Shown here piece by piece: positions 1 through 52,804 of a DNA stretch of 52,804 nucleotides (position 1 is its first letter; each line of letters begins with the position of its first letter). Origin of the DNA: Bacillus gaemokensis (GTDB taxonomy: Bacteria; Bacillota; Bacilli; Bacillales; Bacillaceae_G); assembly GCF_001590835.1 (NCBI RefSeq), contig NZ_LTAQ01000014.1, positions 1 through 52,804 of the forward strand. The letters run 5' to 3'. A program made the position numbers and the translations under genes. The notes under the pieces are model-generated. The model made no database searches and was not told where the DNA came from. It saw nothing but the letters and a program-made list of their open reading frames with translations.

Positions 1-186
1 AGCCCATTGGAATACAGGGTTCAAGCCGCTTAAAGTATTTTTATTATTTCCACTGTCTACTTGACAGGGAGCTGTTCAAGATTAATCAAAATGGATTCTT
101 TTCTTTTTGGGTGCACTTTCCGTTTTATAAAAAAGTTTAATCATTTCTGTGATCCTTCTTCAATTAATGCGCCCATTAGCGGAATA

Positions 187-285
187 CTAATTAGTCATTT
201 TCATTTGTTCGTGTAAACGATTCTGTAAAATAAATTGTGTAAACATACCAGCGATGCGAGTAGTACATACTGGACATACGTTAAG
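187..285 (-). pseudogene. Short CxxC-containing gene remnant
   Basis: The first 305 bases hold no complete gene. On the minus strand an open stretch of 32 codons runs from just after a stop at 286-288 to a TAG at 187-189. It has no start codon and no ribosome site, and it encodes a C-P-V-C pair followed by a helix-like tail. It looks like the C-terminal end of a small zinc-ribbon protein whose front is lost. The break lies where base composition changes towards the GC-rich VOC gene. I do not recognise the family. Confidence 0.25.
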
Positions 286-305
286 CTAAATGCCGACAGC
301 ACGGG

Positions 306-725
306 TCACGCTTTTTTGGTCGAACCCAAAACTTCCAAATAGTGCTGATTGTACATAATGCCTAGGATGTTCCCAAAGGGATCAACCACGGAGGCTGTAA
401 TGAACCCCTGACCGCGAACTATGGGTGCTTCGTGTTCTTTCGCTCCCATAGACAGCAGCTTCTCAAAAGTTGCTGTCACATCGTCGACGTGCCAGTATAC
501 GACAGCACCACCGGCTGGTCCGGTCGTCGAACCATCGGGCGCGTAGCGGCTATCGATCAGACCCAGCTCGTGCTGGTAGTCACCGAGGCGAAACTCGGCA
601 TATCCTGGACGTTCGAAGTATGGGGCGATGCCCAAAAACTCGGCGTACCACTTCTTTGCCACCGCTAGATCCGTCACCCAAAAACTGACGGTGGTGAGTC
701 CTCGTAATGTCTTTGTGTCGCTCAT
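306..725 (-). CDS. VOC family (glyoxalase/bleomycin-resistance fold) protein
   Basis: A 139-residue protein of the vicinal oxygen chelate fold, a family of metal-dependent lyases, isomerases, dioxygenases and drug-binding proteins; the substrate cannot be told. It shows both halves of the fold: an opening strand with the motif SFWVTDL and a WYAEFLGI helix, then a second half with VVYWHVDDV and a closing VVDPFGNILGIMY strand. The start at 725 is chosen because GAGGAGG lies nine bases upstream; a longer frame to 767 has no ribosome site. The gene is far richer in G and C than its neighbours (many GGC, GTC, CTG codons), which suggests transfer from another organism. It has no operon partner. Confidence 0.85.
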   Translation of the reverse strand: MSDTKTLRGLTTVSFWVTDLAVAKKWYAEFLGIAPYFERPGYAEFRLGDYQHELGLIDSRYAPDGSTTGPAGGAVVYWHVDDVTATFEKLLSMGAKEHEAPIVRGQGFITASVVDPFGNILGIMYNQHYLEVLGSTKKA

Positions 726-1089
726 AATCGATTTCCTCCTCAATGTTGAGTAAGTAACTATAATCAATATTAGAGTCGCCGGGTAATTTCCTAGTTGCTG
801 TTCCTATAGCTATTGTAAACGTCTAATGCTGACAACAGTATGTCAGTGGTAATGAATATTTTTTCAAAAGTGCTTTGAACATTTATTCCTTTAATTAACT
901 TCGATTTACTTACGAATAGTCCCTTCTTTTATTCAAGAAAACGGCCCTTTAGTGGCGTAACATGACTGGAGTTTTACAATATCAACAAGAGCACAAAAAG
1001 AAAAATTCTGTTTAAATTAATACAGGATTTTGATCAAACTTTTTTCAATAGATTCTTTTTTGAAGGATTTTTAATAATAAATCATACTT
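726..1089. other. Intergenic, nothing recognised
   Basis: AT-rich spacer between the VOC gene and the dehydrogenase. I see no convincing ORF, hairpin terminator or known RNA here. Composition is still mixed to about 860 and then becomes typical of the chromosome, which may mark the edge of the acquired segment. Confidence 0.4.
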
Positions 1090-2079
1090 TTATTCTATGT
1101 AAAGTGCTATATTTCCAAATTGTTCACCTTGATTCATTCTGTCCAGAGCTTGAACTGCTTCTGACAACGGATACACTGTATCAACAATTGGTTTAATTTC
1201 ATGCTTTTCTATAAAATGAATCATTTCATTAAACTCTTCGCTACTTCCCATCGATGTTCCCATAATATCGATTTGATTGTAAAACAATGCCCGTAATGGA
1301 ATTTCAATTTTATCTCCTGAGCTCGCGCCAAAGTTAACGATTCTTCCATTTGGGTTTAATATATCAAAATATTTCAAGAAAGTTGCAGGTCCAATACTAT
1401 CTATAATTAAATCTACTTTTTCTCCTTTTAAGGCATCTTCCCAATTTCCATTACTATCAAACGAAAAATCAGCACCACATTTTTCTGCCGCTTTCCTTTT
1501 ATTTTCTACTCGTGAAGTAACAGTTACTTTCGCTCCAATTGCTTTTGCAAATAACATGGCATACGTAGCCACTCCTCCACCAATCCCCGGAATCAAAACA
1601 TGTTCTTTAGGCTTTAATCTTCCTTTTGTAAAAAGTGCTCTATATGCTGTTAAAGCAGATAAGGATAGAACGCCTGCTTCTTCCCATGAAAGATAAGATG
1701 GCTTTGACACTATGTTTTCAGCTGGTACTATAACATATTCTGCAAACGTCCCGTCTGTTGGTCCGCCTAATACTTGCGGAAGCACTGGTACCTCATGAGT
1801 AAACTCCCACCCAATGCTTGGATTAATAATAACTTCTGAATCAATCGTTACATTTGAAACACCTTCACCTATCTCTACTACAATACCTGCACCATCAGAT
1901 CCAGGAATTAATGGCTTATCCATTTCATTTCTATTATTCATAATGAATAAATCTCTGTGGTTCAATCCTGCTACTCTCAATTTTACTTTTACTTCACCGT
2001 AACCAAATTCTCGATTCTTTAAATCCTCATATTCTAAACCGCCGATACCCTTTTTACCTTGATGCACAATAGCTTTCAT
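1090..2079 (-). CDS. Zinc-type alcohol dehydrogenase / quinone oxidoreductase-like protein
   Basis: A 329-residue medium-chain dehydrogenase/reductase. Residues 1 to about 130 form the GroES-like domain ([12 protein letters not shown], then [17 protein letters not shown]). A Rossmann domain follows, with the nucleotide motif [21 protein letters not shown] near residues 165-185, and then [21 protein letters not shown]. The cysteine that binds catalytic zinc in true alcohol dehydrogenases is not visible after NHRD, so an NADPH-dependent enone or quinone reductase role is likelier. The start has AAAGGGGGAGA just upstream. It stands alone and the substrate is unknown. Confidence 0.85.
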
Positions 2080-2222
2080 TATTTCTCCCCCTTTGTTTCT
2101 AATGTACTAGAAAAATCAAACTTTATAAAATAATTTGCCTTTATTTATATTCACAATGACATAATATTATTTAACTCTATCCAAGTGCTTAACCTATAAA
2201 AATGAGGATTCTTTATGATAAT

Positions 2223-2263
2223 ATAGCCCTTTTTCGGTTAACAATGTACCGAAAAAGGGCTAT
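2223..2263. terminator. Perfect 16-bp inverted repeat, probable terminator
   Basis: Arms at 2223-2238 and 2248-2263 are exactly complementary (core AGCCCTTTTTCGG) around a nine-base loop. It lies between the dehydrogenase promoter region and phage-like debris, so it most likely ended transcription of the latter on the minus strand. No long T tract follows on either side. Confidence 0.5.
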
Positions 2264-2414
2264 TTATATTACATTTCACTCCTTATGCTATTTGCTTGTA
2301 CAAAATAAAAAGGCTCCGAATGGATGCTATAATTCTTGTTAATTTTTTCTTTAATTCACTTACGGTACATGAAGTTTTACACTTCTTCCAATTACCTAAT
2401 GTTGTTTTATACAA

Positions 2415-2860
2415 CTACACACCTTCAACAGCTTTCTTTCTTATTTCTATCTTAATGTCACCACGTCTGCGCTCATATCGTGGACCACGAATCCCCATTA
2501 AATCCTCAATATCACGTATACTCAATGAAACTAAGTAGTTAGCTTTTGCTAGCTGCTCTTTTAAATTAATGCTAAGCAAACTAACACAGGACTGTTTTCG
2601 TGTTCATTAAATTCTTTTACAATTTGAGACACCTTATTTGTTGGGGCAATTTCAGCCATTGAATCTATATACTTTGCTAATGCTTGTTCCCTTGTGATTT
2701 CAGTTGGTACACCTTCTTCTTTACCCTGCTTTACACTCTCACCAGTAACATTTTCTACATATACATCGATGGCTCCATCTGTAGCAATTAGAGCGTAGTA
2801 TTCATGTTTATTAAACTCGAAATATCGATTCCTCTTTTCTACAAAATGAAATTTTTATTC
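2415..2860 (-). pseudogene. Prophage-type gene debris (two adjacent fragments)
   Basis: Two open segments lie end to end on the minus strand in different frames. The upstream one (stop 2561-2563) reads from within a gene without a start codon and contains RNRYFEFNKHEYYALIATDG and GVPTEITREQALAKYIDSM. The downstream one (stop 2415-2417) contains LAKANYLVSLSIRDIEDLMG and IRGPRYERRRG. Both patterns resemble small conserved proteins I associate with B. cereus group prophages, but I cannot name a function. Missing starts and the frame break make this decayed DNA. Confidence 0.55.
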
Positions 2861-2930
2861 AAAACTAAACGTAATTTTCAAAACAACCACATACACTGAA
2901 GTCAAACAAATCAAGTATATAAAAAACGCG

Positions 2931-2956
2931 GTCTCTGATTACACAGAAATCGCGTT
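2931..2956 (-). terminator. Rho-independent terminator
   Basis: Read on the minus strand, AACGCG pairs with CGCGTT around a loop that can itself pair (TCTG/CAGA), followed by a T run. It is about 210 bases downstream of the GrpB-family gene and is its likely end. Confidence 0.55.
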
Positions 2957-3168
2957 ACATCAACGTTTGTTGAGTTTCATTTTTTCACATTTCGTCCCCA
3001 AAATAATATACTTCCCTTTGGCTGAATATTCGACTGGCAAATATTCCTTACTTTTATTATAAATGACATGAAAAAACTAATAATTTCGACTTAACACTTT
3101 TAATCGAATACTACTCCATAAAGCAGCTAAAAACAAATACTTCTTATGCCAAACTCTGTTTTTCTGTA

Positions 3169-3678
3169 TCACTTTTCTTTTGCTAATGTAATAATATTTT
3201 GAATAAAAGGCGCTTTTTCACTTGTATATGAAACTCGGTCATACGGATATTTTTCAGCAAGCTCCTGTTTTAATCTTCTATAGTCTTCACGTGCCCACTC
3301 ATTATTTCTTAAAAAATCCCGAAATAACAAATTATTATTCCATTCATCACTGTCATACAAATAAACATGTAAATGATGCGTACCAGCTCTCCACTCTCCT
3401 TTTCTAAAAAAACGTCGCCTAGGGAAGTGTTCATGAAATACATATTCATATCCTATCGTTTGCAATAACTCTATCCAATGATCGACTACATTTAAATCTT
3501 CAACACCTATCATCATATCTATAAGAGACTTTGCACGTAATCCTTCTACTGATGTACTTCCAATATGTTCAATTGCTATCATATCTTTTCTCAGTAATGA
3601 AATACATTTCTCTTTCTCTTCAATAAACTCTTTATGCCACTTTTCATTATATGGTTCAATGATGATTTCTTTTTCCAT
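3169..3678 (-). CDS. GrpB family (UPF0157) nucleotidyltransferase-like protein
   Basis: A 169-residue protein of the GrpB/UPF0157 family, which has a nucleotidyltransferase fold but no settled biochemical role. Diagnostic features are the opening IIIEPYNEKWHKEF, the IEHIGSTSVEGLRAKSLIDM core (the G-S-T-S loop with an acidic pair downstream), and HHLHVYLYDSDEW near residue 115. Length is typical for the family. The ribosome site AAGGAGA sits close to the ATG. It is transcribed alone. Confidence 0.88.
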   Translation of the reverse strand: MEKEIIIEPYNEKWHKEFIEEKEKCISLLRKDMIAIEHIGSTSVEGLRAKSLIDMMIGVEDLNVVDHWIELLQTIGYEYVFHEHFPRRRFFRKGEWRAGTHHLHVYLYDSDEWNNNLLFRDFLRNNEWAREDYRRLKQELAEKYPYDRVSYTSEKAPFIQNIITLAKEK

Positions 3679-3816
3679 CTATTTCTCCTTTCGATCAAAT
3701 ATTTAACTATTTTATTGATAATAAACATCTCTTTTTAACCAATCTAAACAGGATTTTCATTACTTTTCTCGAATATATCAATACTTAATCTAATCATATA
3801 AAATAAGAGGTGTAAA

Positions 3817-4698
3817 ATGAAAGAAATTCCAGTCACAATTCGTTTAGATAACGTCACTTTTCAACTGAAAGAATATCAAGATTTTGATTAGCTCGTAAGT
3901 CTAGGTAAAGTATTTACTGTATTTGATCAACAAGATTCAGGTAATATATGCTTTGGTATTGAAAGAGATGGCGAGAAAAGATTTGTTAAATACGCTGGTG
4001 CAAAAACAGCGGAATATTCAGGAGATCCTGATGATGCGATTGCAAGATTAAAACAGGCGGTATTCCTATACGAAGAATTAAAACATGATTACCTAATCCA
4101 GTTGATTGACCATTTTGAAGTAAAACATGGGTATGTTGCTATCTTTGATTGGTTTGATGGAGAATGTTTACATTCACATTGGGAATTTCCACCACCAGCA
4201 AAATATATGAACCCCTCTTCCCCATTTTATCGGTATAAACATATTTCAATTGAAGATCGCCTCAACTCACTAGATTGTATCTTTTCTTTTCATGTACATG
4301 TGGAACGGAAAAATTATGTAGCCATTGATTTTTATGATGGCAGTATATTATATGACTTTAAAACAAAGAAGACAAAGATTTGTGACATCGATTTGTATAA
4401 TAAAAAACCTTATATAAACAAGATGGGAAGAATGTGGGGTTCATCACGATTTATGTCTCCTGAAGAGTTTGAATTAGGTGCAGTAATAGATGGAAAGACA
4501 AATGTATTTAATATGGGAGCAATAGCTTTCTCACTTTTAGGAGGAGAACTTGATCGCTCATTTTCAAAATGGGATGCAGGAAAGTCCTTATATGATGTAG
4601 CATGCCGCTCTATAGAGAAAGACAGAAATAAGCGCTACACATCTATTAAGGAGTTTTATCTAGCTTGGAAAGCTGCACGAACAATAGGAGGTTTTTGA
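3817..4698 (+). pseudogene. Serine/threonine protein kinase-like gene broken by an in-frame TAG
   Basis: The frame runs from an ATG at 3817, with AGAGGTG just upstream, to a TGA at 4696-4698: 293 residues except for one TAG at 3889-3891 (codon 25). The rest is intact. It shows a kinase-like layout: RFVKYAG (candidate ATP-binding lysine), AIFDWFDGE (hinge), AIDFYDGS (catalytic-loop position), CDIDLY (DFG position) and FMSPEEF (APE position). The context suggests a tryptophan codon TGG became TAG. A TTG at 4102 could restart translation, but would lose the N-lobe and has no good ribosome site. The substrate is unknown. Sequencing error or readthrough cannot be excluded. Confidence 0.7.
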
Positions 4699-4719
4699 AG
4701 ACTCTCTGCCTCCTATTGT
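4681..4719 (+). terminator. Hairpin at the end of the kinase-like gene
   Basis: ACAATAGGAGG at 4681-4691 pairs perfectly with CCTCCTATTGT at 4709-4719, the left arm overlapping the last codons. The T tract is weak (AATAAAATAATT), so termination is likely but not certain. Confidence 0.45.
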
Positions 4720-4759
4720 AATAAAATAATTAATCCATGAAGAAGTCTCATTTTTTTTG

Positions 4760-4765
4760 TATAAT
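4760..4765 (+). promoter_or_regulatory. -10 box of the sensor kinase gene
   Basis: A perfect TATAAT lies 37 bases before the chosen start. No good -35 is seen at the usual distance, so this is a partial promoter call. Confidence 0.35.
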
Positions 4766-4801
4766 ACTTATATAGTTGAAATTCACAATAATGAGGCATA
4801 T

Positions 4802-6055
4802 ATGATGAACTTTGTTTACATGAATCAAAACGTTTTAAATAATCTTCTTTACATTTTAATTAGCGTATTTATTTTTTATTTTATTTATGATAATGGTTTG
4901 TTTTTTAAGCGCTATAAAAAGATTCTTATCATTATTTGCACAAGTGTACCGCTTATCTTATGTATGAAGTTCCCTATTTACATTGATGACTATCGCATTC
5001 ATGATTTGAGACAGATTCCTTTTTTAATAGGGACACTTTATGGTGGCTTTCCAATTGGACTTGCTTTATTAGTAATTATGTTACTTGCGCGGTTTATTTT
5101 TTATGGCATTAATTTTTTAACAATTATTGTCTATGTAACAATGCTTATAATCACAGCATTTTCTTCTTCAAAGTTTAATAAATTAAATAGAAAGAAAAAG
5201 GTTATTATGTCTATACTATTAACCTTTTCACTTGCATTGCTTACAACTTTGATTGTCACAACATTAAGTGATTTTCAAATAAATCAATCTTATGTCATTG
5301 ATTTTATTATACTACCACCTATTATCATGCTCTTTGTTGTATACTTCAATGAAGTGTTAAAAGATGCCGTTATGATGAGGTCGAAATTAGTTAAAGTAGA
5401 AAAAATGGAGATTGTGAGTCAACTTGCTGCAAGTATCTCACATGAAGTTAGAAATCCGCTGACCGTAGTAAAAGGATTTACTCAGCTTCTAAAAACTCCA
5501 GATCTCTCAAAAGAGTCACGAGAACAATATATTGAACATATTCTTGAGGAGCTAAACCGTGCACAAGTAATTATCGATGATTATTTAACCTTTGCAAAAC
5601 CGGCACCTGAACAACTAGATAGGATTCCTATAGACCAAGAACTACATAGAGTAATTAATATGATGTTACCATTATGTAATATGAATTCCATTCATATATC
5701 AGAGGATTTATCAAAAGGAATAATCATTGGCAATACACAGCATTTCCATCAATGTTTTTTGAACTTAATAAAAAATAGTATTGAGGCAATGCCGCATGGT
5801 GGCGAGCTAAATATCTCCTCTTCTATTAACAATGCTAAAGTTATTATAAGTATTAAAGATAGTGGGATAGGTATGACACAAGAACAAATAAATCGATTTG
5901 GTGAACCGTATTTCAGTACCAAGACAAAAGGAACAGGATTAGGTACGATGGTTGCGGTAAAAATTATTGAAACAATGAATGGTACTTTAGAAATACATAG
6001 TATTATTAATAAAGGAACCACTCTAACAATTACATTTCAACAAACTAATATTTAA
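4802..6055 (+). CDS. Membrane sensor histidine kinase with 5TMR-LYT-type sensor (KinB-like)
   Basis: A 417-residue sensor kinase. The N-terminal half has about six membrane segments with the charged motif RQIPFLIGTLYGGFPIG, typical of the 5TM/LYT receptor module found in KinB. The transmitter follows: phospho-acceptor box SISHEVRNPLTVVKGFTQLL near residue 215, N-box NLIKNSIEAMPHGGEL, then DSGIGM and GTGLGTMVA. No response regulator is adjacent, so it is an orphan. Kinases with this H-box in Bacillus usually feed Spo0F in the sporulation phosphorelay, which is inference here. ATG at 4802 (or 4805) is preferred because GAGG ends five to eight bases upstream; an earlier start at 4757 would overlap the -10 box. 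Confidence 0.85.
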   Translation: MMNFVYMNQNVLNNLLYILISVFIFYFIYDNGLFFKRYKKILIIICTSVPLILCMKFPIYIDDYRIHDLRQIPFLIGTLYGGFPIGLALLVIMLLARFIFYGINFLTIIVYVTMLIITAFSSSKFNKLNRKKKVIMSILLTFSLALLTTLIVTTLSDFQINQSYVIDFIILPPIIMLFVVYFNEVLKDAVMMRSKLVKVEKMEIVSQLAASISHEVRNPLTVVKGFTQLLKTPDLSKESREQYIEHILEELNRAQVIIDDYLTFAKPAPEQLDRIPIDQELHRVINMMLPLCNMNSIHISEDLSKGIIIGNTQHFHQCFLNLIKNSIEAMPHGGELNISSSINNAKVIISIKDSGIGMTQEQINRFGEPYFSTKTKGTGLGTMVAVKIIETMNGTLEIHSIINKGTTLTITFQQTNI

Positions 6056-6058
6056 AAT

Positions 6059-6086
6059 AAAAAGGAGCATGATAGCTCCTTTTTTG
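6059..6086 (+). terminator. Rho-independent terminator of the sensor kinase
   Basis: AAAAGGAGC pairs with GCTCCTTTT around ATGATA, followed by a run of T. It directly follows the kinase stop codon. Confidence 0.85.
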
Positions 6087-6161
6087 TTCATTCGTATCGG
6101 TACTAAAAAGCACCTCTAATAGTTTTTCAAATTACATAAATCTATGAAGGGTGATTAAAAA

Positions 6162-6275
6162 TTAATACCCTCCGCCTCCGCCCCAACAGCTGCATCCAAC
6201 GATGATTAATAAAATGAATAACACAACTAATAAAGCGAAGCCTCCACCAAAACCACAAGAACCGCCGTAACTCAT
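6162..6275 (-). CDS. YjcZ family sporulation protein (37 residues)
   Basis: A 37-residue peptide with a Gly/Ser/Cys-rich head ([12 protein letters not shown]), one membrane segment of about 16 hydrophobic residues, and a glycine-rich tail ending GGGGGY. This is the pattern of the tiny YjcZ-type membrane peptides that Bacillus makes in sporulation, often in several copies. A near-perfect AAAGGAGGAGA lies a few bases before the ATG. The exact role of this family in the spore is not well defined. Confidence 0.85.
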
Positions 6276-6397
6276 ATTTTCTCCTCCTTTTGGTTTGAAA
6301 ACTAATAGGTTGTTGATCATATTAACGGGTTCGTATTATACAGTATGTTTATCTGTAATTTTTGAGCGTGTCTTAATGAAATAAAAAAGAAACTCCT

Positions 6398-6488
6398 CCA
6401 AGTGTCTTACATATATACAATCACGCCGTTGAGTGAATGACCCCTCCTTACCACTTGGGCTATGCCCTGCACATGCTTGAGGAAGGGG
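6398..6488 (-). repeat. Structured element resembling an IS200/IS605 right end
   Basis: On the minus strand CCCCTTCCT (6488-6480) pairs with AGGAGGGG (6448-6441), enclosing an inner GGGC-ATA-GCCC hairpin (6467-6457). CCAAGTG/CACTTGG (6398-6404 and 6452-6458) offers a competing stem. After the outer stem comes TCATTCAC. This order resembles the right ends, and the overlapping guide-RNA scaffold, of IS200/IS605 elements that carry TnpB. No tnpA or tnpB is present and no left end was seen. It could instead be an unknown small RNA or a complex terminator for the ECF operon. Confidence 0.35.
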
Positions 6489-6506
6489 ACTTCTGTTAGA
6501 TTACTG

Positions 6507-7334
6507 TTAAAAAGGATACCAAAAACCTGAAAATGTGGAGCACTTTAAATAGATCGCACATAATAAAATGATACTACCGATGATGAGTCCGATAAAATCC
6601 TCTCGCTTCGCTTTTGCCCCGTAATACCATGTTCGTTTCTCTTTTTTTCCAAAACCTCTTAAATCCATTGCGTTTGAAACTGTATCTATTCGCTCTAAAG
6701 AATGAATAATAAGTGGCCAAAAGATCCATACCCGATTTTTAATTCGTTCAAAAAAATGAGTATCTCCTTTTTCAAATGGAATACCTCTTGCTTCTTGTGC
6801 ATGCTTAATCAACTTGTATTCCGATTGAATATTTGGTATGTAACGAAGCGCAATATTAATTGCATAAGCAATTTTATAAGGGATTCCAATTTTATACAAA
6901 CTACTTGTGAATTCACTCGGGTTTGTTGTATATATGAAAATAAGTGTAAATGGTAATAATGTAAAATACTTCAATGAGAGCGTAATGGCATAAAAGAGCG
7001 TTTCAAGTGTAATTGTTGCATAACCAATATGTAAAAATGCTGTGTTTGTTCCTGTTAGTTCAGATCCATGCGTTGGTGTAATAAGTAAAATCATAATGGA
7101 ATTAAGTAAACTAAATATGAATATAACACCAAAGATGAATAAAACTTTCCGTATATGAATTTTAGCGACTGCTAGGCCTACGCAACCAATAAAAAAGAAG
7201 CATAATAAAATACGAAAATCAAAAAATATAAATGTAAGAGTCATCCAAATTATGAATAAAAATAATTTAATTGCACCATCCATACGATGAAAATACGTAT
7301 TATCTTCTATATAAAGTGATCCATGTTTATTCAT
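6507..7334 (-). CDS. ECF transporter T component (transmembrane coupling protein)
   Basis: A 275-residue CbiQ/EcfT-type membrane protein that couples ATP hydrolysis to movement of the substrate-binding S subunit. It has about five hydrophobic segments and two coupling motifs with an A-R-G core: KHAQEARGIPFEKG near residue 185 and AMDLRGFGKKEKR near residue 225, both typical of EcfT. The start follows AGGAGGGGCGT and overlaps the end of the ATPase gene by four bases, implying translational coupling. It is the last gene of the riboswitch-controlled S-ATPase-T operon. Confidence 0.9.
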   Translation of the reverse strand: MNKHGSLYIEDNTYFHRMDGAIKLFLFIIWMTLTFIFFDFRILLCFFFIGCVGLAVAKIHIRKVLFIFGVIFIFSLLNSIMILLITPTHGSELTGTNTAFLHIGYATITLETLFYAITLSLKYFTLLPFTLIFIYTTNPSEFTSSLYKIGIPYKIAYAINIALRYIPNIQSEYKLIKHAQEARGIPFEKGDTHFFERIKNRVWIFWPLIIHSLERIDTVSNAMDLRGFGKKEKRTWYYGAKAKREDFIGLIIGSIILLCAIYLKCSTFSGFWYPF

Positions 7335-9028
7335 ACGCCCCTCCTCCTTTTTGCTTCCATATATAATTGAGAAAAGACTTCTGGAAAGGCAATTTCGCTT
7401 AATCTCGCTAGTGATGTTAATGAGCTTTCTTGTAAGTTGGCTCTCTGTAAGACTAATTGATTCGCTAATACAACGGACACAGAATCATCAGCAATCACTT
7501 TACCTTTATGAAGGACTACCGCACGATCAGCATACTCTAACGCCAAATTCATATCGTGTGTAATAAAAATAAACGAGATACCTTCTTTTGCTAATTTATG
7601 TATACAAGACATAAACTGTGTGTAATGATAATAATCTTGTCCGGCTGTTGGTTCATCTAATAGGATTAGCTTTGGATTCGTTGTTAAAACAGATGCAATA
7701 GTAAGTCTCTTTTTTTGCCCATAACTTAACGCTTGAATAGGCCAATTTCGAAATGGATATAATCCACAAATCCGTAACGCTTCTTCCGTTCGCTTCTTTA
7801 TTTCTTGCTTAGAAATTTTCTTCAACTTTAATGAAAAGGAGGCCTCATCCCAAACGGTAGACTGTGTAATCATATGATTTGGATTTTGCATAACATATGA
7901 AAGTACCTCACCTCGCTTACGAATTGACCAAGAATCTATATTTTCTCCATCTAAAACAATATTTCCATGCTTCACTTTGTTCATCCCAGTAAGAATATGA
8001 GCAAGTGTCGATTTTCCTGCTCCATTATGACCTAATAATGCCATAATCTCCCCTTTCTCTACGGATAGGGTAATATCTTTTAAGGCGAAATTTGTATTAG
8101 AGTATGAGAAAGAAAGATTTTCTATTTGACATAATTTTGCTTTTGGAACTTGCTTTTTAAGCGGTGGTTCCTTTTCCATCCAATTTTGAATTGCCATATT
8201 TACCTTTTTATACGGTAACTTTTCCATTGGATATATTTCATTCTCTTTATTGTTAAAGTGCAAATCCTTTAGCGCTTGTATATATGCAGGTTCTCTTAAG
8301 CCTATTTTTCGCATGAAATTCCCCTGTAAAATCGCATTTGGTGAATCAATCGCGACAATTTTTCCGTCTTCTATTAAAATAATTTTATCTAAGTCCAGCT
8401 TCAAAATTTCTTCTATTCGATGCTCAATAATAACAACTGTTTTATTATATTGTTCATGTATTTCTTTAATAAGCTCTACAGTTTTTAAAGTACCTGTAGG
8501 ATCTAAATTAGCTAAAGGTTCATCAAATAACAATATGTTAGCATTTGTTGTTAATAACCCAGCGAGAGAAACTGTTTGTTTTTGCCCACCTGATAATTCA
8601 TGAGGACTTTGTGAATGAAATGTGTGCATATGCACCTTTTGCAAAGAATTCATAACGGATTTTTTCATATTTTCTTGATGTACACATTCATTCTCTAACG
8701 AAAAGGCAACATCTTCTCCTACAGTTAAACCAATAAACTGTGAATCTTGATCTTGTAAAATCGTTCCTACGTGTTTACTTTGTTCAAAAATACTACTTTT
8801 CCTTGGGTCATTTCCACATATCGAGATTTCACCAGTACTAATTCCTTCATAAGAAAAAGGGATTAACCCATTGATACAATGGGCCAATGTCGATTTTCCT
8901 GATCCACTTCGCCCGGCAATTAGTACTTTTTCTCCTGGATAAATATGAAACGTAATATCTTTTAGAGTAGGCTGTGCAGCATGTTGATGTTGAAATGTGA
9001 AGTGCTCAAAAGAAATAATTGGTTTCAT
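7331..9028 (-). CDS. ECF transporter double ATP-binding protein (two ABC domains fused)
   Basis: A 565-residue protein with two complete ABC ATPase domains in one chain, replacing the usual EcfA-EcfA' pair. First domain: Walker A GRSGSGKSTL near residue 40, signature LSGGQKQ, Walker B ILLFDEPLANLD. Second domain: Walker A GHNGAGKSTL near residue 335, signature LSYGQKKR, Walker B LILLDEPTAGQD. A linker of about 70 residues joins them. This YkoD-like layout powers an ECF vitamin or metabolite importer. The ATG at 9028 is chosen over the upstream TTG because AGGG lies nine bases before it; the start overlaps the 3' end of the S-component gene (stop at 9039) only in the ribosome site. Confidence 0.92.
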   Translation of the reverse strand: MKPIISFEHFTFQHQHAAQPTLKDITFHIYPGEKVLIAGRSGSGKSTLAHCINGLIPFSYEGISTGEISICGNDPRKSSIFEQSKHVGTILQDQDSQFIGLTVGEDVAFSLENECVHQENMKKSVMNSLQKVHMHTFHSQSPHELSGGQKQTVSLAGLLTTNANILLFDEPLANLDPTGTLKTVELIKEIHEQYNKTVVIIEHRIEEILKLDLDKIILIEDGKIVAIDSPNAILQGNFMRKIGLREPAYIQALKDLHFNNKENEIYPMEKLPYKKVNMAIQNWMEKEPPLKKQVPKAKLCQIENLSFSYSNTNFALKDITLSVEKGEIMALLGHNGAGKSTLAHILTGMNKVKHGNIVLDGENIDSWSIRKRGEVLSYVMQNPNHMITQSTVWDEASFSLKLKKISKQEIKKRTEEALRICGLYPFRNWPIQALSYGQKKRLTIASVLTTNPKLILLDEPTAGQDYYHYTQFMSCIHKLAKEGISFIFITHDMNLALEYADRAVVLHKGKVIADDSVSVVLANQLVLQRANLQESSLTSLARLSEIAFPEVFSQLYMEAKRRRGV

Positions 9029-9038
9029 TGTAATGTCC

Positions 9039-9605
<567 letters not shown>

Positions 9606-9678
9606 CTAGCAAACTTGTATTACTCCTATATGTAACAAAAATAGCTATTATGCATATCCACCTCCTTTCTTCACAACA

Positions 9679-9711
9679 AAAAATGACCCCTTATATAAGA
9701 GGTCATTTTCT
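9679..9711 (-). terminator. Riboswitch-controlled terminator (expression platform)
   Basis: On the minus strand AAAATGACC pairs with GGTCATTTT, the loop extended by CTTATATAAG, followed by a T run. Its 5' arm contains CCTCTTAT, exactly complementary to ATAAGAGG at the 3' side of the aptamer P1 stem, so terminator and antiterminator are exclusive. High SAM should close P1 and permit termination. Confidence 0.85.
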
Positions 9712-9726
9712 TTCACGTATAGATCC

Positions 9727-9838
9727 TCTTATCTTTCAAAAGACATAAATGCCTTTGCGGAATTAGCACCTTCCTATAATACTAAATAGGGGTTGCTGAG
9801 GTTTCATAGGGCCTTTCCCTCCACCTCTCTGGATAAGT
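9727..9838 (-). promoter_or_regulatory. SAM-I (S-box) riboswitch aptamer
   Basis: Read on the minus strand, this shows the S-box consensus in order: CTTATC opening P1, AGAGGTGGAGGGA, GGCCCTATGAAACC, CAGCAACC, AAGGTGCTAATTCC and GCAAAGGCA, then GATAAGA closing P1. It lies about 140 bases upstream of the S-component gene. S-boxes switch off methionine and SAM supply genes when SAM is plentiful. Confidence 0.93.
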
Positions 9839-9998
9839 ATTCATTTGTAATTTGTATTATTACACTAACAAGGGGTAATTTCAACACTTTTCTTACTATT
9901 TTTATTTTTACACAAAATAATAAAGATAAATCATTGTATTCTTATCGGAATTATGAAATAATGAACGCGACAAAGGATGTTAACGGGAGGAATTGAAC

Positions 9999-10679
9999 AT
10001 GAAAGTAATTGGATTAATAGGCGGATTAAGTTGGGAATCAACGTCTTTATATTATAAACATATTAATACACTTACTTTATCTCAATATAAGCATAATGCG
10101 AAACTTGTTTTATATAGTATGGATTTTGGCGAAGTAACGACATTATTACAAAATCATCAATATGAAGAAGTGCAAAATGAGCTAGTTACGGTAGCTAAAA
10201 AAGTAGAGAATTCTGGCGCGGATTGTATCCTTATGTGTTCAAATACCGTACATCAATTTGCTGATGAAGTAGAAAAAGCGGTATCTATTCCCCTTCTGCA
10301 TATTGGAGATGTCAGCGCTGAAGAAATTATAGCTCACAATGTAAAACGAATTGGCCTTCTTGGAACCAAACAAACAATGGAACAAGATTTTTATAAAACA
10401 AGACTAGCTAACTATGGAATTGAAACGATTATTCCAAGTAAAGATGAACGAGTATTTATTCATCATGTTATTCTTCATGAATTAAGCCAAGGTATCATTT
10501 CGCAGCAATCCAAGGAAAGAATTTTACAAATTACTACTAAACTTATTGAAAAGGGAGCCGAGGGAATCTTATTAGGTTGTACAGAAATACCGTTACTTAT
10601 TTCTCAAAAGGATCTTTCTATCCCTGTATTTGATACTGCTTATTTACATGCGAAAACTGCGGTGCAATTTGCTGGATAA
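9999..10679 (+). CDS. Aspartate/glutamate racemase family protein
   Basis: A 226-residue two-domain racemase of the Asp/Glu family, which interconverts L- and D-amino acids without cofactor. The first catalytic cysteine is in MCSNTVHQFA near residue 83 and the second in LLGCTEIPLL near residue 193; the opening IGLIGGLSWESTSLYYKHIN is typical of the aspartate racemase (YgeA-like) branch. ATG at 9999 is preferred over TTG at 9993 because GGGAGG sits eight bases upstream. It is monocistronic and divergent from the ECF operon. Confidence 0.9.
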   Translation: MKVIGLIGGLSWESTSLYYKHINTLTLSQYKHNAKLVLYSMDFGEVTTLLQNHQYEEVQNELVTVAKKVENSGADCILMCSNTVHQFADEVEKAVSIPLLHIGDVSAEEIIAHNVKRIGLLGTKQTMEQDFYKTRLANYGIETIIPSKDERVFIHHVILHELSQGIISQQSKERILQITTKLIEKGAEGILLGCTEIPLLISQKDLSIPVFDTAYLHAKTAVQFAG

Positions 10680-10719
10680 GAAGCAATTATCTGTATTTTT
10701 AATCCATTTCCTATATAAT

Positions 10720-10755
10720 AAAAAGCTATCTTAAGAGTGATAAGATAGCTTTTTT
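10720..10755. terminator. Bidirectional terminator between convergent genes
   Basis: AAAAAGCTATCTTA pairs perfectly with TAAGATAGCTTTTT around AGAGTGA, with A and T runs on both flanks, so it can serve both the racemase gene and the kinase gene. Confidence 0.9.
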
Positions 10756-10763
10756 CCTCTAAT

Positions 10764-12542
10764 TTAATAAGAACTCCCTGTAATAGATGGCATTTCTGTA
10801 TGAAGGGGAACTGATTCACTTTGAAACATCGGTAAATAAATCGTAACAGATGTTCCAACACCAACTTCACTCATAATACTAATTCTGCCCTGGTGACTTT
10901 CGATGATTTTATAGCTTAGCATGAGTCCAATTCCAGTACCTTTTTCTTTCGTACTGTAGAAAGGTTCTCCTAATCTTTTAATTCTTTCCTCAGGAATTCC
11001 TATGCCTTCATCAATCATATTTATAATCACTTTATTGTTTCCATCCTGTTTAACCATAATAGAGATTTTCCCGCCATTTGGCATCGCTTCAATTGAATTT
11101 TGTAAAATATTAATGAATACTTGTTTTAATTGATTCTCACTACAATCAATTATTAATTCTGTTAAATCCGTAACCAATTCAATTTGAATATTCGTCATAA
11201 TTGCTTTCGTATTGATTAATGAAACGACGTTCTTTAATATGCAATATAGATTTTTCTTTTCGTTTGGAATCACATCTGTTTTTGCAATTGATAAAAACTC
11301 ATGAAGAATCGACTCGATTCTTTCAATTTCCGAAAGCATAAGTTCAAAGTATTTATCTTGATCTTCCTGATTAATCTGAAACAATTGAATAAACCCTTTA
11401 ATTACTGTCAATGGATTTCGAACTTCATGCGCTACCCCTGCAGCTAGTTGTCCAATGGCAGCAAGTGTATCTGATTTATTTAGTAACTCTTCTGTCTTTT
11501 TACGTTCCGTAATATCACGAACAATAATCATAATTTTATCTTTTAACAACGGTAAACATCTAGCCTCAAAGAAACTTATGCTTCCTTTAAGTGTTAACGG
11601 ATATTCAACAATAACAGTGGATTCTTTTTGTTGCACTTGATAAATGGCTTCTCGAAACTGCTGCGCTACAGGTGATGGTAACACTTCATAAAATTTTTTC
11701 CCCATAAAATCTTCTGCAGGTACATAAAATTTCGCAGTTGATCCAGCTTTATAATCTATTATTGTGCCATCAGCTTCTGTTAAAAAGCATAAATCCGGTA
11801 AAGCTTTGAATATAAGCTCTAGTTCTGAAGTTTGCTGTTTTAATTGTTCTTCTATGCCTTTTAAATGAGTAATATCAACCCCAACGGCCCAATAGCTAAA
11901 TCCTGATACAGGGAATTGCTTGGATATATTCGACCACATAATTGTTTTTGTTTCACCGTTTTTGCACGTTAAATTCATTTCCCAATCTCGAAAGTTTTTT
12001 CCCCGAAGAGAAAATTTCTTTTGAATTTGATGGCGATAGTCTGCATCTGGATATAACAAACCCAACGCTTTTGGGTTTCCAATGATTTCTTCGGCTGAAT
12101 AACCCGTTACAAGTTCACATTCACGATTCCATAAAATAAAATCGCCATTTTGATCAAGAGCGTCTACCATAACCGGCATGTTTTGTAAGATTGTATATAA
12201 ATGTTCTTCTTTTTGAGAAAGTAAATGTATATTTTTATTTTGAAGTTTATTCATTACAGTATCTACAATGAGATTTGCAAGCATTTCGAAGTATTTTTGA
12301 CAACTAAAGGTATCATCTTTCATGGAGTAAGTAACAAACGAACCAATATTTTGCTCATTAAAAAAAATTGGGATTTCAACTTTTGTAAGTTTACTATTTT
12401 TCTCTTGATCCATACCCAACGAAAAAATACATTCTCTTTCAGCATCAAGAAGTTGATGTGAAATGTTTGTTAATTTATAAAATTGTTCTGCCATGGTTTC
12501 TATTGTGTTCACATCAATGAGTTCCATTAGCCGAGCTTCCAT
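10764..12542 (-). CDS. PAS-domain sensor histidine kinase (sporulation-kinase type, orphan)
   Basis: A 592-residue soluble kinase. Residues 1 to about 110 form a PocR-like ligand-sensing region (AEQFYKLTNISHQLLDAE). Two PAS domains follow (about 115-235, ending VDITHLK, and about 245-350, ending VRDITERKK). The transmitter has H-box GVAHEVRNPLTVIKGFIQLF near residue 375, N-box NILQNSIEAMPNGGK, DEGIGI and GTGIGLMLS. No membrane segment and no adjacent regulator are seen, so it is likely a cytoplasmic orphan acting on a remote regulator such as Spo0F; that partner is inference. AGAGGTGG lies seven bases before the ATG at 12542. Confidence 0.88.
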   Translation of the reverse strand: MEARLMELIDVNTIETMAEQFYKLTNISHQLLDAERECIFSLGMDQEKNSKLTKVEIPIFFNEQNIGSFVTYSMKDDTFSCQKYFEMLANLIVDTVMNKLQNKNIHLLSQKEEHLYTILQNMPVMVDALDQNGDFILWNRECELVTGYSAEEIIGNPKALGLLYPDADYRHQIQKKFSLRGKNFRDWEMNLTCKNGETKTIMWSNISKQFPVSGFSYWAVGVDITHLKGIEEQLKQQTSELELIFKALPDLCFLTEADGTIIDYKAGSTAKFYVPAEDFMGKKFYEVLPSPVAQQFREAIYQVQQKESTVIVEYPLTLKGSISFFEARCLPLLKDKIMIIVRDITERKKTEELLNKSDTLAAIGQLAAGVAHEVRNPLTVIKGFIQLFQINQEDQDKYFELMLSEIERIESILHEFLSIAKTDVIPNEKKNLYCILKNVVSLINTKAIMTNIQIELVTDLTELIIDCSENQLKQVFINILQNSIEAMPNGGKISIMVKQDGNNKVIINMIDEGIGIPEERIKRLGEPFYSTKEKGTGIGLMLSYKIIESHQGRISIMSEVGVGTSVTIYLPMFQSESVPLHTEMPSITGSSY

Positions 12543-12840
12543 CCTCTTTCCACCTCTATATGTAAATTTAATGCCATTTTTAATTCATGCTTCTCCATTA
12601 TACGAATAATGTTCTTGCAGGTATATAGTGGAAGCATAATTATTCAAATAAATTTTATTTTTCAATAAAACTTATTTAAATATGATATATAATCTTACCG
12701 TAATAACATGATACAATTAAAAATTTCACAAAACATTCACAATTTTCTTGAAGAATATATACAGTTATTCCAATTTTTTCTATATAATACATGTAATAAG
12801 ACTTCTATGAATTTCATAGAATACCTTACCCCTAATAAAA
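12543..12840. other. Intergenic, nothing recognised
   Basis: Strongly AT-rich spacer upstream of the PAS kinase. I see no supported ORF or RNA family; it presumably contains the kinase promoter. Confidence 0.4.
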
Positions 12841-12844
12841 AAGT

Positions 12845-12873
12845 AAAAAAGAATCCTTTATGGATTCTTTTTT
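12845..12873 (-). terminator. Rho-independent terminator of the HAD hydrolase gene
   Basis: AAAAAAGAATCC pairs with GGATTCTTTTTT around a five-base loop; it follows the stop codon of the HAD gene by a few bases on the minus strand. Confidence 0.88.
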
Positions 12874-12876
12874 ACT

Positions 12877-13731
12877 TTATACCATTACATAATGATACAG
12901 AGCGTGGGCAACACCATGTTCTTCATTCGATAATGTTTCATAAAGACACATCTTCTTTATTTCATCCACTGCATTTCCCATTGCAATAGATATATGGGCT
13001 TTTTCCATCATCGAAACATCGTTTAGTCCATCTCCGATTGCTACTGTATTGTCGAATGGTATATTAAGATGTTTTGCTAAAGTGTACAGACCATTCCCTT
13101 TTTGAGCATCACGATGATTGATCTCTAAATTATGCCAATAAGAAGCTGTAATTGCTAAGTCTGTATTATGCTGAAACTGTTCTTTTAAACTTTTTAATTT
13201 CTCCATATCATAAGAAAATGGCAGAAGTTTATGAACATGTAAATCATCTGCTAAAATTGTTTTACAACTTTCTGTTATATGAAATGCTGTATGCTCAAGA
13301 TACAGCGCTGCGATGTTTTCTATCTCTTGTAGATCAACTTCTTTATCTGATTCCTTAATATCATCTATTTCACGATATACACTTTCTTCCCCATATTGCG
13401 GGACATATACACCTCGATCAGTATATAGTTGATAATACATACGATTTTCTTCAAGGTATTCCACAATTTCAAGTGCTTGTGCATTTTGGATGGGATAGCA
13501 CTTCAGCATTTTTTGATCTTTATAAATAATTGCACCATTTTCTGCGATTATTGGACATTGTAAATCCACTTCTAATAAAAGTCGTTCAATATCAATGATA
13601 GAACGCCCTGTGCAAATCGCCACAATATGCCCCTCTTTCTGGCATTTGCGAATCGCTTCAGCATTTTCTTTACTAATCATTTTATTTCCTGATAGAAGCG
13701 TTCCATCTAAATCAATTGCGATAAGTTTCAT
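12877..13731 (-). CDS. Cof-type HAD-IIB family hydrolase
   Basis: A 284-residue sugar-phosphate-type phosphatase of the haloacid dehalogenase superfamily. Motif I is AIDLDGTLLSG at residues 4-14 (nucleophile and acid Asp), motif II is AICTGRS near residue 40, and motif IV is AIGDGLNDVSMME near residue 230. The IIB cap lies between about residues 85 and 190. Members act on small phosphorylated metabolites such as sugar phosphates, pyridoxal phosphate or FMN; the substrate cannot be read. It has its own terminator. Confidence 0.9.
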   Translation of the reverse strand: MKLIAIDLDGTLLSGNKMISKENAEAIRKCQKEGHIVAICTGRSIIDIERLLLEVDLQCPIIAENGAIIYKDQKMLKCYPIQNAQALEIVEYLEENRMYYQLYTDRGVYVPQYGEESVYREIDDIKESDKEVDLQEIENIAALYLEHTAFHITESCKTILADDLHVHKLLPFSYDMEKLKSLKEQFQHNTDLAITASYWHNLEINHRDAQKGNGLYTLAKHLNIPFDNTVAIGDGLNDVSMMEKAHISIAMGNAVDEIKKMCLYETLSNEEHGVAHALYHYVMV

Positions 13732-14185
13732 TATTGCTTCACCACTTTCTATAAATAAAAAAGATAATATGAATATACAGAAGGTATCGTTTTCATATTT
13801 AACTCGTTAAGTACCTCTTAGTTATAATTTATGAAAAGCGTTTCAGGTCAAGAAATATTTTGAAAAAAATGCTTATTAAAATACAACAACACTACCCTCT
13901 TCATATATACTACAAAAAAGATAGTGTCGTTATTATAGACTACTTCTTATGTTACAGTAATATGGCTTTTTTATTTAAGAATTTATTTGTTTCTTCTCTC
14001 GCTAAATTGCAACTCAACTTGCAGTCATTTACAGTTTACATTTACTTAGAAGTAAACTTTTGAAATACAGTACTTCCATTACGAGTTAACACAAACATCA
14101 TTCTCCACTCTATCTATTTATCTATTTTTAATGAGTACAACTCACTTCTATCGTACGAAAGAAAAAATTAGGTTACAATTGAGAA
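13732..14185. other. Intergenic, nothing recognised
   Basis: About 450 bases of AT-rich sequence. A plus-strand open stretch at 13860-14063 has no ribosome site and a random-looking composition, so I do not call it. A GTTTAC/GTAAAC inverted pair lies near 14033-14057. No RNA family is recognised. Confidence 0.4.
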
Positions 14186-14187
14186 AT

Positions 14188-14231
14188 AAGAAAAAACAAG
14201 ATGCCAATACTTTAGCACCTTGTTTTTTCTT
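14188..14231 (-). terminator. Rho-independent terminator of the first P450 gene
   Basis: Arms 14188-14204 and 14215-14231 (AAGAAAAAACAAG against CTTGTTTTTTCTT) flank a ten-base loop just past the P450 stop codon. Confidence 0.85.
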
Positions 14232-14238
14232 ATTTGTA

Positions 14239-15450
14239 TTATTTTTTCAAAAGAATTGGCAAACGTTTTAATGTTTGTTCATTCTCAAGTATGCAATTTT
14301 CTAAATGAAAAGATGCAGACAACTCTATATCGTCATATTGTTGAATAAATGTTTTCAACGCAATTTCCGCTTCCAGACGTGCAAGTGGTGCGCCTAAACA
14401 AAAATGCGGACCTTTTCCAAATGTTAAATGTTTTTCGTTTTCTGAGCGATGCAAGTTAAAAAGAGAAGCTTGTGAGAATTTATTTTCATCCAAATTGGCT
14501 GCACTTACCCATGTAACAATCATCTGCCCCTTTTTCATTTTCGGACCAAATATCGTTGTATCTTCTGTAATTGTTCGTGCCAATGTGACCGGAAAACGAT
14601 AACGTAGTACTTCTTCTATTGCTTTTGGTATAAACTCTGGATTTCTCTTTAACTCTTTATATGTCCCTGGTGCATCTACTAAAAAACAATAAAAGCTATT
14701 GATAACTAAATTTGTAGTTGTCTCATTACCAGCTGCTAAAAGGCCTAATGAAAATACAACAATTTCCTCATCTGATAATCTTTCATCCTCATACTCAGCT
14801 CTTATAAGATCCGAAATAATATCATTTTCCAAATGATATCGCTTTTCTTGAACAATTGGTAAAAGATATGTTTTAAACTCATGTAAAGCCACTGCCTTCT
14901 GCTGATCTAAATCAGTAAACTTTTCTTGACTATACGGCATGAATAAAATATCCGACCACATTTTAATCTTTTTACGATCCGTTGTTGGTACTCCTAATAA
15001 ATCCGAAATAACAGTTACAGGTAAAGGAGCCGCAAACTGTTCTACAATATCGATTTCATTATAATTGCTCATATCTTTCACAAGTTCATTTGCAATTTCC
15101 TGTATCCGTGGTTTCCATTTCTGAAGACTTCTTGGGGTAAACGCCTTTGAAACAATTGAACGAACATTTCGATGTTCAGGAGGATCAGAAGAATTTAAAT
15201 TTACTCTTGTTTCTAGAGGTGGAATGGAAAATTGTCTACGATCTCTTCTGCTTGAGAATAAGCGATAATCCGATAAAACACGATTTACATCATCGTATAA
15301 AAAAACATTCCATACATCTTGCTCTGCGTCATAATAAACAGGATGATTCTCTCTCATGTTCTGATACCAACAATACGGATTCCACAGATCTTCCTTTGTT
15401 TTCAGTTTTGAAATTTTATGAATCAAAATGACATTTTCAGGCGAATTCAT
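14239..15450 (-). CDS. Cytochrome P450 (CYP109/CYP106-like)
   Basis: A 403-residue soluble bacterial P450, a haem monooxygenase for steroid-, fatty-acid- or terpenoid-like substrates. Oxygen-binding helix I is LLAAGNETTTNL near residue 240, with Asn where most have His or Asp. The ExxR motif is EEVLRYR near residue 280. The haem loop is FGKGPHFCLGAPLARLE with its cysteine near residue 352. The N-terminal NPYCWYQNMRENHPVYYD fits CYP109/CYP106-type enzymes. GGGAGGAAAGAAC precedes the start. It is divergent from a PadR regulator with a palindrome between them, so it is a probable target of that repressor. No dedicated redox partner is nearby. Confidence 0.92.
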   Translation of the reverse strand: MNSPENVILIHKISKLKTKEDLWNPYCWYQNMRENHPVYYDAEQDVWNVFLYDDVNRVLSDYRLFSSRRDRRQFSIPPLETRVNLNSSDPPEHRNVRSIVSKAFTPRSLQKWKPRIQEIANELVKDMSNYNEIDIVEQFAAPLPVTVISDLLGVPTTDRKKIKMWSDILFMPYSQEKFTDLDQQKAVALHEFKTYLLPIVQEKRYHLENDIISDLIRAEYEDERLSDEEIVVFSLGLLAAGNETTTNLVINSFYCFLVDAPGTYKELKRNPEFIPKAIEEVLRYRFPVTLARTITEDTTIFGPKMKKGQMIVTWVSAANLDENKFSQASLFNLHRSENEKHLTFGKGPHFCLGAPLARLEAEIALKTFIQQYDDIELSASFHLENCILENEQTLKRLPILLKK

Positions 15451-15517
15451 AGTTCTTTCCTCCCTTTTCTTTTACAATAAAAGTAATAGGTCGGCTGTAC
15501 AAAGATGTATAGACTAA

Positions 15518-15538
15518 CATATGTTATTTTAACATATG
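15518..15538. promoter_or_regulatory. Inverted repeat, probable PadR operator
   Basis: CATATGTT and AACATATG are perfect arms separated by ATTTT, in the 128-base gap between the divergent P450 and PadR genes, about 40 bases from the padR start. PadR-family dimers bind such ATGT/ACAT palindromes. Position and symmetry are seen; binding is inferred. Confidence 0.55.
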
Positions 15539-15578
15539 AGGAGAAATATTTTGTTGAGAAAAAATTAGGAGGATACTT

Positions 15579-16076
15579 ATGTACGTTGATATTTTATTAC
15601 TTGCTGAACTAACATCTGGTCCAAAATATGGTTATGAAATTAAGAAAAATATTCAAAATCGGCTTGGAGAAAATTTCGAATTAAATCATAACATGCTATA
15701 TCCTGCTCTCCGCCGTTTTGAAGATATGGGTGCCATTACAAAAGAAGTCCATCAACAAATAGGTAAGCCGAATCGTAATATTTATGCACTAACTCATACA
15801 GGCACAGAAATTTTTTATGAAATGATGCGAGAGTTCCCAGAAAAAACTGCTTCTAATGATGCTGAATTTCTTGTACGTGTCGCATTGTTTGAAAAACTTG
15901 ATTATGAAGCTCGAGCAGAGATTTTAACCTCTCGTCAAAATGTGTTACATAAACAATTAACTTCTATTCAATTATTAAGTGAAACATCCGCTTTTATTAC
16001 TGAAGTTGTACACTATAGTAAATCACGTATTGAACATGAACTATCTTGGATCGCTTCTCTTATGAAAAAAATATAA
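15579..16076 (+). CDS. PadR family transcriptional regulator
   Basis: A 165-residue regulator. Residues 1 to about 85 form the PadR winged helix (ILLLAELTSGPKYGYEIKKNI, then LYPALRRFEDMGAI and the wing IGKPNRNIYALTHTG); the C-terminal half is the helical dimerisation domain (PadR subfamily 2, LSWIASLMKK end). PadR proteins usually repress drug or phenolic-acid response genes and release DNA on ligand binding. Its divergence from the P450 gene suggests local control and autoregulation. TTAGGAGGA lies upstream of the ATG. Confidence 0.92.
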   Translation: MYVDILLLAELTSGPKYGYEIKKNIQNRLGENFELNHNMLYPALRRFEDMGAITKEVHQQIGKPNRNIYALTHTGTEIFYEMMREFPEKTASNDAEFLVRVALFEKLDYEARAEILTSRQNVLHKQLTSIQLLSETSAFITEVVHYSKSRIEHELSWIASLMKKI

Positions 16077-16143
16077 AATATTAACAAGAAAAGTAAAAAC
16101 AGTGAATGAAAATGAGATTTATTATCAATACTATAATTAATAA

Positions 16144-16173
16144 AAGGGCAACCACCACATGGTTACCCTTTAT
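16144..16173 (-). terminator. Rho-independent terminator of the DUF1540 gene
   Basis: On the minus strand AAAGGGTAACCA pairs with TGGTTGCCCTTT (one wobble) followed by T-rich sequence, immediately after the small gene. Confidence 0.8.
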
Positions 16174-16176
16174 CCT

Positions 16177-16332
16177 TTAAACTTCTGGTACAAACGTTTT
16201 GCAGTCTGTTTCTTCCGTTGTAGATGCTTGGTTCCCTTTATGACTCACAACATAAATTGCTTCTGCGTTACATTTGTTTCCATTACCCCAAAATTTACAG
16301 TTGTTTACTTCACATAAAACATCTTGTGCCAT
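16177..16332 (-). CDS. DUF1540 domain-containing protein (51 residues)
   Basis: A 51-residue cysteine-containing protein with the pattern C-x4-NC-x-FW-x4-KC near the front and D-C-x-T-F at the end, as in DUF1540. Four cysteines suggest metal binding. DUF1540 proteins are small, often linked to sporulation or stress in Bacillus, without a defined function. AAGGAGGTGTGA lies before the ATG. Confidence 0.85.
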   Translation of the reverse strand: MAQDVLCEVNNCKFWGNGNKCNAEAIYVVSHKGNQASTTEETDCKTFVPEV

Positions 16333-16404
16333 AGATATCACACCTCCTTATTCTTTTATCATTAACCATTTTGGGAGGTATGATACCTTTTCGTGATTCA
16401 TTTT

Positions 16405-17055
16405 TTACTTTTTATATGCTCCTTTGTTTGGAACGATTTTTCTTAAAGCTTCTATATCCCCATTTACAATCGCACCAATATTTGTAGAAATTGTTTTAAT
16501 ATCTAAATCCCACCATTTTATTTCTAACAATTCACTTATTACATTATCAGAAAATCTCTTTTTTATCTCCATAGCAGGATTCCCTCCAACAATTGTATAT
16601 GGTGGAACATCTTTTGTTATAACAGATTTTGCTGCAATAATGGCTCCATCCCCTAGTGTAACTCCTGGCATAATAGTAACCTCCATCCCTATCCATACAT
16701 CATTTCCGATTACTGTATCTCCTTTATATGGTAAATCAGAAAGTGCAGGTGTAAATTTCTCCCAGCCATGGCCGAAAATATTGAATGGGTACGCTGAGAA
16801 TCCATCCATTCGGTGATTTGCACCATTCATAATAAATGTAACACCAGGTGCCACGCAGCAAAATTTCCCCATAATCAAATAGTCTCCGATTATCTCGTAA
16901 TGATATAGCACTTGATTTTCGAACGTTTCTCCATTTTTCGAATCATAATAAGAGTAATCGCCAACAATAATATTAGGTCTTGTTATTGTATTTTTTATAA
17001 AATGAACACTTTTATTTCCTTCAATCGGGTATTTTACATCTGGATTAGGATTCAT
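16405..17055 (-). CDS. Vat-type xenobiotic acetyltransferase (streptogramin A / CatB-like)
   Basis: A 216-residue left-handed beta-helix acetyltransferase. It acetylates hydroxyl groups of antibiotics; Vat enzymes act on streptogramin A, CatB-type enzymes on chloramphenicol. The opening [20 protein letters not shown] and [17 protein letters not shown] are typical of Vat; [10 protein letters not shown] carries the catalytic histidine region. Hexapeptide repeats follow ([20 protein letters not shown]), then [15 protein letters not shown] at 17055 is chosen because AAGGAG lies about nine bases upstream; it overlaps the 3' end of the MFS gene by eleven bases, so the two are co-translated. The pair looks like a drug-resistance operon. 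Confidence 0.88.
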
Positions 17056-18328
17056 GCTGAATAGCTCCTTCTTCATTATTTATATCATTTGAAGTTGCTA
17101 CTACAGGTTTCAAATTATATATTGGTAAAATGAATAATAGTCCAATAATGAATAATAATGCTGTCCCTTCATACATCATACTTAGCGAAAACACTTCTTT
17201 TAGCGAACCTGCTATACTCATTGTCACTACCATTGAACCTGTAAATAATGGACTCAAAATCCCGTTCACACGTCCAATAAAGTCTGTATCAGAGTTTTGA
17301 ATAATAAGAGTATTAATTCCAATTTGAATACACGGAAGAGCTAAACCACTAAAAAGTTGAGCTGTAAGTGTAATCCATAAATTTGTAGAAAAACCAATAA
17401 TACCAATACCGACAGCCTGCCCAAGCATCCCGACGATTAACATCTTTTGCGGAGCGACATTCTTCGCAAATACCATTGCTAAAGCTCCGCCAATAATCAT
17501 ACCGGCACCATTTACAGTCAATAACCATTGTAGGCTTTCTTTCGATAAACCTAGTTGTTCTGTTACGATAAAAATCCCTAGTGGTTGAATAAGGCCAATA
17601 CCTAATCCTGCTGCCATAAAACAAACACCAAGTAATATTAACGCTTTCTTTGACTTCACATACTTAATTCCATCCGCCATTTCTTGAAACAAACTAATTT
17701 GTTTGTTTTCGCTTTGATTTTCAATATCTTTAGGGAGAAATAGCAATACAATTGCTGCGAGTAAGAATGCAATACCTGTCGCTATAATTGATGTGTAAAT
17801 TCCGAACCCTTGGAATACAAATGTACCAAGTATAGGTCCTAGCACCATAAAGATTGCAAAAATCGTTTGATATAAGGACATAGCTAATTGTATTTCCTCC
17901 GTAGATAGATGCTGTTTAAACAATTTCATTCCTGAAGGCTGTGAAAACTGTGAAAGAATCGCTGAGATTAAAGTAACAAAGAATACAATTTTCCACGTAC
18001 CAAACATAAGTGTAAGCAATACTACAAATACGGATAAAGAACTTAAAATTTCACACCAAACCATAGTCCTTTTCGGTTTCCACCTATCTGCAAAAGTTCC
18101 GCCAATAAACGAAAAAATAAAAATTGGAGCAAACTCAGCAACTGAAATCATAGAAATGGCAAAAGCATCCCCATTTGTCATTTCCATTACATAAAGCAAT
18201 ACTGCAAAATTCCGTACCCATATACCTACCTGCAAAAATAATGCCGAAACAAGAATCCCTTGCACAAATCGATTTTTTAATACGTGTGATACACTACTCT
18301 TCGATTTCATTTCTACATTCATTGACAT
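17045..18328 (-). CDS. MFS drug efflux transporter (macrolide-efflux-like)
   Basis: A 427-residue major facilitator with about twelve membrane helices. Motif A appears after helix 2 ([14 protein letters not shown]). It resembles the MefA/H+ antiporter-3-type exporters of macrolides and other drugs, though the substrate is unproven. ATG at 18328 has AGGGGG seven bases upstream, a site that is also the 3' arm of an attenuator hairpin. A frame running up to 18376 has no ribosome site. It is followed, with overlap, by the Vat-type acetyltransferase, so both would be induced together by a translation-targeting drug. Confidence 0.88.
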
Positions 18329-18457
18329 AAAAAAGCCCCCTATTCTACATTCTGAATAGGAGGCAGCACAAATCATATGAAAAAGACTATATAATCGCAG
18401 TGCGAAAACACATCCCTTTTATACAAAAATGTACGTACTAATCCTATTCAGAAGCAT
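18329..18457 (-). promoter_or_regulatory. Transcription attenuator upstream of the MFS-Vat operon
   Basis: On the minus strand an 11-bp stem (18364-18354 with 18345-18335, one G-U pair) is followed by six T directly before the MFS start codon, forming a terminator whose 3' arm includes the ribosome site. About 80 bases upstream, 18453-18442 is a perfect 12-base complement of 18361-18350, the 5' arm and loop of that stem, so it can act as antiterminator. Possible leader peptides are MLLNRISTYIFV (18457-18419, spanning the antiterminator strand) and MCFRTAII (18413-18387); neither has a well-spaced ribosome site. The arrangement matches antibiotic-responsive attenuators of Firmicutes. Confidence 0.75.
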
Positions 18458-18600
18458 ATTTCGTTTTTTAACGAAGCTTTCTTGAAAAATAGAATTAGTT
18501 GATCATTGGGATATTTTCACCCTTCCGTTTCGATTTTAAATGGCACATACATACTCTATGTGAACAGTAAAAAATGTATGCATGTCTTCAAGTACCTATT

Positions 18601-19839
18601 CTAGAAAGTTAACGGTAATTCCTCTAAAGAGCGCATTAAATAATTTCCCTGCCATTTAATTTCTTCCCGCTCGCCTTTTATTTGTAAGTTAGGCATACGT
18701 CTTAACAAAGTCGAAATGGAAATTTTCGCCTCTAAACGTGCCAATGGTGCACCTAAGCAAAAATGACTTCCGTGTCCAAAAGCAATGTGCCGATTATTTT
18801 CCCTTTTAATATCAAACACTTCTGGATTAACAAAGACATCTTCATCACGATTTGCTGATGCTAATGAAATGATAACCATATCTCCTTTTTGAATCTCTTG
18901 ATCATGGATTTTAAAAGATTCAGCTGCCCATCGTGCGGTTGTAACTTCAACTGGAGAGTAATAGCGTAATCCTTCTTCAATTGCTGAGTCAATAAGCTCT
19001 GGCTTTTCTTTTAATAACTGTAATTGCTCTGGGTTCTCTAGTAGAGCCAATACCGTATTTGTAATTAGGTTTACCGTTGTTTCATGTCCGGCTACAATAA
19101 GTAACATAATCATTGAATACAGCTCTCGCGCACTTAACTTAATGCCTTCATTTTCTGCTTGAATTAATGCACTTACTAAATCTTCTTTCGGATCATTTCT
19201 TTTCACATCAACTAGATATTGAAGGTATGTAATAAATTCAGATAATATTTCGTCAGTATCCTTTATCTCCTCTGGTGTTTCAGGAGAAGCGATTACCGCA
19301 TGGGACCACACTCTAAATTTTTCTTGATCCTCTGTTGGAATACCGAGCATTTCACTGATTACATTGATTGGCAATGGGAAAGCATAGTCATCCACGAGAT
19401 TGATAGTTTGTTGATGCTCTACACGATCTAATAAAGTATCTGCAATATGTTGAATCCGTCCCTCTAATTGTGAAATCATCTTAGGTGTAAATGCCTTTTG
19501 GACAAGTGATCGTAAGCGACTATGATTAGGTGGATCCGAATTTAACATATGCGTTGTTAAGTGGTCACTATTTTCAACCGAAAGAAATGGTTGCAAACCT
19601 TCTTGAGAAAATACATTTTCTGGATCTTTTTTGAGACGCGAATCTTTTAAAAGTGGTAATGCATCTTCATATCTTGTAATTAGCCATTCCCTACCTAGCT
19701 CACCATTACATACAAACAAAATAGGTTGCAATTTACGGGATTCCTTATAAATTTCATAAGCATCTTCTTTAAATTCCGCAGAAGCTAACTGAATACCATC
19801 TTCTATTTTTCGACCCACCTTGTTTTTTAAAGGCATCAT
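18601..19839 (-). CDS. Cytochrome P450 (CYP107-like)
   Basis: A 412-residue soluble P450. Helix I carries LIVAGHETTVNLI near residue 245, the ExxR motif is EEGLRYYSPVE, and the haem loop is FGHGSHFCLGAPLARLEA near residues 348-365. The STLLRRMPNLQI end and the NSDPPNHSRLRSLVQKAF segment are usual for CYP107-type enzymes, which oxidise macrolides, fatty acids and other secondary metabolites. GAGGGA precedes two consecutive ATGs, either of which could start. It differs clearly from the P450 at 14.2-15.5 kb, so it is not a recent duplicate. It lies upstream of the drug-resistance operon on the same strand, but a long leader separates them. Confidence 0.9.
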   Translation of the reverse strand: MMPLKNKVGRKIEDGIQLASAEFKEDAYEIYKESRKLQPILFVCNGELGREWLITRYEDALPLLKDSRLKKDPENVFSQEGLQPFLSVENSDHLTTHMLNSDPPNHSRLRSLVQKAFTPKMISQLEGRIQHIADTLLDRVEHQQTINLVDDYAFPLPINVISEMLGIPTEDQEKFRVWSHAVIASPETPEEIKDTDEILSEFITYLQYLVDVKRNDPKEDLVSALIQAENEGIKLSARELYSMIMLLIVAGHETTVNLITNTVLALLENPEQLQLLKEKPELIDSAIEEGLRYYSPVEVTTARWAAESFKIHDQEIQKGDMVIISLASANRDEDVFVNPEVFDIKRENNRHIAFGHGSHFCLGAPLARLEAKISISTLLRRMPNLQIKGEREEIKWQGNYLMRSLEELPLTF

Positions 19840-19976
19840 ACTCCCTCACTTTCGTCTATTGTGAAAATCACTTCAACATATGAATTATACCTTAATAAAA
19901 ACAAGAAAATTGCAAATCTTTTGTTATGATCCTACTTTACTTATTGAAAAATAATTAAGTGATGCACATTTTTACA

Positions 19977-20018
19977 AAAGAAAAGGAGAGAAGGTATATC
20001 CTTCTCTCCTTTTCTTTC
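19977..20018 (-). terminator. Rho-independent terminator
   Basis: AAAAGGAGAGAAGG pairs with CCTTCTCTCCTTTT around a short TATAT loop, with A and T runs on both sides. It ends the hypothetical gene that stops at 20018. Confidence 0.85.
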
Positions 20019-20434
20019 TAACCAAAACACATAAAATTACTAATTTGTTGATATCGATAACTTACTTTCCGGCGACGACCACCTTGCCAAGTATATCCCG
20101 ATACTCCGTTTCGTCTAACTTCCGTTGGGAAAAACCATAAATCTCTTCCAAACGGTCCTGGGCGATGTAGACGTAAATATCCCCATCTTCCTAAACAATT
20201 ACACATAAATGATTTTATATTAGCGCTTTGTACCGGAGCAGCGAATGTTGATGGTACGGAAGGCGCTTGTGACGGTGGTGGTGATGTTGGAGCATCTTCT
20301 GCATCATCAGGCCGATAATCCTCATGCTCATGTTCTCTAATTTCACTCGCTTCTTCATAATACCCATAATTTTGTGGGTTATAATACATTGCTTGGTCAT
20401 ACCCTACACCTGGATGATTTGGTTGGTTATACAT
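20018..20434 (-). CDS. Hypothetical protein with Tyr/Asn-rich head, likely spore or surface associated
   Basis: A 138-residue protein. Residues 1-40 are rich in Tyr, Asn and Pro (MYNQPNHPGVGYDQAMYYN), 40-75 are acidic then Pro/Ser rich (DAPTSPPPSQAPSVPS), and 80-138 form a compact Trp/Arg/Cys domain (CNCLGRWGYLRLHRPGPFG, then SGYTWQGGRRRKVSYRY). No signal peptide is seen. The composition resembles Bacillus spore coat proteins, which is a guess. The start is the third ATG of the frame, nine bases after AAAGGTG. Confidence 0.6.
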   Translation of the reverse strand: MYNQPNHPGVGYDQAMYYNPQNYGYYEEASEIREHEHEDYRPDDAEDAPTSPPPSQAPSVPSTFAAPVQSANIKSFMCNCLGRWGYLRLHRPGPFGRDLWFFPTEVRRNGVSGYTWQGGRRRKVSYRYQQISNFMCFG

Positions 20435-20616
20435 ATAAAACATCACCTTTTTCTTATTTTTCACTTTAAAACATTCATATGTGATTCTTTATCTACAGGA
20501 AGCTTATGTATAGCCCAAATTTATCTTTCTGGATTTTATTTATATGGATTTCTAATTTTTCAAACTCTATAAGTACATGTAATATCCCTCTTAACCAACA
20601 ATTCATGAAATAAATA

Positions 20617-20641
20617 AAGCACCTATTTTTGATAGATGCTT
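20617..20641 (-). terminator. Rho-independent terminator of the DUF1835 gene
   Basis: On the minus strand AAGCATCTAT pairs with ATAGGTGCTT (one wobble) around a short A-rich loop, followed by TATTTATTT. Confidence 0.65.
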
Positions 20642-20681
20642 TAGCAGTAGCGAAATCTTATTTTATAAGCTCTTAAAGTAC

Positions 20682-21686
20682 TTATCTATTCAATTTCACA
20701 CTATAGAATCGCATTGCCTTTAATGATCCTTCTACTTTAAATACATCTTGCTTGATTAAGGTCTGTAAGCGATATTCAAGAAAAGTATCTCCGATTAATT
20801 GCTCTACATGGCCAAGTGCTTCTCCAATTACTCTTGGTGCTTTATAGAAAGCTTTTTCTGCTCCTATCTTTTTAGCACAATCAATAATGAATGCATCAAA
20901 ATAATTTTCTTGCACAGCATGCACTTCATTGTCTTTCCAAATTCGTAATACCTCCGTGTTAGTTGATAAGCCTTCCCATTCTTTTTCAAGCTTTGTTCGA
21001 TCCTCTTCAGCTAAAAATGGATTTTCTTTATACTTTTCACGAATGATTGCTAGACTCTCAGGTGATAGTTCTCCTGTCCCACGTATGTCATAATCTTTCT
21101 GTAACAGTTCTCTATGAGCTTCTGACGTGTTAATCAATCGAACATTTTTCTTATCTGTTAATTGGGCAAGTACAAAACAAAGTCCAACATGTTCATGAGC
21201 ATTATCCGCTTTCCAAATTGTAATTGGAGTTTCGCTTGGGACCGACTGTATTTCTTCTAATGATTGAATAAACCTAGGTAAATATTCTTCTTCAAAATAG
21301 AAATCATATGAATTTAAATTCTTTGATAACCACTGCTGTCTTGCTTGTTGTCCTTCAGTTTTATCTAGTTGGTAGATTGGTCCAATTGAAAAGAATTCTG
21401 AGAATGAAGCAACATGCTCGTGTCGTAATCCCTCTTGACTTAACATGTACTTTAAACAACCAGCCATTGAATCATCAAAAGCAATATGAATATGTGTACT
21501 TTCTGTTATATCTCTCTTATATGGTGTATGATTCATCAGTTGTTTAGGGATAGTCATTAAATGTTTTATTGAGTCTTCATTATATTCCTCTTCTAGTAAA
21601 TCTAGTTGTATAAGAATGCTTTGAAGTAAATGTTTTGCTTCATCCTCCTGCATGTCATTAACGATTTTTTCTATTTTATCAATCAT
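20682..21686 (-). CDS. DUF1835 domain-containing protein
   Basis: A 334-residue cytosolic protein. After a helical N-terminus of about 65 residues, the DUF1835 domain begins at THIHIAFDDSMAGCLKYML and contains FSIGPIYQLD and ITIWKADNAHEHVGLCFVLA; the C-terminal 130 residues fit the companion DUF3658 (LRIWKDNEVHAVQENYFDAFII). The family is common in Bacillus but has no known activity; the Rossmann-like strand order hints at nucleotide or small-molecule binding. ATG at 21686 follows AGAGGG; the longer frame has no ribosome site. Confidence 0.85.
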   Translation of the reverse strand: MIDKIEKIVNDMQEDEAKHLLQSILIQLDLLEEEYNEDSIKHLMTIPKQLMNHTPYKRDITESTHIHIAFDDSMAGCLKYMLSQEGLRHEHVASFSEFFSIGPIYQLDKTEGQQARQQWLSKNLNSYDFYFEEEYLPRFIQSLEEIQSVPSETPITIWKADNAHEHVGLCFVLAQLTDKKNVRLINTSEAHRELLQKDYDIRGTGELSPESLAIIREKYKENPFLAEEDRTKLEKEWEGLSTNTEVLRIWKDNEVHAVQENYFDAFIIDCAKKIGAEKAFYKAPRVIGEALGHVEQLIGDTFLEYRLQTLIKQDVFKVEGSLKAMRFYSVKLNR

Positions 21687-21760
21687 GTATTTCCCTCTAT
21701 TCATTTCTAAAATTGTGTAGCTTATAGTGTAACATATAATTAGATTGCTTCTATTAACTT

Positions 21761-22186
21761 TTATCTAATAATTGCTAGGAGAAACGAAAGAGATAAGAAA
21801 GTACATAGCGGAATAAATAACATCGTATCCATTTTGGCAAAATACGTATCTTTTTTTCTCTTAAAAATACCGAAGTAGTTGAACTCACCAATTACTCTTA
21901 TCCCAAACACAAACATACAAATCCAAGAACCAATTTGAACAATAACATGTGGAATCGATAAAGAAATTATATTTGTTTTTAATAATAAAAGTACCGCTGC
22001 CATACTTAACAAAAAGGCAATCAATAACGTCATTCCAGTACTAGGCGTAAAGGCCTTTTCTCCAAATTCGGTTGGAATCGCAGCATGTATGCCCCATTTC
22101 CCTCCGAATGCCCAGTAAATATGTAACAAGCTAATACAAAATAAGAGACATGCTGAAGTAGTGATGATAATGAACATTGTTAGCAC
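21761..22186 (-). CDS. DUF3995 domain-containing membrane protein
   Basis: A 141-residue protein with four membrane helices and the DUF3995 hallmark HIYWAFGGKWGIHAAIPTE after the first helix, then GMTLLIAFLLSMAAVLLL and GIRVIGEFNYFGIFKRK. Function unknown. A strong GAGGAGGTGC lies before the ATG. Confidence 0.85.
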   Translation of the reverse strand: MLTMFIIITTSACLLFCISLLHIYWAFGGKWGIHAAIPTEFGEKAFTPSTGMTLLIAFLLSMAAVLLLLKTNIISLSIPHVIVQIGSWICMFVFGIRVIGEFNYFGIFKRKKDTYFAKMDTMLFIPLCTFLSLSFLLAIIR

Positions 22187-22233
22187 CTCCTCAAATTTAT
22201 ATAACCTCTTAATAATACTCTCAAAATAAAAAT

Positions 22234-22379
22234 TTATTCATTGATTGAAAATTGTTGCATCATTGCACATCTCATCATTTCAACTGGAGATTTTGGTATT
22301 TTCATCATTAGGGTACGATTCAAAAATTGATTCAATTTTGCCTTCCTTTAGAATCGACTCTATCATTCGTAAACAATTA
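22234..22379 (-). pseudogene. Possible gene debris
   Basis: In the 360-base gap before the terminator at 22477, two short overlapping minus-strand open stretches are seen: one contains MIESILKEGKIESIFESYP, the next (22305-22234) reads MKIPKSPVEMMRC and ends in SINE. They lie in different frames and look like the tail of a helical protein after a frameshift. Neither has a good ribosome site. Family not recognised. Confidence 0.25.
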
Positions 22380-22476
22380 ATTTACTCATAGTATTTCTTT
22401 CTTATCATTAATCAGATATTTTTCACATGACAATTTTCGATAATTACGATATTCACATATTAATTATTATAAAATG

Positions 22477-22524
22477 AAAAAAACCGAAATACCCCATCGA
22501 TTGTACGAAGGGGTATTTCGGTTT
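22477..22524 (-). terminator. Rho-independent terminator
   Basis: Perfect 15-bp arms (22481-22495 and 22510-22524, core CCGAAATACCCC) followed by seven T on the minus strand, just past the stop codon of the membrane protein gene. Confidence 0.9.
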
Positions 22525-22547
22525 CAAATGTTGTATAAGAATTCGCT

Positions 22548-23315
22548 TTATGCATGATAACGATTTTTTCTTCGTTCCATTCTTGTTTGACCTTGCGTTG
22601 TTTCAACTTCATGATGTTGGTGCTCTGTTTGCGTTGTATGATACGTTGGCACATTTTCTTTACGAGTCGGTTCATACGTGCGTGTTTCCTTTGATTTAGA
22701 AGATTTTCTCCCCAGTTTTAGCATCTTAATTTTAAATTTTGGTAGACTTGGAATACGAATTTTAAAATTAGGTTTGATTCGTTTCTTTTTTTGTTTGAAT
22801 AGGTTTGTTGTTTCTTGTTTCTCATTACTATTCTTACGATTTAATGCATTTGCAAGCAATCCACCAAGTAAGAAACCTACTACTAGCAGAAGTAAATACA
22901 ATCGTTCTGTTGTCAATAAGTTCATGATACGCCCAAGAACTGTTAATGATTGGATTTGTTTTATATCCCATAATAAAGCTCCCCATAACGCGAGTAATCC
23001 GAAGGTAATCGCATAGGTACGGAATCGGAATAAAAACGGGATCACAGCAATACATGCAGCAATTTTTGCATTCGCTACTAACGAACTAGTTGTTACGTAT
23101 TGATTCCACATTGCCAGTAAGAATGTGATAAATATAGTATAAGCGATCCAACTACATATTCGTGAATGCATTCGTTTTGCATAATAACTTCCTAAACTAG
23201 TAACAAATAATAATCCTCCTATAAACAATGACAATTCAAGAGGGATTTGTTTCATAATACCTGCAATTGGGAACAGGCAGCTGAGCACCATTAACAGCAC
23301 ATCAAGTTTCTTCAC
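22548..23315 (-). CDS. Hypothetical membrane protein with long basic cytoplasmic tail
   Basis: A 255-residue protein. Residues 1 to about 155 hold roughly six membrane helices (LDVLLMVLSCLFPIAGIM, then LSLFIGGLLFVTSLGSYYA, ending YLLLLVVGFLLGGLLANAL). Residues 160-255 are a strongly basic, low-complexity tail with repeated K/P-rich stretches (IRIPSLPKFKIKMLKLGRK) and a His/Gln/Thr-rich end. The tail could bind nucleic acid or acidic phospholipid. I do not recognise the family. The gene has its own terminator. Confidence 0.75.
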   Translation of the reverse strand: MKKLDVLLMVLSCLFPIAGIMKQIPLELSLFIGGLLFVTSLGSYYAKRMHSRICSWIAYTIFITFLLAMWNQYVTTSSLVANAKIAACIAVIPFLFRFRTYAITFGLLALWGALLWDIKQIQSLTVLGRIMNLLTTERLYLLLLVVGFLLGGLLANALNRKNSNEKQETTNLFKQKKKRIKPNFKIRIPSLPKFKIKMLKLGRKSSKSKETRTYEPTRKENVPTYHTTQTEHQHHEVETTQGQTRMERRKNRYHA

Positions 23316-23707
23316 AATTTTCCATCCCTTTCTGCTTTCTTTCTAGCTTTTATATAGTGAAGTTAATTTTCTTGTTTTTCTACCTATCATATTCCTTACT
23401 TCTAAAAAGTCATAGCATAAAAGTCTTTTGCATAGGTTACATTCAATCAAATAAAAAACATTCCTAAAAGACATCTTAATCCTACTAGTACCAAAAAGTA
23501 AACAAAAAAACAACGCTATACATGACAATAGATATCTATATTTGTAAAAAGAAATGACAAATCCCGCTATTTATAAATTAGCGGGATTCTCAAAGTATCT
23601 TCTCGAAAGATTGTGAGGTAAAGAGTAAAGTCTTTAGCTAGTTCAGTCATTTTTAATTCTTCCCTATCAAAAAACATTTACTGTATCACTTTTATCTTTT
23701 AAAAGAA
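23316..23707 (-). other. Intergenic with one hairpin
   Basis: A 10-bp perfect inverted repeat, AATCCCGCTA (23560-23569) with TAGCGGGATT (23579-23588), lies about 120 bases downstream of the Piwi-like gene and may be its terminator, although its T tract is interrupted. Nothing else is recognised. Confidence 0.5.
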
Positions 23708-26110
23708 TTATATATTGGAATTATTAATTAAATTAAAGGTATTGCTTTTTTTACTTTCAATCTTCATTATATCTTCATCCAACTCATCGTTTAATCCGCA
23801 TGAACCGATATCTGTAATGTAGTTTTTAATCTTTTTCACCATCTGCATTGGATAGGGCATAAGTGTACGTCTATTAAGCGTCATACTTGTTTTGCACATA
23901 TAATCTATCATTCTCGCAATATCATCTCTTTTTTCTCGCTTCGCACCTAAAATGATTATTTCAAGTACACGCTGTTGCGATAATAAGGCAGCATTTGATG
24001 CTTGCAAGTCGGTACTATAATAAATTCCTTGTTGATCTACGAATAAACCTGAAGTATTATTACTTTCATCTTTTTGATTGAGTATATAATTTGGTACATC
24101 ACTCAACGTATTAATTCTAATTCCTTTTAAGTTAGGAAATGATTGCAATACAGCATCAATTTTAGGCAAACCATTTATATCAATCTGTCCATTTTGCAAT
24201 TCTTCTATCCAATAATCTCTAATACTCGCATCAGCTATAAAATAAACTTGTTCGTTTTTTTCCCGCGCCTCTTGTGCGATTTGTATTAACTCATCTGTCA
24301 CAAATTGTTTAAAATGAATTCCTATGTCATTCCGTTTAGAAGGTTGTGGTAAAAAAGATTGATTTCTATCCATACTTAAGATTGTATGATCAAAAGTTCT
24401 CCAATTTTCATTACCGTGTAACTTATATAAAATTTCTTTCCTATTTATTTTTGAAAAAATAGGTAGAAACTGATTTTGATGTATTTTTTCTATCGATAAG
24501 CTTACAAGTGTACCTGGAATATTTATACGATTCCAATTTTGTTTTAGAAATCCCCTATCTGCTAGTAAATCAAGTATAGCGCTCAAGATACGATCCTTCT
24601 CTATATCCTTCCCTGTTAACGACTCAATAAATTGTGAAATACGATTAGTTCGCGCAAAACCTTCTCGAATTACTTGTTTTGGATCAATTTTTTCACGTCC
24701 ATCACATTTTTCAATCTCAATTAAAGACAAAATCATTTCGAACTCTGTATCTGCAATAGTATGTAATTCTTGAATAACATGTTGGACACAGCGTTCTTTA
24801 TATCTATGACAATAATCCATATGATATGGATCTTGCTTAATTCTTTCTGGTCTGCGTTCTATAATTCTCAATACAACTTGCGGGGTAGAATTTAATCTGT
24901 AGAATGTATCAGCCATTTTCTCTAATACGATTCCGTTTTTCAATAATACCTCTTCTACTTTCGTTAGCATGTGATTTGACCATAATTCTAGTGTGATTTC
25001 TTTCAATCCATTGGGTGTATGTAGAGGTACTAAATCGTTATTGTCATCTATTTTCACTTCTTGACATGCTGGAATCATCTTTAAATGCGGAAATCTTTGC
25101 TGAAATTCTTTTAGAAGCGCCTCTTTTTCTGCTAAGCCTATACCACGTTCTATTTTGGTACCAGAAACCTTAAAAGTACTTTCATTATAAACAATTAGTA
25201 CACGCACACTCTTATCTTCACTATATTTTTGTAGATTTCGAATAATAGTAACAAGTTTCAACTTCTCTTCTAACATTAAAACACCTAGAAATCCTCTAGA
25301 TTTTTTGGTCCATCTTATTCCAGTTTGTGTACTTTCAATTGTTAATTTCACGAAAACTTCCTTATCATTATTAAGCATAGGATTTCTAATCGAAACAAGC
25401 ACTGTCCCTTTTCTTCTTTTTAGGAGTATAGATAAATTATCTTGATCCGAGTGTTGATAGAAACGCCTAATCCCAACTGAAACTTTTAATAACGGGATAT
25501 TTTCAATTCCACGGGTTATAAACTCAAATCGGTATACATATGAAAAATAGTCTTGGGTTTCTTCATGTTTTATAGGTTCTGATAGCGCTTCACATATATG
25601 TTTTGAACGAAGTGGATAAAATGATAGTTCTCCCTTATATCCATTTTGAATGGATATGTTTAAAGACTGCATACAAAATTTATGGGTAATCAACGCTGGA
25701 ACCCATTTGTACAACGTTTTTTCATCATGTAAAACAGGCAAATGAGAAACTAACTCAGATTGCCATTCTAGTGGGAATTCTCGAGGCATTTCAGTGGGCT
25801 TCCAATTATGAATGACAGCGTACCAACTGCGACAAATCCAGTCTAAATGTTCCGCTTTTAAGGGGCATGTAGATATAATCCACGGTTCTCCTTCCGCCAA
25901 TATATATGGATCATGTTGGATAAATAAAATATCAGAAAACATATTATACAATTGCTTATTAAGGTTTTCTAATTTCTTCTTTAATATATACGGCCTATTA
26001 TGTTCTAACAATAGACCTGACCATTCGATTGGCCAATGAACATAAGATAATCTCTCATAAAAAAGGGGGTCTAAGACATCTTTAAATGCTAGTAATTGTA
26101 GTGTTTTCAT
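23708..26110 (-). CDS. pPIWI-RE family protein (DUF3962 / RNaseH_pPIWI_RE), solo
   Basis: An 800-residue protein of the prokaryotic Piwi-related family pPIWI-RE, built from an N-terminal X domain (DUF3962, to about residue 350), a MID-like region (about 360-500) and a C-terminal RNase H-fold Piwi domain. The C-terminus shows GLFVDQQGIYYSTD (688 on), VLEIIILG (Glu 717) and NRRTLMPYPMQMVKKIKNYI (Arg 747/748), candidates for the conserved E and R that name the family. Such proteins are proposed RNA-guided factors in conflict with mobile DNA, normally encoded with a REase and a DinG helicase; neither is here. Start at 26110 follows AAAGGAAG. Base composition is like its neighbours. Active-site completeness cannot be judged by eye. 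Confidence 0.75.
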   Translation of the reverse strand: MKTLQLLAFKDVLDPLFYERLSYVHWPIEWSGLLLEHNRPYILKKKLENLNKQLYNMFSDILFIQHDPYILAEGEPWIISTCPLKAEHLDWICRSWYAVIHNWKPTEMPREFPLEWQSELVSHLPVLHDEKTLYKWVPALITHKFCMQSLNISIQNGYKGELSFYPLRSKHICEALSEPIKHEETQDYFSYVYRFEFITRGIENIPLLKVSVGIRRFYQHSDQDNLSILLKRRKGTVLVSIRNPMLNNDKEVFVKLTIESTQTGIRWTKKSRGFLGVLMLEEKLKLVTIIRNLQKYSEDKSVRVLIVYNESTFKVSGTKIERGIGLAEKEALLKEFQQRFPHLKMIPACQEVKIDDNNDLVPLHTPNGLKEITLELWSNHMLTKVEEVLLKNGIVLEKMADTFYRLNSTPQVVLRIIERRPERIKQDPYHMDYCHRYKERCVQHVIQELHTIADTEFEMILSLIEIEKCDGREKIDPKQVIREGFARTNRISQFIESLTGKDIEKDRILSAILDLLADRGFLKQNWNRINIPGTLVSLSIEKIHQNQFLPIFSKINRKEILYKLHGNENWRTFDHTILSMDRNQSFLPQPSKRNDIGIHFKQFVTDELIQIAQEAREKNEQVYFIADASIRDYWIEELQNGQIDINGLPKIDAVLQSFPNLKGIRINTLSDVPNYILNQKDESNNTSGLFVDQQGIYYSTDLQASNAALLSQQRVLEIIILGAKREKRDDIARMIDYMCKTSMTLNRRTLMPYPMQMVKKIKNYITDIGSCGLNDELDEDIMKIESKKSNTFNLINNSNI

Positions 26111-26435
26111 AACGTGAATACTTCCTTTCTTTTCGTGCATCTTTACATACTATTTATAAATAGATCATATAGAGCAAAAAATAAGCAAGTTACATTCCTT
26201 TAAACTAAGTACAATGAGAAGTTAAATTTCCCTTTTATAAGAATCAAAAATAAAGAAATCGATTTAACAATGAAAACTACGAAGTAATTGCAAATATTTA
26301 AAGCCATATTCTTCAAAATTTCCGCATATATTTTGAACCCCCTTTTATACTATTATAACACTATCCGAATCCATTTTTTAACAAAAAATAACTTTGTAAT
26401 ATAATCTAACTTATATTCCTTGATTATAAAAACAC

Positions 26436-26469
26436 AAAAAGGAAAGTGTCCATACTCACCTTCCTTTTT
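26436..26469. terminator. Bidirectional terminator-like hairpin
   Basis: AAAAAGGAAAGTG pairs with CACCTTCCTTTTT (one wobble) around an eight-base loop, flanked by A and T runs. It lies 128 bases past the macrolide phosphotransferase stop and isolates it from the Piwi-like gene. The rest of 26111-26596 shows nothing recognisable. Confidence 0.75.
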
Positions 26470-26596
26470 TGATTTGGTAACATATAATTTGAAATTTAGC
26501 AAACAGCTCACAGAATCATAACTTTTTCTAACTCTTACATTCACTTTAGAATATATTAATCTTATACAGAATTTAATTTATCAGTCTTTCACTTAA

Positions 26597-27511
26597 TCAT
26601 TTCTCATTTACTCCTAAAGCTCCACGTGCCATCTCCATGTGCGCTTCCTCTTTTGTCTGAAGAGCAAACAACCCAATCATTACTGGATAAGCAGCACCAA
26701 GTTCAATAATATGTTCAAACATTTTTGGCCAAACTTTCCCTCCTGCTTTTTCATATTCGTTTAATAGTATTTTCAAATTACCTTCTCCAAAGATTGTAAG
26801 GTAAAGTGTAAAATCAGTAGCTGGATCAGTCACTTTTGCTTCTGTCCAATCCAACAAACCTGTTACTTTATCATTTTTATCAACTAAAATATGTGGCGGG
26901 TGTAAGTCCCCGTGAACAAATGCAGAATACTTTGGCCAATATGTTTCATCTGCCAGCCATTTTTGCCATCTGTCCCATAATGTATCTGATACACCAAGCT
27001 GTAACTTTATTTGCTGCATCCTTTCTATTAACAATTGCTTTGCTTCAGCAGGTTGAAGAACTTCAATTCCATACTGAGTAGCTTCATCATAATCAATTGA
27101 ATGCAGAGCAACAAGTGACTTCGCTAACGATTGAATAAATGTCATAGACGGTGGATTATTTTGAATATGCCACACATAATTTTGTATCTCTAAATCAATA
27201 ACAGCCGCAGGAGTACCTTCTACTAATGGATACGCAATCAATTCTGGTGTATTAATTTTCCAATTCGGCACCGTTACAGGTAAATGTTTTTGAACAAGTT
27301 GTAATATGTTTCCCTCTAATGCTCCTCTTTCAATAACATCTGGTCTTCTCGGTTTCCGGAGTACCCATGTCTCCCCCTGTTCATCAGCAGCAAATACAAC
27401 TTGAAAATCCATACCTGATTCGTTTAATTCTGCAGTTTCTTTATTCAATTGTAAGCCGTTCTTTTCCGCAATCTTTAAAATTTCTTCTATACTATTCTGT
27501 TCATTTATCAT
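26597..27511 (-). CDS. mphL: Macrolide 2'-phosphotransferase (Mph family)
   Basis: A 304-residue aminoglycoside-phosphotransferase-fold kinase. Mph enzymes phosphorylate the desosamine 2'-hydroxyl of erythromycin-type macrolides. The catalytic loop is FVHGDLHPPHILVD near residue 195 (Asp of HGD) and the metal-binding motif is GLLDWTEAKVTDPATDF. The first half shows WVLRKPRR (nucleotide-site lysine) and LIAYPLVEGTPA, typical of Mph rather than APH. It resembles the intrinsic Mph described from the B. cereus group, hence the symbol, which is from memory. Start at 27511 is chosen because AAAGGGGTG lies seven bases upstream. The 430-base leader holds a probable macrolide-sensing peptide and two terminators. 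Confidence 0.82.
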   Translation of the reverse strand: MINEQNSIEEILKIAEKNGLQLNKETAELNESGMDFQVVFAADEQGETWVLRKPRRPDVIERGALEGNILQLVQKHLPVTVPNWKINTPELIAYPLVEGTPAAVIDLEIQNYVWHIQNNPPSMTFIQSLAKSLVALHSIDYDEATQYGIEVLQPAEAKQLLIERMQQIKLQLGVSDTLWDRWQKWLADETYWPKYSAFVHGDLHPPHILVDKNDKVTGLLDWTEAKVTDPATDFTLYLTIFGEGNLKILLNEYEKAGGKVWPKMFEHIIELGAAYPVMIGLFALQTKEEAHMEMARGALGVNEK

Positions 27512-27546
27512 AAATAAACACCCCTTTAATGTCTTCATATAAACAC

Positions 27547-27575
27547 AAAAACCACAGGCTGACTGCCTGTGGTTT
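27547..27575 (-). terminator. Intrinsic terminator immediately upstream of the mph gene
   Basis: AAACCACAGGC pairs perfectly with GCCTGTGGTTT around a five-base loop, followed by five T, only 36 bases before the mph start codon. There is no gene just upstream for it to serve, so it is likely an attenuator. An AAGGAG at 27614-27619 precedes it but has no ATG at the right distance. Confidence 0.7.
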
Positions 27576-27627
27576 GAGTAAACGGAATACGCTATAACAA
27601 ATAAACTGAAAAACTCCTTCTTATATT

Positions 27628-27657
27628 TCTATAGAAATATAGATAGAGATCTTTCAA
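27628..27657 (-). promoter_or_regulatory. Possible proximal promoter of mph
   Basis: TTGAAA (27657-27652) and TATAGA (27633-27628) are 18 bases apart on the minus strand; the -10 lies within a palindrome TATTTCTATAGAAATA. Confidence 0.3.
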
Positions 27658-27775
27658 GTCTTATGAATGGTCTTTGTATAGAATGTAATAATTTATGATT
27701 CACTATATATTCAAAATAACACCAATGATGAATCATATTACAGTGTTTATTGTTATATTTATTTTTTAAGACATC

Positions 27776-27810
27776 AAAAAGAGAGTAATTTCGCTCCGCT
27801 CTCTCTTTTT
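27776..27810 (-). terminator. Terminator-like hairpin in the mph leader
   Basis: AAAAAGAGAG pairs perfectly with CTCTCTTTTT around a 15-base loop. It comes about 90 bases after the leader peptide stop codon and could be the first regulated terminator of the mph leader. Confidence 0.5.
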
Positions 27811-27897
27811 GTATCACCCAAATGGGTTTACCTTAAAAATAGGCAGACCAATCCCGATTACCCTGCACACAGGCAGAGCCTTTGTAGCACTATTTAA

Positions 27898-27939
27898 TTA
27901 GCGGCTCAAAGTACAAAATCGGAATCTTAAAAATGCCAT
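27898..27939 (-). CDS. ErmD-like macrolide-arrest leader peptide MAFLRFRFCTLSR
   Basis: A 13-codon ORF with GGAGGG nine bases upstream and a near-consensus promoter just before it (27974-28002). The peptide contains R-F-R, the +x+ motif at which macrolide-bound ribosomes stall, in the frame R-x-R-F-x-T-L shared with the ErmD leader MTHSMRLRFPTLNQ. After the stop codon GAGCC of the ORF end can pair with GGCTC downstream, followed by a terminator-like hairpin. It most likely senses macrolide for the mph gene 390 bases downstream. An alternative is that it served a resistance gene since lost. Confidence 0.7.
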   Translation of the reverse strand: MAFLRFRFCTLSR

Positions 27940-27973
27940 CAGGTAAATCCCTCCGTTCTTTAAAGTTACTTAC

Positions 27974-28002
27974 ATAATATTATTAATATATGTGTTTTAC
28001 AA
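27974..28002 (-). promoter_or_regulatory. Promoter of the leader peptide transcript
   Basis: TTGTAA (28002-27997), a 17-base spacer, and TATTAT (27979-27974) on the minus strand. Transcription would begin close to 27966, about 27 bases before the leader ATG, which suits a sensing leader. Confidence 0.6.
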
Positions 28003-28203
28003 GAAAAAGATGATTTAATTTTCAATATAATCTTTTGTTACATACTTATTTTCCTTTTGACTGCACCCAAGTAGCAATATCATTAATGACATACTCAGGA
28101 ATATTCTTCTATATTTCGCGATTTTTATTATGTATTTTTTATAGCATTTGATTTCTTTTTTTGCCGATATTACTACTAGAGCATAGAAAGAAATGTTATA
28201 AAT

Positions 28204-28235
28204 AAAAAATAACTAAACTAAGTTAGTCATTTTTT
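28204..28235 (-). terminator. Rho-independent terminator of tenA
   Basis: AAAAAATGACTAA pairs with TTAGTTATTTTTT (one wobble) on the minus strand, starting 17 bases past the tenA stop codon. Confidence 0.75.
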
Positions 28236-28252
28236 ATTTACAAAATATTTCT

Positions 28253-28942
28253 TTATAAAGTTACACCCTCTGTTTTTTCTTTCACTGGCCAGCTCTCTAA
28301 TGTGTAAGCCATCTCCCAAAACGAGTATTCATATTGACTACTAATGACAAAATGTTGCTTCATCCGCTTACGATCAGCTTCTGTCACAGTTTCAGCAATC
28401 GTATCTAATCGCGCGATTTGTTCTTCTACTAAAGTACGAAACCAATCCGATCCGTATGCTGCAAGCCACTCCTGATAAATTGGTTCTTCAGGTCGACATT
28501 CTTTCAACCGTTCACCAATTTCATAATAAAGCCAATAACAAGGTAAAATTGCTGCGATAATATCCCCTAAATGTCCTTCGTATGCAGCGCGATACATATG
28601 TGATGTATATGCATAAGCAGTCGGAGCGGGAACAAAAGAAGCTTTTTCTTCTTCAGTGATTCCTAATTTCTTTGCAAAGTTTTCATGTAGTGATAATTCA
28701 GCTTGATATGTATTTTGTGCATGGTGCGCCATACGAGCTGTCGTTTCTAATTCAATTGCTTTTGCCGCCCCTAACGTTTGCACTCTTGCGAAATGACTTA
28801 AATAATATGAATCTTGCAATACATAATAACGGAAGCTAGCTAAATCTAATGTTCCCTCGCCTAATTTTTTTACAAAAGGATGATGGAAACTCGCTTCCCA
28901 AATTGAATTAACTTCTTTACGTAATAGCTGTGAAAATGACAT
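28253..28942 (-). CDS. tenA: Aminopyrimidine aminohydrolase TenA
   Basis: A 229-residue all-helical thiaminase II. TenA hydrolyses aminomethyl-pyrimidine breakdown products of thiamin to HMP for salvage. The active-site cysteine is in ILPCYWLYYEIGERL near residue 135, and the glutamate region is SSQYEYSFWEMAY near residue 205, as in the family. Length is typical. ATG at 28942 follows GGAGGG; the extra N-terminal residues of the longer frame are AT-rich leader. A TPP riboswitch and terminator lie upstream, so the gene is off when thiamin diphosphate is abundant. It is the only gene of this transcript. Confidence 0.95.
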   Translation of the reverse strand: MSFSQLLRKEVNSIWEASFHHPFVKKLGEGTLDLASFRYYVLQDSYYLSHFARVQTLGAAKAIELETTARMAHHAQNTYQAELSLHENFAKKLGITEEEKASFVPAPTAYAYTSHMYRAAYEGHLGDIIAAILPCYWLYYEIGERLKECRPEEPIYQEWLAAYGSDWFRTLVEEQIARLDTIAETVTEADRKRMKQHFVISSQYEYSFWEMAYTLESWPVKEKTEGVTL

Positions 28943-29045
28943 TTTAATCCCTCCGATGAATATATATAATTTTTTCCTCGCTAGTTGTTTATTAACTATC
29001 AAACTACTTAGCTCTAATCTAAACTCTCCCCGATATAGACCAAAA

Positions 29046-29084
29046 TAAAAACCACTTTCTTTAGATATATAAAAAAAGTGGTTT
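29046..29084 (-). terminator. TPP riboswitch expression-platform terminator
   Basis: AAACCACTTT pairs with AAAGTGGTTT, followed by T-rich sequence, between the TPP aptamer and the tenA start. Confidence 0.85.
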
Positions 29085-29107
29085 GGACATCATAAATATC
29101 ATATTCT

Positions 29108-29206
29108 GTCACTTCCACTTCCCTACGCTGGTATGAACCAGATCAGGTCCCAAGGGTCTCAAAAATATTCTTTGATCTCAGCCTATATAACGGCACCCCT
29201 AGCGGA
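29108..29206 (-). promoter_or_regulatory. TPP riboswitch (THI element)
   Basis: On the minus strand the consensus blocks follow in order: CTAGGGGTGCC, GGCTGAGATCAAAG, GACCCTTGGGACCTGATCTGG, TTCATACCAGCGTAGGGAAGTGG. Downstream is an intrinsic terminator and tenA. This is the classic thiamin diphosphate-sensing layout. Confidence 0.95.
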
Positions 29207-29309
29207 TAGATAATAACTATGTAGTTTTGATATTTATCATAACATAATTCAGAAAACAGTCAAATATATTTGAACGTTCCGGATTTATAAAGTACCAGTT
29301 TGTAAAACA

Positions 29310-30032
29310 TCAGTCGTCTATTCCAACTAATTTTTTAATTTGCCCTACCACATTCAAATCACAAGCACCGCCGTGATAACAAATTACTCTATCGATATCA
29401 AATTCTAAAAATCTTCTAAGTGATTCTGTAGCTGTTTCCATATCTGGTGTCGTTTGTGACACAGGTCCTTTTAAGTTTCCATTAGTACATACCATCGCGT
29501 CACCCGCGATCAATGTTTTATATTTTTCACTATATAAACTAATATGTCCAGGAGTATGCCCTGGTGTATGAATGACTTGAACGCCTCCGAAAAATGGTAA
29601 TCTTTGTCCATCTTCCAATGTTTGATTTACTTTTGCGGTTGGAGGATTTTTATATAGAGCTTGTATAGCATCTGGAAGTGCAGCCCATTTTTCCTCACTC
29701 ATTTTATTAGGATCTCCTTTTAAAAGGGGGTATTGCCCTTCAATATAAGGTCTATCTAATTCATGTGCGTACACTTCAATAGACTGATCTGCTTTCTGTT
29801 GTATTTCAGGAAGACTTCCAATATGGTCTATATCTTGATGGGTTAAAATAATTGCTTTTAATTGTTCAAAAGACACACCAACATCATTCATTGCATCATG
29901 AATTTGTTCTAATTGTCCTGGCATACCTGTATCGACTAATATAGCTTCTTTTTCGTCCCAAAGTAATGTTGGATTTAATCCAAATCCTTGGATTTTCAAT
30001 TCTAAAACCGCTATTCCGCTTTCAATTTTCAT
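29310..30032 (-). CDS. MBL-fold metallo-hydrolase
   Basis: A 240-residue metallo-beta-lactamase-fold hydrolase of the glyoxalase II-like branch. Metal ligands are in ILTHQDIDHIG near residue 65 (H-x-x-x-D-H), HTPGHTPGHISLY near residue 155 and AGDAMV near residue 175, with a late VICYHGG. It lacks any beta-lactamase-specific feature; the substrate could be a thioester, lactone or similar. GAGGAGGAAGC precedes the ATG. A perfect consensus promoter overlapped by a 14-bp inverted repeat lies about 100 bases upstream, so it is probably repressor-controlled. Confidence 0.9.
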   Translation of the reverse strand: MKIESGIAVLELKIQGFGLNPTLLWDEKEAILVDTGMPGQLEQIHDAMNDVGVSFEQLKAIILTHQDIDHIGSLPEIQQKADQSIEVYAHELDRPYIEGQYPLLKGDPNKMSEEKWAALPDAIQALYKNPPTAKVNQTLEDGQRLPFFGGVQVIHTPGHTPGHISLYSEKYKTLIAGDAMVCTNGNLKGPVSQTTPDMETATESLRRFLEFDIDRVICYHGGACDLNVVGQIKKLVGIDD

Positions 30033-30127
30033 GTTGCGCTTCCTCCTCGATACATAAATTAGTGAAATTATTTCTCTTACTAAAATGTATCACGTCAGGA
30101 AATCTAAAGTCAATGAATAAAATTTTA

Positions 30128-30173
30128 ATTATAACACAAAAATAATTATTTGTCAATACTTATTTTTGTGTTA
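30128..30173 (-). promoter_or_regulatory. Consensus sigma-A promoter inside a 14-bp inverted repeat operator
   Basis: TTGACA (30156-30151), a 17-base spacer and TATAAT (30133-30128) form a perfect promoter for the metallo-hydrolase. The arms TAACACAAAAATAA (30132-30145) and TTATTTTTGTGTTA (30160-30173) are exactly complementary and enclose the -35 and most of the spacer. Such symmetry is expected of a repressor site; the regulator is not adjacent and is unknown. Confidence 0.75.
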
Positions 30174-30211
30174 CGATTCTCATTTCAAGTCAAAACCATC
30201 CTCCTTTTTCC

Positions 30212-31237
30212 TCATATATCTTTCCGATACAAATTAATTACATCTTTCAAAGCTGCCGCTGCTGCTCCTCTTGGATTTGATGCACCTCCAATTGAAGTGA
30301 TTTTACCCATCGTATCTGTATGAAAAGTTATCCCTTTTTCCGTTCCATTCACATTAGCTAGCGGATGTTCTTTCTCCATTTCACGTGGACACACTTCTAA
30401 TTTAAGATTTCCAGAATGATCTTTATATGCTGTAGCTATTAATTTTAAAGATTTATCTTGTTCTTTTGCTTTCTGTATATCTTGTTTTGTAATACTCCCA
30501 ATTCCTTGTATACTTACATTCTCAAGGCTATACTCTGCCTCAAATAAGCTATTTGCCAATAACAAGAGTTTGCAAGCACTATCCATTCCACTTATATCTA
30601 ATGTCGAATTTGTTTCAGCAATCCCTTGTTGTTGAGCTTGTTGTAATCCTCCATGGAATGTTAAATCTTCTTCATACATCTTTGTAAGGATATAATTTGT
30701 TGTTCCATTCAGTATGCCTTCTATTTTTTCAATTTGACATCCAGCTAGACTGAACTGTCCAATATCTAATGTAGGTAATGCTGCTGCAGTTGCTCCGCTA
30801 TAACGGATACGGACATTTGCGATTCGAGCAGCTTCTGTAAGTTCTCTCCATCCTGTAACCAGTGCCCCTTTCGAAATTGCAACTATATCCATATGGTTTT
30901 GAATCGCTCTTTGCATATATGTTTTTCCAGGTTCTCCATTTTGAAGATTTGTTGGTGTTGATTCTATTAACACGTCTGCGGTAATATTAGCGGATACTGC
31001 ATCATCGGGATATAGTTCTATATATTTTTGAATCGCTTGCTTACCAGATCCATATACTAATAAATCATTTAGTTGTAAACCATTTTCATTATGTATTGTT
31101 ATATTTCTTCCCAAAATACCCGTCATCACAATATTTATCCCATATATTTCATTTATATATGAATGTCTCTCATTTACCAATTTAACAAATTCTTTTCCAA
31201 CAATTCCATAACCAGATAACACAACTTTAATTATCAT
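30212..31237 (-). CDS. Homoserine dehydrogenase (short form, no ACT domain)
   Basis: A 341-residue NAD(P)-dependent homoserine dehydrogenase, which reduces aspartate semialdehyde to homoserine in threonine and methionine synthesis. The nucleotide motif is LSGYGIVGKEFV at residues 6-17; ISKGALV and the catalytic region GILNGTTNYILTKMYEE, then GIAETNSTLDISGMDSACK, follow. It lacks the C-terminal ACT domain of the usual threonine-inhibited enzyme (about 430 residues), so it is probably not feedback-inhibited or is a paralogue with a special role. ATG at 31237 follows GGGGTG. No thr or met genes are adjacent. Confidence 0.88.
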   Translation of the reverse strand: MIIKVVLSGYGIVGKEFVKLVNERHSYINEIYGINIVMTGILGRNITIHNENGLQLNDLLVYGSGKQAIQKYIELYPDDAVSANITADVLIESTPTNLQNGEPGKTYMQRAIQNHMDIVAISKGALVTGWRELTEAARIANVRIRYSGATAAALPTLDIGQFSLAGCQIEKIEGILNGTTNYILTKMYEEDLTFHGGLQQAQQQGIAETNSTLDISGMDSACKLLLLANSLFEAEYSLENVSIQGIGSITKQDIQKAKEQDKSLKLIATAYKDHSGNLKLEVCPREMEKEHPLANVNGTEKGITFHTDTMGKITSIGGASNPRGAAAAALKDVINLYRKDI

Positions 31238-31310
31238 ATTATCACCCCAGAATATCATCATATTTCACTCACCTTTATTATAGTAAAAACAATCATTTTG
31301 TTCACGAAAT

Positions 31311-31344
31311 AAAAACGCTCCCAATACATATTGAGGGCGTTTTA
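31311..31344 (-). terminator. Rho-independent terminator of the lipase gene
   Basis: AAAACGCCCTCAAT pairs with ATTGGGAGCGTTTT (one wobble) around a four-base loop, 20 bases past the lipase stop, followed by TATTT. Confidence 0.88.
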
Positions 31345-31363
31345 TTATTTTATATACAACTAT

Positions 31364-32605
31364 CTATTTCGGTAAACTTGATAACCTTTCAGCAATATTT
31401 CGATAAAAAGCATTAATATCCGAAAAACCTAAAGCATCAGAAACACTAAGTCCAACCATATCGAGATGATCCCAGTTTTGTTTCGTTTCAATATGATTCC
31501 ATTTCCCAAGTGCTGGAGTACCACTATTATTTATAATCGCATCAGTTGAAGGTGCTACCATTGAATTTGTATTTACTACACCGTCATTTTGCCACCAAGA
31601 CGAATCGATGAATGGACGGTTTTGTTCATATCTCGCATAAGACCCTAAGAAAAATGCATTTCCCATTAATGCTTTATTCATTGTAATATGAGGAAGGTGC
31701 AGACCTGTTATAAGTTCTACTTGTGTTGCATGTCCACTATAGGAGAAATAATAAACATCCGGTTGAGCTTTTACCCAACTGTTCAATTCCTTCGCTCCAT
31801 CTGTGCTTAAATCCCACTGACTAATATCCTTTGTATTTTGCCAAAGCGAGCTGTTTAGTACACGGTTTGAGTATTGAAGAAATGACTCCCCTGCTCTCTT
31901 TTTAATACCCCATTGATCTAATTTAAAATCATATAATGCTAGATTATTATTTTCTCCTATACTCGCTGCCGCAACAAGTAACTCCTTTACAGTTGGCAAT
32001 AGTAGACTTCCATCTGCAAGAGTTGTCCCATTATGAGGCGTTGCCAATGTTGTAACGCTATGAACATATGATTTCCCACCTTGAAACAATGGTGACATTT
32101 TTGCATCACTATGTTTCTTAGCGTATTCTTTCTCTTCTTGATTCCCTTCTTTTAATAATTGGACCAATGTACGTGTTGTTTGTCCACCCATACTATGACC
32201 AACTAAATGAACCTTATTTGTTTCACTCCAATTCGAAGCAAATCCAGCATAAGTTCGTCCATATCGATCATGACCGTGTTTCTCAGCATGTGCTGCACCA
32301 TAATCAACTGTTCCACCATTAATTTGTGCATATAACTCACAAGCACGGTCCCAGTTACTAGATACAGGTCCCACCGCTGCAGTATGCACTTGATATCCAT
32401 TCTTTTTTAAATTCTCTTGAATATCATGTACACCACCCCAATACTTCACACCTAGCAATTCATCTCTGCCCCATCCTGTAAATCCATGAACTAGAATAAT
32501 AGGAGTGTTATTATTTTTCCCTTCTGCTGCATAAGTTGATCCTGGCATGATTATACTTGATGTGATAAAACATAAAATCAAAAATCCCCAAATTAACCTT
32601 TTCAT
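31364..32605 (-). CDS. Secreted triacylglycerol lipase (family I.5-like)
   Basis: A 413-residue secreted lipase. Residues 1-27 are a signal peptide (KR, then WGFLILCFITSSIIMPG, cleavage near TYAAEG). The mature alpha/beta hydrolase opens with PIILVHGFTGWGRDE (oxyanion strand), has the nucleophile elbow VHLVGHSMGGQTTR (Ser of GHSMGG near residue 140), and includes long inserts like the zinc- and calcium-binding thermophilic Bacillus lipases. Catalytic Asp and His lie in the C-terminal third (NTNSMVAPSTD and WNHIETKQNWDHLDM regions). AAGGGGATG precedes the ATG. Monocistronic. Confidence 0.92.
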   Translation of the reverse strand: MKRLIWGFLILCFITSSIIMPGSTYAAEGKNNNTPIILVHGFTGWGRDELLGVKYWGGVHDIQENLKKNGYQVHTAAVGPVSSNWDRACELYAQINGGTVDYGAAHAEKHGHDRYGRTYAGFASNWSETNKVHLVGHSMGGQTTRTLVQLLKEGNQEEKEYAKKHSDAKMSPLFQGGKSYVHSVTTLATPHNGTTLADGSLLLPTVKELLVAAASIGENNNLALYDFKLDQWGIKKRAGESFLQYSNRVLNSSLWQNTKDISQWDLSTDGAKELNSWVKAQPDVYYFSYSGHATQVELITGLHLPHITMNKALMGNAFFLGSYARYEQNRPFIDSSWWQNDGVVNTNSMVAPSTDAIINNSGTPALGKWNHIETKQNWDHLDMVGLSVSDALGFSDINAFYRNIAERLSSLPK

Positions 32606-32685
32606 ATTACATCCCCTTTTTATTTTTCTCTATTCACCCCTAATAAAACGCTTACATTTCACCGCCTTTTTTATGTTATTGAAAA

Positions 32686-32740
32686 AAATCCACAAGCATA
32701 TACACCTGTGCAAAAACACAAAGGTAACGCGATGTGGATC
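32686..32740 (-). terminator. Two-stem terminator downstream of the lipoprotein gene
   Basis: On the minus strand ATCCACA pairs with TGTGGAT, enclosing a second imperfect stem (ACCTTTGTG with CACAGGT), followed by a seven-T run. Confidence 0.6.
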
Positions 32741-32884
32741 TCCGTTTCTCTATCACAATTATTAACTTAAACATACTGTAAACTATATTATCTAAATAGT
32801 CTATCAATTATGAAATATTACATACTTGATAAAGTTTTGTTGCCAATTTAGGTCACTTACTTAAATAGCACTCTCTATTTGACG

Positions 32885-33562
32885 TTACTTATCTATCGTT
32901 ACAAATTTCACTACTATTAAATCATTAAAATTCTTCACCCGCTTTTTCATTTTCAAATATTCATTTACTACTGTATTATCTGTAGACATTGTTGGCTTTT
33001 TATCACCTAATGATTTTTTCAAATATAGGAACTGCAGACTCGTTTCCTCTACTTGTATTTCTTGATACACTTCATTTTTCGAAACAATAAAATGTAGTCC
33101 AGGCTCATAATCTCCTACATTACCAATCCAAGCGTTACGATCATATGTAACAGGTATTTCTGTCTCGTTAAGATTGATACTTGTTATATCACTTTCATGC
33201 TCAGTCGTAAACAACAAAGATCTCCCTTTTGGTATTTCAGGTAATTGAACTAAGGGAATGGAATCCATATTCCCATTCACATCTTTACGTTTGTGAATAA
33301 GCTTTTTGGCTATTAATTTATTAGCTGTTGATTCATCCAAAATCAGCACTTTTTTCTCATCGACCATACCTGTTTTAACCCGAAATACATCTTTAGTTTT
33401 TACATTTTCTTGATACCGTTCTAAAATTGGCAAAGCATATTGTTCCTCTCCCACAATAACGATACCGTTTACTGGCTGTGTACCTTGATTTGATTTAGAA
33501 CATCCTTGCAAACTTATGAAAATCAATAGAGTGATTATCAACATAATGAGTAACTGCTTCAT
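32885..33562 (-). CDS. Lipoprotein of unknown function downstream of the Bce-type transporter
   Basis: A 225-residue predicted lipoprotein: MKQLLIMLIITLLIFISLQGC is a signal with the lipobox LQGC, giving a lipidated Cys at residue 21. The mature part is soluble and moderately charged, with VNGIVIVGEEQYALPILERY at its start and paired strand-like repeats (FTTEHESDITSINL); no known domain is recognised. It follows the BceB-type permease gene on the same strand with a gap under 100 bases and no clear terminator, so it may be co-transcribed and help in peptide sensing or protection. That link is inference. Confidence 0.7.
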   Translation of the reverse strand: MKQLLIMLIITLLIFISLQGCSKSNQGTQPVNGIVIVGEEQYALPILERYQENVKTKDVFRVKTGMVDEKKVLILDESTANKLIAKKLIHKRKDVNGNMDSIPLVQLPEIPKGRSLLFTTEHESDITSINLNETEIPVTYDRNAWIGNVGDYEPGLHFIVSKNEVYQEIQVEETSLQFLYLKKSLGDKKPTMSTDNTVVNEYLKMKKRVKNFNDLIVVKFVTIDK

Positions 33563-33659
33563 AAAGACTCCTTTCCTACTAGACCGTAATACTCTCTTGT
33601 AATATGAAGATTACAAACTGACTACGAGCTTCTTTTTTATATAAAACCTCTATCAAATG

Positions 33660-35603
33660 TCACTGATCCATTGTCTTATACAATCTTTGCAGATAACGCC
33701 AACGTGTTACAAAGAAGTACACGATTTGTATACATAAAAACGAAATCAAAATTACACTTGAACTATTCAAAATAGAAAAATCTAGTAACTGCTGAAGTGC
33801 GATAAATGCTACTGATGTATGGATAATTGCAACTAATATCGGTAAAAAGAACATGATTACTAATTGTCTCGTTATAATTTTTCTTAACTCTTTCTTACTT
33901 AATCCCATTTTTGAAATCAATTTATATTGTTGCTGGTCTCGATCTAAATCAGCATACAGACGGAAGTAAATAAAACTAGCTGCGAATGTGAAGAAAACAA
34001 TTCCGACCAACACACTAACCATAAACAATAGTCCATTCTTTTGTTTCGCTAGCAACCAATCTAAAGTTAAAGTTTGGAAGCTGTAATGCGCTTCTTCCTT
34101 ATAGGGACTTATTTCAGTATTCAATTGTTTTGAAATTTCTTTTGTTTGTAGCCAATCTTCTACTACAAATCCATAAATACGCTCTCTTTCTATAGGCATA
34201 GCTTCATTTACGGGAGCATTGCTAGATATTTTTTCATACACACTATCTTTTACAGCAATGAGAATACCTCGTACTTCATGCGGAAAAACAAGACGTTGCA
34301 ACGCTTTTTTTACATGAAACGTTTGCATCCAATCATCGTGGATTACTTCTATTTTATTTTTAAATTGACCATCTTTAAATTCCTGCTGCTGCGATATCCA
34401 TGAAGGAATGAGCAATATTTCATCTTCCCTCTTCAAAGTTTCAGTTTCATAACTAAGCGCTTTAGCAAGTGCATTATACTCACTTAGTTTCATTACATAA
34501 ATTCCATTCTCTGTATACAAAATTGAAGCTGCAGCATATTTATAATCAATTTTTTCACGCTCAAGTTTCTTTTTTATTTCTGAAATATGTTCTTTTTCAA
34601 AATCGTTCCCTTTAGAGCTCGTATAGATAAATGTATAAGGGTTTGTCATCCTTGCTAATTCTTTATTTCCTAGCGCAGCGCTAATTCCTATCGCTGTAAA
34701 TGATACAGCTGAAATAATTGAGATAATAAAAAACATAACAGCGTTGTCTTTCATACGGTATATAAGTTCTGAAAACGTCAAAATATTTGTTTTATGAAAA
34801 AACACCCCTGCTCTCCTTTTTAACATACGTAGTATAAACACACTACATTGTGTATAAAGGAAATATGTACCGATAATAACTAACAAGGTACCTAATAAAG
34901 GATACAGAGTAGAAATAATTCTGTTTAGAACAAAATAAAGTACAACACCATATCCCGATCCGATACAAATAACAGAAAAAACGGATAACAATACAGATGC
35001 CTTTGGTTCTGGTTTTGGTTTTTCTTCTGCTTGTATGAGTTCGACAAGTTCATTCACTTTCATTGTCTTCATCGTAAATAAAGAAACGATGAAAAATAAA
35101 ATAAAAAACGCTACTACTGTTAAAACTATCGCTTGAAAAGGAATATAAAATGGTAATCCATTACGAATAGATAATATGCTTGCACTAATTAACAAAACTA
35201 ATTTAGAAAATATAAGACCAACTACAATCCCTATAAAAATCGAACTAACTCCAATTAACATATTTTCAATGAGCACCAATTTCCTCAACTGCCTCATCGA
35301 CATTCCCTGCATCATTAATATACCGAACTCTTTTTTACGAGTTTTTAGAAATGAGCTAACTGAATACAGGATAAAGAAAAATGAAAAAACGAAGATTAGA
35401 CCTTGTGAAATTCTAAATCCAATTGTGCCAAGTTCACTTATCGTTGCACTTGTTGATTTTAGTTCACCAGCTAAATCTGGATGAAATAATAAAAGCGCAT
35501 ACGTAAAAAAAATCATGATAGAAAATGTGCTACTTAAAAAATGTGCAGCATACGTACGCTTATTTCGGAAAATGTTATTAAATGCGAATTGACGAAAAGT
35601 CAT
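33660..35603 (-). CDS. BceB-type ABC transporter permease (peptide antibiotic detoxification)
   Basis: A 647-residue FtsX-fold permease with about ten membrane helices and a large extracellular domain (roughly residues 310-520) between helices 7 and 8, the layout that defines BceB. These permeases free lipid II-cycle intermediates from bacitracin-like or lantibiotic peptides and signal to the partner kinase. The opening FRQFAFNNIFRNKRTYAAHF and the KEFGILMMQGMSMRQLRKLV segment are typical. The start overlaps the ATPase gene by 26 bases. The specific drug cannot be inferred. Confidence 0.92.
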   Translation of the reverse strand: MTFRQFAFNNIFRNKRTYAAHFLSSTFSIMIFFTYALLLFHPDLAGELKSTSATISELGTIGFRISQGLIFVFSFFFILYSVSSFLKTRKKEFGILMMQGMSMRQLRKLVLIENMLIGVSSIFIGIVVGLIFSKLVLLISASILSIRNGLPFYIPFQAIVLTVVAFFILFFIVSLFTMKTMKVNELVELIQAEEKPKPEPKASVLLSVFSVICIGSGYGVVLYFVLNRIISTLYPLLGTLLVIIGTYFLYTQCSVFILRMLKRRAGVFFHKTNILTFSELIYRMKDNAVMFFIISIISAVSFTAIGISAALGNKELARMTNPYTFIYTSSKGNDFEKEHISEIKKKLEREKIDYKYAAASILYTENGIYVMKLSEYNALAKALSYETETLKREDEILLIPSWISQQQEFKDGQFKNKIEVIHDDWMQTFHVKKALQRLVFPHEVRGILIAVKDSVYEKISSNAPVNEAMPIERERIYGFVVEDWLQTKEISKQLNTEISPYKEEAHYSFQTLTLDWLLAKQKNGLLFMVSVLVGIVFFTFAASFIYFRLYADLDRDQQQYKLISKMGLSKKELRKIITRQLVIMFFLPILVAIIHTSVAFIALQQLLDFSILNSSSVILISFLCIQIVYFFVTRWRYLQRLYKTMDQ

Positions 35604-36348
35604 TTCGTTTCCCTCCTAACAACGAGAGAACATCCATAATTTTTTGATAAAACGCTTGTCTGCTTTCACCACAATAGATTTCATTATATAATTGACCATC
35701 TTTAATGAAGATGACACGACTACAATAACTTGCCGCATACGGATCATGAGTAACGAGCATCATGGTCGCACGTTCTTTCTTATTCAATTCATCTAACATT
35801 TCCATAACATCATTTGAAGATTTAGAATCTAAATTTCCTGTCGGTTCATCTGCTAATAATAGTTGTGGTTTATGAATAATCGCACGAGCCATTGCGGTAC
35901 GCTGCGCTTGACCTCCAGATATTTCAAAAGTCCTTTTATGTAATATGTCAACAATACCTAATTTTCCCGCGACTTCTTCCACTCGTTTGTTCATGTCCTT
36001 TACAGGAACTCCATCTAATGTCATCGGTAACACAATATTTTCTTTCACCGTAAGCGTACTTAAAAGATTAAAAGACTGAAAAACAAATCCTAATTTCCGG
36101 CGACGAAATAAAGCTAAATTTTCCGATGTTAATTGGAAAGGGTTGGTACCGTTTATTAAGATTTCACCAGACGTTGGGGAGTCAATTGTAGATACCATAT
36201 TTAATAATGTTGTTTTCCCACTACCTGATGACCCCATAATCTCTACAAATTCACCTTCTTGAATAGACAAATCAATATCGGTCAAGGCTTTGAAAGGAAC
36301 TTTTCCTTTATATACTTTACTAATGCCCTTCGCATTTAAAATCTCCAT
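35578..36348 (-). CDS. BceA-type ABC transporter ATP-binding protein
   Basis: A 256-residue ATPase of the MacB/BceA group. Walker A is GSSGSGKTTL near residue 40, Q-loop VFQSFNLL, signature ISGGQAQR, Walker B LLLADEPTGNLD, and H-loop VTHDP. It pairs with the downstream permease. ATG at 36348 follows AGGAGA; the extra upstream residues of the longer frame cover the promoter. A BceR box lies 85 bases upstream, so it is under control of the adjacent two-component system. Confidence 0.94.
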   Translation of the reverse strand: MEILNAKGISKVYKGKVPFKALTDIDLSIQEGEFVEIMGSSGSGKTTLLNMVSTIDSPTSGEILINGTNPFQLTSENLALFRRRKLGFVFQSFNLLSTLTVKENIVLPMTLDGVPVKDMNKRVEEVAGKLGIVDILHKRTFEISGGQAQRTAMARAIIHKPQLLLADEPTGNLDSKSSNDVMEMLDELNKKERATMMLVTHDPYAASYCSRVIFIKDGQLYNEIYCGESRQAFYQKIMDVLSLLGGKRNDFSSIRI

Positions 36349-36432
36349 AATCGTTCTCCTATCATTTGTACTATTTGATATGAAGTGTAAAGGAATTATC
36401 TTACATCTCATATTGATTCATCTTTCATTTAT

Positions 36433-36448
36433 CTTACAACTTTGTAAG
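36433..36448. promoter_or_regulatory. BceR-type operator
   Basis: CTTACAACTTTGTAAG is an inverted repeat that fits the known Bce regulator site TNACA-N4-TGTAA. It lies between the kinase gene and the bceA-type gene it should activate. Confidence 0.75.
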
Positions 36449-36454
36449 GTTTCT

Positions 36455-36492
36455 AAAAAAACTGATGAAAAGGGCTATTTCATCAGCTTTTT
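36455..36492 (-). terminator. Rho-independent terminator of the Bce-type two-component operon
   Basis: AGCTGATGAAA pairs with TTTTCATCAGT on the minus strand, followed by seven T; it overlaps the kinase stop codon and leaves transporter transcription to its own promoter. Confidence 0.8.
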
Positions 36493-37474
36493 ATGAACTA
36501 TAAAATATAATTCGTACAGTCGTTCCTTTACCAACTTCCGATTGTATTTCTACTCTATGACCTAAATGTTTGGCAATTTCATATACAAGATATAGCCCCA
36601 TCCCGGTAGACTCTTTAAAATCCCTACCATTTTCTCCTGTAAAGAAAGGCTGAAAGACTCGTGGCATATCTTGTTTTGGTATTCCTACTCCATAATCACT
36701 TATTTCTAAGATGACGTTTTTATCTTCTCGATATGCTTCCAAGATAATTTTCTCTCTATTCCCCACCGAATACTTAATCGCATTAGAAATAATTTGTCCA
36801 ACTAAAAATTGCAACCATTTGGCATCACTTTCTACAATAATATCTTTATCAATTTTAAGTTCTGGGTATACGAAATTTCGAATGAAAAAGCGCTTATGTT
36901 CATGTACTGATTCATTTACTATTCGGTGCAGCTGCACTCTCTCCACATAAAAATCTTGTGTAAATGTTTCTAGACGCGCAACATATAAAGCCATGTCGAG
37001 ACCCTTTTTCAGCTTGTCCGTTTCTTCTCCAATGCTTTCAAACCGAGGGTCTACTTCATCCTGCGTAATTAATTCAATTACAGATAAAGGTGTTTTCATT
37101 TGATGGACCCACTGATTCATAAAAGTTAAATGATCATTATTTTTACGTTCCTGTAATTGCAGTTGATTTTGGTAATGACGATATTGTACTTCCAGTAACT
37201 CTTGAAGCGCTGTTGACAAACTTGAAAAATCAGATTCCTGTACAGACTCATCTAAAGATTGCATCGGATTTGCTAATCGCTCATAAAAAGAACGATGAGT
37301 AAAATAACGAAACACTAAATAAGCACTAAAAAAACAAATCCCTAAAAACATAGCGTATAGAGCGGTTGAAATATGTTGATATCCATCAAACCAATATACT
37401 AGGAAAATAGCCAGCAGTTGAAAAAACGTAAAACATAAGAGAGGAATATGATCACGCAGGAACAACTTTATCAT
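36491..37474 (-). CDS. BceS-type intramembrane-sensing histidine kinase
   Basis: A 327-residue kinase. Two membrane helices in the first 60 residues are joined by a very short loop (WFDGYQHIST), so it has no real outside sensor and must sense through the transporter, as BceS does. The H-box is NQWVHQMKTPLSVIE near residue 125, the N-box GQIISNAIKYSV, then DYGVGI and STGMGLYLVYEI. It overlaps the upstream regulator gene by four bases. Confidence 0.93.
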   Translation of the reverse strand: MIKLFLRDHIPLLCFTFFQLLAIFLVYWFDGYQHISTALYAMFLGICFFSAYLVFRYFTHRSFYERLANPMQSLDESVQESDFSSLSTALQELLEVQYRHYQNQLQLQERKNNDHLTFMNQWVHQMKTPLSVIELITQDEVDPRFESIGEETDKLKKGLDMALYVARLETFTQDFYVERVQLHRIVNESVHEHKRFFIRNFVYPELKIDKDIIVESDAKWLQFLVGQIISNAIKYSVGNREKIILEAYREDKNVILEISDYGVGIPKQDMPRVFQPFFTGENGRDFKESTGMGLYLVYEIAKHLGHRVEIQSEVGKGTTVRIIFYSS

Positions 37475-38178
37475 TTCTCTTCACCATTTTTCCATGTAAT
37501 ATGTAACCGATAACCAACACTACGAATGGTTTCAATCGCATCTTCAATGCCTAACGCTTTTAATTTCTTACGTACACGCGTTGTGTTCACACTTAACGTA
37601 TTATCATCGACATAAGATTCACTGTCCCAAAGTTTATTCAATAACACCTCTCTACTTACCACACGCGGGTAATTTTTCATCAACATCTCTAACAAAATGG
37701 CTTCATTTCTTGTTACATCAGCTTCTTGATTACGCAATTGTAGTACGAGTCGTTCAGAATAGAGACAAAGACCATATTGTTCAATCATTCGCTCTTCTAT
37801 TTTCGGTGCGTAATCCCCATACGCTCTCCTTAATTGACTACGAATTTTCGCCATTACAACTTCATAATGAAACGGTTTTGGGATATAATCATCCCCGCCA
37901 TTTTCTAACGCCATAACTTGATCCATTGTACCTTCACGAGCAGAAATAAATAAAATCGGACATGTAGAAACAGCACGAATTTGCCGGCACCAATAATACC
38001 CATCAAAACTCGGTAAATTAATATCTAATAGTACTAACTCTGGTTTTTCTTGCAAAAATGTATCAAGCACATTTTGAAAATCTACAACAGCTACTCCTTG
38101 GTATCCGTATTTCTCTACGTATGAAGATAATAATTCTGCAATTTTCGGATCATCTTCTACGATCATAATCTTAACCAT
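37471..38178 (-). CDS. BceR-type response regulator (OmpR family)
   Basis: A 235-residue regulator. The receiver spans residues 1-120 with acidic pair EDD at 8-10, phospho-acceptor Asp in LVLLDINLPSFDG near residue 52, and Lys in DYIPKPF. The C-terminal OmpR-type winged helix has LTRNEAILLEML-like spacing (VTRNEAILLEMLMKNYPRVVSRE) and VDDNTLSVNTTRVRKKL. It should bind the TNACA-N4-TGTAA site before the transporter genes. Confidence 0.94.
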   Translation of the reverse strand: MVKIMIVEDDPKIAELLSSYVEKYGYQGVAVVDFQNVLDTFLQEKPELVLLDINLPSFDGYYWCRQIRAVSTCPILFISAREGTMDQVMALENGGDDYIPKPFHYEVVMAKIRSQLRRAYGDYAPKIEERMIEQYGLCLYSERLVLQLRNQEADVTRNEAILLEMLMKNYPRVVSREVLLNKLWDSESYVDDNTLSVNTTRVRKKLKALGIEDAIETIRSVGYRLHITWKNGEEK

Positions 38179-38308
38179 ATCTTAACTCCTTACCCATAAA
38201 ATCCTTTAATAAATTACCATGCAACACATATACTACCATATTTCGCATTATCTATATTGAAAAATCATTTTATTACCCAATTACATACATAATTCCATGA
38301 CCTATATG

Positions 38309-38339
38309 ACAGGTGTCATTTGATTGAACTGACACCTGT
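38309..38339. promoter_or_regulatory. Perfect inverted repeat ACAGGTGTCA / TGACACCTGT
   Basis: Ten-base arms at 38309-38318 and 38330-38339 lie in the gap upstream of the truncated regulator gene. Each arm is itself near-palindromic (TGACAGGTGTCA). It may be a relic operator of the deleted region or a hairpin; no T run follows. Nothing else is recognised in 38179-38364. Confidence 0.4.
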
Positions 38340-38364
38340 GCATACAAAATATTCTCTTTTGTAA

Positions 38365-38610
38365 GGTGAACGTGTTGTTAGTCCAGACTTAGCTACCGCA
38401 CTATTTTTAACAGAAAAAAATCCACTAACTGATCGAGAAACAGAAATACTCCGTATGGTTAAAAACGGAAATACAACAACAGAAATCGGTAAAATATTGT
38501 ATTTAACAAACGGAACCGTTAGAAATTATTTATCTTCAGCTATACAAAAACTAGAAGCGGAATCGAGATTTCAAGCAATACATATTGCGACCGAAAAAGG
38601 GTGGATATGA
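38365..38610 (+). pseudogene. Truncated NarL/DesR-type response regulator (HTH end only)
   Basis: An 81-codon open stretch begins after a TAA at 38362, without a start codon, and encodes the C-terminal LuxR-type helix-turn-helix of a response regulator: LTDRETEILRMVKNGNTTTE, then IGKILYLTNGTVRNYLSS and AIHIATEKGWI at the end. This is the DesR/YocG-like pattern. The receiver domain and any partner kinase are gone, so this is the scar of a deletion. The reading frame itself has no further damage, which suggests the event is recent. Confidence 0.8.
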
Positions 38611-38627
38611 AAGGAGCACAATAAAAA

Positions 38628-38649
38628 AAGAGATGCTTTGACATCTCTT
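38628..38649. terminator. Terminator between convergent genes
   Basis: AAGAGATG pairs with CATCTCTT; on the minus strand a seven-T run follows, so it chiefly ends the acetamidase gene. Confidence 0.7.
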
Positions 38650-38661
38650 CTACTATAAAAC

Positions 38662-39576
38662 TTACTTATTAAAATATGCATATAGTGAAAAATCCAGCTT
38701 TTCAACATATTCAATCGCCAATTCCATCCGGGCTGTTTTAAGTGGATCCACAACTTGGCAAACTCTTAAATCACCAGCAGCTGACAATAAGAGAGTTGCA
38801 TCCGCTTTAGAAAAGTGTAATTCCTCGCATAAAAACGAAACCATATTCCGAACTGCTCGATTCGCTGCATCATCTAATAATTTTTCAGAAGCAATTGTCA
38901 TAATACGTTCTTTATGAATAGCAATTGGTAGTGGCCATCTCTTTCCTTTTATTACGTCCACTTTTACAGTTACTTCTCCAGCAACTTCTACACCACTTAC
39001 ACCAATTTCCCCATCACCCATAGCAGCATGCAGATCACCTAATGCAAGCAATGCACCAGGAACATTTACAGGTAATAAAAGAGTAGTCCCTTCTTTAATT
39101 TGTTTACAATCCATATTACCTCCATGATCATGCGGTGTACCGCATGAAATACTCTCTTCTTTCGGTGCAGTACCAATAACACCTATCATAGGGTTAACAG
39201 GGATTTGTATTTCATTAGAAAATATCACGTGCTGATCACGAACCGAAACAATTTTTACAGTATTTTCTTCAAGTTCACTACCCATTACACCTAAATTTGG
39301 TCCAGTCGTTAAAACTCCTTGCGCTGCAATTTCAATCTTTTCGATTGTTACTGCTAATATATCTCCTGGTTCCGCATTTTTAATATATACAGGTCCAGTA
39401 GCTGGATTAATTCGATTCCATTCTAATTCTTGAAACACCACATCTTCAGATTGAATTTGATTTTCAAAACAATCATATGTTTCAAATGTCACCTGACTCC
39501 CTGGTTCCACCTGTAAACATGGTTGATTTTGTGGTGACATCGAATAAATAATATTTTTCTTTTCTATACGATACAT
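38662..39576 (-). CDS. Acetamidase/formamidase family protein
   Basis: A 304-residue FmdA/AmdA-family amidase, which hydrolyses small amides to ammonia and acid. Family motifs are GPVYIKNAEPGDILAV near residue 65, IGTAPKEE, CGTPHDHGGNMDC near residue 145 (metal-binding His/Asp), and LALGDLHAAMGDGEIGVSGVE. Length is typical of the Bacillus form. AGGGAGA precedes the ATG. Monocistronic; the actual amide is unknown. Confidence 0.92.
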   Translation of the reverse strand: MYRIEKKNIIYSMSPQNQPCLQVEPGSQVTFETYDCFENQIQSEDVVFQELEWNRINPATGPVYIKNAEPGDILAVTIEKIEIAAQGVLTTGPNLGVMGSELEENTVKIVSVRDQHVIFSNEIQIPVNPMIGVIGTAPKEESISCGTPHDHGGNMDCKQIKEGTTLLLPVNVPGALLALGDLHAAMGDGEIGVSGVEVAGEVTVKVDVIKGKRWPLPIAIHKERIMTIASEKLLDDAANRAVRNMVSFLCEELHFSKADATLLLSAAGDLRVCQVVDPLKTARMELAIEYVEKLDFSLYAYFNK

Positions 39577-39669
39577 GGTATCTCTCCCTACTTATTTTCG
39601 TAATTACTTATATATACAATTAGATATTCTTTATATGTAATCCTCTTATAAAAAATAGATTATTTCAAT

Positions 39670-39951
39670 GTGAAAATTCAATTTGTTCTATATTCATTTA
39701 TTTATGTGAATGATTTTTTATTAAATACAGATCCTCGAAATTTAAAACGATACGAACAACATTATCCTATATACAACATGTATGGTGTGTTCGAGTTGCC
39801 TGACGGAGCTGTTCTACGTCATCATAATGAAGAATACTTGAATAAATACATGAAAGACTTTAAATTGCTAGTATGTGAGAAAGTGAAATATACAACAATG
39901 AATGGGAATCAATCTAACGGAATCGTTGATATGGAGCGCCTAATAAAATAA
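39670..39951 (+). pseudogene. Hypothetical small ORF, probably a gene fragment
   Basis: A 93-codon frame opening with GTG and no ribosome site. From about residue 20 the sequence looks like a real protein interior (DPRNLKRYEQHYPIYNMYG, then VFELPDGAVLRHHNEEYLNK and GIVDMERLIK), while the first 18 residues look random. I take it as the C-terminal part of an unrecognised gene whose front was lost. Confidence 0.35.
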
Positions 39952-40077
39952 GCTTCATGAAAATAATATGGTACCATTTATCAACAACTTCTCTCTTTAA
40001 AAACAAACTTGTAAAAGCACTAAGCTCACTTTCCTACATAAGCTTTACTATAACACCTCCAGAAAGGCGGTACCCAT

Positions 40078-40506
40078 ATGCCTCTTATTCCTTATACAGA
40101 AAGTGATGTTGATATACTAGCACGATTGATTCGCGCTGAAGCTGAAGGTGAAGGAAGGCAAGGAGAACAACTTGTCGGTTGTGTTGTAGTAAACCGCGTG
40201 TTTTGTGATTGCTTAGACTTCAAACAACTTCGTTCTGTACGCGATGCAGTATACCAAAGTCCAGGTGGATTTGAAGCAGTACAATACGGATATTTTTATC
40301 AACGCGCTCGTGATTCAGAAAAAGAAATTGCCAGACGTGTCTTACAAGGTGAATGGCGCTGGCCAGCAAGATGGTCCCTTTGGTATTTCCGGTCGACTGG
40401 CGCTTGTCCGCCGGAATGGTATAATCAACCATTCGCAGGACAATTTAAAAGTCATTGTTTTTATGAACCAATCGGAGATGAATGTCCAAAAATGTATACG
40501 AGATAA
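40078..40506 (+). CDS. cwlJ: Cell wall hydrolase CwlJ (spore cortex lytic)
   Basis: A 142-residue SleB/CwlJ-fold hydrolase. CwlJ degrades cortex peptidoglycan during germination, activated by calcium dipicolinate. Motifs: LARLIRAEAEGEG near residue 15 (catalytic Glu), GCVVVNRV, QSPGGFEAVQYGYFYQRA and the end FRSTGACPPEWYNQPF. It has no signal peptide, as expected of CwlJ, which is made in the mother cell and sits in the coat. AGAAAGGCGG precedes the start. A decayed second copy of its tail lies 1.2 kb downstream. The group often has two cwlJ genes; which one this is cannot be told. Confidence 0.9.
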   Translation: MPLIPYTESDVDILARLIRAEAEGEGRQGEQLVGCVVVNRVFCDCLDFKQLRSVRDAVYQSPGGFEAVQYGYFYQRARDSEKEIARRVLQGEWRWPARWSLWYFRSTGACPPEWYNQPFAGQFKSHCFYEPIGDECPKMYTR

Positions 40507-40677
40507 AGTAAAGCTCTCTTCAATCAGTCCTTCATCACTGGTTCGAAATCATTTGAAACTAGGATTGTTTATAAATGTTTTCACGTTATATGAACAAGCA
40601 AAAAGAAAATATGTGAATAATTTAATCAATGTTAATTTATTGTGTCCATTTAAATAAATGATCGGTTGTTCAGTGTC

Positions 40678-40835
40678 TATAAAGCGAAACTTTAATCAGT
40701 GGATTTTCTTCATCTCCCACTGATTATTAGCCCTCACCAATCAGGCTTTTAAGGGTAGTTGATCCCACACCTAACTTCTTTGCTTTCACTGAATTTTGAG
40801 GTGGGGAGCTTACTACCCGCGAATAGCGGGATACA
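40678..40835 (+). repeat. bcr1-like interspersed repeat, copy 1
   Basis: About 155 bases beginning AGCGAAACTTTAATCAGTGG and ending near GCGAATAGCGGGAT, clearly similar to 50207-50361 in the same orientation. CCCACTGATT pairs with AATCAGTGG near the start, and CCCACACCTAAC-type blocks pair with GAGGTGGGG near the end, so it can fold strongly. The pattern fits bcr1, a chromosomal repeat of the B. cereus group (from memory). It ends about 33 bases before the sulfotransferase start and may contribute to its leader. Confidence 0.75.
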
Positions 40836-40868
40836 ATGTTCAAACGACAACAAGGGAGTGGAATTTTT

Positions 40869-41645
40869 ATGACAAATGAAGATTTAGAAAAGGTTCTTGT
40901 ACACGGAAGCCGAGCTCCTCATTTCCATAAAGATTTTCCATTAATTTTATTTTGGAGTCAAAAAAGTGGATGTACCTCATTTGCACATTGGTTTTTTTTC
41001 CAAATTGGATTATTAAATGAAGCCATACAATATCATTCTTTCATTCATACTTATGAATATGAAGTATATAAAAACAAAATAGAATATTTATTAGAATTAA
41101 CAGAAGAAATTCGCAATGGACAAAAAGATACTGTTAAATTGGTCCGCAACCCTTACAAAAGAGCTGTAAGTTCTTTTCTCACACTTCTCAAGCAACGTCC
41201 TCACTGGAATCATTTACGAGAAATAATATTTCCAACAAATAATAAAAACCAAAGAGTAACTTTTAAAAGGTTTCTATATTATATTCAAAAAGTTGGTGCG
41301 CACTCTGCAATTCTTGATCCTCATTTTTCACAACAATATATACAAAATGAAGAACATATTATCGATAACTATATACAATTAGAAAACTATGAAAATGAAA
41401 TTAAACATATTGAAAACAAATATAACCTGCGTCCCTCTCCTCTTTCAGAACTTATCGAGTCTCCACATCATCACGCTCCAACTATGACATATACAGGAAA
41501 TTACGCTGACTTTGATATTACAAATCCAGATTTCCCTAAATTCCCAACATATCAAAGCTTTTATGACGAAGAAACATTAGAACTAGTAACAGAAATTTTC
41601 AAAAAAGATATTGAAATGTATAATTATCCAAAAGGTATTTTGTAA
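40869..41645 (+). CDS. Sulfotransferase family protein
   Basis: A 258-residue PAPS-dependent sulfotransferase-like protein, which would transfer sulfate to a sugar, lipid or small molecule. The 5'-phosphosulfate loop is ILFWSQKSGCTSFAHWFFF near residue 27 (K-S-G-C-T), and the 3'-phosphate motif is KLVRNPYKRAVSSFL near residue 90. ATG at 40869 follows AAGGGAGTGG. No PAPS synthesis genes are adjacent. It lies between an intact cwlJ and a decayed cwlJ tail, next to a bcr1 repeat, so it probably arrived as an insertion or through duplication-rearrangement. Confidence 0.85.
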   Translation: MTNEDLEKVLVHGSRAPHFHKDFPLILFWSQKSGCTSFAHWFFFQIGLLNEAIQYHSFIHTYEYEVYKNKIEYLLELTEEIRNGQKDTVKLVRNPYKRAVSSFLTLLKQRPHWNHLREIIFPTNNKNQRVTFKRFLYYIQKVGAHSAILDPHFSQQYIQNEEHIIDNYIQLENYENEIKHIENKYNLRPSPLSELIESPHHHAPTMTYTGNYADFDITNPDFPKFPTYQSFYDEETLELVTEIFKKDIEMYNYPKGIL

Positions 41646-41689
41646 ATATATTTTCATCTTATACTCACTTTATATGATGCATAAATTAA

Positions 41690-41785
41690 ATTGATAGTAT
41701 AACCAATCTTTTGCAGGACAGTTTAAGAACCATTGTTGTTTATGAATCAACCGATGATAAATATCCGAAAATATACGCACGATAA
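41690..41785 (+). pseudogene. cwlJ: Decayed C-terminal copy of cwlJ
   Basis: Translated in one frame this reads YNQSFAGQFKNHC, against YNQPFAGQFKSHC in the intact gene, then after a one-base shift ESTDDKYPKIYAR and a stop, against EPIGDECPKMYTR. So it is the tail of a second cwlJ with a frameshift, lacking the other 110 residues. No start or ribosome site. Confidence 0.8.
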
Positions 41786-41812
41786 CAGCTTTGCGAAAAA
41801 TACTATAACTAC

Positions 41813-43117
41813 TTAGTTACGGAAATCTAATAATAACACTATCGCCTCAACACCTATTACTTGTATGAGTAGCGGTATACGCGGACCGTTTGACTTATTA
41901 ATAACAAGTCTATATATAATACTAAAAAGTAATTTTTGATTCTCTTTCATTATTTTTTTATTTTCATTATGACAAATGGCATAGATCTGTTCCATTACAT
42001 TTAAATGATCTGCATTTGTACGAAGCATTTCATAAACTTTTGAAACCCATTTTTTCTGTACATCTTCTAATGTCTCGTAAAACTCCCAATTCTTCTCTTG
42101 ATTCACTGCAATCTTTTTTTGAGGCTGTAAATTTCGAATCCAGTATTCTACACGGTTACTTATCTTCATAATGTCAATTAAGTTATAATCTCTATCCGTT
42201 TTCGCTAATACCTCTTGTAAAACGTGAGTATCGAAGTTCACTAACGGCAAGACTCCCGCTGCTTGACTAAACTTTGGTAAACTTGTACTTCCATCATTCG
42301 TTCTTGAGAGTTTGATGGCATTACATAAATCTTCATTGTTCAGTACTTTATTTCGATAACTTTCTATATACCTTTCGTACTCGGTATAATTTCGAATCAC
42401 GTCCTCATCCAAACCAATATGAAACGCTGCACTTGGTTTATATTTTGAAAACATAAATAGGATGACTTCTGGTAAATACACCTGTAACAATTCATTCGGT
42501 GTAATAATGTTCCCAGCAGAACTAGACATTTTTTGATTATCCCCTTTAATTCCAATGAAATCATATGCAATATAATGAGGTTCCTCATAATTAAATATTT
42601 TCCGTGCTATTTCTTTAGAAACATTATAGCTACCCGTTTCAGCTGAATGATCTCTACCTCCTGGTTCAAAAACAACATCTTCCATCATCCATCTCATCGG
42701 CCAATCTATTTTCCAATTTAATTTCATTCGATTTGTTTGTAATACTGATAATTCATTGAGATTTCCACATTCGCATTTGTAATGAATTTTCCCTAAAGGT
42801 TCATCAAAACGTATGATTGTCGTTGAATCTTTCCCAATGTTTTCTGGCTTCGTATACACTTTGTCACCTGGCTTGAAATGTTTCACTCCTGCTCCAACCT
42901 CTTCAATCACCCCAGCTACATCTAGTCCTAGAATAATCGGAAATACAAATGGCAGTTTTTCTTGTAATTCTCCTTTTCTTATTTTCCAATCCACCGGATT
43001 CACAGCCGCTGCATGAATTTGTATGAGTACTTCGTTTGTTTTGGGGATCGGCTTTTGAATTTGTCCTTCTTGTAATTGTTCTATTCCACCATATTGATTT
43101 ATTATAATTGTTTTCAA
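41813..43117 (-). CDS. Chimera: quinone oxidoreductase N-terminus fused to class I lysyl-tRNA synthetase C-terminus
   Basis: A 434-residue in-frame fusion. Residues 1 to about 95 are the GroES-like half of an NADPH:quinone reductase (IHAAAVNPVDWKIRKGELQ, LGLDVAGVIEEVGAGV, GDKVYTKPENIGK). From KDSTTIIRFDEPLGKIHYKC on it is class I LysRS: EPGGRDHSAETGSYNVSKEI, KMSSS in GDNQKMSSSAGNIITP, and the helical anticodon-binding end. Missing are the reductase Rossmann domain and the LysRS N-terminus with its HIGH motif, so neither activity is expected. The join is near 42830-42835. The start is TTG at 43117, with AAGGAGGG upstream, inherited from the reductase gene. A deletion between two formerly neighbouring genes explains it. 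Confidence 0.85.
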   Translation of the reverse strand: MKTIIINQYGGIEQLQEGQIQKPIPKTNEVLIQIHAAAVNPVDWKIRKGELQEKLPFVFPIILGLDVAGVIEEVGAGVKHFKPGDKVYTKPENIGKDSTTIIRFDEPLGKIHYKCECGNLNELSVLQTNRMKLNWKIDWPMRWMMEDVVFEPGGRDHSAETGSYNVSKEIARKIFNYEEPHYIAYDFIGIKGDNQKMSSSAGNIITPNELLQVYLPEVILFMFSKYKPSAAFHIGLDEDVIRNYTEYERYIESYRNKVLNNEDLCNAIKLSRTNDGSTSLPKFSQAAGVLPLVNFDTHVLQEVLAKTDRDYNLIDIMKISNRVEYWIRNLQPQKKIAVNQEKNWEFYETLEDVQKKWVSKVYEMLRTNADHLNVMEQIYAICHNENKKIMKENQKLLFSIIYRLVINKSNGPRIPLLIQVIGVEAIVLLLDFRN

Positions 43118-43217
43118 TTCTTCTCCCTCCTTATTTTTCATTTTAATAAAACTCAATTTATTTTCATAATTTTCTATACTAATGTTTTAAAATTATTTTA
43201 AATATATAATTTTGCAC

Positions 43218-43260
43218 AAAAAAACGCCCACCACTTAAGTCATATGTACAGCGGAGGGCA
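43218..43260 (-). terminator. Rho-independent terminator of the ParM-like operon
   Basis: On the minus strand GCCCTCCGC pairs with GTGGTGGGC imperfectly around a long loop with its own symmetry (ACATATG), followed by seven T. It ends transcription just past the small gene that stops at 43281. Confidence 0.7.
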
Positions 43261-43280
43261 TCAGATATACTTTTATATGT

Positions 43281-43616
43281 TTAAAAAAATGGACAATCTA
43301 ATTGATCAATAGACTCCCAAGGTTTCTTTTCCATACATTCAGTAAGTTCTTCCTTTGTCGTTGTTACCTTTTTAAAAGGATTCATTTCAATTTTCAGCAC
43401 AGAAGAATGTTCAACATACAAGGAAAAAACATGGTTGCTTGGTAAAGTTTTTTCTACGTCAATATCCCCTACTTGTTTAAATAATTGCTGAGCAGCGTAA
43501 AGAAAGAAGTTAGTTACATTCGATTGTTTATTCAACCAAGCAAGCATTTCTGGTGATACTGATTTGTTTATATTGATTTTCACTCTATCACCACGTTTAT
43601 ACCGTTTACGCCGCAT
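43281..43616 (-). CDS. Small ParR-like partner protein (predicted ribbon-helix-helix)
   Basis: A 111-residue protein. The first 50 residues are basic and then fit a ribbon-helix-helix: strand VKININKSVSPEMLAWLNKQ followed by VTNFFLYAAQQLFKQVG. The C-terminal 55 residues are acidic (ELTECMEKKPWESIDQLD), as in filament-capture tails of ParR proteins. It follows the actin-like gene by eleven bases in one operon, as parR follows parM. Function as a DNA-binding adaptor is inferred from order and shape. Confidence 0.6.
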   Translation of the reverse strand: MRRKRYKRGDRVKININKSVSPEMLAWLNKQSNVTNFFLYAAQQLFKQVGDIDVEKTLPSNHVFSLYVEHSSVLKIEMNPFKKVTTTKEELTECMEKKPWESIDQLDCPFF

Positions 43617-43627
43617 ACTAACACCAA

Positions 43628-44797
43628 CTAACTTAACGTTAAATTCGTAAACCCTAATTCTTTTTGTTTATGTTCTCTATACTTTGGAGAACACGTATAT
43701 ACTAACAGTCCGCGCGCATTGGTAAATAGTGGGTTATCTACAAATATTACATTCGTTAGTCGGCCTTTTTGTTTTAAAATTAACTGTAAGCTGTTTTTAA
43801 TGATAACTGCGCCCCCGCCATAAATAAATACATATGGATCATCTTTCATATCATCAATTTTATTAATAATATCTGTCGCAACTCGTGCAGCTAACCCCAG
43901 AAGTGCTGGTTGTGATTCTTCAACTAATAAAGGATTTCTTGGGTGTTTCTCATTTAAGTAAATTTGATTAAACTCTGTAATGCTATCTATTGTTTTTGTC
44001 GGATATTTCCGGTTCCATCTTGTGATGATTTGTAATAAAGTTTCTTTTACTCCATAAGATAACCCTTTACTTAATTGCGGCCTGAAATTCACACCTAACG
44101 AAACAACCTCCTCAGTTGTCCCAGCACCTATATCGAAGGATAATAATGTTTTATCAACAAAATCAATCTCAGAGACTGTATTTTTTTCGCCTTCAATCTT
44201 ATGTTTTATAACATTTCCTTCTTCATCATATACAATTCCCCAAGTACCAGAAGCTCCTTCCGGTAGGCATTTACAAAATTCAACAGAGACATTTATCGTG
44301 ACGTCTCTCCCATTTGGATAATGAAAAACAACTTTATGATTCCCCATATAACGTTTCGCATTTTCAGACGCTATTTCATGAGTAATGAGCTGCATTGGAA
44401 GAGCAACTGATAAATCATAGCGGATATTGATATGATTTGAATTCGGATTTTGCCGCATAGCACTAATTGCTAAACCAGATAAAATCGTAAGAACCATTAA
44501 TTCATCTGTTGATTTATTGGATTTTTTCTCAACTTCTGTTCCTTTTAACTGATCCTGAATAACCTTCTGCCCAACAATATAACGTACATTATTTAACATT
44601 AAAGATGGAGAACTAATCGTTACATCAATATGATTTTCCAATTCGGACATTGGTACATCTACTTCATCCAATAAACCTGTGGATTCCCCGATATATAACG
44701 AATAAATACTTGGAACATAAATTGGTTTTTGTCCCTTTACCATTAATTTCAAACCATTATTTCCAGCATCTGCACCAGCTTTTAAAAGTATAGACAT
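43628..44797 (-). CDS. ParM/StbA-family actin-like ATPase
   Basis: A 389-residue actin-fold protein. Phosphate-1 loop is AGADAGNNGLKLMV at residues 7-20, phosphate-2 is LLSFDIGAGTTEEVVSLG near residue 215, and the adenosine motif is FIYGGGAVIIKN near residue 335. Such proteins polymerise to push plasmid copies apart. Here the gene is chromosomal by context, with a small RHH-like partner and no replication genes. It may be an integrated-plasmid relic or an adapted chromosomal or phage filament. AGGGGGTATTT precedes the ATG. I saw no iterated centromere-like repeats in the 185 bases upstream. Confidence 0.85.
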   Translation of the reverse strand: MSILLKAGADAGNNGLKLMVKGQKPIYVPSIYSLYIGESTGLLDEVDVPMSELENHIDVTISSPSLMLNNVRYIVGQKVIQDQLKGTEVEKKSNKSTDELMVLTILSGLAISAMRQNPNSNHINIRYDLSVALPMQLITHEIASENAKRYMGNHKVVFHYPNGRDVTINVSVEFCKCLPEGASGTWGIVYDEEGNVIKHKIEGEKNTVSEIDFVDKTLLSFDIGAGTTEEVVSLGVNFRPQLSKGLSYGVKETLLQIITRWNRKYPTKTIDSITEFNQIYLNEKHPRNPLLVEESQPALLGLAARVATDIINKIDDMKDDPYVFIYGGGAVIIKNSLQLILKQKGRLTNVIFVDNPLFTNARGLLVYTCSPKYREHKQKELGFTNLTLS

Positions 44798-44982
44798 AAA
44801 TACCCCCTAAATTAATCTGACATCCCTTCCAAATATATGCGACCTATAACTTTAAAATGAAAAATTAATATTAAATCGCTGTAAATCTTTCATTTTATGT
44901 AAAATATATTTGACAGTTATCTCGATCATTTTTATACTATAAATTGTAAATACTTTTTTACAATCAATAAGGAGTGAATACA

Positions 44983-45387
44983 ATGAATCAAAAAAGAATC
45001 ATTCTTACAATTACCTTACTATCCTTATTTGCAATACTTATGCATGGAGCATATAAATATGTAACCGAAGGAGCAATTTTTGGAGGTACAATTTTTGGAG
45101 TATCATTAACTCTAAGTTACTTAATAAACCATATTACATGGGGAGATCCAAACGGTGTATCCAAAGAAAGCCAAGATGAAATGGGACAGCAAATTACATA
45201 TAGAAGTTTCAAAATTGGATATTTTGTTCTAATTGGTATTATGTTTATTTTACTCGTTTGGACAGAAGGGTTTTCTTCACTACGTTCGCTTGATAACATT
45301 CATAATTTCCCTTTATTTATTGCACTTTGTTCTTCTTTCTTTGTTATCCCGCTTGTAGAATTTATTGTTTCTAAGAGATATCAGTAA
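44983..45387 (+). CDS. Hypothetical membrane protein
   Basis: A 134-residue protein with four membrane helices (IILTITLLSLFAILMHGAY; EGAIFGGTIFGVSLTLSYL; IGYFVLIGIMFILLVW; LFIALCSSFFVIPLVEFIV). Between helices 2 and 3 lies KESQDEMGQQITYRSFKIGY, an acidic-polar stretch also seen in small Bacillus membrane proteins annotated as DUF-type. Start at 44983 has AAGGAG eight bases upstream. Function unknown. Confidence 0.75.
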   Translation: MNQKRIILTITLLSLFAILMHGAYKYVTEGAIFGGTIFGVSLTLSYLINHITWGDPNGVSKESQDEMGQQITYRSFKIGYFVLIGIMFILLVWTEGFSSLRSLDNIHNFPLFIALCSSFFVIPLVEFIVSKRYQ

Positions 45388-45561
45388 GAAGAATAAGATT
45401 TTAAACCAATACTCTCTCTTGTATACGAATAATAAATTAAAAGCCACCGAAGATTTGAACAGCTCCTTTAATGAATGACTCTCCAGTTATTTATTCATTT
45501 TCCTTATTCCACTAAAGGGTGCGTTAAAGGACTTTATTATTTGCTCTCATTTCCCACATGA

Positions 45562-45608
45562 AACCCCTTGTTTCTCTCTTTATTTTAGAGAAAAACAAGG
45601 GGTTATTT
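45562..45608 (+). terminator. Rho-independent terminator-like hairpin
   Basis: AACCCCTTGTTTCTCT pairs with AGAGAAAAACAAGGGGTT around a nine-base loop with a T-rich end. It lies 175 bases after the membrane protein gene. Confidence 0.7.
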
Positions 45609-45680
45609 TCACATAAGAGTTTAGAAACATACTATTTCAAAATTCATTCGCAAATACATCCACTTTTCATGATTTTTCAT

Positions 45681-45776
45681 TCACGATTGTATTGCATTTG
45701 CCATTGTACTTAGTTTATTCACTGTTCTCCAGTTCCGCAATGGTGTTGGGACATTTAATTTTTGAGACTGGGTCAT
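45681..45776 (-). other. 31-codon ORF of uncertain status
   Basis: Encodes MTQSQKLNVPTPLRNWRTVN followed by a short helical end, a composition that looks protein-like rather than random. The ribosome site is poor. It may be a real micro-protein or the front of a broken gene. The rest of 45388-45844 holds only two terminators. Confidence 0.25.
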
Positions 45777-45792
45777 GTATTCTTATCCAAAT

Positions 45793-45836
45793 AAAAAAGC
45801 TTACTGCATAAAATATTTTTAGGAGTAAGCTTTTTT
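45793..45836. terminator. Bidirectional terminator
   Basis: AAAAAAGCTTACT pairs perfectly with AGTAAGCTTTTTT around an 18-base loop; on the minus strand it ends the GNAT gene. Confidence 0.85.
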
Positions 45837-45844
45837 ATTTGGAA

Positions 45845-46339
45845 TTATTTTTGTATTGGTAAATATAAAATACGTTGACTTCCGATTGGCCCCATTCTTC
45901 TTTGACCTCTATCCTCAAAACCTATTGCTAAATATAATTTTTGTGCAGGAATATTTCGCTCATTCACCGCTAGTACAATTTCATTTTTGTCAGGAAAATA
46001 AGTTTCTACAAAACCTTGTAGTAATCCTAATCCCTTCTTCGCATATCCTTTTCCTTGTTTCGTGTAATTAATAGAAAAAGCTACTAAAAGTAAAGAATTC
46101 GGATTATCAGTGTACTCCCCCACTCTTTCGCCAGTTTGAAGTGCAAAAATACCAACGGGCGTGTCATTTTCTACAATAACAACCACATTCCGGGTTGTAT
46201 CTTTCTTCGCCTTTTCTAGCAATGCACTTGGCTCAGCCGTAAATTGAACTTGTTCACCTGGTAAAATAAATGCTTCTATTGCCTCTTTATATTTTTCTTC
46301 GTAAGGAACAAGTCGAATTTCTCCTGTATGTAAGTTCAT
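45845..46339 (-). CDS. GNAT family N-acetyltransferase
   Basis: A 164-residue acetyltransferase. The acetyl-CoA loop is TKQGKGYAKKGLGLLQGF near residue 105 (Q-x-x-G-x-A/G pattern), followed by NEIVLAVNERNIPAQKLYLAIGFEDRG, the usual motif B. The N-terminal strand is IRLVPYEEKYKEAIEAF. Substrate unknown. The third residue of the frame (ATG at 46339) is the preferred start since GGGG is eight bases upstream. Confidence 0.88.
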   Translation of the reverse strand: MNLHTGEIRLVPYEEKYKEAIEAFILPGEQVQFTAEPSALLEKAKKDTTRNVVVIVENDTPVGIFALQTGERVGEYTDNPNSLLLVAFSINYTKQGKGYAKKGLGLLQGFVETYFPDKNEIVLAVNERNIPAQKLYLAIGFEDRGQRRMGPIGSQRILYLPIQK

Positions 46340-46365
46340 TTTCATTTCCCCATTTCTACTAATAC

Positions 46366-46728
46366 TTAGGATAAACCGCGTTGTGATTTAGAACGTACCT
46401 TTCCGTCTAAAAAAGTAATCTCAGCAAATGATTGTGGTGTATTTCCTTTCCAAGCAAAGGTTTGTTTATGATTTTCTGCACTATTATTTCCTTGTTCTGT
46501 GAGCAAATCCCCTTCAACCCCTATTAATTCTTTTACTTCGTTATATGTCATTCCTTCTTTAATTTGTGAAAAAAGATTTACATCAATTGTTTCTTTCTTC
46601 TTTTTTTCTGCTATAGTTGAAGAAGTTGCAGTGTGTTTCTTTTCTTCTTTCTTTTTATCACACGCTGTCATTCCTATCATGAAACATAAACTAAGACTAC
46701 AAAATATGAATACGCTTTTATTTTTCAT
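46366..46728 (-). CDS. DUF3862-like lipoprotein
   Basis: A 120-residue predicted lipoprotein. Signal: KNKSVFIFCSLSLCFMIG followed by lipobox MTAC, lipid on Cys near residue 22. A lysine-rich linker (DKKKEEKKHTATSS) leads to a BLIP/DUF3862-type domain: FSQIKEGMTYNEVKELIG, then FAWKGNTPQSFAEITFLDGKV. This fold binds proteins in other systems; the target here is unknown. GGGAGGG lies before the start. Confidence 0.75.
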   Translation of the reverse strand: MKNKSVFIFCSLSLCFMIGMTACDKKKEEKKHTATSSTIAEKKKKETIDVNLFSQIKEGMTYNEVKELIGVEGDLLTEQGNNSAENHKQTFAWKGNTPQSFAEITFLDGKVRSKSQRGLS

Positions 46729-46810
46729 AATGGAAACCGTCCCTCCCAATACTATTAAACCATATATTACCTTATTAATAAACTGAATATTTAATAATAA
46801 CATCCTACAT

Positions 46811-46848
46811 AAAAAGTATCCCGTGCGTTATAGCACGGGATACTTTTT
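46811..46848 (-). terminator. Rho-independent terminator of the sleB operon
   Basis: Perfect 16-bp arms (46811-46826 and 46833-46848, AAAAAGTATCCCGTGC type) around a six-base loop, overlapping the final stop codon; T run follows on the minus strand. Confidence 0.92.
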
Positions 46849-47446
46849 ATCTTTTAAGGTGATTATTTGATTGATCTTCTTGTTCTTTTCTTAATTCATT
46901 TTCTTCACTTTTTGGTAATTGTTTATCATTTTCTTTGATTGGATTTGTTTCTTTATTTTCTATCATATCATTCGGTACTTGTGGCATAACGCGTCCTACT
47001 ATGGCCGCAAGTTCATCAAGAATTCCTTCACCTGTTTTACCATGTTGAATTTGTTTACCTATTTGTCTTAGCCGTTCGTACGTATCAACATCCGCTACAA
47101 CAACAGCATTCGCACCGTTTGGATCATGCTTTAAACTTTCAGCAACAGAATATTTGATTGACTCTACGCGAGTTCGATCTAGCTTTGCTTTTACATCAAT
47201 GCCAACAACCGCATATTTCCCAACAACTACCGCGGTCGCATCTTTTACACCCGGTACGCTCGAAGCTAATGAAGCTAGATGATCTGCTACTTTTTCATTC
47301 GGTTTGTTATTGTTATAGTTATAGTTCACATTTTTCATGGATACATTCTTTTGCTCAGGTTTTTCTTGCGCACTCTCTTTTTTTTCTATGCTGCAGCCTG
47401 TAATAGCGAAACAGATCATAAGCATATATATAAGGATTTTCATCAT
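46847..47446 (-). CDS. YhcN/YlaJ family sporulation lipoprotein
   Basis: A lipoprotein of about 200 residues. Signal KILIYMLMICFAITGC has lipobox AITGC. The YhcN/YlaJ domain spans about residues 50-140 (KVADHLASLASSVPGVKDAT, then VVGKYAVVGIDVKAKLDRTRV). A charged tail (KENDKQLPKSEENELRKEQE) follows. The family sits in the inner spore membrane region and influences germination. As third gene after sleB and ypeB it is probably a spore protein helping SleB function. Either of two adjacent ATGs may start; the second is also well spaced from the weak GGTG. Confidence 0.85.
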   Translation of the reverse strand: MMKILIYMLMICFAITGCSIEKKESAQEKPEQKNVSMKNVNYNYNNNKPNEKVADHLASLASSVPGVKDATAVVVGKYAVVGIDVKAKLDRTRVESIKYSVAESLKHDPNGANAVVVADVDTYERLRQIGKQIQHGKTGEGILDELAAIVGRVMPQVPNDMIENKETNPIKENDKQLPKSEENELRKEQEDQSNNHLKR

Positions 47447-47469
47447 TTTCACCACTTTATCATTGATGT

Positions 47470-48810
47470 TTAATCATAAATCTTTTCTACCGCTTGCATC
47501 TTTTTCACTTTTTCTTCTGTGCCACTGTTTGCATTAATGAAAATTTGGTACGTATCTTTCCCTAATGTCCCAACAAATTCATAGCACAGTACTTCATTAT
47601 GCAGATCATTCACTACAACTGCTTTCCGTTCTTCCATCACTTTTACATCTTGATTAATTTTCTTTCTCGCATCTGCTATACTTAACTTCGCAGTTGGGAT
47701 TGTTCGCTTCTGATGTGATGCTAAATATTCTTTTGCAGAAAATCCGACAATGGATCCATCATCCAAAGCAATCTTCATTTGGATTGCTTCTGGATAAATA
47801 CGAACATTATTTTCATTTACAACGTACGTAAATACACCGATGTTATCATATTGCGAACTATCGTATAGTTCCATGTTCTTAAACTTATGATCCTTTAAAA
47901 ATGCTAATCCTTTATTTCCTGCATCATTTAAACTAATTTTTTGTTCCTTAATTTCACGATTATTCATTACCCATATTGGATAGCCACCTTTTCCGGTAAT
48001 ATCCATATAGAATTCATTTTTCGTTTTAGGATCTTGAATTTTCACACTATAAAAGGCTTCTTTCGCACCTTTTCCACTTTTCTCAACTTCTACGTTTTCA
48101 TTTCCTTTTAAATTTAAAAAGGATTTTGCAATTTTTGAAGCTTCCTCTTTTGAGATCGGCTTACCTTCCGCTTGAAATCCACCTTTTTCTTTTTTCTGCG
48201 AACTTGTAAAAGTCGGACCAAAATTTGTTGAAGCATATGATGTTACATTTTTCTCAACTGTCTTCAGTCCATCAATAATCGTGTTATCTGCAGGGTCTTT
48301 ATCCGATGCAAGCGCAAGCTCTACATCCATCCAGCGCAAGTTATTTTTTAAAACGAGGTGCTGGACTTTGCGTAATTCGTCTTGAATGTTACCTGCGTTT
48401 GAATATAATGTTTCTAGCGTTTTATATTCTTGATCATTTAATGGCTCTTTCTCTAAATCACGAATGGCTGCACGATAACTAAAATCTCCAATATTCGCTA
48501 AAAATTCTTCCGTTTTATTAAATGGCATTAACGTTAATGGTAATTGACCTACATCAGAACTAGCTTCTGATGTTAGACGCCAAACATCCGCTAGTGCCGG
48601 TGATAAAGATGTCCGTGAATTCATTGCAAGTGTTGTCCCAATTTTATCGTGCAATAAATCAACCTCATACGCTAAATCATGGAATGCACGCTGGTAACTA
48701 TTTTCTGCTCGAATTAATACGGCATTTTTTTCCTGATGTTCTTTATAGCCCCAATAGCCAGTTCCGACTACACCAATTGTTAATAATACAATGATAATAC
48801 CTCGTAACAT
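47470..48810 (-). CDS. ypeB: Germination protein YpeB
   Basis: A 446-residue spore protein. It has an N-terminal anchor (MLRGIIIVLLTIGVVGTGYW), a long helical half (LIRAENSYQRAFHDLAYEVD), and C-terminal PepSY-type repeats (KEEASKIAKSFLNLKGNENV; DAGNKGLAFLKDH; IADARKKINQDVKVMEERK). YpeB is needed for SleB localisation and stability in spores, and each protects the other from degradation. It starts 15 bases after sleB, in the usual sleB-ypeB order. Expression is forespore-specific in relatives. Confidence 0.95.
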   Translation of the reverse strand: MLRGIIIVLLTIGVVGTGYWGYKEHQEKNAVLIRAENSYQRAFHDLAYEVDLLHDKIGTTLAMNSRTSLSPALADVWRLTSEASSDVGQLPLTLMPFNKTEEFLANIGDFSYRAAIRDLEKEPLNDQEYKTLETLYSNAGNIQDELRKVQHLVLKNNLRWMDVELALASDKDPADNTIIDGLKTVEKNVTSYASTNFGPTFTSSQKKEKGGFQAEGKPISKEEASKIAKSFLNLKGNENVEVEKSGKGAKEAFYSVKIQDPKTKNEFYMDITGKGGYPIWVMNNREIKEQKISLNDAGNKGLAFLKDHKFKNMELYDSSQYDNIGVFTYVVNENNVRIYPEAIQMKIALDDGSIVGFSAKEYLASHQKRTIPTAKLSIADARKKINQDVKVMEERKAVVVNDLHNEVLCYEFVGTLGKDTYQIFINANSGTEEKVKKMQAVEKIYD

Positions 48811-48825
48811 GTTTCCACCTCCGCT

Positions 48826-49590
48826 CTATTTACAGAAAATATGTTTCCCAATTTTTTTAATTTGTGGACGGCTCCAAATCCATTTGCTAGTTGCTGTATC
48901 TGGGTTGAAATAATAAAGTGCATTTCCTGTCGGATCCCAACCATTAATCGCATCCAATACAGCTTTTTTCGCAGTTTCATTTGGCGTTAGATTTATTTGT
49001 CCATCTGCTACTGCAGTAAAAGCACGTGGTTCATAAATCACTTTTGAAACCGTATTTGGAAATGACGCACTTGTTACACGGTTTAAAATAACCGCGGCAA
49101 CTGCAACTTGTCCTAAATAAGGTTCACCGCGTGCCTCTCCATACACTGCATTCGCCATTAACCGGATATCATTTTGAGAGTATCCATTTGGAACATTAGT
49201 CGCTGTTCTTTGAGTTGCCTTATTACTTTGTCTACCACTATTTCCTTTATTTCCTTTATTCGCAGTTAATTTTTCATATTTAGTCGCTTTAACAAGCATC
49301 TGCTTTGTTTTAGGTCCTGCTAACCCATCGACACGTAATCCAAAATTTTGTTGGAAATTTCGCAGCGCCCAATATGTACCCCAGCCAAAAACAGCATCTA
49401 CTTTTCCTTTATAATATCCGTTATATTTCAAACGAGACTGCAATTCAATGACATCCTCTCCAAAAGCTCCTTTTTGAATGACTTGATTAGAAAAGGCTTG
49501 TACATTTTTGGTTTGTCCGCTACTTACTATTAAAGATAGACCAATCAATACAAGCAAAATAGGTACTTTAAACATACCTTTTTGACGCAT
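48826..49590 (-). CDS. sleB: Spore cortex-lytic enzyme SleB
   Basis: A 254-residue exported lytic transglycosylase that opens cortex muramic-lactam peptidoglycan at germination. Residues 1-30 are a signal peptide (FKVPILLVLIGLSLIVSSG). Residues 35-95 are a peptidoglycan-binding domain (EDVIELQSRLKYNGYYKGKV, FGLRVDGLAGPKTKQML). A Ser/Asn/Lys-rich linker (NKGNKGNSGRQSNKATQ) leads to the catalytic Hydrolase_2 domain from about residue 135: RLMANAVYGEARGEPYLGQV holds the catalytic Glu, with the end WIWSRPQIKKIGKHIFC. TAAGGAGGGAAA precedes the ATG. First gene of the sleB-ypeB operon. Confidence 0.97.
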   Translation of the reverse strand: MRQKGMFKVPILLVLIGLSLIVSSGQTKNVQAFSNQVIQKGAFGEDVIELQSRLKYNGYYKGKVDAVFGWGTYWALRNFQQNFGLRVDGLAGPKTKQMLVKATKYEKLTANKGNKGNSGRQSNKATQRTATNVPNGYSQNDIRLMANAVYGEARGEPYLGQVAVAAVILNRVTSASFPNTVSKVIYEPRAFTAVADGQINLTPNETAKKAVLDAINGWDPTGNALYYFNPDTATSKWIWSRPQIKKIGKHIFCK

Positions 49591-49735
49591 ATGTTTCCCT
49601 CCTTAATTCCTCAAACGATTTCCTGTTTATATTTTGTAAATACAACACTTTTATGTAAAAAATACAAAAAAACATAAATTTATACGATTTGGGTAGTATG
49701 TAAACAATAAGGAAAAACAATAAAAGGAGTTTATT

Positions 49736-50068
49736 ATGAAGCGTTTCTTCACATGTTTCGTATTAGGTGTTGTATTTATGACAACATATTGTAATGCATA
49801 TACAAATCCTTCAATCGTTCATGCACAACCACCCTATGCCAAATGGGGGAAACTTGCTGTAGAGAAAACAAAAGAAAAATACCCAAAAGCGCAAATTATT
49901 GATTATCTTCATATAGGGAGAAAACCGAAAACGATTAACATAACAACTGAAAAATTTAAACTATGGCTACGTGAAGATGGAAAAGAATATGGTGTTTTTG
50001 TTGATGTAGAGTTTGATACAAAGACAGAAAGGTTTTTGAAGATTACATTTCAGAAATCAAATCGATGA
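49736..50068 (+). CDS. DUF3889 domain-containing exported protein
   Basis: A 110-residue protein with signal peptide (RFFTCFVLGVVFMTTYCN, cleavage near VHAQ). The mature part is the DUF3889 domain: PPYAKWGKLAVEKTKEKYP, AQIIDYLHIGRK and FKLWLREDGKEYGVFVDVEF, a small strand-helix fold also found in PepSY-like exported proteins. Function unknown; such proteins are common in Bacillus and may act in the spore or wall. AAAAGGAG precedes the ATG. Confidence 0.85.
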   Translation: MKRFFTCFVLGVVFMTTYCNAYTNPSIVHAQPPYAKWGKLAVEKTKEKYPKAQIIDYLHIGRKPKTINITTEKFKLWLREDGKEYGVFVDVEFDTKTERFLKITFQKSNR

Positions 50069-50095
50069 AGTTTATCTTCCATCAATAAAATATGA

Positions 50096-50132
50096 AAACC
50101 CCTCTGCTTTATAATTTAAAACAGAGGGGTTT
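50096..50132 (+). terminator. Rho-independent terminator
   Basis: AAACCCCTCTG pairs perfectly with CAGAGGGGTTT 27 bases after the DUF3889 stop; the T run after it is short. Confidence 0.8.
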
Positions 50133-50206
50133 CATGTAATCTTTTTTGTAAGAGAATCCATAAATTCACTCGATCATCACTCTAATTCTTGCATACCTTT
50201 CACATA

Positions 50207-50361
50207 CAGCGAAACTTTAATTAGCGAGGGCTTATTTATCCCCCACTGATTATTAGCCCTTACCAATCAGGCTTTTACGGGCTGTTTATCTCCCACCTAA
50301 CTTATTTGCTTTTGCTGAATTTTGAGGTAGGAATATTACCGTCCGCGAATAGCAGGATAAA
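50207..50361 (+). repeat. bcr1-like interspersed repeat, copy 2
   Basis: Starts AGCGAAACTTTAATTAGCG and ends GCGAATAGCAGGAT; shares blocks CCCACTGATTATTAGCCCT, ACCAATCAGGCTTTTA and GCTGAATTTTGAGGT with copy 1 (40678-40835) in the same order and orientation, with scattered substitutions. It sits next to the anti-sigma factor relic. The 50133-50206 and 50362-50382 flanks show nothing else. Confidence 0.75.
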
Positions 50362-50382
50362 ACACTAACGCCGCATTATTAT

Positions 50383-50530
50383 TTAATATTTATTCGTAAC
50401 CACTCCTAGTGAAGTTGCTTTTATAAAAGGTAAATTTTTAATTGCTTGTAGGCCTTCTTTATTTCCAGTTACAACAACTCCCTGAATACGTAAATCTTTT
50501 GGTGAAATTTTTTTATGCTTGCCTAGGAGT
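50383..50530 (-). pseudogene. Anti-sigma factor C-terminal remnant
   Basis: A 48-codon open stretch on the minus strand with no start encodes HKKISPKDLRIQGVVVTGNK, then GLQAIKNLPFIKATSLGVV and a stop. This resembles the C-terminal domain of sigma-factor-regulator proteins of Bacillus ECF sigma factors. The membrane and sigma-binding parts and the sigma gene are absent; a bcr1 repeat lies 22 bases beyond its end. Confidence 0.6.
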
Positions 50531-50544
50531 TATATTTTCACCAC

Positions 50545-51171
50545 TTAAATTCTTTTCAACTTTAAAGATCGATTCCCTAACATTTTTACTAGTACACAAA
50601 TGGCTCCAATTGCTATTGCGATTCCTATACTATACAAAAACACCCTTCCGTAACCACCTATCCTTGGATCTAGAAATGGATATGGATACCAATTGATAAA
50701 AGCTCCATGCACTAAGCTATAAATAACATACGCTAATGGAAAAACAAGCCAACTCGCTGCATGCTTCCATGTAATTTTCTTCGTTGGAGGATTTATGACC
50801 CAATCTAATATCATTGCAATTGGCATGATATAGTGTAGAACTGTATTCACCCATGGTATTGGCGTTTGAAGTGATTCCTCTAATCCTCTTAGTAATAAAA
50901 AATAGATTAGTCCTGTTGTAAATATGTATACTGTAGCCGCCCCTCGAAGTACCCCAAATTGTTCCGAACGCCCATATGTTGCCGTTGCGAAACAACTTAA
51001 AAGAAGAATAACTGCGACCAAGATATTACTTTCAATTGTAAAGAAACTAAAAAAATTAATGGGGTTAAACGGTTTAACCTGTGCCCTTGTAACAAATTGT
51101 GTAATAATTGCGCTGAATGCTAAAACACTTAAGAAAAACCTGTATGTGGCTATTATTTTATAACTTTTCAT
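50545..51171 (-). CDS. Pr6Pr family membrane protein
   Basis: A 208-residue protein with six membrane helices. Family marks: FFSFFTIESNILVAVILLLS near residue 45 and VNTVLHYIMPIAMILDWVIN near residue 110, plus a late WYPYPFLDP. Pr6Pr members are uncharacterised six-helix proteins related in pattern to FAR-17a/AIG1 proteins. ATG at 51171 follows AAGGAGAATAT. Downstream of no close partner; the gene after it on the strand is gone (anti-sigma relic). Confidence 0.85.
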   Translation of the reverse strand: MKSYKIIATYRFFLSVLAFSAIITQFVTRAQVKPFNPINFFSFFTIESNILVAVILLLSCFATATYGRSEQFGVLRGAATVYIFTTGLIYFLLLRGLEESLQTPIPWVNTVLHYIMPIAMILDWVINPPTKKITWKHAASWLVFPLAYVIYSLVHGAFINWYPYPFLDPRIGGYGRVFLYSIGIAIAIGAICVLVKMLGNRSLKLKRI

Positions 51172-51209
51172 ATATTCTCCTTCCTTGAACAATGATGTTC
51201 TCCCTCTAT

Positions 51210-52127
51210 TTATGTATTATAAGAAATTATTTGTAAATGCTCTATAAATAATTTTAACGGGACTAACCCGCGCTTTGGCATTTGACTACTAATTACTGCT
51301 ACAAGTTCTAACTGCGGAATGATGATAATATATTGTCCGCCGTATCCCATTGCAAAATAAGTACAATACGGTATGTGAAATCTTTTGTTATCCACTACCC
51401 ACCAATGATATCCATACGCCCCGACATGTTCATATGTCATGAAACGTCCTTTTCTTGATTTTTCAATCCAATTTGATGATATAATACTTTCCCCATTCCA
51501 GTACCCATTTCTCAAACATAATACCCCTAATTTCAACAAATCTTTCGCTCTCATTTTCATCCCAAATCCACCAACATAAACCCCTTGTGGATCTTGTTGC
51601 CATTCATATTCAGTAATCTGTAATGGACCAAATACATATTTCTTCGCAAATTGCTCTGTCGTCATTCCTGTTGCAGTTTGTATAATATAACTTAAAAGAT
51701 GTGAAGAACCAGAATTATAATTCATTTTTGTACCCGTCTCTTCTATTAACGGTTTCTGTAAGATGTACTTTATCCAATCATCAGATTCTACAAAATCATT
51801 TGGAAATACAACGCCATTCCCGAATTCCTTCCAATCTTCTCCGGTTGTCATTGTTAACAAATGATATATTGTCAGTTCTGACTTTTCCTCTGGTACATTT
51901 GAAATCCATCTCGTTATAGGCGTATGTATACCACTTATATATCCTTTGTCTATTGCAATACCAATTAGCATTGAAAGAATACTTTTGGTGATTGAATTGA
52001 TTTTGTATAAGTTATGTTCACATTCTGCTGTTTTATAGTATTTTGTAGTTAATTCACCTTGTTGATATACGAGAAATGCATTAATTTTTTTCTTTTTAAA
52101 CATATTTTCTAACGTATGAAAATCCAA
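51210..52127 (-). CDS. Serine hydrolase (beta-lactamase-related, class C-like)
   Basis: A 305-residue cytosolic or unexported serine hydrolase. The SxxK motif is NSITKSILSML near residue 45, the YxN motif is MNYNSGSSHLLSYI near residue 140, and the third motif region is MGYGGQYIIIIPQ near residue 270. These enzymes include esterases, peptidases and relatives of AmpC; lack of a signal peptide argues against a drug-hydrolysing lactamase. GGAGGA lies seven bases before TTG at 52127, the preferred start; a TTG at 52142 overlaps that ribosome site. Confidence 0.85.
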   Translation of the reverse strand: MDFHTLENMFKKKKINAFLVYQQGELTTKYYKTAECEHNLYKINSITKSILSMLIGIAIDKGYISGIHTPITRWISNVPEEKSELTIYHLLTMTTGEDWKEFGNGVVFPNDFVESDDWIKYILQKPLIEETGTKMNYNSGSSHLLSYIIQTATGMTTEQFAKKYVFGPLQITEYEWQQDPQGVYVGGFGMKMRAKDLLKLGVLCLRNGYWNGESIISSNWIEKSRKGRFMTYEHVGAYGYHWWVVDNKRFHIPYCTYFAMGYGGQYIIIIPQLELVAVISSQMPKRGLVPLKLFIEHLQIISYNT

Positions 52128-52234
52128 AATCAGTTCCTCCAAACACTTACTTTTTACTACTAGTCTTTACTATTCTACCGAAATGAAATAAATATTTCTC
52201 TTTTACTTCCTTAGAAAATACATTTTTTCTACCT

Positions 52235-52268
52235 ATAGTAACCTTCTATGCTAATTAAAGGTTACTAT
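52235..52268. other. Perfect 11-bp inverted repeat in an otherwise empty gap
   Basis: ATAGTAACCTT and AAGGTTACTAT are separated by twelve bases. It could be an operator or a weak terminator. The rest of 52128-52483 is AT-rich and presumably contains the promoter of the collagen-like gene, likely mother-cell specific, though no clear sigma-K boxes were identified. Confidence 0.35.
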
Positions 52269-52483
52269 TTCATACACGATAAAAGTTTTTTGGAGATGAA
52301 TATATTTCTTCTTATAATATGGGGTATTTTCTAAAAAGCTACATTGGTTTAATTTTGAAATTTTGATTGGTTCTAAGGAATTTCATTTTATTATACACAT
52401 TTTTATATTTTATTTACGTTTGTGTCATTTTATTTATATATTGCACATTTATTAGTGATGATAAATGTTTTTGGAGGTGACAT

Positions 52484-52804
52484 ATGTCAGAAGAGAATGA
52501 GTTAGATTCATGTGAAATCTTGTATAGTGCTGCGCTAGATCCAAATTTAGTCGGGCCAACCTTACCACCAATTCCTCCTTTTACATTTCCGACCGGATCG
52601 ACCGGATCAACTGGACCAACTGGGTCAACTGGACCAACTGGAGCGACTGGACCAACTGGACCAACTGGACCAACTGGACCAACTGGAGCGACTGGACCAA
52701 CTGGAGCGACTGGGCCGACTGGTTCGACTGGACCAACTGGAGCGACTGGAGCGACTGGGCCGACTGGAGCGACTGGACCAACTGGACCAACTGGAGCGAC
52801 TGGA
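52484..52804 (+). CDS. Collagen-like exosporium glycoprotein (BclA type), 5' part only
   Basis: The first 107 codons are present and the gene runs off the window. The N-terminus contains the exosporium-targeting motif [20 protein letters not shown], cleaved and anchored in BclA-type proteins. From about residue 38 it is pure G-x-T triplets (GPT, GAT, GST), a collagen-like stalk whose threonines are glycosylated in relatives. A C-terminal trimeric head is expected beyond the end. GGAGGTGA lies just upstream of the ATG. The stalk DNA is made of near-identical nine-base units, so length varies between strains and assembly errors are likely. Confidence 0.93.

What the first reader, a model, noticed from the sequence alone, without database searches (positions are those of the whole stretch)
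27898..28002. ErmD-like arrest peptide MAFLRFRFCTLSR upstream of a macrolide phosphotransferase
A well-formed mini-gene (promoter, GGAGGG, 13 codons) encodes R-F-R-F-C-T-L, close to the R-L-R-F-P-T-L core of the ErmD leader, at which macrolide-bound ribosomes stall. It sits in the long leader of a macrolide-inactivating kinase rather than an erm methylase. That would make mph macrolide-inducible by the same +x+ principle, a link I have not seen described.
Basis: partly seen in the sequence, partly recalled or inferred. Interest (0 to 1): 0.82.

Follow-up and report, generated by a model that had tools for sequence, protein, structure and literature searches.

The report
Macrolide-sensing switch before resistance kinase
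In front of a gene for an enzyme that inactivates macrolide antibiotics lies what looks like a short RNA switch with a 13-amino-acid test peptide; by sequence it is the same kind of switch long known in front of the resistance gene ermD, and relatives of it stand before several other macrolide-resistance genes in Bacillus-type bacteria.

Summary
In detail: minus-strand frame MAFLRFRFCTLSR (27939-27901) with GGAGGG lies 428 nt before a macrolide 2'-phosphotransferase (27511-26597); two terminator-like hairpins follow it. The reading is supported and goes beyond a peptide resemblance. A covariance model built from 17 leaders of other genes (erm, mef, rlmA/ABC-F, hflX; no mph) finds this leader in the whole window at 96.7 bits, E 6e-23; next best 14.9 bits. 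So it belongs to the RNA family of the erm(D)/erm(K) attenuator. That family occurs in 142 of 397 Bacillales genomes; of 140 hits whose surroundings were read, 130 have an mph, erm, mef, ABC-F, rlmA-like or hflX-like gene within about 3.4 kb downstream and 133 an R-x-R frame. Of 72 mph places at least 43 have it directly upstream and 13 more at operon distance. The Arg codons are nearly always AGA and CGN and overlap one arm of a conserved helix. Most likely a drug-stalled ribosome on the leader prevents termination before mph. Stalling, termination and inducer are untested; folding showed no clean switch. Rfam has no such family.

The parts
27974..28002 (-). promoter-like site TTGTAA-17-TATTAT
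   Evidence: 9 of 12 matches, not above shuffle expectation
27831..27959 (-). core of the attenuator RNA (match of models R1 and R2)
   Evidence: R2, built without mph leaders: 96.7 bits, E 5.9e-23; R1, which includes this leader: 131.6 bits
27949..27954 (-). Shine-Dalgarno GGAGGG of the leader frame
   Evidence: sequence; GGAGG conserved in A1 and A2
27898..27939 (-). leader frame MAFLRFRFCTLSR plus TAA
27917..27926 (-). helix P1, 5' arm, inside the R-F-R codons (GATTCCGATT)
   Evidence: fold; pair counts (85.8% of cells paired, a change on both sides in 1 of 10 pairs)
27850..27859 (-). helix P1, 3' arm (AATCGGGATT)
27907..27911 (-). helix P2a, 5' arm CTTTG (in codons 10-11 of the frame)
   Evidence: 93.2% of cells paired, changes on both sides in 4 of 5 pairs; absent (gaps) in 4 of 16 leaders
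27880..27884 (-). helix P2a, 3' arm CAAAG
27861..27878 (-). hairpin P2b CTCTGC-loop-GCAGGG; its 5' strand plus loop can pair with the 5' arm of hairpin 2
   Evidence: duplex energy with the hairpin-2 arm -17.0 kcal/mol
27842..27848 (-). GTCTGCC; its GTCTG is invariant in A2 and its TCT pairs with the AGA of the leader frame in the consensus structure of R2; candidate antiterminator strand (inference)
27776..27810 (-). terminator-like hairpin 1 (weak, -7.4 kcal/mol core)
   Evidence: not listed by the stricter scan
27541..27575 (-). terminator-like hairpin 2 with T tract, ends about 13 nt before the mph ribosome-binding site
   Evidence: -17.8 kcal/mol
26597..27511 (-). mph, macrolide 2'-phosphotransferase, 304 aa

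Best explanation
The region is an erm(D)/erm(K)-type ribosome-controlled transcription attenuator placed before a macrolide kinase gene. Without drug the 13-codon leader is translated to its end, the leader RNA folds so that the R-F-R codons (AGA-TTC-CGA) pair with AATCGGGATTGGTCT downstream, and RNA polymerase stops at one of two hairpins before mph. With a macrolide or ketolide in the tunnel the ribosome halts at R-F-R (Phe6 in the P site, Arg7 in the A site), covers that arm, frees downstream strands to pair with the terminator arms, and mph is transcribed. Shown here: the leader frame, the RNA-family membership, the two hairpins as sequence features, the association with mph and other resistance genes. 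Inferred: promoter, stalling, termination, antitermination, the inducing drug.
For: R2 (17 non-mph leaders) hits 27959-27831 at E 5.9e-23, 14 of 22 named mph loci given to it at E <= 5.1e-6 (10 directly before mph, 4 before an upstream hflX) and all 7 plasmid loci given to it, two of them annotated mph. Pair counts on 16 mph leaders: 90.6% of cells paired, 8 of 21 pairs with changes on both sides (shuffles mean 2.6), slid controls at most 54.8% paired. R1 in 397 Bacillales genomes: 142 with a hit at E <= 1e-4; of the 140 hits fetched (the better-scoring part of the list) 130 have an mph, erm, mef, ABC-F, rlmA-like or hflX-like gene within about 3.4 kb downstream, against 4 of 183 control frames in flanks, those 4 being hflX genes that themselves follow the element. 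Mph places with the element: 41 of 72 directly upstream by the listed hits, 43 with two more found by direct scan (L036, L052), plus 13 at 1.6-1.8 kb. R-x-R in 133 of 140; first Arg AGA in 125 of 133, second CGN in 127 of 133. The ermD leader MTHSMRLRFPTLNQ (L087) has two such hairpins at like places, +143..173 and +270..297. A hairpin beyond +175 was found in 102 of 144 leaders, its arm pairing with the leader core better than shuffled arms (-14.0 against -8.9 kcal/mol). Attenuators of this kind are experimentally described for hflXr (PMC6310831, passages) and mef/msr (PMC10314930, passages), and ermK is listed as transcriptional (PMC5418344, passage).
Against: RNAalifold on A1 by itself predicts P2b but neither P1 nor P2a, with a covariation term of only -0.67. 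P1 has a change on both sides in only 1 of 10 pairs, and fails in L059/L060 as drawn. The window core folds only moderately better than shuffles (z -1.99; 7 of 200 as good). Hairpin 1 of the window is weak (-7.4 kcal/mol). Minimum-energy folds with and without a modelled ribosome form both hairpins. Predicted sequestration of the hairpin-1 arm does not differ between states in the window (0.75 free, 0.73 stalled) or in ermD (0.11, 0.11); over the 121 of 144 leaders with a detected hairpin it rises in 35, falls in 6, and changes little in 80. In one search own arms beat other leaders' arms in only 65 of 102. For 16 of 72 mph places no element was found, and R1 misses the RLR-ending leaders of L008, L009 and L018; 24 of 51 mph loci lack a direct R-x-R frame. 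Two mph leaders with the RNA core (L032, L033) have no R-x-R (MANQIPVFALIK, MANHIPVYALMK). The promoter match is not above chance.
Confidence: 0.85

Rival explanations
1. The leader works by translation attenuation (or both layers): the stalled ribosome opens the mph ribosome-binding site instead of, or besides, preventing termination.
For: The full-length fold pairs part of the mph start region in a hairpin; the B. subtilis rlmA-type gene yxjB uses both layers with an RYR leader (PMC6851288, passages).
Against: A U-tailed hairpin was found at the first position in 121 of 144 leaders and beyond +175 in 102 of 144 (some of these may be the first hairpin shifted); ermK, the nearest described member, is listed as transcriptional (PMC5418344, passage).
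Confidence: 0.2
2. The leader is a relic: the element came with an erm or other gene, mph now lies behind it, and it no longer responds.
For: Hairpin 1 is weak here; a broken mph behind an intact-looking leader frame exists elsewhere (L020/L096; stops inside the mph match).
Against: Frame, ribosome-binding site, both Arg codons, helices and second hairpin are all kept although the leader is at most 77% identical to its nearest relative among 144; the element stands directly before mph in at least 43 of 72 mph places.
Confidence: 0.1
3. The conserved segment after the leader is a second leader peptide (GTG start, MCRVIGIGLPIFK...) and the signal is read there.
For: A similar frame with an AAAG(G) site appears in L003, L004 and L005; a paper on ermD strains speaks of two putative leader peptides (PMC6333372, figure legend among the passages seen).
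Against: The segment lies in helices P1 and P2b with paired changes; the reading frame differs in L021 and L043.
Confidence: 0.07
4. Chance: a short arginine-rich frame in a long leader.
For: Short frames with SD-like sites are common in AT-rich leaders (one search lists many).
Against: 27 of 51 against 1.6 in shuffles and 0 on the reverse strand; R2 hit E 5.9e-23.
Confidence: 0.01

Closest known systems
erm(D)/erm(K) attenuator of the Bacillus licheniformis group (leader MTHSMRLRFPTLNQ)
   Same: Same RNA family by a covariance model built without mph leaders; +x+ leader; same helices; two terminator-like hairpins, the second 83% alike over 42 nt.
   Different: Stands before a macrolide kinase instead of a 23S rRNA methylase; motif RFR at positions 5-7 instead of RLR at 6-8; the residues named as important for erythromycin arrest (Ser4, Met5) differ.
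hflXr attenuator rli80 of Listeria monocytogenes (PMC6310831, passages)
   Same: 14-aa leader with RLR, alternative terminator and antiterminator, induced by lincomycin and erythromycin; hflX-like genes carry this RNA family in Bacillales (27 of 140 hits with hflX alone).
   Different: Different gene; the Listeria RNA itself was not tested with the models.
mef(A)/msr(D) attenuator of streptococci (leader MTASMRLR; PMC10314930 and PMC4335068, passages)
   Same: +x+ leader and transcription attenuation; Bacillales mef-like genes carry this RNA family with leaders such as MTASMRLRFPLFIR.
   Different: Streptococcal RNA not tested; efflux gene instead of kinase.
yxjB/tlrB leader of B. subtilis (MIIQFIRYR; PMC6851288, passages)
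   Same: R-x-R arrest at a leader before a macrolide-resistance gene in Bacillus; termination control.
   Different: RYR at the peptide's end, NusG pause, SD-sequestering hairpin; not tested for RNA-family membership.

Membership tests
erm(D)/erm(K)-type attenuator RNA | RNA sequence and structure match to members other than mph leaders | tested here: met
   R2 on the window: 96.7 bits, E 5.9e-23
erm(D)/erm(K)-type attenuator RNA | short leader frame with SD and +x+ motif | tested here: met
   MAFLRFRFCTLSR, GGAGGG
erm(D)/erm(K)-type attenuator RNA | two intrinsic-terminator-like hairpins between leader frame and gene | tested here: met
   27810-27776 and 27575-27541; the first is weak and only
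erm(D)/erm(K)-type attenuator RNA | mutually exclusive antiterminator fold when the ribosome is stalled | tested here: inconclusive
   complementarity present, but folds do not switch for the window
erm(D)/erm(K)-type attenuator RNA | macrolide-dependent ribosome stalling and induction | not testable with these tools
   needs toeprinting and reporter tests
ErmDL leader peptide itself | R-L-R at 6-8 with Ser4 and Met5 | tested here: not met
   here R-F-R at 5-7 and Leu4; it may work like ErmDL but is not that peptide
Macrolide 2'-phosphotransferase (Mph) | APH family and best match to Mph models | tested here: met
   PF01636 5.6e-34; Mph(C) and Mph(B) models 3.2e-95 and 8.4e-95
A named Mph allele (C, B, E/G, M, L, F, A) | score above the curated cut-off | tested here: not met
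   319 bits against 550 for Mph(C); the others likewise below
Any Rfam 15 family | covariance-model match | tested here: not met
   none up to E 1 in 27480-28050; at gathering thresholds none on the leaders of L087, L129, L149, L163, L138

The most novel reading that the evidence does not exclude
A single, unnamed RNA family (absent from Rfam 15), in which the arginine codons of the arrest motif double as one arm of the regulatory helix (AGA-NNN-CGN), serves as a portable macrolide sensor: it has been joined repeatedly to at least six kinds of resistance gene (kinase, rRNA methylases of two types, efflux, ABC-F protection, HflX-like ribosome splitting), occurs in over a third of sampled Bacillales genomes and on plasmids, and gives those cells a coordinated macrolide-response regulon in which drug inactivation by mph is one output.
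Probability: 0.6. Interest if true: 0.75.

Novelty: new member of a known kind. Interest (0 to 1): 0.62.

Why it matters
It ties a macrolide-inactivating kinase to the erm(D)/erm(K) sensing principle by RNA homology, offers a reason why many Bacillus-type mph genes have long leaders, and turns separate cases into one RNA family with a consensus that can be tested on the described ones (ermK, mef/msr, hflXr). It predicts that many chromosomal mph and related genes are inducible, which bears on how intrinsic macrolide resistance is measured. The codon rule AGA-NNN-CGN is a testable example of one stretch coding for peptide and RNA structure at once.

Tried and rejected
Promoter consensus as evidence: not above shuffles. 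RNAalifold on A1 alone: finds P2b, not P1 or P2a; the structure used for R1 was drawn from the fold of the window core. MFE folding of the window leader with and without a modelled ribosome: both hairpins form in both states, so the switch is not shown. Partition-function test of hairpin-1 sequestration: 35 up, 6 down, 80 little changed of 121; window unchanged. Second leader peptide MCRVIGIGLPIFK: weaker than the RNA-helix reading. DNA like the window's own leader in plasmids and phages: no match. Window flank against plasmids: one weak ParM match; the mph segment matched 348 plasmid records at 60-80% identity, the 20 rows shown being mph genes. Identity of the organism: no whole genome is held; tenA/MBL DNA in 397 genomes gave at most 79% in the listed matches; left open (a Bacillus; resemblance to the cereus group is recall only). 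Leader tree: gene classes need 37 changes on the best tree (least possible 6), but only 17 of 135 inner branches are well supported and these force far fewer (at most 4 for one class), so repeated recruitment is likely, not proven.

Mistakes corrected: loci from the genome search are not turned to the match strand. Searches used no turning; for minus-strand loci searches are therefore wrong, and redoes this (one search turned its loci). Notebook remarks about tandem MRLSSYRL frames (L045/L046) and an ABC-F after L077 are withdrawn. One search had a strand-list slip and was replaced. One BLAST reference (ABCF2, from the unturned L077) therefore does not stand behind an attenuator; it gave one secondary hit (L251, 28%). 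One search used the printed places, a capped list: it counted 41 direct, 13 at operon distance, 18 none; one search shows that two of the 18 (L036, L052) do have the element.

Rows dropped before counts: L022 (its upstream scan output was identical to that of L017) and L042 (same contig as L016) from the 51 mph loci; L020 from alignment A1 (shortened leader, broken mph); L008, L009 and L018 were not put into A1. Of the hits listed, 140 were fetched; four already-held mph loci (G001, G116, G144, G368), six weak ones at the end of the list and the unlisted tail were not, so the 140 are the better-scoring part.

Full report
What is there. On the minus strand the window reads: tenA with a TPP riboswitch (28942-28253; 29210-29103), then a leader of about 455 nt (if transcription starts near 27966, which is assumed) and mph (27511-26597). 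The leader holds GGAGGG, the frame MAFLRFRFCTLSR (27939-27901, TAA 27900-27898) and two hairpins with T tracts, 27810-27776 and 27575-27541. The second ends about 13 nt before the mph ribosome-binding site. The enzyme is an Mph by Pfam, NCBIfam and PDB comparison but reaches no named allele's cut-off.

Is it more than chance. A scan for mph relatives gave 23 loci, nearly all in Bacilli, the closest 62% identical, and a search of 397 Bacillales genomes gave 72 places in 71 genomes. In 51 distinct mph loci, 27 have within 600 nt upstream an SD-preceded frame of 6-25 codons with R-x-R, against 0 on the reverse strand and 1.6 on average (maximum 6) in 20 shuffles. Examples: MAYIRFRLNFVLAN (B. swezeyi, B. 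paralicheniformis, B. haynesii), MAYIRFRLPLIK (B. glycinifermentans), MLDHFSRLRTLRH (Brevibacillus borstelensis), MVNHSRLRTLR (Paenibacillus agilis), MTASMRLRFHALNR, MMLSGRLRQQTLNNK.

It is one RNA family. Sixteen mph leaders align over about 130 nt (A1). A structure taken from the fold of the window core, with P1 formed by the R-x-R codons and AATCGGGATT, P2a CTTTG/CAAAG and P2b CTCTGC/GCAGGG, has 90.6% of cells paired and 8 of 21 pairs with changes on both sides; sliding the 3' partners drops pairing to at most 54.8%. Against this: RNAalifold left to itself predicts only P2b of these, P1 has a double change in one pair only, and the window core's folding energy is only 1.99 sd below shuffles. 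Model R1 built from A1, searched in 21 genomes of the named loci, hit 19 at E <= 0.01. After turning minus-strand hits, 27 of the 30 listed hits stand before mph, erm, mef-like, ABC-F, rlmA-like or hflX-like genes; the other three are two weak hits (E about 1e-3) before an unidentified gene and one before a gene that starts like the MFS group of L172. Among the 27 are ermD leaders MTHSMRLRFPTLNQ before Erm (L087, L089; L087 checked by Pfam).

A less circular test. A second model, R2, was built from 17 leaders of erm (4), mef (4), rlmA/ABC-F (2), ABC-F (2) and hflX (5) genes, no mph. On the whole window it gives one strong match, 27959-27831 minus, 96.7 bits, E 5.9e-23; the next is 14.9 bits. 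Of 22 named mph loci given, it hits 14 at E <= 5.1e-6; in 4 of these (L012, L013, L015, L016) the match lies 1.5-1.8 kb upstream, before an hflX gene. E-values are rough by the tool's own statement; the gap in bits is what counts. R2's members were found with R1, so their choice leaned on an mph-trained model, but its letters and structure come from other genes. BLASTN agrees: 80% over 95 nt with an erm leader (L129), 77% over 82 nt and 83% over 42 nt (second hairpin) with ermD's.

Spread. R1 in 397 Bacillales genomes: 142 genomes with a match at E <= 1e-4, under stricter filters that lose weak ones. For 140 of the better-scoring hits the downstream DNA was fetched and frames within about 3.4 kb classified by BLASTP against references (references checked by Pfam): Mph alone 35, HflX 27, Mef 19, ABC-F 12, ABC-F+Mph 10, Erm 9, RlmA+ABC-F 7, Mef+ABC-F 4, HflX+Mph 3, four single other cases, none 10. 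Of the ten, L165 and L240 are cut by the contig, L166, L172 and L218 have an MFS transporter and L239 an ABC ATPase, and L136, L236, L244 and L263 stay unclassified. Control: 4 of 183 frames elsewhere in the named loci match these references, all hflX genes that lie behind the element themselves. Of 72 mph places, 41 have a listed hit within 700 nt, 13 lie 1.6-1.8 kb behind one (the distance of one intervening gene; in several, ABC-F or hflX), and 18 had none listed. A direct scan of 28 of these loci found the element directly upstream in 17, among them two of the 18 (L036, L052), so at least 43 direct; 16 remain without.

Plasmids. The ermD leader as DNA query finds 25 plasmid records. Eight were opened: an RNA methyltransferase gene plus msr in Priestia, mef(F)-msr(G) in Macrococcoides, msr-type ABC-F in Stenotrophomonas, mphN in Exiguobacterium mexicanum and a macrolide 2'-phosphotransferase in Planococcus maritimus at 91% leader identity over 152 nt; in two an SDR-family gene follows and one is cut at the record end. 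R2 matches the leader in all 7 uncut ones, at 66 to 136 bits. So annotated records carry an ermD-type leader directly before mph.

The codon rule. In 133 of 140 R1 loci an R-x-R frame was found; the first Arg codon is AGA in 125 and the second CGN in 127. In A2 the letters AGA, CG and GTCTG are invariant, and the consensus fold of R2 pairs AGA with TCT. The arrest codons thus overlap the 5' arm of P1. R1 and R2 contain these letters, and AGA is in any case a common Arg codon in AT-rich genomes (recall), so the counts describe the family and are not an independent test; the contrast between the two positions is the telling part.

Mechanism. By analogy with ermK (listed as transcriptional in PMC5418344), hflXr (PMC6310831) and mef/msr (PMC10314930), a stalled ribosome should cover P1 and let the freed strands pair with the terminator arms. 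Supporting: a hairpin beyond +175 in 102 of 144 leaders, whose 5' arm pairs with the leader core (window -17.0 kcal/mol; means -14.0 own, -12.6 with other leaders' arms, -8.9 shuffled; own better than other in 65 of 102; some of these hairpins may be the first one shifted). Not supporting: folding does not show a clean switch in the window or in ermD, and hairpin 1 of the window is weak. Published ermK transcripts ending at two terminators are recalled, not read (paper not held).

Which drug. In ErmDL, +x+ is essential for telithromycin arrest, while erythromycin arrest depends on Ser4 and Met5 (PMC8298421, passages); the yxjB leader answers tylosin and not erythromycin (PMC6851288, passages). 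The window peptide differs at those places, so the inducer may be a ketolide or a 16-membered macrolide; open. MphI and MphK act poorly on cladinose macrolides (PMC5760710, passages); the window enzyme's specificity is unknown.

Novelty. Ten paper searches (listings, with passages read in ten of the papers) found no description of an mph leader of this kind. A one-clause remark that drug-inactivating enzymes are thought to be under leader control is in PMC6851288, and an erm presumably in one operon with mphB is noted for B. halodurans in PMC9927578. Rfam 15 has no family for it. The element itself is a new member of a known kind; the breadth of the family is the more interesting part.

Noticed in passing
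window 23708-26140 (-): 810-aa protein with pPIWI_RE N-terminal, MID and RNaseH domains downstream of mph; a candidate prokaryotic Argonaute-like defence gene.
   Followed up: no
window 9726-9839 (-): SAM riboswitch before what looks like an ECF-type transport operon (182-aa membrane protein, 572-aa double ATPase, 275-aa membrane protein, reading by eye).
   Followed up: no
window 43628-44797 (-): 389-aa ParM/StbA-like protein (71% DNA match to a Bacillus arachidis plasmid gene) in what otherwise looks like chromosomal DNA.
   Followed up: no
window 28092-28015 (-): 25-codon frame MSLMILLLGCSQKENKYVTKDYIEN, looks like the start of a lipoprotein; possibly a gene remnant between tenA and the leader.
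   Followed up: no
L138 763-1319: Group II intron parts between the attenuator leader and the rlmA-like gene.
   Followed up: no
L032, L033 leaders: Leaders with the RNA core but without R-x-R (MANQIPVFALIK, MANHIPVYALMK) before mph; perhaps another arrest motif.
   Followed up: no
L166, L172, L218, L095: Attenuator matches before about 490-aa MFS transporters (three by Pfam; L095 by its similar start), a possible further output.
   Followed up: partly
L271, L272 (plasmid records): Leader of this family before an SDR-family oxidoreductase gene, in Latilactobacillus and Acinetobacter plasmids.
   Followed up: partly
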